From positions 1-33,687 of the forward strand of contig CALMRC010000165.1 of assembly GCA_937873275.1 (NCBI GenBank): a DNA stretch of 33,687 bases, written 5' to 3'. Shown piece by piece: positions 1-33,687 of this stretch (position 1 is the first letter of the stretch; every line of letters starts with the position of its first letter). A model generated the notes under the pieces. That model did no database searches and was not told the DNA's origin. It was given only the letters and a program-made list of their open reading frames with translations. Both the position numbers and the translations under genes were made by a program. The DNA comes from an uncultured Spirochaetota bacterium. Its GTDB lineage: Bacteria; Spirochaetota; Spirochaetia; Treponematales; UBA12059.

Positions 1-141
1 GGGGGCTATGGGAGCTCCGTTTCGGACACCGAAAGGTGATGGATCGTCCGGCGCCGTATGCCCAGATGATGGTTCCGAACCACGGGCCCCTTTTGTTGGG
101 AACATCCCAGGCTCCCGGTACTCGCGCCGCCCAAATCCACC

Positions 142-555
142 TTACTCCCCGATGATCTTCACGAGGATGCGCTTGTCCCGGCGGCCGTCGAACTCACCGT
201 AGAAAATCTGCTCCCAGGTCCCGAAGTCCAGGCGCCCGCCCGTCACGGCGATGACCGCCTCCCGCCCCATGGCCGTACGCTTGAGGTGGGCGTCTCCGTT
301 GTCCTCTCCCGTGTTGTGCTTGTACCCATTCCGATCGTAAGGGGCGAGCTTTTCCAGCCAGGCCAGGAAGTCCGCGTGCAGACCGCGCTCGTTGTCGTTG
401 ATGAAGACGCTGGCGGTGATATGCATCGGGTTCACAAGACACAGTCCCTCCTGTATCCCGCTCTCCCGCAGCGCCTCCTCCACCTGGTCGGTGATACGCA
501 CGATGGCGTACCGCTCCCTGGTATGGATCATGAGTTCCTTGCGATAGCTTTTCAT
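142..555 (-). CDS. yjbQ: YjbQ/UPF0047 family protein
   Basis: This 137-residue protein matches the compact YjbQ (UPF0047) family, small soluble proteins linked to a weak thiamine-phosphate synthase activity whose true role is uncertain. Visible family hallmarks are the [12 protein letters not shown] stretch near residue 46, the [16 protein letters not shown] region near residue 78 that carries the conserved His and acidic residues, and the [13 protein letters not shown] segment near the C-terminus. The length is normal. The start is fixed by a strong GAGGGGGG ribosome site just upstream. It lies 45 bp downstream of the Fe-S protein gene on the same strand, so the two are probably co-transcribed. 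The family call is secure; the function is not. Confidence 0.9.
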
Positions 556-600
556 GCGTCCCCCCTCGCCGGCGGATTCGGCCGTCCGGCCGGATCCCCA

Positions 601-1530
601 TCATGCCATGCGGCGCGCGGCGAGGAAAGCCCGGAGGTTTCGGGCCAGCACGGGGCGGAAGGCGTCCACCTGGTCGATCTCGGGGCGCCCCGTCGCCCGC
701 GCCACCGCCGCGTTCGTCGAAGGCTCGTCCCGTCCCTCCTGGAGCAGTCCGAGCTCGGCCGCGGAGAACGCCGCGGTACCGGCCTCGTCCGCGAGGACCC
801 GCCCGGACTCGGGACAGCAGCGCTGGCAGGCAAGGCAGCCTATGGCGGCGTTGTGCGCCCGGGCGGGAATCCAGCCGGGAAGATCGCCCTCGATCTCGTT
901 GTACAGGCTCAGGCAGCGGGTCGCGTCCACGCATCCGTAATCCGTCGGGATGGCGCAGGTCGGACAGGCGCGCACGCAGGCCGAGCAGGACGCGCAGCGG
1001 TCAAGGAAGGCGGGCCCCTCGGGCCGAACCCCGGGCTCCTCGGCGGGCAAGTCCGTCCAGAAGGCCAGGAGGCGGATCGAGGAGCCGAGTCCCGGGGCAT
1101 GGCAGAGGCCGTTCCGGCCGTAGCGGGCAAGGCCGATCCACGCGGCCGCGAGCTTGAGGGGCACCGACTCCGCGGCCTCGCAGCGGGAGCTTCCCCCGAG
1201 GGTCTCGGCCAGGAAGCGCCGGACGTCCTCCCTCGACACGGGGCTCCCGCCGTAGCAGGACGGGAACGGCACGGTGACGACGCCGTCCTCGAGCTCGAAC
1301 CGGAGAACCCGGGGCTTCGTGGCCAGGACGGCCACGGCCAGGGACCTCGCCCACGGCGTAGTGCCGGGCGGCTCGAACGACAAGCCCTCGACATACGACC
1401 GGAAGACCGGATGCCCGCTCAGGCGGCCGGAAGCCGCCACGTCCTTCCACAGCGACTCCGCCCCGGCCAGGGCGGCGTGCTCCGCGAGACCCCACCTCAG
1501 CTCGAGACCGTTCAGGCGGCGAGTTTCCAT
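601..1530 (-). CDS. QueG-like double [4Fe-4S] protein
   Basis: This 309-residue soluble protein resembles the epoxyqueuosine reductase (QueG) type of double-cluster iron-sulfur proteins. A ferredoxin-like motif CASCSACVRACP has Cys179, 182, 185 and 189. A second motif, CLACQRCCP, has Cys232, 235, 238 and 239. The N-terminal half has the GLGSSIRLLAFWTD segment near residue 147, placed like the substrate and cobalamin-binding part of QueG. The HEAT-repeat tail of long QueG forms is absent. It is probably a paralog acting in an unidentified reduction, because no other queuosine gene is nearby. The ATG follows GAGGAATGG. The gene is divergent from the MarR gene, with the MarR-type palindrome in the 53-bp gap, so it may belong to that regulon. 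Family call confident; substrate unknown. Confidence 0.75.
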   Translation of the reverse strand: METRRLNGLELRWGLAEHAALAGAESLWKDVAASGRLSGHPVFRSYVEGLSFEPPGTTPWARSLAVAVLATKPRVLRFELEDGVVTVPFPSCYGGSPVSREDVRRFLAETLGGSSRCEAAESVPLKLAAAWIGLARYGRNGLCHAPGLGSSIRLLAFWTDLPAEEPGVRPEGPAFLDRCASCSACVRACPTCAIPTDYGCVDATRCLSLYNEIEGDLPGWIPARAHNAAIGCLACQRCCPESGRVLADEAGTAAFSAAELGLLQEGRDEPSTNAAVARATGRPEIDQVDAFRPVLARNLRAFLAARRMA

Positions 1531-1549
1531 CCATTCCTCACTGCACCCG

Positions 1550-1578
1550 TTGACCTTGGTTCATATTTGAACTATAAG
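1550..1578 (+). promoter_or_regulatory. marR promoter with palindromic operator in the spacer
   Basis: TTGACC at 1550-1555 and TATAAG at 1573-1578 are separated by exactly 17 bp. The spacer contains GTTCATATTTGAAC at 1559-1572, a dyad with perfect 5-bp arms (GTTCA/TGAAC). Bound protein there would block RNA polymerase, so autorepression by the MarR protein is the simplest reading. The -10 box ends 5 nt before the ATG at 1584 and no Shine-Dalgarno exists, so the mRNA is probably leaderless. Confidence 0.7.
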
Positions 1579-1583
1579 CCCAT

Positions 1584-2009
1584 ATGCGCACCGACCATGT
1601 CATCGCGCTCGTCAGCGCAGTCCGCGCGCGCAGCGTCGACTTCCTCGCCGGCGAGCTAAAAGCCCGCGGCGTGCTCGACCTCAAGCCGTCGCACGGCGCC
1701 CTCCTGGCTTCCCTGTTCGGCCGAGGCGGGAAGGCGAGCATGCGGGAGCTGTTGGCGTCGGGCGCTCGCAAGAAGTCCACGCTGACCGAGATGGCGAACA
1801 AGCTCGAGAAGCAGGGCTATCTGAAGCGCCTGCCCGACCCCGACGACGCGCGGGGAGTCGTCCTCGAGCTCAGCGACCGGGCCTGGTCCATCCGCCCCGC
1901 CTTCGATGCCGTTTCGGAAGCCCTGCTCGACCGCGCGTGGCGCGGCTTCTCCCAGCGCGACCGGGAAACGCTTATCCGCCTGCTGACCCGAATGCTCGAC
2001 TCGTTCTGA
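1584..2009 (+). CDS. MarR-family transcriptional regulator
   Basis: This 141-residue protein has the size and layout of a MarR winged-helix dimer. A helical N-terminus is followed by a helix-turn-helix around residues 50-75 (ASMRELLASG, then a recognition helix containing STLTEMANKLEKQGYL), a wing with the typical DPDDARG motif near residue 85, and a C-terminal dimerisation helix. MarR proteins bind short palindromes and release them when a small ligand or oxidant binds. Two related palindromes, at 1559-1572 in its own promoter and 2081-2094 just after its stop, are obvious candidate operators. The start follows the -10 box by 5 nt without a ribosome site. The ligand cannot be told from the sequence. 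Confidence 0.85.
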   Translation: MRTDHVIALVSAVRARSVDFLAGELKARGVLDLKPSHGALLASLFGRGGKASMRELLASGARKKSTLTEMANKLEKQGYLKRLPDPDDARGVVLELSDRAWSIRPAFDAVSEALLDRAWRGFSQRDRETLIRLLTRMLDSF

Positions 2010-2080
2010 CCGCTCCGCCCGCGGGGCGGACCCGTCGGCAATGCCGCACGGCGACCCGGCCAGGCGCTCTCCGCAATATA

Positions 2081-2094
2081 GTTCAATTTTGAAC
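2081..2094. promoter_or_regulatory. Second MarR-type operator palindrome
   Basis: GTTCAATTTTGAAC has perfect 6-bp arms (GTTCAA/TTGAAC) and shares the GTTCA...TTTGAAC frame of the palindrome in the marR promoter. It lies in an AT-rich island in the marR to cyclase gap. Its right half gives TTGAAC (2089-2094), which with TTTACT (2114-2119) makes a weak promoter with a long 19-bp spacer. The MarR protein probably also controls the downstream cyclase operon. Confidence 0.6.
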
Positions 2095-2173
2095 TTTTTA
2101 CAAGCCCCTTTCCTTTACTACTCCGGCCGGGGTTCGCCGGCGACCTTCGGGGGACGACCGCATTTCCCTTGCA

Positions 2174-2202
2174 TTGCCGCCGGAATGGCCCATCATTATA
2201 GT
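2174..2202 (+). promoter_or_regulatory. Possible promoter close to the cyclase start
   Basis: TTGCCG (2174-2179), a 17-bp spacer and TATAGT (2197-2202) match the pattern seen before other genes here. However, only 3 nt separate the -10 box from the ATG at 2206, which is too short for that start to be on the transcript. Either the box is fortuitous or transcription comes from the upstream operator region. Confidence 0.3.
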
Positions 2203-2205
2203 GTC

Positions 2206-4989
2206 ATGACATCCGCGCCAACGGGGACGGTCACCTTCCTCTTCACCGACATCCAGGGATCCACGAGCCTCTGGCAGGATGATCCCGAGGCCATGGAGAC
2301 GGCCCTGCGGCGCCACGACGAGATCCTCCGAAAGGCCGTGGCCCAGGGCGGGGGGTATGTCTTCAAGACCGTGGGCGACGCGTTCTGCTGCGTTTTTTCC
2401 AAGGCGGAGGATGCCGTCCGCTCGGCCCTGGCCGCCCAGCTCGTCCTTCAGGAAGAACCTTGGGGCACCCCCCGCCCCATCCGCGTCCGGATGTCCCTGC
2501 ACACGGGGGCGGCACGGGAACGGGACGACGACTATTTCGGGCCGACGGTGAACCGGGTGGCCCGCATCGAATCCCTGGCCCACGGCGGTCAGGTGGTGAT
2601 GAGCCGGGTCACCGCCGAGCTCGTCCGGGACCTCCTGCCCGAGGGCGTCCGGCTGGAGGAAAAAGGCGCGCACCGCCTCAAGGACCTGGCCCGTCCGGAG
2701 GAGATCTTCCAGCTGATCCATCCGGATCTGCCGTCGAAATTCCCGCCCCTGCGCTCGATGGATATCCTGCCCAACAACCTGCCCATACAGTCGACCCCCC
2801 TGATCGGGCGGGAAAAGGAGATCCGCGCGCTGCTGGACCTCTTCGAGGACCCGGAATGCCGGCTGGTATCCCTCGTGGGTCCGGGGGGAATGGGTAAAAC
2901 CAGGATCGCCCTCCAGGTGGCCGCGGATCTCGTGGACAGGCACCGAGACGGAACCTGGTTCGTGGATCTCAGCAGCGTCACCCGGCCCGAGGGGGTCGCC
3001 CTCGCGGCCGGAAGCGTCCTGGGCATACCGCAGAATCCGGACCTCGATCCGGTCGAGCAGATCGCCCTTGCCCTCCAGGACAGGTCGATCCTCCTCCTGC
3101 TCGACAACTTCGAGCAGGTGATGGACGCCTTCGACGTTGTCGTGAGATGGCTCAAGCGCGGTCCGGGCGTGCGCTTTCTCGTCACCAGCCGCGAACCCTT
3201 GAACGTACGCGGGGAACACGTCGTCCACCTGTCCCCCATGAGCCTGCCGGTTCCGGGCAAGGGCGGCGCGCTCAGCCAGTTCGAGGCGACCCGGCTGTTC
3301 ATCGACCGGGCCTGCGCCGTGAATCCCGACTTCACCGTCGACAACGAGAACGCGCCGACCGTGGCCGAGATATGTTCGCGGCTGGACGGAATTCCCCTGG
3401 CCATCGAACTCGCGGCGGCCCGCATCCGCCTGTTGGAGCCCCAGGCCCTGCTCAAGCGGCTCGATTCCCGGCTCCGGCTCCTGACCGGGGGACCGAACGA
3501 CCTGCCCGACCGCCACAAGACCCTCCGGGCCTGCATCGACTGGAGCTACGACCTGCTCACCGCCGAAGAACGGGCGATCTACCGCCGCATCTCGGTCTTC
3601 CGGGGCGGAGTCTCCCTGGAGTCCGCGGTGTCCGTGCTCGAGCCGCTCTGCTGCGGGGAACTGGACGTCCTCGACGGTCTGGAGTCCTTGGCGGAAAAAA
3701 GCCTCATCTTCCGCAAGGCTCCTTTGGACGGGGAGCCGTTCTTCGGGATCCTGGAGACGATCGGCGAATACGGCCGTCAGCGTCTTGCCGAGGCGGAGGA
3801 GGACGCCGAGGCGCTGGACCGTCACGCCGGGCATTTTCTCCGCATGGTGAATGGAGCGGGAGACGCATGGGACGGACGGGAGCAGCTCCTCCATTTCCGC
3901 AGAATCTCGGCGAACCAGGAAAACATCGAGCAAGCCCTGGGCCGCCTGTCGGCCCGGGGGGACGGATCCGCCGTGATCGCGATGGTGCGTTCCATGGTGC
4001 CGTTCTGGGTGATGAGGAGCGAGTTCGCCGTAGGCCGCGCGTGGATCCTGTCCGCCCTGCGGATGTGTGCCGGTCCGGAGGACGGGGACTCGGCTTGGCT
4101 GACCCTGCTGTCGGGCTGGCTCTCCTGGGCGGCGGGCAACTTCGCGGAGGCCGAAAGCTACCTGACGAAGGCCGCGGCCCTATTCGAACGGCTCGGGGAC
4201 GATCGGGGCCGGGGCCGCGCGAATCTCCACCTATCGATCGCCCGGTTCCAGCAGGGCAGGATTCCGGAAAGCCTTTCAGCCTGCGACGCAGCCGTCCGCT
4301 CGGCGGACGCGACCGGCGACCCGAATCTCCGGGCCGACATCGAGCAGGTACTCGGCAACATCGAGTGGGTGAAGAGAGGGAATCACGAAGGCGCCCGGCG
4401 GCACTACGAGGCGGCGCTGGAGGGATACAAGTCCGCCGGGAACGACGTCAAGGCGGCGATCGCCGTCAACAACCTCGGCACCATCGACCGGCAGCTCGGA
4501 AATCCCCGGGCGGCCGAGGCCAAGTTCAAGGCCGCCCTGCCGGTGCTCGAGGATCCCGGCCTCTTCCACTACCTTCGATACACTCTCTGCAATCTCGGGG
4601 AACTCTGCCTTTCGGAACGCCGCCATTCCGAGGCCCTCGCCTATTTCGAGACCGTGAAGAACGCGGCGGTCCGGAAGCTGGACTACCCGTACATGGCCTG
4701 CGCCCTCGTGGGAATCGCCGAATCGTATCTGGGCATGGGAAACCGCGACCTTGCCGGGCAGCACGCGCGGGAGGCCGTCGACGTCGCCGGGCGTCTCGGG
4801 GACACCGTCGAACTGGGGATGGCGCACCGGGTGCTCGGCCAGATCGCCGCGGCGGAGGGGGACAGAGCCGCGGCCGAAGATTTCTTCAAGTCCGCAGAAA
4901 GCATCCTTTCCGGGCTGGAGGAGATCGAGGAGGTCTCCAAGGTCCGGACGGAGCTGGAAAAGGTACGGGGCAAGGAGGAAGAACGATGA
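2206..4989 (+). CDS. Class III nucleotide cyclase-STAND ATPase-TPR protein
   Basis: This 927-residue cytoplasmic signalling protein has three parts. Residues about 5-185 form a class III cyclase domain with metal Asp15 and Asp58, the adenine-selecting Lys54, and the Asn and Arg of the VNRVARIE segment, so it should make cAMP. Residues about 205-500 form a STAND-type ATPase with Walker A GPGGMGKT (225-232), Walker B ILLLLDNFEQV and the GIPLAIELAAAR motif. The rest is a TPR-like helical repeat array. The plan matches the mycobacterial cyclase/ATPase regulators but lacks their LuxR DNA-binding end, so output is probably cAMP or protein contact. The ATG at 2206 puts Met directly before the cyclase fold; an ATG at 2185 is the alternative, and neither has a ribosome site. 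Its stop overlaps the lipoprotein start. Confidence 0.85.
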   Translation: MTSAPTGTVTFLFTDIQGSTSLWQDDPEAMETALRRHDEILRKAVAQGGGYVFKTVGDAFCCVFSKAEDAVRSALAAQLVLQEEPWGTPRPIRVRMSLHTGAARERDDDYFGPTVNRVARIESLAHGGQVVMSRVTAELVRDLLPEGVRLEEKGAHRLKDLARPEEIFQLIHPDLPSKFPPLRSMDILPNNLPIQSTPLIGREKEIRALLDLFEDPECRLVSLVGPGGMGKTRIALQVAADLVDRHRDGTWFVDLSSVTRPEGVALAAGSVLGIPQNPDLDPVEQIALALQDRSILLLLDNFEQVMDAFDVVVRWLKRGPGVRFLVTSREPLNVRGEHVVHLSPMSLPVPGKGGALSQFEATRLFIDRACAVNPDFTVDNENAPTVAEICSRLDGIPLAIELAAARIRLLEPQALLKRLDSRLRLLTGGPNDLPDRHKTLRACIDWSYDLLTAEERAIYRRISVFRGGVSLESAVSVLEPLCCGELDVLDGLESLAEKSLIFRKAPLDGEPFFGILETIGEYGRQRLAEAEEDAEALDRHAGHFLRMVNGAGDAWDGREQLLHFRRISANQENIEQALGRLSARGDGSAVIAMVRSMVPFWVMRSEFAVGRAWILSALRMCAGPEDGDSAWLTLLSGWLSWAAGNFAEAESYLTKAAALFERLGDDRGRGRANLHLSIARFQQGRIPESLSACDAAVRSADATGDPNLRADIEQVLGNIEWVKRGNHEGARRHYEAALEGYKSAGNDVKAAIAVNNLGTIDRQLGNPRAAEAKFKAALPVLEDPGLFHYLRYTLCNLGELCLSERRHSEALAYFETVKNAAVRKLDYPYMACALVGIAESYLGMGNRDLAGQHAREAVDVAGRLGDTVELGMAHRVLGQIAAAEGDRAAAEDFFKSAESILSGLEEIEEVSKVRTELEKVRGKEEER

Positions 4990-5837
4990 GAAAGATCCAC
5001 ATGATCGGACGGATTCTGATTCCCCTGCTGCTGATCGGCTGCCGGACCAGGCCGTGGAGTTCTCCCGATGCGGGGAACGGAGAAGGCTTCGAGAAGCCGT
5101 CGGAACCGCCTCCCGGATTGGCATTCAAGATGGTGAGCCGGGCGGACCTGTCGAGCCGTTCGATCCTGGCGCCGTCCGGGGACACCCGCGGCGGGGTCAA
5201 GGCCGTCGTGGAGATCGTTTCCCCGAGGATCGCCGCGGCCGATCTCCTCGAGTCGGGGAAGGGATTCGAGGAGCAGAACAAGTACCTGAAGGCCGGAATG
5301 TGGATTCGCATTCCCGTCGATCCTGCGAACCCGGGCGACGGGAAATACACCGTGAAGATGCTGTTCACGAACATCGACGTCTATCTTGACGGAGGCCCGG
5401 CCCATCCCCGGCTGCCCTTCAACACCAGCGATCCGTTCGTCCGCGCGTCGTACGGGGGAAGGGGACTCCCGATTCCGGGCCCCGTGACCCTTGAGCTCGA
5501 CGTTAAGGAACGGAAGGCCTACGCGGAGGGTGTGAAGAGGAAATACCTGGCCCCGCTGCTGGAGCAGGACGGCGACTACGCGGACGTTCCGGGCATCTAC
5601 TACCTGGTACCGAAGGAGAGGATGGACTGGGCCGCGATCCGGGCCGAGGTGGCCTTGGCCGAGCATCCGCGCAGCCTGGAGGACTTCCTCATCGACGGCC
5701 GTCTGTTCGGCACCTGGCTCCCGATCGAGGAAATGCGGAACAACTCGGAGGCCAAGGCCGCCTTGACCGAGACCGGGGTGTTTGTCCTCGAAATCCACAG
5801 CTGGCCGGCCGACGACCGGTCCCACGTGGGGTTCTGA
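4986..5837 (+). CDS. Putative lipoprotein in the cyclase operon
   Basis: This is a 283-residue lipoprotein of unrecognised family. The N-terminus MRKIHMIGRILIPLLLIGC is a short basic and hydrophobic signal with a plausible lipobox ending at Cys19. It is followed by a Pro/Gly-rich linker and a globular domain with no motif I recognise. Its ATG overlaps the TGA of the cyclase gene (ATGA), so translation is coupled and the two products probably work together. A surface lipoprotein paired with a cytoplasmic cyclase-STAND protein could be sensor and transducer, though no membrane-spanning link is visible. Lipoprotein call good; role unknown. Confidence 0.7.
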   Translation: MRKIHMIGRILIPLLLIGCRTRPWSSPDAGNGEGFEKPSEPPPGLAFKMVSRADLSSRSILAPSGDTRGGVKAVVEIVSPRIAAADLLESGKGFEEQNKYLKAGMWIRIPVDPANPGDGKYTVKMLFTNIDVYLDGGPAHPRLPFNTSDPFVRASYGGRGLPIPGPVTLELDVKERKAYAEGVKRKYLAPLLEQDGDYADVPGIYYLVPKERMDWAAIRAEVALAEHPRSLEDFLIDGRLFGTWLPIEEMRNNSEAKAALTETGVFVLEIHSWPADDRSHVGF

Positions 5838-5850
5838 GGGCCGGGCCGCC

Positions 5851-5880
5851 TTGACAACCCCCGCCTACGGCGGGGATACT
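5851..5880 (+). promoter_or_regulatory. recO operon promoter
   Basis: TTGACA (5851-5856) and GATACT (5875-5880) are 18 bp apart. The spacer contains a perfect 7-bp dyad, CCCCGCC-TAC-GGCGGGG (5859-5875). It could be an operator or the terminator stem of the preceding lipoprotein gene, but no T-run follows. The -10 box ends 8 nt before the recO ATG, so the leader would be about 2 nt. Confidence 0.65.
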
Positions 5881-5888
5881 TGCCTCCC

Positions 5889-6659
5889 ATGCCGCACAGG
5901 AACCTCTCCTTCGAGGCCGTGGTCCTCCGTTGCCGGGAGAGCCCGGGGGGAGACCGGATCGTAACCTTCCTGGCCGCGGACGCCGGCCTCGTGGAGGCCT
6001 TCGTGTTCGGCGGTCCGAAGAGCAAGCTCCGATCCCTGGCCGCCCCCTACCACGCGGGCACAGCATGGATCTACTGGGACCCCGTTAAGGACCTGCGCAA
6101 GCTCTCGGACTTTGATGCCCGGGAAACCTACCCCACCTTGCGGGAAAATCTCCGCAAGATTTGGGCGGCCAGTTACTTCACCGAGACGGTCCTGCGCACC
6201 GATGCAGCCGGCGGGGATTCCTCGGAGGCTTTCGGACTCCTGCGATCAGGACTTGCCGCCTTGGACGCGGGAGTGGAGGCGGATGTCGACTATGTTTGTC
6301 TTCAGTACGGCTGGAGGCTACTGGGCCTCATGGGCCTGCGTCCGGACCCGGAGTCCTGCGGGCAGTGCGGCGCCCTCTTCCCGGAGGGCCGGGGAGCGGT
6401 TTTTTCACGTTCCCAAGGCACATTCAGGTGCTCCCGGTGTGTCGGAGCCGAAAGACCGGAATTCCCCGGAGACGAGTTGGTCTTGAGCGGGGGGGCCCTT
6501 CGCTACCTGGCCGTCTCGGAAGCCCTGCCATTCCGGGACGCCCTACGGGTCCGGCCTTCCGGAGAGGACCTGCCGATCCTCAAGGCTCTGGTCTTCCACC
6601 TTGTTCGATCGGCCGCCGAGGGTGAGCTCCGAACCCTGGCCCGGGGAGAACTTGGGTGA
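5889..6659 (+). CDS. recO: DNA repair protein RecO
   Basis: RecO loads RecA onto SSB-coated single-stranded DNA in the RecFOR pathway of gap repair. The 256-residue product has the family layout: an N-terminal OB-fold (residues about 1-80, with the GGDRIVTFLAADAGLVEAF region and FGGPKSK), a helical middle, and a zinc ribbon formed by CGQCG and CSRC. The ATG at 5889 begins MPHRNLSFEAVVL, the expected N-terminus. A TTG three codons upstream overlaps the -10 box and is rejected. No ribosome site exists and the transcript is probably leaderless. It is first in a recO-thpR-deoA-recJ operon, so two repair genes are co-expressed. Confidence 0.88.
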   Translation: MPHRNLSFEAVVLRCRESPGGDRIVTFLAADAGLVEAFVFGGPKSKLRSLAAPYHAGTAWIYWDPVKDLRKLSDFDARETYPTLRENLRKIWAASYFTETVLRTDAAGGDSSEAFGLLRSGLAALDAGVEADVDYVCLQYGWRLLGLMGLRPDPESCGQCGALFPEGRGAVFSRSQGTFRCSRCVGAERPEFPGDELVLSGGALRYLAVSEALPFRDALRVRPSGEDLPILKALVFHLVRSAAEGELRTLARGELG

Positions 6660-7246
6660 GATGCTTCATAGCCTTGGAACTCCCCGACGAGGCCAAGGAA
6701 CGTTTGGTCGGGGCGGCACGGATCCTGGCCGGGCGATTTCCGGGAGCCCGGTGGGTACGGGCGGAATCCTTCCACCTCACCCTGGCCTTCCTGGGGGAGA
6801 TCGAGGGGACAGAGCTCGTCTGCGCCCGGACCGCCGTACGGGCCGCCGCCGGCGCGGGTGATTTTGACCTGGACTTCACGGGGACAGAGCTCCTTCCGGA
6901 CCGGGGACCCGCCCGGGTCCTTACCCTTTTGGCGGGCGCCGGGGAACTGGAGTGCACGGAGATCCACGGGCGGGTGAATCGAGCTCTGTCCCTGGCCGCC
7001 CGGGAGTCGGGGCTCCCGCCCCTCAACCCGGAATGGCCGGAAGGTAGGCGCTTCCGGGCCCACGTCACCCTTGCCCGGGCCGGAGGCCGCCCCTTCCCCC
7101 GGGATCCCCGGGGCCTCGCGGAAGCCTGGGAGCAAATACGGGCGCGCACGCAAGCGCCTTGCCGGGTACGCCGGTGTATACTGTACAGGTCGGACTTGGG
7201 GCCTGGGGGCGCCCGGTACGAACCCCTGCTGGCGGTGGACCTGTGA
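6656..7246 (+). CDS. thpR: RNA 2',3'-cyclic phosphodiesterase (LigT/ThpR)
   Basis: This 196-residue member of the 2H phosphoesterase family hydrolyses 2',3'-cyclic phosphate ends on RNA and was first seen as a tRNA-half ligase. Both catalytic H-x-T motifs are present: FHLTLAFLG near residue 41 and AHVTLAR near residue 136. The length is normal. It starts with GTG overlapping the recO stop (GTGA), which indicates translational coupling. The deoA gene follows 20 bp later. The role is most likely RNA end processing or repair in the cytoplasm. Confidence 0.87.
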   Translation: MRCFIALELPDEAKERLVGAARILAGRFPGARWVRAESFHLTLAFLGEIEGTELVCARTAVRAAAGAGDFDLDFTGTELLPDRGPARVLTLLAGAGELECTEIHGRVNRALSLAARESGLPPLNPEWPEGRRFRAHVTLARAGGRPFPRDPRGLAEAWEQIRARTQAPCRVRRCILYRSDLGPGGARYEPLLAVDL

Positions 7247-7266
7247 GCAACCTGAAAGGAGTCGCG

Positions 7267-8577
7267 ATGCGCGCGGTGGACGTGATCATGAAGAAGCGGG
7301 ACGGCGGGGAGCTGTCCCGCGAGGAGATAGCCTTCCTCGTTTCCGGCTACGTGGACGGGAGCCTTCCGGAATACCAGGTCTCGGCCTGGCTCATGGCCGT
7401 CTTCTTCCGAGGTATGAACCCCCGTGAGACCGCGGACCTAACGGATCTCATGCTCCGGTCCGGGGACGTCATGGACCTCTCCGGGATTCCGGGCCCCTTC
7501 GTGGACAAGCACTCCACCGGGGGCGTAGGGGACAAGGTCTCCTTGATCCTCGCCCCCATCGCCGCGGCCTGCGGGGTCAAGGTGCCCATGATGAGCGGGC
7601 GCGCCCTGGGCCACACGGGAGGGACCCTGGACAAGCTGGAGTCCATCCCGGGATACCGGACGAACCTCTCCCCCGCGGAGTTCCGGGACTTCCTCCGGGC
7701 GGACGGCCTCGCCATGACCGGCCAGACCGCCCGGGTGGTTCCCGCGGACAAGAAACTCTACGCACTCCGGGACGTGACGGCCACCGTGGAGTCCGTGCCG
7801 CTCATCACCGCCAGCATCCTGTCCAAGAAGGTAGCCGAGGGGGCCGAGTCCCTGGTCTTCGACGTCAAGTGCGGTCCCGGCGCCTTCATGAAGACCTTCC
7901 CGGACGCCCGCCGCTTGGCGGAGAGCCTGGTGAATACCGGGAAGGCCATGGGCAAGCGGATCGTAGGCGTGATCACGGATATGTCCGAGCCCCTGGGCCT
8001 CAAGGTCGGAAACTTCCTGGAGGTCGAGGAGAGCCTGGACTGCCTGGCCGGTAAAGGTCCGGCGGACCTCATGGAGGTTACCTATCGCCTGACCGCCTGG
8101 ATGCTCGTGGCCGCGGGCAGGGCCAAGGGTGTGGACGAGGCCTTACGGCTCTGCGAGGCCGCCGTGGCGGACGGGCGGGCGATGGAGCTCTTCCGCCGCA
8201 ACGTCCTCACCCAGGGCGGGGATCCCGCCCGCATGGACGCCCTGTACGGGAAGCACCTCTCGCCCCACTCCTTCGAGCTCCGCGCGCCTGTTTCCGGCTT
8301 CGTCACGGGTATCGACGCCTACAAGATCGGCCTGGCGGGAGTCTACTTGGGAGTGGGCCGGAACACCACCGCGGATCCCGTGTATCCCGACGTGGGCTTC
8401 GTCTTCGAGCGGAAGACCGGGGACCCCGTCGCCGCCGGCGACCTCGTGGCGCGGGTGTACGGCAAGGACGAGGCCAGTCTGGCCGCGGCCCGGCCCTTGG
8501 TCGAAGAGGCCCTCGCCGTCGGCCCCGCGGCTCCGTCACCCCGCAAGCTCGTCCTCGAGGAGTTGGCCGCCCTATGA
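7267..8577 (+). CDS. deoA: Pyrimidine-nucleoside (thymidine) phosphorylase
   Basis: This 436-residue enzyme splits thymidine and other pyrimidine nucleosides with phosphate to give the base and (deoxy)ribose-1-phosphate. The family signatures are clear: VDKHSTGGVGDK (phosphate site), MMSGRALGHTGGTLDKLE, PADKKLYALRDVT and DVKCGPGAFMKT. The C-terminal alpha/beta domain is complete. The start follows AAGGAG at good spacing, and the frame upstream of it has no such support. It closely resembles the broad-specificity Pdp form, so the base preference is open. It sits in a repair operon and its stop overlaps the recJ start (ATGA), fitting nucleoside recycling after DNA degradation. Confidence 0.93.
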   Translation: MRAVDVIMKKRDGGELSREEIAFLVSGYVDGSLPEYQVSAWLMAVFFRGMNPRETADLTDLMLRSGDVMDLSGIPGPFVDKHSTGGVGDKVSLILAPIAAACGVKVPMMSGRALGHTGGTLDKLESIPGYRTNLSPAEFRDFLRADGLAMTGQTARVVPADKKLYALRDVTATVESVPLITASILSKKVAEGAESLVFDVKCGPGAFMKTFPDARRLAESLVNTGKAMGKRIVGVITDMSEPLGLKVGNFLEVEESLDCLAGKGPADLMEVTYRLTAWMLVAAGRAKGVDEALRLCEAAVADGRAMELFRRNVLTQGGDPARMDALYGKHLSPHSFELRAPVSGFVTGIDAYKIGLAGVYLGVGRNTTADPVYPDVGFVFERKTGDPVAAGDLVARVYGKDEASLAAARPLVEEALAVGPAAPSPRKLVLEELAAL

Positions 8578-10709
8578 AATGGATCAAGAGAGACGTGAAT
8601 CCCCAAGCCGTCAAGGACCTGGCCGCCCGCTTCGACCTGGACCTCCTCTCCGCCTCCGTCCTGGCCCGCCGGGGAGTGACGGATCCCGGGGAGCTCCTCT
8701 ACTTCGTGGAGGACGATCCCCGATACCTCCACAACCCTTTCCTCTTCGACCAGATGGAGGACGCCGTGGACCGGGTCCTCCTGGCCCGGGACGAGGGGGA
8801 AAAGGTCCTGGTCTTCGGGGACCGGGACGCGGACGGAATCTCCAGCACCGTCCTGGTCTACGAGGCCTTGAAGAGCCGGGGACTGGACGTCCGGTACCGA
8901 CTGCCCTCGGAGGACGATCCCTACGGGCTCTCCGTCAAGGCCGTCGAGGAGTTCGCCGCGGACTTCGGGACCCTGATCGTCACCGTGGACTGCGGAATCT
9001 CGAACCACGCCGAGATCGAGCGCGCCCGGGAACTCGGTGTGGACGTCATCGTCCTGGACCACCACCTCCACCGTCGGGACGAGCTGCCCGGGGCCGTGGC
9101 GGTCGTGAATCCCAAGGTCGAGGACTGCGGCTACCCCTTCCGGGACCTGGCGGGCTGCGGGGTGGCCTACAAGTTCACCCGGGCCCTGGCCTTCGCGGAG
9201 AGCGGCCTGTACAAGCAGCAGGTGGCCCTCCTCAACGTGCGCCCCGCCAACGACGCCTATACCCTGGAAGCCGTGCGCCTGACGAACCTGGTGGAGACCG
9301 GCCGGATCTCGGAGACCATCGTCCCGGGCATGGTGGAGCTCGACAAGACCCGCCTGGTGCCCTTCCTCAAGGACCGCCAGATCTTCGTGTGGGACGGGGA
9401 ACTGCAGAAGAAGCTCCTGGCCAAGGCCTTCGGCCGGGCCGCGGACGTCCAGGTCTACGACATCGCGCCGGACATCGGGGACCTCATCCCCGCCGTCCGG
9501 GGCAAGAGCCTTCTGCGTCTTCGGGAGCAGTCCCGGATCGCGAAATACTCGGACAAGGCGGCCGGGGAGATCGACGTCTTCGCCAGCCTCTTCGTCTCCT
9601 TCGCCCTCAAGAAGACCTCGTATTTCGGAGAGGCGGACCTGGAGGCTCTCCAGCTCGTGGCCGTCGGTACCCTGGCGGACCTCATGCCCCTGCGGAACGA
9701 GAACCGGATCCTGGTGCGCAAGGGCCTCGCCGCCCTCAACACCAAACCCCGGGCGGGTCTTGCGGAGCTCCTGGCCAAGCTGAACCTCACCGGGAAGCGG
9801 CTGGCCGCCAAGGACCTGGCCTGGCAGCTGACCCCCGCCATCAACGCCACCGGCCGTATGGGCTCTCCGGAGACCGCGGTCCGCCTCTTCCTGGGCGAGA
9901 CCGTCGAGGAACGCTCCCGCCTGGCGGAGGAGGTCATCGGCATGAACCAGGACCGGAGGCGCCTGGGCGCCGAGGGCTGGGAGGCGGTCCTTCCGGACGC
10001 CCGCAAAAGCCTGGAGGCCCACGACGGGAAGCTCGTCCTGGTGGGGAGGGAGGACGTCAACCGGGGCATAACCGGGATCATCGCCGCCCGCCTCTCGAAC
10101 ACCCTGCGGGTCCCCGCCATCGTGGCCGCCTTCCTGGGCGGGGGCACCATCGTGGGGTCCCTCCGCTCCCTCCGGGGCTTCCCGGTCAAGGCCCTCCTGG
10201 AAACCTGCTCGGACCTCTTCATCGACTACGGGGGCCACGACGAGGCCGCCGGCTTCTCCCTACCCGCGGGAAACTGGGACGAGCTCGCACGGCGGATCCT
10301 TGAGTTCACCAAGGCCGTGGAGCTCGAGGCCGAGGAGGAGTCCCTGTCCATCGACGCGGAGCTCCCCCACGACTACATGAAGCCCGAGATCACGGACCTG
10401 GTGGACCGATTCGAGCCCTACGGGGAGGAGAACGGCCCCCTGGTCTTCTTGACCCGGGACGTACCCATCGCCTCCATGGAGCTGGTGGGCAAGAAGGAGC
10501 AGAACCACGTAAAGATGCTCCTGGACTACGGCCAGAACCGCTGGCCCGCACTCTTCTGGTCCGCCGCGGAGCGGGTGGACCGCGACTTCTCCCGGACCGA
10601 CCGGGTGGACGTCGTGTTCCAGGTGGGGCGTAATTACTGGAACGGAATGGAACAGCCTCAACTCGTGGTGATGGACGTCCGCCGGACCGGGGAGGACGGG
10701 ACCCATTGA
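8574..10709 (+). CDS. recJ: RecJ-type single-strand DNA exonuclease
   Basis: This DHH/DHHA1 phosphoesterase should degrade single-stranded DNA 5' to 3' in recombination and mismatch repair. Motif I reads FGDRDADGISST (the usual form is DYDADG), followed by VTVDCGISN and DHHLHRRDELPG. GYPFRDLAGCGVAYK and the later NATGRMGSPETAVRLF and YGGHDEAAGFSL motifs complete the nuclease core. At 711 residues it is longer than the roughly 570 usual for RecJ. The extra length is an insertion of about 150 residues between the two core subdomains (around residues 218-360). The ATG overlaps the deoA stop. Its own TGA lies within the -35 box of the tRNA-Gln promoter. Confidence 0.88.
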   Translation: MKWIKRDVNPQAVKDLAARFDLDLLSASVLARRGVTDPGELLYFVEDDPRYLHNPFLFDQMEDAVDRVLLARDEGEKVLVFGDRDADGISSTVLVYEALKSRGLDVRYRLPSEDDPYGLSVKAVEEFAADFGTLIVTVDCGISNHAEIERARELGVDVIVLDHHLHRRDELPGAVAVVNPKVEDCGYPFRDLAGCGVAYKFTRALAFAESGLYKQQVALLNVRPANDAYTLEAVRLTNLVETGRISETIVPGMVELDKTRLVPFLKDRQIFVWDGELQKKLLAKAFGRAADVQVYDIAPDIGDLIPAVRGKSLLRLREQSRIAKYSDKAAGEIDVFASLFVSFALKKTSYFGEADLEALQLVAVGTLADLMPLRNENRILVRKGLAALNTKPRAGLAELLAKLNLTGKRLAAKDLAWQLTPAINATGRMGSPETAVRLFLGETVEERSRLAEEVIGMNQDRRRLGAEGWEAVLPDARKSLEAHDGKLVLVGREDVNRGITGIIAARLSNTLRVPAIVAAFLGGGTIVGSLRSLRGFPVKALLETCSDLFIDYGGHDEAAGFSLPAGNWDELARRILEFTKAVELEAEEESLSIDAELPHDYMKPEITDLVDRFEPYGEENGPLVFLTRDVPIASMELVGKKEQNHVKMLLDYGQNRWPALFWSAAERVDRDFSRTDRVDVVFQVGRNYWNGMEQPQLVVMDVRRTGEDGTH

Positions 10710-10734
10710 CAGACCCGGCCCGTTTTCGGTACCT
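10706..10734 (+). promoter_or_regulatory. tRNA-Gln promoter
   Basis: TTGACA (10706-10711) and GTACCT (10729-10734) are separated by 17 bp and lie just before the mature tRNA-Gln. The -35 hexamer contains the TGA stop of recJ. Confidence 0.6.
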
Positions 10735-10759
10735 TGTCCCGCGTCGGCGCGAAGCACGG

Positions 10760-10830
10760 TCCCCGGTTGTGTAATGGTAGCACGGCAGACTCTGGATCTG
10801 CTTGTGGGGGTTCGAATCCTCCCTGGGGAA
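10760..10830 (+). tRNA. tRNA-Gln (anticodon CUG)
   Basis: The cloverleaf folds fully. The acceptor TCCCCGG pairs with CTGGGGA (one G-T pair), the D stem GTG with CAC, and the anticodon stem GCAGA with TCTGC around loop CTCTGGA. The T stem GGGGG pairs with CCTCC around TTCGAAT. The loop gives anticodon CTG, reading CAG. The discriminator is A10830 and no CCA is encoded. Confidence 0.93.
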
Positions 10831-10940
10831 TACGGAGAGTAGTCCTTCGAATCTTGGGACGCTCTTCCGCGGACGGACGGGTACGGATCGAGACTGTACC
10901 GATGTGCCCCATCGTCAGGCTCGAAGGTATCTTGGAGTGT

Positions 10941-10988
10941 ATGCAGATTTTGCTGCGCAAAATCTGCACGCGAGCGAGTCGGTCTTGA
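10941..10988 (+). repeat. Hairpin repeat, copy 1
   Basis: This is a 48-bp unit repeated at 11041 with three mismatches, exactly 100 bp apart start to start. It opens with a perfect 12-bp hairpin, TGCAGATTTTGC, loop TGC, GCAAAATCTGCA, and continues into CGCGAGCGAGTCGGTCTTGA. This copy lacks the second half of the hairpin that follows copy 2. The two differences in the first hairpin are both in its loop, so the stem is conserved. Confidence 0.85.
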
Positions 10989-11040
10989 TAAGCGGTAGGC
11001 GGAAATTCGCCAAGCGGGTGCTGGGAATGTTCTGGAAGGT

Positions 11041-11088
11041 ATGCAGATTTTGCCTCGCAAAATCTGCACGCGAGCGAATCGGTCTTGA
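11041..11088 (+). repeat. Hairpin repeat, copy 2
   Basis: The second copy of the 48-bp unit has the same 12-bp stem with loop CTC. Its 3' half is the left arm of a further hairpin reaching to the edge of tRNA-Glu. The bases before both copies are also similar (GGAGTGT and GGAAGGT). Confidence 0.85.
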
Positions 11089-11108
11089 CCAAGACCGATT
11101 CGCTCGCG
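11069..11108 (+). repeat. 19-bp-stem hairpin abutting tRNA-Glu
   Basis: CGCGAGCGAATCGGTCTTG (11069-11087) is followed, after the 2-nt loop AC, by its exact reverse complement (11090-11108). The right arm ends one base before the tRNA-Glu 5' end. In RNA this stem would sit on the RNase P site, so it could guide or impede 5' processing. It could also be part of the repeat element. Confidence 0.85.
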
Positions 11109-11109
11109 A

Positions 11110-11181
11110 GGCCCCTTCGTCTATCGGTTAGGACAAAAGATTCTCAATCTTTAAAGAGGGGTTCGACTCCCCTAGGGGCTA
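11110..11181 (+). tRNA. tRNA-Glu (anticodon CUC)
   Basis: The acceptor GGCCCCT pairs with AGGGGCT (first pair G-T), the anticodon stem AAAGA with TCTTT around loop TTCTCAA, and the T stem AGGGG with CCCCT around TTCGACT. The loop gives anticodon CTC, reading GAG. The discriminator is A11181 and no CCA is encoded. A Rho-independent terminator follows at once. The T arm and acceptor strand (11161-11179) recur inverted at 11212-11230 and directly at 11352-11372. Confidence 0.9.
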
Positions 11182-11230
11182 AAAAGACCGGCGGAAGCCG
11201 GTCTTTTTTTTGCCCCTAGGGGAGTCGAAC
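11161..11230 (+). repeat. 70-bp near-perfect palindrome starting inside tRNA-Glu
   Basis: The 19 bases of the tRNA T arm and acceptor strand (11161-11179) are the exact reverse complement of 11212-11230. The A-tract, terminator stem and T-tract between them also pair. The whole segment therefore folds into one long hairpin with loop GGAA, broken only by a 2-nt length difference between the A and T tracts. Confidence 0.85.
11186..11211 (+). terminator. Rho-independent terminator after tRNA-Glu
   Basis: Stem GACCGGC, loop GGAA and stem GCCGGTC are followed by eight T (11204-11211). Five A before the stem extend the pairing. It starts 5 nt after the tRNA discriminator. Confidence 0.9.
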
Positions 11231-11372
11231 GGGATTGCGCTCCGCTCAACCCTCGATCCTTTGAGAGGGTTGAGCGGTCGAGCGGCCACGGATGGACGCG
11301 AGAGCGCAATCCCCGGCCCGAAACGAGCGAACAGGAAGTTCGCGAGTGGAGGGTCGACTCCCCTAGAGGCTA
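11212..11372. repeat. Nested-palindrome cassette bounded by tRNA-Glu 3'-end copies
   Basis: Three inverted repeats are nested. The outer arms are CTAGGGGAGTCGA (11216-11228) and TCGACTCCCCTAG (11354-11366), the middle arms GGGATTGCGCTC (11231-11242) and GAGCGCAATCCC (11302-11313), and the inner arms CCGCTCAACCCTC (11242-11254) and GAGGGTTGAGCGG (11265-11277). A small dyad GCGAAC/GTTCGC lies at 11327-11343. The right end (11352-11372) copies the tRNA-Glu 3' end with 19 of 21 bases identical. No coding potential is evident. It could be a MITE-like element, an attachment-site remnant or a structured RNA. Its last bases overlap the stop codon of the neighbouring minus-strand gene. Confidence 0.75.
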
Positions 11373-12560
11373 CCGAATGTTCTTCTCCAGCAGGCGATCC
11401 TTGTACATGACGTGCGCGGTGGTCGGCCGGGTCTTGCCGCCTACCGTGTCCTTGCCGATATATACGGTGTACAGAAAAACTTCACTTCTGATCTTGACGG
11501 CTACCTGGGCGTAGATGCTGTCCGTGACCCGGTACTGCACGGCGGTCTTCGTCGTATCAGTCCACTCCACGACGCTTTCGGATTGCCATTCCGGCTTTGT
11601 GATGTTCACCTTGAGCACGGTAGCTCCCGGGGCTTCCTTGAGGGCGGCCGTCCGGGCGAAGCTGCGCAACTCCTCGGCGTCCTTGCCCTTGTAGGAGTCG
11701 GGGGACATGACGCGATTCTCCAGTATTGTCTTGTCCATCTCCTCCATACGCTTGTCCAGTTCGGCCTTCTTCGAGATGAGAGCGCGGACACGGCTCGATC
11801 CGGGGAACAGCAGGCTGGACTGCTCTACGAGAACGTCGATGCGCTTCTTGACGTCCGGGGACAGAGCTATCGCCTTGCCTTCCGCCTGCCGGGCGTTCAT
11901 CCATGCTAGAGCCTCATCCAGCTTGGCAGCCGCTTCATCCGGAATCCGGTTTCGACTTTGCTCATAATTCAAAATGCCGGTCTTGATGTCGTACTCCGCC
12001 TGTCGGAGTTCATGGTGGGCATCTTTATCCAAGCCGGTTGCGAGGAACTCTGCATACACGACCTTGGCTTTCTCGTAATTCGTCTTCTGTGCCAGGAGCT
12101 GGTCGATGTCTTCGGTTGAAATGCCGAACAGGCCCTTCGAGCCGGGCCGCCCGTCGGGCTTGTATTCCGCAAGCCGTCTTGCCCAATCGACCAGGGTCTG
12201 TTCACTCGCGGCCGCGCCCGCCGCGGCGGCCGTCTTGGCCTGGGCCTTTCCGGACAGGGCGGCCTCCAAGGCCGTTTCGACTTCGGCTATCCTCTTTTCA
12301 GCTGCCTGGACGTCCGGGTGGGAGAAGGTCTCAGGATAAGACTTCTTGATCTCCTTCATCAACTCGATGGCCATGTCGAGATCATTCCTATTCGTTGAGC
12401 CGCTCTGGATGCGTGCCTCGGTGCTCTTGAGATACGTCTCGATCTTTCCCAGACGGCTTATAACCCCTCCGGGAAGCTTGGCTTGTGCGGCGAGCGGATT
12501 GATTGATGCAAACACGAGGAAAAACAGGATGAACACGATGCAGGCTAAACGTTTTGGCAT
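11370..12560 (-). CDS. Secreted protein of unknown family, low GC
   Basis: This 396-residue exported protein is not one I recognise. MPKRLACIVFILFFLVFASINPLAAQA is a classical signal peptide with a likely cut after AQA. The mature part is mostly helical and charged, with an Ala-rich linker near residue 115 (TAAAAGAAAS), several heptad-like stretches and a beta-rich end. The ATG follows GGAGGATACT; an upstream ATG at 12599 lies in the leader and is rejected. The gene is clearly poorer in GC than its neighbours: blocks 12061-12120 and 11941-12000 are 50% and 48% G+C, against 78% for 13501-13560. Its stop codon lies in the tRNA-Glu-like repeat. It was probably acquired by transfer next to the tRNA. 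Adhesion or envelope roles are guesses. Confidence 0.75.
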   Translation of the reverse strand: MPKRLACIVFILFFLVFASINPLAAQAKLPGGVISRLGKIETYLKSTEARIQSGSTNRNDLDMAIELMKEIKKSYPETFSHPDVQAAEKRIAEVETALEAALSGKAQAKTAAAAGAAASEQTLVDWARRLAEYKPDGRPGSKGLFGISTEDIDQLLAQKTNYEKAKVVYAEFLATGLDKDAHHELRQAEYDIKTGILNYEQSRNRIPDEAAAKLDEALAWMNARQAEGKAIALSPDVKKRIDVLVEQSSLLFPGSSRVRALISKKAELDKRMEEMDKTILENRVMSPDSYKGKDAEELRSFARTAALKEAPGATVLKVNITKPEWQSESVVEWTDTTKTAVQYRVTDSIYAQVAVKIRSEVFLYTVYIGKDTVGGKTRPTTAHVMYKDRLLEKNIR

Positions 12561-12575
12561 AGTATCCTCCCAAAT

Positions 12576-12613
12576 GATACAAAAAGTATCGAATGCCAAC
12601 CTCGGCAGGTCAA
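12576..12613 (-). promoter_or_regulatory. Promoter and dyad of the secreted-protein gene
   Basis: On the minus strand TTGACC (12608-12613) and GATACT (12585-12590) are separated by 17 bp. A perfect dyad, GATAC-N5-GTATC (12576-12590), covers the -10 box and could bind a repressor. A leader of about 20 nt carries the GGAGG site. Confidence 0.65.
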
Positions 12614-12681
12614 GGCTTTATTGCGACACGAGGACACACTCGAAACTTGCCAGCACCTAGAAATGAGATTGCCTTGTCGTT

Positions 12682-14058
12682 TCAACTGTTAAACTGGTTT
12701 ACCTTGCATTCGGTCGAAGGCGGCTTGGTCGGAAGCTCCGAAATGCGCGGCGAGTGGGTCCGCCCGTCCTGGGCCTGCCCGGAAACGAACAGCAGTACTC
12801 CGCCGAGTGCCGAGAAGGCCGCGGCCATCAGGAAAACCGCCTCACCTCCCGCGGCACCCATCAGAAAGCCCGCCACCGGGGCGGCGATTCCCCGGCCCAG
12901 TTCACTTACCATGGAAAGGCCCATGTAACGACCCAGGAGGGCCGGCCTCGCATGCTCCGGTATGTAGCGGACTTGGACCGCGGAACCCCAAACTTCCCCC
13001 AGGCTCAGGACCAGCATGGACGCCAGGAGCGAGATCGGAGACCGCAGGAAGGCGAAGCCCAGAAAGCCCGCCGCGAAGGCGGCCTTGGACCAGGCCGCGG
13101 CCGGGGCGATGGGCGAAACCCGAAGCAGGCGGGAGAGAGGCAACTGGGCGGTCACGCAGACGAAGGCGTTCAGGGACAGTAGTGCCCCGTAGGTCCATAG
13201 GGCGGTACCTGTTTCCCGGAGGTGGAGGGGCAGGAAACTCTGTATGAGGTCGTAGGCGCCCCAGATCAAAGTCATGCCCGCGGTCCAGACCCAGAATCCG
13301 GCGTCCTGAGCTATTTCCGCCCAGGCTTCCCGTCCCGCAGCTCTGTCCCCGCTTTCGCTTTTACCGGTCCTGATATGGAGCGATCCTAACGACCGCCCCT
13401 TGCGGAGTGCCGCTCCCGCCCGGGCGGGGGCGGACTCGGGCACGACCAGGGCGATGTAAAGCCCGACCGCGAGATTGAGCAGGCCCCCCAGGATGAATCC
13501 GGCCCGGGGGGAAGCCTGGAAAACCGCGACTCCGGCCAGGGGCCCGAGGCCGAAGGCGGCGTTCAGGGCGATGCGGTTCAGGGCGAAGGCTTCGGACCTC
13601 CGCTCCGGGGGACAGAGGTCCGAGAGTGCGGCGCTGGTGGCGGGCCGGTAAAAGGTCCGGGTCATTCCGTTCAGGAAGTTGAGCACCGCCAGGAGGAGCG
13701 GACGGGGACCGGAGAAGGCGAACCCGAACATCGAGAGTCCGCTGGCGGCGACCCCGAGGATTTGCACGGGCTTCCGTCCCCACTTGTCCGAGAGCTGGCC
13801 TCCCCAGGCGCCGAACACGACGTTGGCCACCGGCGCGGCTCCCAGGACCAGGCCCAGGGTTCCCAGGCCCACCCCCGCGTCCCTCATATAGAGGCTCAGG
13901 TAGGGGACCACCATGAAGCGGCCGCAGGACTCCACGAAGGTGGCGGCGACCAGGTACCAGACGGGACGGGGAAACCTTCCGAGATAGTAAATCCCTCGGG
14001 AAAGCAGACGGAGTATGGAATACGGCACTCCGGCCGCGGAATGGTGCGGTTTCGGCAT
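12682..14058 (-). CDS. MFS transporter, 12-TM exporter type
   Basis: This 458-residue inner-membrane transporter of the major facilitator superfamily has two six-helix halves. The loop 2-3 signature GGQLSDKWGRKPVQ near residue 85 is the classic MFS motif A. A central charged loop with GKSESGDRAAGRE separates the halves near residue 230. The pattern resembles multidrug or metabolite exporters; the substrate cannot be read. No ribosome site precedes the ATG. CATACT (14066-14071) lies 7 nt before it on the minus strand, so the transcript is probably leaderless with a weak -35. It lies 93 bp downstream of the DUF1801 gene. Confidence 0.85.
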   Translation of the reverse strand: MPKPHHSAAGVPYSILRLLSRGIYYLGRFPRPVWYLVAATFVESCGRFMVVPYLSLYMRDAGVGLGTLGLVLGAAPVANVVFGAWGGQLSDKWGRKPVQILGVAASGLSMFGFAFSGPRPLLLAVLNFLNGMTRTFYRPATSAALSDLCPPERRSEAFALNRIALNAAFGLGPLAGVAVFQASPRAGFILGGLLNLAVGLYIALVVPESAPARAGAALRKGRSLGSLHIRTGKSESGDRAAGREAWAEIAQDAGFWVWTAGMTLIWGAYDLIQSFLPLHLRETGTALWTYGALLSLNAFVCVTAQLPLSRLLRVSPIAPAAAWSKAAFAAGFLGFAFLRSPISLLASMLVLSLGEVWGSAVQVRYIPEHARPALLGRYMGLSMVSELGRGIAAPVAGFLMGAAGGEAVFLMAAAFSALGGVLLFVSGQAQDGRTHSPRISELPTKPPSTECKVNQFNS

Positions 14059-14151
14059 GGCCGGGAGTATGGCCGTTTATTACGACTTGTTCCAGGGCCG
14101 GTTTTCCTCGGATTCGCAGGTCCAGTATCCGAGGTCCGACCCTCTTTAACG

Positions 14152-14751
14152 TTACTTCTTCCCCCGGTTCCGCTCCACCCGGAACCGTACGATCCGGGCG
14201 ATCAGGTCCCGGGGGAGGGGTCGGTCGATGGGGAACTGGACCGAGCCCTTCGCGCGCTTGTACCCGGCGAGCTCGGGCTCGAAGGCCGCGATACCTTCGG
14301 CCCCGGGATAGAACCCGATGTGCCGCTCGTAGCCGGAAAAGTGGACCAGGTTGCCGTTCAGGGTGAAGGTGGGGATTCCGTAGGCGATCTTTTCGGCCGC
14401 GCCCGGGGCGTTCTCCCGGATCAGGGCCCGCATCTCCTCCAGGAGTCTCCGGACGGCCGGGGGATATCCCGCGATGAACGCGTCCACCGCGGCGGCCCCC
14501 GGATCCCGGCCGGTGATCATCGCCGGCGCGGCGGATTTCGTTCCCGTCACCGCCGTGTCGGGCCCGTCCGCCCCGGCCGCCTCCTCAAGAGCCTGCCGTA
14601 TCGGCCCGAGGGACTTGGGGCCCAGGCCGTGGAGGGCCAGGAGTTCCGCCTCGGATCGGGCGGACAGGGTAGGAAAATCGCGGATATCCGCGGCCTCCAA
14701 AGCCCGCCGTGCTGGGGCGGACAGACGGTCGAGCAGGTCGTCCCAGGTCAT
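14152..14751 (-). CDS. HhH (RpoA-CTD-like)-DUF1801 fusion protein
   Basis: This 199-residue protein joins two domains. Residues about 1-50 resemble the helix-hairpin-helix C-terminal domain of RNA polymerase alpha (APARRALEAADIRDFPTLSA, then LLALHGLGPKSLGPIRQALEE), usually a DNA or protein contact module. Residues about 80-195 form a DUF1801/YdhG-like domain with EKIAYGIPTFTLNGNLVHFSGY, HIGFYPG and the FPIDRPLP signature. DUF1801 proteins are small and of unknown function. The ATG follows GGAGGCACCG; an upstream TTG is not supported. It lies 44 bp downstream of the MFS gene ending at 14796, on the same strand. Domain calls are confident; the role is unknown. Confidence 0.8.
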   Translation of the reverse strand: MTWDDLLDRLSAPARRALEAADIRDFPTLSARSEAELLALHGLGPKSLGPIRQALEEAAGADGPDTAVTGTKSAAPAMITGRDPGAAAVDAFIAGYPPAVRRLLEEMRALIRENAPGAAEKIAYGIPTFTLNGNLVHFSGYERHIGFYPGAEGIAAFEPELAGYKRAKGSVQFPIDRPLPRDLIARIVRFRVERNRGKK

Positions 14752-14795
14752 CGGTGCCTCCTTACGGATAATCCCGGCCAAGGGTCATCGGGGTG

Positions 14796-16082
14796 TCATC
14801 CCGTGGAGCCGCCCGCCGCGGCCGGGGCCGTGGAGGCCGGCACGGGCTCCCCCATCTCCATCAGGGTGCGGTTTGCCCGGACACCGATCCCCAGGGCCGC
14901 GATCGCGGCTCCCGTGCCGACCAGCAGGATCTCGATCCGGACCAGGTCCCCCAGGGGGCCGAAGGCGAGCATTCCGACGGGCATCATGGACGAGGAGATC
15001 ATGGAATTGATGCTGTACACCCGTCCCAGGTAGTCCCCTTCCACGTGTTCCTGGAGCAGGGTCGTTAGGGGTGTGTTGAAATACGGAATCGCGAGGCCGA
15101 AGAGGACCATGAATCCCAGGTAGGCCCAGAAGGGAGGGGCCAGGCCCAGGGCGGCGGTGCAGAGGGACATCACTAGGGTCGATACGACGACGGTGGACAT
15201 CCGGTTCCGGAACCCGCCGGAAGCGGCTAGGACGGCCCCGCCGACGGTCATCCCCGCGGAGAAGGCGATTTCCAAAGCGGTCAGGCGCCAGACCTCGGGA
15301 CCGTAGGTGCGCGCGGTCTGCAGGGGAGTCAGGAAGGCGGCCGGGGCGATCAGGAAGAAGAGCAGGGCCATGTACACGAAGTACCCGACGAGGTACCGGT
15401 GGTCCCGGACATAGCGGAAGCCGAGCCTCAAGTCCTCGAAATATCCCGTGGCCTGGGGATGGGAGGCCTTGGCGTGGGGCGGGACGCGCAGGAAAAGGGC
15501 CAGGAGGCCCACCGCCAGGGACGCGGTGGCCACATCCACGAAGAGGATGACCTGGAAGGGGGCAAGGCTGAGCAGGGCACCGGCGACCATGGGGGCGGCG
15601 AAGGACAGGCCCGACTGGACGGACCCGTTCAGCGCGTTCACCCGCATCAGGGACTCCGGAGGGACCATCCGAGGCAACAGGGCGCCCACGGCGGGCATGT
15701 GGAAGGCCTGGCCCACGGACCGCAGGGCCGATACAACCAGGAGAAGGCCGACCGCCTCCGTCCCTCCCGCGTAAACCAAAGCAAGGACCAGGGTGGCCAA
15801 GGCGATCCCCGCATCGGCCAGCATGATGATCCGCTTACGGTCGTGACGATCCGCGAAGACCCCCGCGAAGGGGGACAGGAAGAAGGTTGGCAGGAAACCC
15901 AGGATGATCATCAGGGCCATCATGGTCCCCGATTTCGTCGTCAGGGTGATGTGCCACATGAGGGCGTACTGGACGAGGGACGAGCCGAAGAGGGACAGAG
16001 CTTGGCTGCTCAGGAAGACCGCGACGTTTCGCTTCCAGCCGCCCGGGATCGGCGCCGGGGCCGAAGATTCGGATTCAAGCAT
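14796..16082 (-). CDS. MFS transporter, MFS_3/macrolide-efflux type
   Basis: This 428-residue membrane transporter has the pattern of the MFS_3 (EntS or macrolide-efflux-like) subfamily. It opens with GWKRNVAVFLSSQALSLFGS and VQYALMWHITL, then has the loop 2-3 motif GVFADRHDRKRIIMLAD near residue 80 and a second-half loop EGDYLGRVYSINSM typical of this group. Substrates in the family include macrolides and siderophores; none can be assigned here. TATAGT on the minus strand (16089-16094) ends 6 nt before the ATG and no ribosome site exists, so this is a strong leaderless candidate. The DUF1801 and first MFS genes follow on the same strand. Confidence 0.87.
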   Translation of the reverse strand: MLESESSAPAPIPGGWKRNVAVFLSSQALSLFGSSLVQYALMWHITLTTKSGTMMALMIILGFLPTFFLSPFAGVFADRHDRKRIIMLADAGIALATLVLALVYAGGTEAVGLLLVVSALRSVGQAFHMPAVGALLPRMVPPESLMRVNALNGSVQSGLSFAAPMVAGALLSLAPFQVILFVDVATASLAVGLLALFLRVPPHAKASHPQATGYFEDLRLGFRYVRDHRYLVGYFVYMALLFFLIAPAAFLTPLQTARTYGPEVWRLTALEIAFSAGMTVGGAVLAASGGFRNRMSTVVVSTLVMSLCTAALGLAPPFWAYLGFMVLFGLAIPYFNTPLTTLLQEHVEGDYLGRVYSINSMISSSMMPVGMLAFGPLGDLVRIEILLVGTGAAIAALGIGVRANRTLMEMGEPVPASTAPAAAGGSTG

Positions 16083-16163
16083 TGGGGAACTATAGCGAAA
16101 GCCGGGCCGTGCGAAAAGAAGGGCCGCGCGCGCGGCCGAGGCGGGAGACCGGGGCGCCCCGCC

Positions 16164-16598
16164 TCACGATTTCGCCGCCCTTGAGCCATCCACGTGCTTC
16201 CGGAAGTTCTCCAGGATCGCCCCCCAACCCTCCGCCTGCCTCTCCCGGGAATAGACTCCGTCCGGGTCGAAGGCGACCTCGACTTCCGTGGAGTCCGTCC
16301 GGGGCCGGAACTCGACCGTCACCCCCCGGCCATCCTCCATCTCGTACTCGATCCGCGAATGCCGCCGGACATCCAGGTACCGACCCGTAAAATCGAAGCC
16401 GGCCTTGCCGTCCTTGGACTCCATTCGGCTCGAGAAGGTGCCGCCGACCCGCAGGTCGACGCGCGCGGAGGGACAATGCCAGTCGTCGCTGGCGAAATTC
16501 CATTTCGTGATGTCCTCCGGGGTCACGTAGGCGTCCCAGACACGGGCCAGGGGGGCTCGGATCCGGGTCCGGACTGTGATTCTGCCGTCATCATCCAT
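16164..16598 (-). CDS. SRPBCC (AHSA1/START-like) domain protein
   Basis: This 144-residue protein has the AHSA1-type SRPBCC fold, a helix-grip ligand-binding module. Visible hallmarks are the N-terminal IRAPLARVWDAYVTPEDITKWNF, then DLRVGGTFSSRMESKDG, FDFTGRYLDVRRHSRIEYEMEDGR, and the C-terminal helix QAEGWGAILENFRKHV. Members bind hydrophobic small molecules or act as stress proteins; the ligand is unknown. The ATG encoding MDDDGR was chosen because a longer frame runs back through the promoter. A TATAAT box lies upstream, flanked by a 9-bp inverted repeat, suggesting regulated expression. Confidence 0.87.
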   Translation of the reverse strand: MDDDGRITVRTRIRAPLARVWDAYVTPEDITKWNFASDDWHCPSARVDLRVGGTFSSRMESKDGKAGFDFTGRYLDVRRHSRIEYEMEDGRGVTVEFRPRTDSTEVEVAFDPDGVYSRERQAEGWGAILENFRKHVDGSRAAKS

Positions 16599-16614
16599 GG
16601 GATACTCCGATCGG

Positions 16615-16662
16615 GTACTGGATGTTTTTATTATACTTTTTGTCAGTTTTAAGATCCAGTAC
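16615..16662 (-). promoter_or_regulatory. SRPBCC gene promoter flanked by inverted repeat
   Basis: A consensus TATAAT is read on the minus strand (16630-16635) in an AT-rich island. Perfect 9-bp arms GTACTGGAT (16615-16623) and ATCCAGTAC (16654-16662) lie on either side. The upstream arm sits where the -35 box should be and no good -35 is seen, so an activator or repressor may act here. Confidence 0.55.
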
Positions 16663-16694
16663 ATCCGGTTCCCCGGGCGAGGATCCCCAGTTCC

Positions 16695-16940
16695 CTACGC
16701 CTTGTTCGAGCGGTCCTCCAGCAGTTTGTTGGCGAACGCCACGTCCTCCTCCAGCCGGAGGATCCGGGCTTCCTTCTCCTGGGCGAGCCTCTCCAGGTCC
16801 TCCACCCGGCGGACGAGGTCTTTCAGGGCCTTGGGATCCGAGCCGTATCGGGCCTTCACAGCCTTTCCGACCACGTCGCCGACCACGGCGACCAGGGTCA
16901 GCAGGACGACCCCTCCCACGATCACCAGGGTGATTTCCAT
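16695..16940 (-). CDS. Small membrane protein with coiled coil (PspB-like layout)
   Basis: This 81-residue protein has one N-terminal membrane segment, ITLVIVGGVVLLTLVAVVG, followed by a charged linker and a heptad-rich coiled coil (DLVRRVEDLERL, then KEARILRLEEDVAFANKLLED). This is the layout of the phage-shock protein PspB, but the sequence match is not strong enough for a name. The ATG follows GGAGAGTGCC. It starts 16 bp after the VF530 gene stop on the same strand and is probably co-transcribed with it. A scaffold role at the inner membrane is a guess. Confidence 0.65.
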   Translation of the reverse strand: MEITLVIVGGVVLLTLVAVVGDVVGKAVKARYGSDPKALKDLVRRVEDLERLAQEKEARILRLEEDVAFANKLLEDRSNKA

Positions 16941-16956
16941 GGCACTCTCCGAATTC

Positions 16957-17343
16957 TCAGGATTCCCGCGGATCCGCGGGATCGGCGGGCCGACCGCGGC
17001 GACCGGTTCGGGCGGCATGCGGCTTCACGGGACCGGTGGGCCTTCCGGCCGCCGGTCGCGCTTCCGGTCCCGCGCCCGACCCGGGCTTTCCGCCGCCGGG
17101 TTTCGGGCCCCGCCCCTTCCTCCGGGGACGGAGCCGGCCCAGGTACAGCGCCTCGACCTTGGCCCGGGCCCAGGGGGTCCGCCGCAGGAAGGCCAGGCTG
17201 GAGCCCACGCTCGGATCGGTGGAGAAGCAGCGGACGGGGATGCGTTCCGCCAGGCCTTCCCATCCGTACTTTTCGACCAGTAGACGGAGGATGGCCTCCA
17301 GGGTGAGGCCGTGGAGGGGGTTGTTGGGCTGGTCCTCGGGCAT
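16957..17343 (-). CDS. VF530 (DUF2132) family protein with basic tail
   Basis: The first 70 residues are a clear VF530/DUF2132 domain: [31 protein letters not shown], then [21 protein letters not shown]. These small all-helical proteins are proposed to bind DNA. Unusually, the domain is followed by about 55 residues rich in Gly, Pro, Arg and Lys ([15 protein letters not shown] onward), a disordered basic tail suited to nucleic acid binding. No ribosome site precedes the ATG. TATACT on the minus strand (17350-17355) ends 6 nt before it, which suggests a leaderless transcript. The small membrane protein gene follows. Confidence 0.82.
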
Positions 17344-17429
17344 GGAGGCAGTATACCGGACTCGGGACGGGACCGCCAGGAGGTCCAGCCGGTCCCGGTG
17401 CCGGCCACGGGATCCCGGGACGCCTCCCC

Positions 17430-17458
17430 TTGATCCCGGTCGATTCTTTCCGTAGAAT
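17430..17458 (+). promoter_or_regulatory. hom promoter
   Basis: TTGATC (17430-17435) and TAGAAT (17453-17458) are separated by 17 bp. The leader is about 67 nt. I see no attenuator peptide or riboswitch in it. Confidence 0.6.
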
Positions 17459-17531
17459 CAAGAGCCGGCGGCGGGACCGACTCGGGATCCCGCGCTCCCG
17501 CTCCGGCGCATCCGACGAAACGAGGTACCCG

Positions 17532-18821
17532 ATGAAACCCGTACAGATCGCGATCCTGGGCTTCGGCACCGTGGGATCCGGCGCCTACCGCATCCTGAAC
17601 GAGCACGCCCAGGCCATCGCCCGCCGGGCGTCCTGCCCCATCGCGGTCAAGAAGATTCTGGTCCGGGACGCGTCCCGGAAACGGAGCGTCCCGACGCCGG
17701 AGGGGCTCCTGACGGAGCGGTTCGAGGAGATCCTGGCCGACCCGGAGATTCGCATCGTGGTGGAGGCGATGGGCGGGGAGGAGCCGGCCCTGGGACATAC
17801 CCTCGCGGCCCTGGAGTCGGGCAAGGACGTGGTGACCGCCAACAAGCTGGTCCTGGCCCTGCACGGCCGCCGGATCTTCGAGGCCGCCCGGGCGGCCGGA
17901 CGCCGCATCGCCTTCGAGGGGGCCGTGGCGGGGGGCATCCCGGTGATCCGAGCCCTTCGGGAAGGCCTGACGGCGAACAACATACAGCGCATCACAGGCA
18001 TACTGAACGGCACCACGAACTTCATCCTGTCCGCCATGACGGACCGGGGCGTTGAATACGACGACGCCCTCCGGGAAGCCCAGGCCTTGGGTTATGCGGA
18101 GGCGGACCCCTCGGCGGACGTGGAGGGCTTCGACGCGGCGTACAAGCTGGCCATCCTGGCATCCCTCGGCTTCGAGGGGTACGTGGATCCCCGCCGCATT
18201 CCCCGGAAGGGAATTTCCACGGTGACCGCCCAGGACATCGCCCTGGCGGACAAGTTCGGATACCGCATCAAGCTCCTGGCCGGAGCGGAGCGGACCGACG
18301 GCCGCCTCCATCTCTCCGTGACCCCCAGCCTGGTTCCCAAGGGACACCCCCTGGCCAACGTCAACGGGGCGTACAACGCCGTAGCCATCGAGGGGGATTC
18401 GGTCGGCCAGCTCATGCTGTACGGCAAGGGGGCCGGGGACCTTCCGACGGGGAGCGCCGTGGTTTCGGACATCATCGAACTGGTCCGGTTCCCGGACTTG
18501 TCGGAATCGGAGATCATATCCTCGGACCGGGAGATGGAGCTCTCGGACTCCTCGGCCCGTCCCTCGGAGTACTACGTCCGGCTCCTCGTGAAGGATCTAC
18601 CGGGCGTCCTGGGCCAGATCGCCACGGTCCTGGGCGTCCACGGTATCAGCATCGCCACGGTCACCCAGGAACTGGACAACGCGGGACGGGCCACCCTCCT
18701 CATATTCACCCACGAATGCGAGCGGGCTTCCGTGGAGGCCGCGTCGGGGACCCTGCGGACGATGCCCTTCGTCCTGTCCATCGCGAACCTTCTTCCCCTG
18801 TGGGCGGACGCCCGTGACTGA
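17532..18821 (+). CDS. hom: Homoserine dehydrogenase
   Basis: This 429-residue enzyme reduces aspartate semialdehyde to homoserine, the branch point to threonine and methionine. The N-terminus has the NAD(P) Rossmann motif ILGFGTVGSG (residues about 8-17). The catalytic part has VTANKLVLALHG, EGAVAGGIPVIRALREGL, ITGILNGTTNFIL and AQALGYAEADPSADVEGFDAAYKLAILA, with the expected Lys and Asp. The last 80 residues form an ACT domain (YYVRLLVKDLPGVLGQIATVLG), implying feedback control by threonine. The ATG follows GAGGT. The gene is divergent from the VF530 gene and stands alone, without thrB or thrC beside it. Confidence 0.95.
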   Translation: MKPVQIAILGFGTVGSGAYRILNEHAQAIARRASCPIAVKKILVRDASRKRSVPTPEGLLTERFEEILADPEIRIVVEAMGGEEPALGHTLAALESGKDVVTANKLVLALHGRRIFEAARAAGRRIAFEGAVAGGIPVIRALREGLTANNIQRITGILNGTTNFILSAMTDRGVEYDDALREAQALGYAEADPSADVEGFDAAYKLAILASLGFEGYVDPRRIPRKGISTVTAQDIALADKFGYRIKLLAGAERTDGRLHLSVTPSLVPKGHPLANVNGAYNAVAIEGDSVGQLMLYGKGAGDLPTGSAVVSDIIELVRFPDLSESEIISSDREMELSDSSARPSEYYVRLLVKDLPGVLGQIATVLGVHGISIATVTQELDNAGRATLLIFTHECERASVEAASGTLRTMPFVLSIANLLPLWADARD

Positions 18822-18887
18822 TCGCGGATCCCCCGGCTCCGCGCTTTCCGGGTTGCGATTTCCCGGAAATATGCGATCCTTTCCGTC

Positions 18888-20357
18888 ATGGAAGAGTTGA
18901 GGCGGACGGGGCTGGGGGACAAGGCGAGGCTGCTGGCGGCCCTGACGGTGCTCCTGCTGGCCGGGTTCCTGGGCACCGGCTACTTCGCGTTCCTGGCCGC
19001 CCGGGACTCCATCCGCGCCAACATCGAGAAGAACGACCTTCCCGTGGCGGCGGAGTCCGTGTACGCCCGGCTCCAGAAGGACCTGGTGGAGCCCGTCTTC
19101 GTCTCCTCCATGATGGCCAACGACACCTTCCTGCACGACTGGATCGTCGGGGGCGAGAGGGACCTCGACGCGGTCGTCCGGTACCTGGGGGAGATCAAGA
19201 ACCGGTACGGGGCCTTCACGGCGTTTTTCGTGTCCGAACGCACGGGACGGTACTACTACCCGGGCGGAATCCTCAAGACCGTATCCCCCTCGGAACCCCG
19301 GGACGAGTGGTACTACCGGGTTCGGTCCATGTCGGAGCCCTACGAACTAAACGTGGATCCCGACTTGGCCAACGCGGACGCGCTCACCATCTTCATCAAC
19401 TACCGGGTGATCGACTCGGACGGTACCTACCTGGGAGCCGCGGGGGTGGGACTGGCCGTCGATTCCATGACCCGGATGGTGGCCACCCTCAGGAGCGAGT
19501 ACGGCACCAACGTGTACTTCGTGGACAAATCCGGCCGCATCATCGCCGGGGAGCCCTACGGCGGGCCGGAACCGGGGGATCCGGCCCTGGCGCCGATCTA
19601 CCGCCGGGACCTGCGGGTGGGACCGGGTTCCTTCCGGTACCGGAGGGGTTCGGAAAACGTCCTGCTCTTCGTGCGCTGGCTCCCGGAGGTGGGCTGGTTC
19701 CTGTTCGTGGAGCGCCCCGCGGAGGCGGCCATGGTCGGGGCCCGTCGGGCCTTCTACCTCAACCTGGTGGTTTACGTCCTAATCCTGGTCCTTGCCCTCC
19801 TGGCCGCGGGGTTCACCGTGAACCGGTTCCAGAGCCGGCTCGAGCATACGGCCTCCTACGACCCCCTCACGGGGGCCATGAACCGCCTGGCCTTCCAGGC
19901 CGTGGCGGACCACGCCATCCGGGAGGCCCGCCGGGAAGGGAAACCCCTCTCGGTGGTCCTCTTCGACATCGACCACTTCAAGGCCGTCAACGACACCCTG
20001 GGGCATGCGGCCGGGGACGCGGCCCTGAAGACCGTGGTCCGGACCTGCGCCGAAACCCTCCGGGCGTCCGACCTCCTGTGCCGCTGGGGCGGGGAGGAGT
20101 TCCTGGTGCTCCTGCCTTCCAGCGGATCGGACGGGGGCCTCGCGGCGGCGGAAAAACTGCGGGCGGCTGTATCCTCCGCGGCGATCGGACCCGGGAACGC
20201 GTCGGTGACCATCAGCGCGGGCGTCGCGACCCTGCGGCCGGAGGAGGATCTTTCGTCCCTGGTCCAACGGGCCGACGAGCGCCTGCTGGAGGCCAAGGGG
20301 GCCGGCCGGAACCGTGTAGCCCGAGCGGATGAAGGGTATTCGGCGGGGATCCGCTAG
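18888..20357 (+). CDS. Membrane diguanylate cyclase with Cache-like sensor
   Basis: This 489-residue inner-membrane protein should make cyclic di-GMP. A first membrane segment (about residues 13-37) leads to a roughly 240-residue periplasmic region with dCache-like features (FFVSERTGRYYYPGG, then DEWYYRVRS, INYRV and GTYLGAAGVGLAVD). A second segment, LVVYVLILVLALLAAGF, leads directly to a GGDEF domain without a visible HAMP. The active site is GGEEF (401-405). An inhibitory-site RxxD (392-395) lies five residues upstream, so product inhibition is likely. No ribosome site; TTGCGA (18853-18858), 16 bp and GATCCT (18875-18880) end 7 nt before the ATG. Confidence 0.9.
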   Translation: MEELRRTGLGDKARLLAALTVLLLAGFLGTGYFAFLAARDSIRANIEKNDLPVAAESVYARLQKDLVEPVFVSSMMANDTFLHDWIVGGERDLDAVVRYLGEIKNRYGAFTAFFVSERTGRYYYPGGILKTVSPSEPRDEWYYRVRSMSEPYELNVDPDLANADALTIFINYRVIDSDGTYLGAAGVGLAVDSMTRMVATLRSEYGTNVYFVDKSGRIIAGEPYGGPEPGDPALAPIYRRDLRVGPGSFRYRRGSENVLLFVRWLPEVGWFLFVERPAEAAMVGARRAFYLNLVVYVLILVLALLAAGFTVNRFQSRLEHTASYDPLTGAMNRLAFQAVADHAIREARREGKPLSVVLFDIDHFKAVNDTLGHAAGDAALKTVVRTCAETLRASDLLCRWGGEEFLVLLPSSGSDGGLAAAEKLRAAVSSAAIGPGNASVTISAGVATLRPEEDLSSLVQRADERLLEAKGAGRNRVARADEGYSAGIR

Positions 20358-20364
20358 AATCCCG

Positions 20365-20393
20365 TTGCGCCCTCCGGGTTCCCGGCGTATACT
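20365..20393 (+). promoter_or_regulatory. Racemase operon promoter
   Basis: TTGCGC (20365-20370) and TATACT (20388-20393) are separated by 17 bp. The leader of about 22 nt carries AGGAGG before the GTG start at 20422. Confidence 0.65.
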
Positions 20394-20421
20394 GGCGATT
20401 CCCGAGATATAGGAGGTTTTC

Positions 20422-21150
20422 GTGAGCGGTACGGCGGGTTCCGGCAGGCAGGTCCTGGGCATCCTGGGGGGCATGGGCCCCGAAGCGACGGTGGAATTCT
20501 TCCGGAAGGTCGTGGATGCCACCCCGGCATCCAAGGACCAGGACCACATTCCGATCCTCGTGAACTGCGATCCCTCCATCCCGGACCGCACGGCCCGTAT
20601 CCTGGGCCGGGGAGAGGATCCCCTTCCGGCCTTGATCGAGGCGGGCCGCCGCCTCGCGTCCGCGGGCGCCACGATCGGCGCGATCCCCTGCATCACCGCC
20701 CATTTCTGGCTGGAGGACCTCCGGGCGGCCCTCCCCTTCCCCTTCCTCTCGGCCTTCGAGGAACTGGGGCGCCAGATCCGCTCGGAATACCCCGAAGCCC
20801 GCCGTCTCGGCGTCCTGGCCACCACCGGCAGCATCCGGGCGGGATTGTACGAGAAGCACCTTCCCGACTGGCGCATCCATTTCCCGGACGAGGAGGCCCA
20901 GACCCGCTTCGTCATGGAGGCCATCTACGGCAAGCACGGGATCAAGGCCGGGAACCGGGGAGAGGAGCCCCGCAGGCTCCTCCGGGAAGCCGGAAACCGC
21001 CTGGTCGCCCGGGGAGCCGACCTCCTCATCGCCGGCTGCTCCGAGATCCCCCTGGCCCTGAAACCCGGTGACTTCGAGGTTCCCCTCCTGGACCCCATGC
21101 AGATCCTGGCCCGGGCGGCGGTGGATCGGTGCCGGGGCGGACGGTCCTAG
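20422..21150 (+). CDS. Aspartate/glutamate racemase family protein
   Basis: This 242-residue cofactor-independent racemase of the Asp/Glu superfamily has LGILGGMGPEATVEFFRKVV at the N-terminus, the first catalytic cysteine in IPCITAHFW (Cys90) and the second in AGCSEIPL (Cys206). The usual motif around the first cysteine is PCNTAH. Here Asn is replaced by Ile91, which may shift substrate range. D-aspartate or D-glutamate would feed cell-wall or D-amino-acid pools. The GTG start has a perfect AGGAGG site. A ribbon-helix-helix gene follows 16 bp downstream. Confidence 0.85.
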   Translation: MSGTAGSGRQVLGILGGMGPEATVEFFRKVVDATPASKDQDHIPILVNCDPSIPDRTARILGRGEDPLPALIEAGRRLASAGATIGAIPCITAHFWLEDLRAALPFPFLSAFEELGRQIRSEYPEARRLGVLATTGSIRAGLYEKHLPDWRIHFPDEEAQTRFVMEAIYGKHGIKAGNRGEEPRRLLREAGNRLVARGADLLIAGCSEIPLALKPGDFEVPLLDPMQILARAAVDRCRGGRS

Positions 21151-21166
21151 CTCCGTAGGCGGGAAG

Positions 21167-21442
21167 ATGCCGCGCAAGGAAGCGACCATCACTTTCAAGG
21201 CGGACGAAAGCCTGCTGGGCGCCCTGGAAGGTGTGCCCAACCGGTCGGAGTTCATCCGTCACGCGGTCCTCGCCGCCTTGGACAACCGCTGTCCCCTCTG
21301 CCGAGGAACGGGGATCCTCAGCCCGGACCAGAAGACCCATTGGGAGGAATTCTCCCGCCGGCACCGGATCGAGGAGTGCGGGGACTGCCACGCCTGGCAC
21401 ATCGTCTGCGAGGCGGGCCCCGAATCCCCGGCCGCTCGATAA
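21167..21442 (+). CDS. RHH (CopG-like) protein with Cys pairs
   Basis: This 91-residue protein has an N-terminal ribbon-helix-helix (KEATITFKADESLLGALE, then NRSEFIRHAVLAALDN), a dimeric DNA-binding fold. It is followed by a Cys-rich half with CPLCRGTG, ECGDC and a later Cys-x-His pair (HAWHIVC), which looks like a zinc or other metal site. It is probably a metal-responsive or redox-responsive regulator. It lies 16 bp after the racemase gene and has only a weak purine-rich site, so it is likely co-transcribed. Domain call good; target unknown. Confidence 0.75.
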   Translation: MPRKEATITFKADESLLGALEGVPNRSEFIRHAVLAALDNRCPLCRGTGILSPDQKTHWEEFSRRHRIEECGDCHAWHIVCEAGPESPAAR

Positions 21443-21500
21443 GCCGATATTCCCGGTCCGCCCGGAACATCGGGACGCCCCGGCTTCCCGGGGCCCTCGC

Positions 21501-21529
21501 TTTACGGCCCGGCTTCCGCCGTATATAGT
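21501..21529 (+). promoter_or_regulatory. Leaderless-type promoter of the E2-like gene
   Basis: TTTACG (21501-21506) and TATAGT (21524-21529) are separated by 17 bp. The -10 box ends 6 nt before the ATG at 21536, so transcription should start at or next to the A of ATG. Confidence 0.65.
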
Positions 21530-21535
21530 CGATCC

Positions 21536-22438
21536 ATGCTGTTCATCGATCGGGTCGACGGCCGCAGGATCCGGGACCCGGGCCCCTTCCACGCGATCCT
21601 CCCCTTCCTCATGCGGGGCCGCAACGAGTCGGCGGTCTACTACTCCAAGGACATCGACGTGGAAGCCGCGGTCCGGTACGTACACCGCAGGAACACGGAA
21701 TCCGGGGAGCGCAGGTTCTCCCTGTTCGGGCTGATCCTCACCGCGGCGGCCCAGACCTTCGTCCTGAAGCCCCGGCTGAACCGCTTCGTCCACGGGAAGG
21801 CCCTGTACGAGAGGAAGAGCCTGAAGTTTTCCTTCATCGTCAAGAAACGCCTGACCGAGGACGCCAAGGAGACCACCGCGCAGGTGACCTTCCCGGCGGA
21901 CGTTACCGCGGATTCCGCCGCCCAGATCATCACCCGGGCGGTGGAACTGGCCCGGGGACAGGATATGACCCCCGACGAACGGGAGGCTTCCATCATCCAC
22001 CGGATCCCCTTCGGGAAGTTTATCGTGTCCCGGGTCTTCCGCCTCCTGGACAGGTTCAACGTGGCCCCCAGCTTCATGCTGGAGTCGGATCCCCTGTACT
22101 CCTCCGCCTTCTTCGCCAACCTGGGGAGCATCGGCCTGGACACGCCCTTCCACCATCTCTACGAGTGGGGAACCGCCAGCCTCTTCGTCGTTGTGGGCCG
22201 CCTTTTCCAGAAAGAAACCCGCGGCTCCGACGGCGTCTACCGGAAAAAGAACTACGTGAACGTCAAGATGACCCTGGACGAACGCATCGCGGACGGCCTG
22301 TATTTCGCCCGGGCCGCGGCCCTCTTCCAGCGCCTGGTACAGCACCCCGAGCGGATGGAGAGGCCTCCGGAGCCGGGGATCGCCGCCGAAATCTCCGAGG
22401 CTCCGGGGACGGAGCCGATCGAGCGGGACGACCATTGA
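21536..22438 (+). CDS. E2-like acyltransferase-fold protein lacking the catalytic His
   Basis: This 300-residue protein resembles the catalytic domain of 2-oxo-acid dehydrogenase E2 and chloramphenicol acetyltransferase. Support comes from RNESAVYYSKDIDVEAAVRYVHRRN, LTAAAQTFVLKPRLNRFVHG and a C-terminal segment placed like the DHRVxDG active-site motif. Here it reads D248-E-R-I-A-D-G254, so the catalytic His is Glu249. No lipoyl or peripheral-subunit-binding domain is present, and no E1 or E3 gene lies nearby. It may be an inactive or re-purposed homolog, or use another base. There is no ribosome site; the start is set by the promoter 6 nt upstream. Confidence 0.75.
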   Translation: MLFIDRVDGRRIRDPGPFHAILPFLMRGRNESAVYYSKDIDVEAAVRYVHRRNTESGERRFSLFGLILTAAAQTFVLKPRLNRFVHGKALYERKSLKFSFIVKKRLTEDAKETTAQVTFPADVTADSAAQIITRAVELARGQDMTPDEREASIIHRIPFGKFIVSRVFRLLDRFNVAPSFMLESDPLYSSAFFANLGSIGLDTPFHHLYEWGTASLFVVVGRLFQKETRGSDGVYRKKNYVNVKMTLDERIADGLYFARAAALFQRLVQHPERMERPPEPGIAAEISEAPGTEPIERDDH

Positions 22439-22462
22439 TTCCGTTCCGGATTCCGGTATCAT
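22435..22462 (+). promoter_or_regulatory. Cupin gene promoter
   Basis: TTGATT (22435-22440) and TATCAT (22457-22462) are separated by 16 bp. The -35 box contains the TGA stop of the preceding gene. The cupin gene's AGGAGG site follows. Confidence 0.55.
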
Positions 22463-22481
22463 TGTACTAACAGGAGGAGCC

Positions 22482-23018
22482 ATGAAATCCCACGTGTTCG
22501 AGGAAGTCCCGAACTTCTATAAGATCATCGCCCTCACCCCGTTCCGCAGGACCGAGGGCGTGGCGTTCGATATCGTTCCCATGGAAGCCCTGCCGCAGAT
22601 CAACGGGATCGACCGGGTGATCCACGCCAAGGACGCCCTGTCCCCGGGCTCCGTGGGCGGGGTGGAGCGGCCCTGGTATGTGCATCCCCACCAGGAGGAC
22701 AACCTCATCGTCCTGGCCGGCAAGCGGATCGTGGACATCTACAGCCGGGCGGTTGGACGGATGGAGACCTTCACGGTGGAGCCCCAGCGCATCCTGAAGG
22801 ACGGCAAGGTGATCTTCGACGGCCCGGCCATGCTGGTCTGGCCCGTCAACGTCTATCACCGGATCGTCTCCGGCCCCGACGGGTCCGCCTCCCTGAACTT
22901 CGCCGTCCGTTCCGAGGGCTTCGACGTTCGGACCAACTTCTCGATCTACGACCTGGACGTCAAGACCGGGGAGCACCGGGTGATCCGGGAAGGCTACAAG
23001 GACCAGATGACGGGCTGA
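22482..23018 (+). CDS. Cupin-fold protein
   Basis: This 178-residue protein looks like a single-domain cupin. The WYVHPHQEDNLIVLAGKRIVDIYS stretch near residue 65 gives two His and a Glu in the usual cupin motif 1 order, and VWPVNVYHRIVSG near residue 122 gives motif 2 with its His. A metal site and a small-molecule enzymatic or binding role are likely. The N-terminal 40 residues (FEEVPNFYKIIALTPF) match no domain I know. The ATG follows AGGAGG. It converges with the zinc-ribbon gene 27 bp away, with no clear terminator between them. Confidence 0.72.
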   Translation: MKSHVFEEVPNFYKIIALTPFRRTEGVAFDIVPMEALPQINGIDRVIHAKDALSPGSVGGVERPWYVHPHQEDNLIVLAGKRIVDIYSRAVGRMETFTVEPQRILKDGKVIFDGPAMLVWPVNVYHRIVSGPDGSASLNFAVRSEGFDVRTNFSIYDLDVKTGEHRVIREGYKDQMTG

Positions 23019-23045
23019 CGGCGGGAAGGACTTCTTTCGCCTGAA

Positions 23046-23345
23046 TCAGCGGGCCGCGAGCAGTACCGCCGCCAGGGCGGCACCCAAGGCCAGGACGGCG
23101 GCGACGTACATCCAGACGGGCAGGGGGCCGGCCGCCGTGGGGCGCCGGGGTCCCGGTGCGGATCGGCCGCCGGCCTCGGAATAACCGCAGGACGGGCAGC
23201 CGTTCCGGAAGAGGAAGGGTTCCCCGGAGAATCCGCACCGGGGACATTTCACGGAAGAGAAGAAGCGTCCGCAGGAAGGGCAGACCGAAGCGTCCCGGCC
23301 GACCTCCGCGCCGCAATGCTCGCAGAAGTAGCGGGGGCGCTTCAC
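23046..23345 (-). CDS. Zinc-ribbon membrane protein
   Basis: This 99-residue protein carries four CxxC knuckles (FCEHCG, VCPSCG, KCPRCG, GCPSCG), which form two zinc ribbons, then a linker and a C-terminal membrane segment (WMYVAAVLALGAALAAVLLA). The GTG at 23345 follows GAAAGGC and puts translation directly before the first ribbon. A longer frame back to 23459 would overlap the FmdB gene and is Pro/Arg-rich in the way of out-of-frame sequence. It follows fmdB by 34 bp on the same strand. Such zinc-ribbon plus membrane-tail proteins are common and uncharacterised. Confidence 0.68.
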   Translation of the reverse strand: MKRPRYFCEHCGAEVGRDASVCPSCGRFFSSVKCPRCGFSGEPFLFRNGCPSCGYSEAGGRSAPGPRRPTAAGPLPVWMYVAAVLALGAALAAVLLAAR

Positions 23346-23379
23346 CCCCGCGCCTTTCGGAGGGCCGGATCGGCCCGTC

Positions 23380-23721
23380 TCACGCGGTCTCCTGGACCTT
23401 GGCGGGAGCGGGGCCCTCCTTGGAGGCGCCGGCCGGACCGGAACCGCCTTTGGCGGCACCGTCCGAGACGGTGGATTCCTTGGAACTCCCCTCCTTGGAC
23501 GGGGAGGAGGCCGCCGAGGACCTTCCGCTTCCGGAGGAGGCCTTCCGGGAATCGTTCACGTAGAATCCGGATCCCTTGAAGATCACTCCCGTCCCACCGA
23601 GGATGAGCCGCTTCACGGCCTTGCCGCATTCGGGGCAGGAGGACAGGGGGGCGTCGGACATGCTCTGGAAGGCCTCGAAGGTGTGCCCGCAGGAGGAGCA
23701 CTCGTATTCGTACGTGGGCAT
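23380..23721 (-). CDS. FmdB-family zinc-ribbon protein
   Basis: This 113-residue protein begins MPTYEYECSSCGHTFEAFQSM and continues with SSCPECGKAVKRLILGGTGVIFKGSGFYVND, the complete FmdB regulatory-protein signature with two CxxC pairs binding zinc. The C-terminal half is a low-complexity Ser/Gly/Lys/Ala tail without structure. FmdB was named as a putative regulator of formamidase, but the general role is unknown. The ATG follows AAGGGG. It precedes the second zinc-ribbon gene on the same strand. Confidence 0.88.
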   Translation of the reverse strand: MPTYEYECSSCGHTFEAFQSMSDAPLSSCPECGKAVKRLILGGTGVIFKGSGFYVNDSRKASSGSGRSSAASSPSKEGSSKESTVSDGAAKGGSGPAGASKEGPAPAKVQETA

Positions 23722-23843
23722 CTCGAACCCCTTGAACCGACCCGGCTCCCGGGACTCCGGGTATCCGGCATTCCCGGAACCGGTCGAATTTTATCCGATG
23801 GAAATATACCGATCCCGGACGGACCTCGGCAAGTCCGCGGAAC

Positions 23844-24500
23844 CTAGGATTCGTCGGACTTGGCGAAAATGTCGTACACCGCCTGGGGGTCCGTCGCCTT
23901 GAGCAGGGTCTCCCGCAGATCCGCGTTCTTCAGCTTGGAGCTGAAGTAGGACAGGGTCTGCAGGTAGTACGCGTGCTGGTTGTACGCCGAGGCGATCATG
24001 AACAGGATCCGGACCGGGGAGTCGTCGAAGGACGCGAAGTCCACGATGTCGCACTGGCTGATTCCCACGGCCACCACGAGGTCCGTCACGGAGGACAGGC
24101 GCACGTGGGGGATGGCGATCCCGCGGCCGATCGCCGTGCTCATCAGCTCCTCCCTGCGGAGGATCTCCGAGACGAGCTCCGGGCGGCTCTTCACCTGGGG
24201 CGCCGTGGCCAGGGTCTCCGCGAGGGCCACTAGGGCGTCCCGCTTGTGGGGGTGGTTCGGGAAGATGATCCGCTCCGGAACCAGGACGTTCCGGATAAGC
24301 ACGGGGCTCGTGGCCCCGGAACTCCGGTTGGAGGACAGCCGCTCGTTCACCCAGCGCTCGATCTCGCTCTTCTTGAAGCGCCAGACGGTACCGATCTTGC
24401 CGGAAGGGATCTCGCCCTTCTGAGCCCAGTCGTATACGGTACGCTCGGACACCCGCAGGTACCGGGCGACTTCTTCGATGGTAAGGATATCGTCATCCAT
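23844..24500 (-). CDS. HTH-PTS EIIA(Ntr) fusion protein
   Basis: This 218-residue protein has an N-terminal excisionase/MerR-like HTH (residues about 6-55: LTIEEVARYLRVSERTVYDWAQKGEIPSGKIG, then WRFKKSEIERWV). It is followed by a PtsN-type EIIA domain with the phosphorylatable His132 in GIAIPHVR and the AVGISQCDIVDFASFDDSPVRILFMIAS region. The EIIA domain would be phosphorylated by EI and HPr or NPr, and here the signal could act directly on DNA. The ATG follows GGGAG; an ATG at 24548 lies in the promoter spacer and is rejected. This fusion is one reason for suggesting a spirochaete. Confidence 0.88.
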   Translation of the reverse strand: MDDDILTIEEVARYLRVSERTVYDWAQKGEIPSGKIGTVWRFKKSEIERWVNERLSSNRSSGATSPVLIRNVLVPERIIFPNHPHKRDALVALAETLATAPQVKSRPELVSEILRREELMSTAIGRGIAIPHVRLSSVTDLVVAVGISQCDIVDFASFDDSPVRILFMIASAYNQHAYYLQTLSYFSSKLKNADLRETLLKATDPQAVYDIFAKSDES

Positions 24501-24535
24501 GCGGAAAACTCCCAGGGTTATCTTTGATTTCGTCC

Positions 24536-24564
24536 ATATTGAATCCAATGCGAAAGATTGTCAA
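24536..24564 (-). promoter_or_regulatory. Promoter of the HTH-EIIA gene
   Basis: On the minus strand TTGACA (24559-24564) and CAATAT (24536-24541) are separated by 17 bp. It lies just after the recX stop, so the HTH-EIIA gene can be expressed apart from the ribosomal-protein operon. Confidence 0.65.
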
Positions 24565-24573
24565 GACGCGCAT

Positions 24574-25194
24574 TTAGTCCCCTTCCTTGCGCAGGAATTC
24601 CAGGACCTTCCGTATCTCCGAGGGCTTCCACCCCTCGGTCCGGAGGCTCCGGGCGACGGCTTCCCCGTCTTTCCGGCCCGAACGGAGCAGCCGGCGGGCG
24701 GCCCGGAGGAGGGCCTCCTCCCGGTTTTCCGCGGTGTACAGCTCCGAGCACACCCTCCGGGACACATCCTCGGGTACCCCCCGGGCGGCCAGTCCCGCGG
24801 AAATCCGGGCGGGGCCCTCACCCCGCCGGCGAGACCGCTCGTCCGCCCAGGCCCGGGCGTAGCGCTCGTCGGACAGGTACCCCCGGGTCTCGAGGCGGTC
24901 GAGGGCGGTCCGGATGGCGGATTCCGGGAAGTCCCGCTTGCGCAGCTTGAGGGTCAGGAGGTACCGGGTCTGCTCGGCCCGGGCCAGGAGCTCCAGGGCC
25001 TTGGCCTCCGAGGCATAGGTCGCCGCGGCTTGTTCCAGGGCCCGCAAGAGGCCCTCGTCCACCTCCTCCCCCGGGGCGGGAAGGGGCTCCGCGGCCGCGG
25101 GGAGGTACTCGGGGCGGAATAAAAAACGGGAGCCCCCGTCCGTGCATATCCGCACTAGACCGGAGGCTCCGATTTCCAGGGTTTCGACGCGCAT
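24574..25194 (-). CDS. recX: Regulatory protein RecX
   Basis: RecX binds RecA filaments and limits their activity. The 206-residue product shows the tandem three-helix repeats of the family: a middle repeat with LLARAEQTRYLLTLKLRKR, then AIRTALDRLETRGYLSDERYARAWADERSRRRGEGPARI, and a final repeat ending EIRKVLEFLRKEG. The roughly 60-residue N-terminus is poorly conserved. The ATG at 25194 lies 14 nt after the rpsI stop without a clear ribosome site, so coupling to rpsI translation is likely. The order recX-rpsI-rplM is one I associate with spirochaetes. Confidence 0.85.
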   Translation of the reverse strand: MRVETLEIGASGLVRICTDGGSRFLFRPEYLPAAAEPLPAPGEEVDEGLLRALEQAAATYASEAKALELLARAEQTRYLLTLKLRKRDFPESAIRTALDRLETRGYLSDERYARAWADERSRRRGEGPARISAGLAARGVPEDVSRRVCSELYTAENREEALLRAARRLLRSGRKDGEAVARSLRTEGWKPSEIRKVLEFLRKEGD

Positions 25195-25208
25195 CGCGTC
25201 GGAACCGG

Positions 25209-25601
25209 TTAGCGCTTGGAGAACTGGAACCGGCGGCGGGCTCCGCGCTGGCCGTACTTCTTCCGTTCCACCATTCGGGGATCCCGGGAGAGCATGCCGT
25301 TCGAGCGAAGGGCCGTGTGGTTCGCGGGGTCGAACTGGGCCAGGGCCCGGGCGAGGCCGTGGCGGCAGGCCCCGGCCTGGCCGTTCATGCCGCCGCCGAC
25401 CACGTTGATGACCACGTCCAGCTTGTTCTCGTTGGCGGTGACCACCAGGGGTCCGCGGACCTTGTTGAACAACTCCTCGAAGCGGAAGTACTTGTCCGCC
25501 TCCAGGCCGTTCACGACGATCTTGCCCGTACCTTCCCGGAGGTAGACGCGGGCGACGGAGGTCTTGCGGCGTCCGGTGCCGATACCCAGATTCCTGACCA
25601 T
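25209..25601 (-). CDS. rpsI: 30S ribosomal protein S9
   Basis: The 130-residue product is S9, which sits in the head of the small subunit with its basic tail reaching the P-site tRNA. The evidence is [25 protein letters not shown] at the start, [24 protein letters not shown] in the middle, and the invariant C-terminal [16 protein letters not shown] ending in Lys-Arg. The ATG follows GGAGATAAGGA. It follows rplM by 12 bp, the usual L13-S9 pair. Confidence 0.97.
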
Positions 25602-25613
25602 TATCCTTATCTC

Positions 25614-26042
25614 CTACAGTTCCAGGGCGATGGGCTGCTGCGCGGCGTGCGGGTGGCTGGAGCCGGCGTAGATCTTGACGTTCTTGTTGAGTTTGCGGCC
25701 CAGGGGGCCCTTGGGAAGCATCCCGCGGATGGCGATCTCCAGGGGCATGCCGGGGTGGCGGTCCGAGAGGGCCTGGTACGTCTGACCCCGCAGGCCGCCC
25801 GGGAACCCGGTGTGGTGGTAGTACATCTTGTTCTCGCGCTTGGCGCCGGTCACGGCCACCTTGTCGGCGTTGATGATCACGACGTAATCGCCGATTTCCT
25901 GGTGGGGGGTGTAGAAGGGCTTGTTCTTGCCCCGCAGGATGTAGGCCACCTTGGCGGCCACGCGCCCCAGGGACTTGCCCTCGGCGTCGATGAGGTACCA
26001 GGAGCGCGGAGCCTCTTCGGGCTTCACAAAGACGGTCTTCAT
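25614..26042 (-). CDS. rplM: 50S ribosomal protein L13
   Basis: The 142-residue product is L13, an early 50S assembly protein. It shows WYLIDAEGKSLGRVAAKVAYILRGKNKP, YVVIINADKVAVTGAKRENKMYYHHTGFPGG and the MLPKGPLGRKLNKNVKIYAG signature. The ATG encoding MKTVFVKPEE follows GAAGGAAT. A longer frame would run back through the promoter and is rejected. It is first in the rplM-rpsI-recX operon. Confidence 0.97.
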   Translation of the reverse strand: MKTVFVKPEEAPRSWYLIDAEGKSLGRVAAKVAYILRGKNKPFYTPHQEIGDYVVIINADKVAVTGAKRENKMYYHHTGFPGGLRGQTYQALSDRHPGMPLEIAIRGMLPKGPLGRKLNKNVKIYAGSSHPHAAQQPIALEL

Positions 26043-26091
26043 GTATCGATTCCTTCGTGTTCTTGGAATACAACGGAAAATAGCGCGGGTG

Positions 26092-26120
26092 ATACTCCCA
26101 TATTCCGGGGATCGTGTCAA
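26092..26120 (-). promoter_or_regulatory. rplM-rpsI operon promoter
   Basis: On the minus strand TTGACA (26115-26120) and GAGTAT (26092-26097) are separated by 17 bp, giving a leader of about 43 nt. I see no extended leader structure for L13 autoregulation. Confidence 0.65.
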
Positions 26121-26252
26121 GTAAGGCGGCAGGACACGGAAATCAGGATTCAGGACTCAAGCGTCCGTTGATCGCGCAGGTGCCGATGGAACCGGCATTG
26201 GCATACGTCGAGCGGGCCGCCCTTGGGGGCCTGGCTCCCGTATCCCGAGTCC

Positions 26253-26483
26253 TTACTTTCCCGCGTTTTCCTTGGCTTCCTCTTCCTCTTCCTTCTTGGC
26301 TTCCATCCGGTCCTTGATGTCGGCGATGCCGATGAAGACCGCGATAAGCCCGATGAGGACCGCCAGGACGGGCAGGGAACCCCGCAGGAAAACGACCACA
26401 TCCTCCCACCAGGCCAGGCCGAAGGGGACGCAGGCCGCGATGGCCAGGACGATCAGGACGATACCGACTATGAGGGCTACCAT
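26253..26483 (-). CDS. Small two-TM membrane protein with acidic tail
   Basis: This 76-residue protein is not one I recognise. It has two membrane segments, MVALIVGIVLIVLAIAACVPFGLAW and SLPVLAVLIGLIAVFIGIADI, joined by WEDVVVFLRG. A charged end follows with KKEEEEEAKENAGK, probably on the cytoplasmic side. The ATG follows GAGGAGGATAA with slightly long spacing. It sits alone, 210 bp upstream of rplM in transcription order; that gap holds the rplM promoter and otherwise nothing I can identify. Confidence 0.65.
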   Translation of the reverse strand: MVALIVGIVLIVLAIAACVPFGLAWWEDVVVFLRGSLPVLAVLIGLIAVFIGIADIKDRMEAKKEEEEEAKENAGK

Positions 26484-26594
26484 GGCTGAGTTATCCTCCT
26501 CGTGTTCGTCCGATCCGGCCGTAGGGGCTCCGACGGGATCGGAAGGCGGTTCGCGCCGCCAGCTAAGCATACCCGAAAGAATCGTTTCGTCAAT

Positions 26595-26674
26595 ACGGTG
26601 GACGGGGGTCGGTGGACGGTGGTCGGGAAGAGCGTTTTCAATGCCGTCCGCCGTCCACTGTCCACTGTCCGCCG
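26595..26674. repeat. Degenerate GTGGACGG/GTCCACTGTCC repeat block
   Basis: A run of GGTGGACGG-like units (26595-26626) is followed after about 18 bp by reverse-strand units CCGTCCGCCGTCCACTGTCC and GTCCGCCG (26644-26674). The arms are imperfect inverted repeats, and the right arm contains tandem CCACTGT heptamers. It lies just upstream of a TATACT box before the ribonuclease gene. Confidence 0.6.
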
Positions 26675-26682
26675 TTCGCTGC

Positions 26683-26688
26683 TATACT
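26683..26688 (+). promoter_or_regulatory. -10 box before the RNB ribonuclease gene
   Basis: TATACT lies 42 bp before the ATG at 26731. The -35 position falls in the preceding repeat block and no good hexamer is seen there. The gap from 26484 to 26730 holds this box and the repeat, and nothing else I can identify. Confidence 0.4.
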
Positions 26689-26730
26689 TTACCCTAGCCT
26701 CCGGGCGGAATTCCATCGACAGGCGGTCCC

Positions 26731-28542
26731 ATGATCCCGAACGGAGCCCTCGTCTTCTACAAAGGCAAGCCCGCCCTGGCCCGGAACGCGGGGGACAAGC
26801 TGGAGCTGTCCATACCCGGCGCCCCCCTCGTTCGGGTACGCACCAAGGACGTCGAACTCCTCCATCCCGGCCCCCTCTCCAAGGTCCCGGACCCCCGGAC
26901 GGGCGGGGACTTCGAGACGGCCTGGGAGATGAGCGCCGGGGAAACCCTCTCCCTGGAGGGGCTCTGCGAGCTCGTCTTCGGGCGGACGGGTCCCGAGGAA
27001 GCCCTGGCCTGCCGCCTGGAAGCCCTGGACGGCCTGCGGTTCCGGGCCGAGGAGGGGGAAACCACGGTCCGGAGCGTCTCCCGGGAGGAACGGGAGAAGG
27101 AATCCGCCCGGAGGACCCGGAAGGAGAGCGAGGCCGCGGACCGGGAGGCCTTCCTGGCCCGGGCCCGGACCGGCCGCTTCGAACCCGGGGATGAACGCTT
27201 CCTGGGGGAGGTCGAGGCCTTCGCCCTGGGGGCCACCCAGAAGTCCCGGATGGCGGGCGACCTGGGCCTGCCGGAAAAGCCCGAGGCCGTGCACGCCTGG
27301 CTCCTGAAGACCGGGCGCTGGACGGACTCCGTGAACCCCTGGCCGGTACGGTTCGGGGTCGCATCCAAGGCCCCGGAACTCGAACTCGGGCCCGAGGACG
27401 ACGCCGGCCGGGTCGACCTCTCGGACCTCGAGGCCTGGGCCATCGACAACGCCTGGAGTCGGGACCCCGACGACGCGGTCTCCTTCGACAGCCGGGACGT
27501 CTGGGTCCACGTGGCCGATCCCGCCTCGGCGGTCCTTCCGGGTTGTCCCGCCGACCGGGAGGCCGCGGACCGGGCCGCCACCTTATACCTTCCCGAGGGC
27601 TCGACGCCCATGCTCCCCGACTCCGCCCTCGAGCGGTTCGGCCTGGGTCTTTCCGGCCGCAGCCGCGCCCTGTCCGTCCGCATCTCCCTGGAGCCCGACG
27701 GCTCGGTCCGGGAGGCGGAGATCCGGCCCTCCTTCGTGAAGGTCACCCGGCTCTCCTACGGGCAGGCGGATCCCCTGCTGGGTGCCGGCCCCCTGGCTGA
27801 GTTGGACCGGATCGCGTCCCTCCGGTCCGCCCTCCGCGCCGCCGCGGGGGCCGTGGACATCGCGATTCCGGAGGTTCGGGTCTGGGTGGACTCCGGAGAG
27901 CCCCGGATCGACCCGATCTCCGACTTCCGGTCCAGCGCGGTGGTCCGGGAGATGATGGTCCTGGCCGGGGAGGCCGCGGCCCGCTGGGCCTTCGACCGGT
28001 CTCTGCCCTTCCCCTACTACAGCCAGGAGGCGCCCCAGGACGCGTCGTCCCTCCCCCCGGGATTGGCCGGGGAATTCGCCAAGCGCCGGCTCATGAAGGC
28101 CGGGATGGCGGGACCCCAGCCCCGGGCCCACCGGGGCCTGGGGGTGCCCTTCTACGCCCAGTTCACCAGCCCCCTCCGGCGGTACTCCGATCTCCTGGCC
28201 CACCACCAGACCCGGGCCTTCCTGGACGGCCGCGCCCCCCTGGAGGCGGACGAGATCTCCGCCCTCCTGGGACGGGCCGCGGCTTCGGCCGGCCTGCTCC
28301 GCCAGACCGAACGAGCCAGCCAGCTCCACTGGACCCTGGCTTGGCTGGGGCGGCGCCCCGGATGGACCGGCGAGGGGGTGGTCGTGGGCGGCGGGAACCC
28401 CGCCTCGGTGTACATCCCCTCCCTGGGGCTGGAAACCCGGGTCAAGCTGGGCCGGGCGGAACTGAACGACTCCGTGGAGCTCCGCCTGACCGGGGTGGAC
28501 CTGGCCCGGCAGGAAGCCCGGTTCGACGCCCCGGGATCCTGA
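26731..28542 (+). CDS. RNB-domain ribonuclease (RNase II/R family)
   Basis: This 603-residue 3'-to-5' exoribonuclease has the RNB domain across about residues 230-520. Its metal-binding tetrad Asp239, Asp245, Asp247 and Asp248 (AIDNAWSRDPDDAVSFD) has the same spacing as Asp201, 207, 209 and 210 of E. coli RNase II. YLPEGSTPMLPDSALERFGLGLSG and FYAQFTSPLRRYSDLLAHHQ are the other family signatures. The C-terminal 70 residues look like a short S1-type beta barrel. The N-terminal 200 residues are diverged and charged, with no clear cold-shock domain. It should degrade unstructured RNA in the cytoplasm. The start has only a weak ribosome site. Confidence 0.85.
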   Translation: MIPNGALVFYKGKPALARNAGDKLELSIPGAPLVRVRTKDVELLHPGPLSKVPDPRTGGDFETAWEMSAGETLSLEGLCELVFGRTGPEEALACRLEALDGLRFRAEEGETTVRSVSREEREKESARRTRKESEAADREAFLARARTGRFEPGDERFLGEVEAFALGATQKSRMAGDLGLPEKPEAVHAWLLKTGRWTDSVNPWPVRFGVASKAPELELGPEDDAGRVDLSDLEAWAIDNAWSRDPDDAVSFDSRDVWVHVADPASAVLPGCPADREAADRAATLYLPEGSTPMLPDSALERFGLGLSGRSRALSVRISLEPDGSVREAEIRPSFVKVTRLSYGQADPLLGAGPLAELDRIASLRSALRAAAGAVDIAIPEVRVWVDSGEPRIDPISDFRSSAVVREMMVLAGEAAARWAFDRSLPFPYYSQEAPQDASSLPPGLAGEFAKRRLMKAGMAGPQPRAHRGLGVPFYAQFTSPLRRYSDLLAHHQTRAFLDGRAPLEADEISALLGRAAASAGLLRQTERASQLHWTLAWLGRRPGWTGEGVVVGGGNPASVYIPSLGLETRVKLGRAELNDSVELRLTGVDLARQEARFDAPGS

Positions 28543-28554
28543 ATTCCCCGGACC

Positions 28555-28590
28555 GGATACCCCCGCCGGCCCCGCCGACGGCGGGTATCC
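28555..28590 (+). terminator. GC-rich hairpin after the ribonuclease gene
   Basis: GGATACCCCCGCCG and CGGCGGGTATCC can pair with two bulged C, 12 bp after the ribonuclease stop. No T-run follows, so it may be a Rho-assisted end or mRNA-stabilising hairpin. The cyclase promoter starts at its foot. Confidence 0.45.
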
Positions 28591-28619
28591 TTGACGCCCG
28601 CCCCGCGGGGGAGTATTCT
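28591..28619 (+). promoter_or_regulatory. Adenylate cyclase gene promoter
   Basis: TTGACG (28591-28596) and TATTCT (28614-28619) are separated by 17 bp. The spacer contains the self-complementary CCCCGCGGGG. The -10 box ends 9 nt before the ATG, which gives a leader of about 2-3 nt. Confidence 0.65.
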
Positions 28620-28628
28620 CCTAACTCG

Positions 28629-31088
28629 ATGGAGCAAAAAGACTACCGCCTTGCGGCGATCCTCTACACGGACATAGCGGGCTTCTCCCGGATGATGGAG
28701 AACGACGAGGCGGGGACCCTCAGGCTCCTTCACTTCCACAACGCCGTGATCACCGAGGCCGCCGAGCGTCGGCACGGCACGGTGATCAAGACCATCGGGG
28801 ACGCCTTCCTGGTGGACTTCCGGAACACCGTGGAAGCCCTTCAGACCGCCCTGGAAATCCAGGACAAGTTCTACCAGTACAACAAGGATCACAAGGAACT
28901 GCCCCTCCTTCTGCGCATGGGCCTCCACCTCGGGGACATATACTTTTTCGAGAACGACGCCCTGGGAGAGGGGATCAACATCGCCGCGCGCCTCCAGTCC
29001 CTGGCCCACCCGGGGGCGATCTGCATCTCCCAGGACGTGTACAACCAGGTCCTGAACAAGATCGATTTCCACGCCGTGAAGCTGGGCAAGGTCTCCCTCA
29101 AGAACATCACGAAGGAGATCCACGCCTACGAGATCGCCAGCGCCAACGTGGAGTTCGACCCGAACCGGGACAAGCCCCGACCGGGCTTCCCGCCCGGCGC
29201 CTTCGCGGGCTCCCCGGCGGGGGATCCTCCCGAGCTCGGTACCCTCGGTGCCGAGTCTCCGGCCCCGGCCGCCGGTCCCTCCCGGACCTCCGCAACCGCC
29301 AACCCCCACGGGCCCGACCGCGAATACACCCCCGAAGGATCCGCGAACGTCCTCGCGGAGATCCGGAAGGCCATCCTGGAGGATACGAAGACCGAGGGCC
29401 GCCGGCTTTCGGTGGACGAGGCCCTCAAGCGCTACGGGGACTACGGCGTGGAGGCCCACGAGGTCATCGCCCGGATGGCGGAACAGGGACTCCTGATCAA
29501 ACGGACCCCCTCCCGGATCGACGCGGCGGGGGGATTCGACGGGGAATCCCTGGGCCGGGACATCGAGCGTGCCGTCCGGGGCATCGTGGCCATGGTGGAC
29601 GACAAGATCGGGGAGTACGAGTCAAGCCGTCGCCGGGATCGAAGGGAAGGCCGGGACCGGTACGAGGATCGGGGTCCGGACCGGATGGGACGGGGCATGG
29701 ACCGCATGGAAGCCCGGCTCGAGCGGTTCGCCGAACGAATGGAACGAGGAGCCGGCCGCTGGAGCGAGAAGTCCGCCATCAAGGCCGAACTCCGGAGGCA
29801 CGCCGAAACCACCGAAACCGGGGAGTGGGACAAGGAACTCAAGGACTCGGATTATTTCAAGCCAGGCCGGGAGGAGCTCGCGACCAGCTTCGAAGCCTAC
29901 CGGGAGGGCCTCGCGGACAAGGCCCGCCGTCTTCGGGGCGGTTTCGTGGGCAACCTCGTCTCCTTCCTGGGAGTGAACGCCCTCCTGTGGTTCATCAACC
30001 TCCAGCTCCAGGCGGGACCCCCCTTCCTGTGGGCGGCGATCGTCACCGCGGGATGGGGCACCGGGGTCGTCTCGAACCTGGCGGGACTCGCCCGGGCCAA
30101 CGCCAAGCTCCGGGAGGCGGACCGGGTTCCGGACCTGGAGGGCGAGGCCCTGGCCACCTACAAGAAGCTCAACATCGTCCGGGACTCCATGGCCAAGCAC
30201 ACCGCCAGCGTCCTGACCGTACCGGCCCTCCTCTTCACCATCCACGCCGTGGCGACCCCCCTGGTCTTCCCCTGGTGGCTCATACCCTCGGGTATCATGG
30301 CGATCAGCTGGATATCCCACGCGATCGCCTACGCCTCGACCCGCGGCCGCCTGGAGGCCAAGCTGTTCAAGGAAGCCGGAGTCGGAGGCTGGCGGGACCT
30401 CTTCCGGATCGGGAAGACCCGGAAGGCCGCGGCCAAGGCGTCCGGCCCCTACGCTTCCCTGTACGCCGAGGCGGAGGCGGCCAAGGAGGCCATCGTCGCC
30501 CAGGTCAAGGCCGCCGGCAAGGACTCTCCCTTCGACAAGGAGCTCGTCCCCTCCCTGGAGGAGTACGTGGGCCAGGTCCGGCTCCTGACCCAGACGGTCA
30601 ACGAGATCGACTCCATCATCGACGCCATCCCCATGAAGGACCTGGCCAAGGACAAGGCGGAGCTGAGGACCAAACAGGACGGCACGGCGAGCCCCTCTCT
30701 CAAGTCCGAGTACGCGCGCTCCGTCGAGGAGATCGAGAAGCAGGAGAAATCCTTCCAGGATCTCCAGGACCAGCGGGAGGTCCTGCACCTTCGCCTCAAG
30801 TCCTCGGTGAACTCCCTCAAGCAGATGCAGCTGGACATGGCCCGGTACCGAGCCAATCCCGACCTGGCGCAGTCCGCGTCCCTGGACCAGGTGAGGTCCC
30901 GAACCGGCGAGCTTTCCAAGTACCTGGAGGACCTCCGGAAGGGGTACGAGGAAGCCCGGGAAGCCGAGGATCCCTGGAAGGACCTGGAACGACAAGCAGC
31001 CGAACGGGAAGCCCGGGCCAAGGCCCTCCCGGAATCCGAGCCCTCCGGCGACGACGACGAGCCCGGCCCGGATTCCCCGTCACGTTGA
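28629..31088 (+). CDS. Adenylate cyclase with four C-terminal TM segments and coiled coil
   Basis: This 819-residue protein starts with a class III cyclase domain (residues about 5-170). All key residues are present: metal Asp15 and Asp58, adenine-selecting Lys54 and Asp110, and catalytic Asn117 and Arg121, so cAMP synthesis is expected. A Pro-rich linker (about 180-235) and a charged Arg-rich helical region follow. Two pairs of membrane helices come next, near residues 438-490 (GNLVSFLGVNALLWFINL, then FLWAAIVTAGWGTGVVSNLAG) and 520-575 (SVLTVPALLFTIHAV, then PWWLIPSGIMAISWISHAIAYA). A 200-residue coiled coil ends the protein. Cyclase before membrane helices is the reverse of the common order. 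No ribosome site; the start is set by the near-leaderless promoter. The TGA lies in the tRNA-Arg -35 box. Confidence 0.85.
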   Translation: MEQKDYRLAAILYTDIAGFSRMMENDEAGTLRLLHFHNAVITEAAERRHGTVIKTIGDAFLVDFRNTVEALQTALEIQDKFYQYNKDHKELPLLLRMGLHLGDIYFFENDALGEGINIAARLQSLAHPGAICISQDVYNQVLNKIDFHAVKLGKVSLKNITKEIHAYEIASANVEFDPNRDKPRPGFPPGAFAGSPAGDPPELGTLGAESPAPAAGPSRTSATANPHGPDREYTPEGSANVLAEIRKAILEDTKTEGRRLSVDEALKRYGDYGVEAHEVIARMAEQGLLIKRTPSRIDAAGGFDGESLGRDIERAVRGIVAMVDDKIGEYESSRRRDRREGRDRYEDRGPDRMGRGMDRMEARLERFAERMERGAGRWSEKSAIKAELRRHAETTETGEWDKELKDSDYFKPGREELATSFEAYREGLADKARRLRGGFVGNLVSFLGVNALLWFINLQLQAGPPFLWAAIVTAGWGTGVVSNLAGLARANAKLREADRVPDLEGEALATYKKLNIVRDSMAKHTASVLTVPALLFTIHAVATPLVFPWWLIPSGIMAISWISHAIAYASTRGRLEAKLFKEAGVGGWRDLFRIGKTRKAAAKASGPYASLYAEAEAAKEAIVAQVKAAGKDSPFDKELVPSLEEYVGQVRLLTQTVNEIDSIIDAIPMKDLAKDKAELRTKQDGTASPSLKSEYARSVEEIEKQEKSFQDLQDQREVLHLRLKSSVNSLKQMQLDMARYRANPDLAQSASLDQVRSRTGELSKYLEDLRKGYEEAREAEDPWKDLERQAAEREARAKALPESEPSGDDDEPGPDSPSR

Positions 31089-31114
31089 CACGGCCCGGGG
31101 TTTCCCCCTAGTAT
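31085..31114 (+). promoter_or_regulatory. tRNA-Arg promoter
   Basis: TTGACA (31085-31090) and TAGTAT (31109-31114) are separated by 18 bp. The -35 box contains the TGA stop of the cyclase gene. Confidence 0.65.
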
Positions 31115-31134
31115 CGCACAAGTATCCCGAGCGA

Positions 31135-31208
31135 GACCCGGTAGCTCAGCTGGATAGAGCGAGCGCCTCCTAAGCGCTAGGTCGTGGGTTCGACTCCCGT
31201 CCGGGTCA
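31135..31208 (+). tRNA. tRNA-Arg (anticodon CCU)
   Basis: The cloverleaf is complete. The acceptor GACCCGG pairs with CCGGGTC, and the D arm GCTC pairs with GAGC. The anticodon stem AGCGC pairs with GCGCT around loop CTCCTAA, and the T stem GTGGG pairs around TTCGACT. The anticodon CCT reads AGG. The discriminator is A31208 and no CCA is encoded. Confidence 0.95.
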
Positions 31209-31215
31209 AACGAAG

Positions 31216-31249
31216 CGGCCCGCAGGCATCCCGCCCGCGGGCCGTTTTT
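31216..31249 (+). terminator. Rho-independent terminator after tRNA-Arg
   Basis: Stem CGGCCCGC (31216-31223) pairs with GCGGGCCG (31237-31244), with a 13-nt loop, followed by five T. It also separates the tRNA from the convergent GyrI-like gene. Confidence 0.85.
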
Positions 31250-31260
31250 CATTCCGGGCT

Positions 31261-31710
31261 TCACCCCTTCAGGGGGAAGTAGATGTTCGTCATAAGCTTC
31301 TCCGGGGCGGTGTCCTCCGGGGAGTTCAGGTACTCCTCGTACATGAAGGACTCCGGAATGACGCCCCTCGCGGCGACGAAAGCCGTGAGGGCGTTGTAGG
31401 TCGCCTCGATCGTGGTATACGGTCCCGTGTGCTTGGCCGAGGCGGTCGGCCCGCCGGGCAGGGAGCCCGCCTTGATCCGACCCTCCCCCGGCTCGGCCTT
31501 CCCTACCGGAAAGCCGATCTCGACGTCCAGGTCCTCCATGTCCATGTTGTGGTACAGGGCGAAGGGGGGACCCGCGAAGGGGATCCCCTTCCGGGCCATG
31601 TAGGCTGCTATCTCCCCGTAGACCGGCCCCATCGTCTCGGGCAGTTTGGCCGCGGCGGTCCGATACCGGACCGCCAGGGTGGGCTGCTCCTTCTTCCGCA
31701 GGATTTCCAT
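31261..31710 (-). CDS. GyrI-like small-molecule-binding protein
   Basis: This 149-residue protein matches the stand-alone GyrI/AraC effector-binding domain. It shows LRKKEQPTLAVRYRTAAAKLPETMGPVYGEIAAYMARKG, then GPPFALYHNMDMEDLDVEIGFPV, then LPGGPTASAKHTGPYTTIEATYNAL and the closing EEYLNSPEDTAPEKLMTNIYFPL. The acidic residue in the NSPEDT segment usually contacts cationic ligands. The ATG follows AGGAGGAACGGC; an in-frame ATG further upstream has no site. It follows the WYL regulator by 75 bp on the same strand and may bind a signal for it, but this is inference. Confidence 0.85.
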   Translation of the reverse strand: MEILRKKEQPTLAVRYRTAAAKLPETMGPVYGEIAAYMARKGIPFAGPPFALYHNMDMEDLDVEIGFPVGKAEPGEGRIKAGSLPGGPTASAKHTGPYTTIEATYNALTAFVAARGVIPESFMYEEYLNSPEDTAPEKLMTNIYFPLKG

Positions 31711-31785
31711 GCCGTTCCTCCTAAAAGTGAAGTTGAGGTCATCCTGGCACGGGTACCCCGACACCTGTATGTCGTGGTTGCCGGT

Positions 31786-32718
31786 TCACGAGTACTTTTT
31801 TCGTATCTTTTCCGCCGACGAGAGGATAATCCGGCGAATGTGTTCCGGTGCCAGCACTTCGACGTATTCCCCGTAGCTGAGGATGTGACCGTACAGCCAT
31901 CCGTCCTCGGGCATCCGGGTCCGGACCGTGACGGCGCCGTCGGCCCCCCGCTCCCGATCCTCCTCGGGATAGAACTCCTCGACCAGGGGGAGCATCTCGG
32001 GGTCGAATCGGAGCACCAGGTCCACGGGCCTGAAGGACTGCGGATCCTGCCCGGCCGCGAATCGTTCGTAGCTCATGTCCCGCCGGGGGAACCGCTCCGC
32101 CAGGATCTCCGGATCCCGGATCCGGGAGACCCGGAAAAGCCGGAAATCCTCCCGCGCCCGGCAGTAGGCGAAGAGGTACCAGGATCTCCAGGTGAAGACC
32201 AGGGTCATGGGCTCCACGATCCGTTCCGACCGCTCGAGCCGGTTGTTGGTATAGGTGATCCGGAGGAGGCGCCCGGAGTCCACGGCGGCCTGAACGAGCC
32301 GGAAGATCCCGCGCTGGGCCGGGCCTCCCCCCAGCATGCTGAAATCCACGTGAAGTTTTTCCGCCCGCTCCCGCAGCCGGCCGGCGGACGAGGCGGGCGC
32401 GAGCCCCTGGACCTTCTCCAGGGTGTCCGAGATCCGGCGATCCTCCAGGGACGAACCCATCCCCGCCAGGGCGGTCAGGATGTTGAAGAAGTCGTCCGTG
32501 GAAAGGAGGCTCCGGTCCAGCTTGAAGGAGTCCAGGATGCCGTAGCCCCCTCGGGGTCCCTGTACGCCGACCACGGGTATGCCCGCCAGGTTGATCGCCT
32601 CCATGTCCCTCTGGATCGTCCGGGGGGACACTTCGAAACGCCGGGCCAGGTCCGTGGCGCTCACCAGGTCCCGGTTCAGGAGGTACACGACGATGGATAG
32701 CAGACGATCGATCTTCAA
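31786..32718 (-). CDS. WYL-domain transcriptional regulator
   Basis: This 310-residue regulator has an N-terminal HTH_11 winged helix (KIDRLLSIVVYLLNRDLVSATDLARRFEVSPRTIQRDMEAINLAGIPVVG) and a WYL domain around residues 140-230 (LRITYTNNRLERSERIVEPMTLVFTWRSWYLFAYCRAREDFRLFRVSRI), ending in a WCX-type extension. WYL domains bind small ligands or nucleic acid ends and control repair, defence or metabolism genes. A TTG start at 32718 follows GGAGTCGGC and overlaps the TGA of the small upstream frame (TTGA), arguing for coupling. The longer frame upstream is Gly/Arg-rich and not convincing. The GyrI-like gene follows. Confidence 0.85.
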   Translation of the reverse strand: MKIDRLLSIVVYLLNRDLVSATDLARRFEVSPRTIQRDMEAINLAGIPVVGVQGPRGGYGILDSFKLDRSLLSTDDFFNILTALAGMGSSLEDRRISDTLEKVQGLAPASSAGRLRERAEKLHVDFSMLGGGPAQRGIFRLVQAAVDSGRLLRITYTNNRLERSERIVEPMTLVFTWRSWYLFAYCRAREDFRLFRVSRIRDPEILAERFPRRDMSYERFAAGQDPQSFRPVDLVLRFDPEMLPLVEEFYPEEDRERGADGAVTVRTRMPEDGWLYGHILSYGEYVEVLAPEHIRRIILSSAEKIRKKYS

Positions 32719-32945
32719 GCCGACTCCGCGTCCTTCCTCTCCGCGTCCGATACTTCGGCGGCCGCCCGCGCCGCACCCTCCGGGGTCGGCAGCAGGGCCA
32801 CCCAGAGGCTCCCGCACGCCGCGGCGGATACGACCAGGATCTTGACCCAGACGGGGGAATGGCCGGGGCGCCCAGGGACGCGAAGGTCATCCTCGCGCCG
32901 ATGGAGACGACCTTGCCCCCGGACGCGGATAATTCCCGGCCGCAT
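32715..32945 (-). CDS. Possible small membrane protein upstream of WYL gene
   Basis: This frame ends in a TGA overlapping the WYL TTG start. Its last 45 residues contain a hydrophobic segment, VKILVVSAAACGSLWVALL, followed by a charged tail. The N-terminal 30 residues from the ATG at 32945 are basic and lack character. An alternative ATG at about 32890 has an AGG before it but is in another frame, so the start is unclear or the gene is frameshifted. The stop overlap is the main support. Confidence 0.35.
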   Translation of the reverse strand: MRPGIIRVRGQGRLHRREDDLRVPGRPGHSPVWVKILVVSAAACGSLWVALLPTPEGAARAAAEVSDAERKDAESA

Positions 32946-33025
32946 CCCCGCCCATTCTACCTCGGTACCTCGGATAGGGGAATGCCCGGGGCCTTGGCGA
33001 CGCCGAAACCCTGGAATATGGGCAT

Positions 33026-33054
33026 TTGACAGTAATCCCGACCGGGTTTATCCT
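33026..33054 (+). promoter_or_regulatory. CGGC-domain gene promoter
   Basis: TTGACA (33026-33031) and TATCCT (33049-33054) are separated by 17 bp. The leader of about 17 nt contains GAGGGGG before the ATG at 33077. Confidence 0.7.
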
Positions 33055-33076
33055 GGAACCGCACGAGGGGGTCGAT

Positions 33077-33523
33077 ATGGAAACCAAGGCCAGGATCGGG
33101 ATCTTCATCTGTGACCGGTACCGCGGCTGCGCGGGGGGCAAGTGCTTCCGCTCCCTGAGGAACCGGGAGGGCGCCTTCTCCCGGTACAAGGACCTCGAGG
33201 CCGAGCTGGTCGGATTTACGAGCTGCGGGGGCTGCCCGGGAGGCAATATAGAGTACGCCGGGGAGGAGATGGTCAAGAACGGGGCCACGGTCATCCATCT
33301 GGCCACCGGCCTGGTCGTCGGCTATCCTCCCTGCCCGAGCATAGACTACTTCGCCGAGTTCCTCCGGGAGAGGTACAAGGTCGAGGTCGTCGTAGGCACC
33401 CACCCGATTCCCGCCAAATACCTGGACATGCATACCAAGCTGGGTACCTGGAACGCTCCGGAATGGAAAGCCCGGATCCAGCCCACCCTCTCGGATCCCG
33501 CCGTACGGGACGCCTACAACTGA
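33077..33523 (+). CDS. CGGC-domain protein
   Basis: This 148-residue protein has the CGGC domain, named for the CGGCPGGN motif seen here at Cys50-Cys53. It also has Cys12, Cys18 and Cys23 near the N-terminus (CDRYRGCAGGKC) and Cys86 in YPPCPSID, so a bound metal or iron-sulfur cluster is likely. The family is mostly found in anaerobes and has no assigned reaction. The ATG follows GAGGGGG. A DUF5320-like frame starts 43 bp downstream on the same strand. Such genes sit near NifX/NifB-like metal-cofactor proteins in other genomes, which suggests a metal-handling cluster continuing beyond the window. Confidence 0.85.
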   Translation: METKARIGIFICDRYRGCAGGKCFRSLRNREGAFSRYKDLEAELVGFTSCGGCPGGNIEYAGEEMVKNGATVIHLATGLVVGYPPCPSIDYFAEFLRERYKVEVVVGTHPIPAKYLDMHTKLGTWNAPEWKARIQPTLSDPAVRDAYN

Positions 33524-33566
33524 GATTCCGATAGTCGGCGACAGCCCGCCGCCCGGAGCCGGCCCG

Positions 33567-33687
33567 ATGACGGGCAGGGGCCTCGGCGCCTGTGCCGGCG
33601 GCCGTGGAGCGGGACGGGGTTACGGCCCGGATTCGGGCGGGCCGGCGGGCGGACCCGGAGGCCCGCCGCGCCGCGAAGGCTCCTCTC
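33567..33687 (+). CDS. DUF5320-like small protein, partial at window edge
   Basis: The frame opens MTGRGLGACAGGRGAGRGYG and stays open to the window end (40 codons). In DUF5320 proteins the GPMTGRGxGxCAG segment is diagnostic, and here the codons before the ATG also read G-A-G-P in frame. The ATG has GGAG 8 nt upstream. The rest is Gly/Pro-rich. If the family N-terminus is complete, translation might begin further upstream, but no ATG, GTG or TTG is in frame there. It lies directly downstream of the CGGC gene. Confidence 0.55.
   Translation, partial: MTGRGLGACAGGRGAGRGYGPDSGGPAGGPGGPPRREGSS

Follow-up and report, generated by a model that had tools for sequence, protein, structure and literature searches.

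Repeats linked to tRNA genes, the tRNA-linked repeats or TLRs, have been known in E. coli since 1978. In this bacterium, 22 units are distributed over ten loci, and the last 18-19 bp of each unit repeat the 3' end of the tRNA or rRNA lying upstream; as of 2021, the units still had no established function (PMC8144298). The elements rrA, rrB and rrF lie between dual terminators and are made by read-through. Their RNAs bind CsrA and Hfq in vitro, RrB binding CsrA via GGA motifs, and have no clear phenotype (PMC8144298). Conservation of rrA, rrB and rrF has been described within Enterobacteriales only, and the 19 E. coli TLRs located in tRNA operons obtain scores below 0.01 as CsrA binders (PMC8144298).

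Here, we consider a 161-bp block located behind a tRNA-Glu gene of an uncultured Spirochaetota bacterium (GCA_937873275.1, contig CALMRC010000165.1, forward strand). The window, that is the whole stretch of DNA that was analysed, comprises 33,687 nt. A preliminary description had regarded the block either as a small non-autonomous element or attachment remnant targeting a tRNA gene, or as a structured RNA. The block belongs to a widespread family of spirochaete units, of which it is one copy; it is not a stray scar of a mobile element, and this family is very likely TLR-like in its membership.

The unit behind tRNA-Glu(CTC)

Three nested perfect inverted repeats, of 13, 12 and 13 bp, had been noticed between two copies of the tRNA-Glu end, one inverted and one direct, and both reading of the sequence and a repeat search confirm them. 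The outer repeat (11216-11228/11354-11366) is contained within a 17-bp pair of arms having one mismatch, the middle one occupies 11231-11242/11302-11313 and the inner one 11242-11254/11265-11277. When the block was shuffled 2000 times with dinucleotides preserved, only 2 of the shuffles contained even a single perfect inverted repeat of at least 12 bp. As an RNA, the block is predicted to fold with -101.3 kcal/mol, versus -62.1 +/- 4.1 kcal/mol for shuffled sequences (z = -9.6), none of 200 shuffles being as good. The full unit extends beyond the 161 bp. It is made of the tRNA end (T), a terminator hairpin (h), the inverted end (T'), a core and the direct end (T), with the following features.

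11110..11181, + strand: tRNA-Glu, anticodon CTC (ARAGORN; Rfam RF00005, 57.9 bits)
11160-11181, + strand: template sequence T, the last 22 nt of tRNA-Glu(CTC)
11181..11208, + strand: h, terminator-like hairpin (AAAAAGACCGGC/GCCGGTCTTTTT) directly 3' of the tRNA, a 12-bp perfect inverted repeat with a T-tract
11206..11230, - strand: T', tRNA-Glu 3' end in inverted orientation, forming the 5' arm of the outer helix P1
11227..11354, + strand: core, match to covariance model R1 (72.8 bits, E 4e-10)
11231..11313, + strand: P2, stem closing a three-way junction, arms 11231-11242 and 11302-11313 (repeats, fold, covariation)
11242..11277, + strand: P3 hairpin, 13 bp, loop 11255-11264 (repeats, fold)
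11282..11299, + strand: P4 hairpin, loop ACGGAT, GGA at 11290-11292 (sequence, fold)
11323..11349, + strand: P5 hairpin, loop AGGAA (11333-11337), closing C-G, tandem GA/GA below (fold, covariation)
11351..11372, + strand: T, tRNA-Glu 3' end in direct orientation, forming the 3' arm of P1, 20/22 nt identical

The inverted copy T' is 96% complementary to 11161-11185 and pairs with the tRNA end across h; together, h, T' and the tRNA end form one near-perfect palindrome of 70 bp. In the direct copy, the last 19 nt are identical to tRNA-Glu at 18 positions, with one mismatch, and the last three letters, CTA, read on the opposite strand as TAG, the stop codon of a convergent 409-aa ORF. In most relatives, h is the first of two terminators flanking a unit and is found duplicated around the units. 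In the window, the second terminator is absent and the convergent gene follows. The P3 hairpin is insertion-prone across the family and is longer in the window copy.

Upstream of the tRNA, region 10933-11108 contains a 56-nt direct repeat (10933-10988 and 11033-11088) with a TGCAGATTTTGC palindrome. The last part of the repeat region is a 40-bp palindrome (CGCGAGCGAATCGGTCTTG/CAAGACCGATTCGCTCGCG), immediately adjacent to the 5' end of tRNA-Glu, and no further copy of this repeat was found in the same genome. In two congeners (G001 and G002), a palindrome of different sequence occupies the same site at the 5' end of tRNA-Glu (L016, L017).

A family of folded cores with arms copied from the host tRNA

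The block is multi-copy and conserved, as indicated both by a nucleotide search of relatives and by a covariance model. The DNA search covered 59 related genomes. The tRNA-Glu arrangement recurs in many of them, often in tandem, and many weak matches adjoin the 3' ends of other genes: tmRNA, tRNA-Leu, Cys, Asn, Ala and a second tRNA-Glu. At each of these host genes, the outer arms are a copy of the end of that gene. Model R1 was built from 14 cores without their arms. With E up to 1, it retrieves 11 units in the genome carrying the window, all of them downstream of a tRNA and on the same strand (Val, Leu three times, Met twice, Glu, Ala, Cys, Pro and Lys); most other tRNA genes examined in this genome have no unit. 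Among the relatives, units occur in 40 of the 59 genomes, with up to 19 per genome. Across the phylum, 41 of 296 genomes contain units at E up to 1e-4, mostly within the same order. A called tRNA is located upstream of 61 of 79 units from the relatives, at a median of 62 nt, and several of the other units are found at tmRNA ends (L031, L060) or at contig edges. The general layout may be written tRNA(T)-h-[T'-core-T-h]n, where h is often duplicated and where an array contains 1-3 units.

The idea that the outer arms derive from the tRNA, put forward for the window copy, holds there and in the family, where the end of each unit's own tRNA is copied. In 41 of the 61 units with a called tRNA, all 13 acceptor-end bases of the T arm are those of the unit's own tRNA. 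Over the same 13 bases, the T' arm is exact in 11 cases, and the match to other isotypes averages 7.0 bases. Thus, T is more conserved than T', as it is in E. coli, in which T defines the family.

The core spans about 110 nt. P2 closes the junction holding P3 and P4, P5 comes next, and a tandem GA/GA step tends to occur in each hairpin. In an alignment of 79 units, 90% of the cells pair and two-sided changes are observed in 27 of 28 pairs, with a covariation score of 0.578 versus at most 0.096 for slid partners. Because this alignment was fitted to the model, the analysis was repeated on a plain MAFFT alignment using sequence only; two-sided changes are then seen in 21 of 28 pairs, and the score is 0.491 versus at most 0.166. 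Furthermore, G.U cells are in excess over A.C cells (52 versus 20, p = 2e-4), which points to selection on an RNA of the tRNA-sense strand. The suggestion of a structured RNA is thereby well supported, by the covariation as well as by the G.U/A.C asymmetry.

Conserved loops of the family are of the ANGGA/ASGAN type. The P4 loop reads CA(N)GGATG and contains GGA in 72 of 78 units. The P5 loop is most commonly CAGGA(T/C/A)G, or else CACGANG, and has GGA in 53/78; the loops without it, about a third, mostly carry ACGA. In P3, GGA is found in only 9/78 units. The window unit has two GGA hairpin loops. Separately, a second small hairpin element of about 65 bp (CCGTCGTGCGCGATAGCGCGCA...CTCGGCAAACGGAGCGAAGCGACGTATG) is nested within some TLR units, inside P4, P5 or T' (L043, L045, L078, L016, L051 and L057), and it has further copies in the genome carrying the window (C56:8733-8800, C198:6420-6476 and C43:1967-2029).

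Turnover of the units and competing explanations

An orthologous tRNA locus devoid of the unit exists at tRNA-Glu(TTC). There, the genome carrying the window (G000) has one T-h stretch and no unit, and in congener G001 a unit is present between two T-h stretches, the flanks being homologous (82-84% identity). Congeners also differ in the number or class of cores at tRNA-Val, Met and Glu(CTC). These differences are compatible with insertion but also with deletion or duplication between the T-h repeats. For 22 of 56 cores, the nearest neighbour is found at the same tRNA in a different genome (8.4 expected), and for 3 of 56 it is found in the same genome but at a different tRNA (2.8 expected). 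This comparison favours inheritance at the same tRNA and gives no support to recent hopping between tRNAs. A small non-autonomous mobile element, the earlier notion, may be kept as a possible origin of the family, but no signature of hopping was found among the nearest-neighbour cores.

Several models may be envisaged. The units could be selfish mobile elements targeting tRNA 3' ends, the T/T' arms and the duplicated T-h resulting from an insertion process in which the target is copied; the fold would then be the substrate of some enzyme, or an intermediate. This model would account for the recurrence of a single core at many tRNAs and at tmRNA, each time with fitting arms, for filled and empty sites in congeners with a duplicated T-h stretch, for tandem arrays of 1-3 units that differ between congeners at one tRNA, and for degraded-looking copies (L054, L055). 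However, the nearest neighbours show the same-tRNA excess across genomes and lack the between-tRNA excess within a genome. Moreover, no ORF-bearing partner was found among the loci read; a look for an ORF-bearing version at tRNA loci having T' but no nearby T (L097, L107) gave only truncated units. Deletion between T-h repeats explains empty sites equally well, and at tRNA-Glu(TTC) a unit is present in another family member too (L046). Finally, the covariation and the G.U bias on the tRNA-sense strand imply selection on RNA. Altogether, selfish behaviour appears unlikely as the explanation of the units. Less probable still is a purely DNA-level role, or a role as terminator or insulator arrays, in which strong bidirectional hairpins would stop transcription after tRNAs without any RNA product. 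The 70-bp palindrome and the additional hairpin usually found after each unit would suit such a role, but it would not call for a conserved three-hairpin junction, tandem GA steps and ANGGA/ASGAN loops, and it would leave the G.U-biased mispairing unexplained.

The block might also be imagined as the attachment remnant of a phage or island once integrated at tRNA-Glu. Judging from the sequences, tRNA-Glu is an integration site in this group: in L023 the tRNA end is directly followed by an integrase-like ORF, and in L013 such an ORF adjoins the unit. Nevertheless, the same core is present at many tRNA types and at tmRNA with matching arms at each, including tRNAs without an integrase, and an attachment remnant would yield neither an inverted copy nor a conserved folded core. 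As a general explanation it is refuted by the distribution over many tRNAs, and we consider that it has almost no chance of being correct for the block. In one genome, an integrase-like ORF sits directly behind tRNA-Glu where the TLR is absent (L023, G008:C31), and a TLR with tRNA-Glu arms stands alone on another contig (L041, G008:C6); an island that integrated behind tRNA-Glu, at its end, has probably displaced this TLR. In another genome, the 3' half of tRNA-Met and a TLR occur twice, about 10.7 kb apart and with similar upstream sequence (L240 and L246, G001:C12), and the pair resembles the termini of an island integrated there.

The explanation that we prefer is that of a spirochaete TLR unit, in which a structured core is closed by the P1 helix of inverted and direct copies of the tRNA 3' end, is transcribed with the tRNA and acts as an RNA. 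We consider this full description rather likely. The position behind tRNAs, the tRNA-specific arms, the covarying fold, the GGA loops and the turnover of units at orthologous sites are established here, and a function of the unit as an RNA is probable. By analogy with E. coli rrA, rrB and rrF, RNA polymerase would sometimes read through terminator h, the unit would be transcribed together with the tRNA, and the tRNA-like 3' end (T) would direct 3' processing. With less certainty, the GGA hairpin loops may bind CsrA, in which case the RNA of the unit would track tRNA synthesis and titrate CsrA. Units may multiply or vanish via recombination between the direct T-h repeats.

Comparison with CsrA-binding RNAs and with E. 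coli tRNA-linked repeats

The genome carrying the window encodes CsrA, and the units carry several GGA motifs in hairpin loops, as would a CsrA-titrating RNA. Co-occurrence of CsrA and TLRs has p = 0.018 in the 59 relatives and p = 0.15 across the phylum sample. In one family, TLRs and CsrA are absent together in 8 of 8 genomes, which at first seemed striking. However, six of the eight form one clade in the RpoB tree (read with rows G000, G056 and G036 left out and with G053 having no RpoB), and they may therefore reflect one event. Genome G255, 99% complete, has TLRs and no CsrA match. Since co-occurrence is weak given phylogeny and since the E. coli TLRs of tRNA operons are not predicted to be binders, CsrA, although the likeliest ligand of the unit RNA, is proposed tentatively, with more doubt than confidence. 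The likeness to RNAs of the CsrB/RsmX type concerns the hairpins with GGA loops, the P5 loop CAGGA(T/A/C)G corresponding to the CsrB repeat, and a sub-threshold Rfam match to RsmX (E 0.38) at one TLR unit of the genome carrying the window. Unlike these RNAs, the spirochaete units have about two GGA loops each, are dispersed over many loci and are tied to tRNA genes; no promoter of their own was identified in them, and they fall far below the Rfam thresholds.

At the E. coli tyrT locus, three annotated RtT units follow tRNA-Tyr, and a short inverted arm, GGGGAAGGAT, is visible in their sequence. The word 'inverted' is absent from the 2021 TLR paper (PMC8144298). Over 5 kb at tyrT, on both strands, the best three matches of R1 are the RtT units, and over 1 kb around rrnB its best match is rrB (E 0.026). 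Because these scores are low, 6-11 bits, common descent of the cores is suggested but not proven. The Rfam RtT model (RF00391), which gives 121-134 bits with the E. coli positive control (L235), has no match at E up to 5 in spirochaete loci L012, L042, L031 and L035; nor was RtT matched in the window at the gathering threshold. At gathering and relaxed thresholds, the core matched no known Rfam family. As the family shares the defining features of TLRs, with a low-scoring likeness of the core and no RtT match, we call it a spirochaete variant of TLRs. The preliminary description had not recognised the block as a described element. This is correct for spirochaetes in the literature searched, where queries by motif sequence and by spirochaete tRNA repeats returned nothing relevant, but the kind itself is already known from E. 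coli, the term 'tRNA-linked repeat' being used in only two papers there.

Other hairpin repeats were met in the course of these comparisons. In Gammaproteobacteria outside Enterobacterales (Rheinheimera, Nevskia, Woeseiaceae, Rhodanobacter and Dokdonella), GAGGCGCAGGATGCGCCGAG-hairpin repeats lie at or inside tRNA genes (L160, L134, L172, L122, L121, L136 and L181). They are accompanied by partial tRNA duplications, and the GGA loop is antisense to the tRNA in several. Structured repeats whose TACAGGGATGTA and GCGCATGGATGCGC loops resemble CsrA sites are scattered in large numbers over the genomes of Enterobacter, Silvania and relatives (L120, L137, L141, L156), more than 10 copies being present in one E. 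hormaechei genome; there was no tRNA nearby in those checked, and no Rfam match in L120 and L137. It is tempting to imagine TLRs as a bacteria-wide class parasitising tRNA genes, with arms rewritten to the host tRNA and a CsrA-binding RNA, so that stable-RNA synthesis at multiple loci sets the level of free CsrA. The gammaproteobacterial units at tRNA genes would then join the same class. So broad a proposal seems distinctly unlikely to be right as a whole.

With a strongly diverged family in spirochaetes, TLRs are no longer a peculiarity of E. coli and can be approached comparatively. The conserved features, namely the 3' tRNA copy, the ANGGA loops and the dual terminators, point to tRNA-like 3' processing and possibly to CsrA, and orthologous filled and empty loci are available for the study of gain, loss and effects on tRNA expression.

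Compared with RrA, RrB and RrF, the spirochaete units have tRNA or tmRNA hosts instead of 5S rRNA and possess an inverted arm that is not seen there; CsrA binding is demonstrated for the E. coli RNAs (PMC8144298) and is a prediction in spirochaetes. Both kinds stand between two terminators, reached by read-through, which is presumed in the spirochaete case, and both repeat the stable RNA's 3' end in direct orientation and have GGA hairpin loops; R1 aligns CGGCCCGGAGG and the subsequent GGGCAGGACGCCC hairpin with its P5 region. The resemblance to E. coli TLRs, RtT included, extends to the location directly behind tRNA (or 5S) genes on the same strand, to tandem units (one to five per locus in E. 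coli, 1-3 per array here), to a structured RNA and to the end of each unit, which duplicates the 3' end of the gene upstream. With the tyrT units, the likeness includes the short inverted arm (GGGGAAGGAT/ATCCTTCCCC), a CGAGCGnnnGCGAG hairpin and GGCCCGAAGGG. Set against E. coli TLRs, those of spirochaetes show a more complete inverted arm and a conserved core of three hairpins, two GGA loops included; a terminator precedes each unit and usually another follows it, and the hosts comprise many tRNA isotypes as well as tmRNA.
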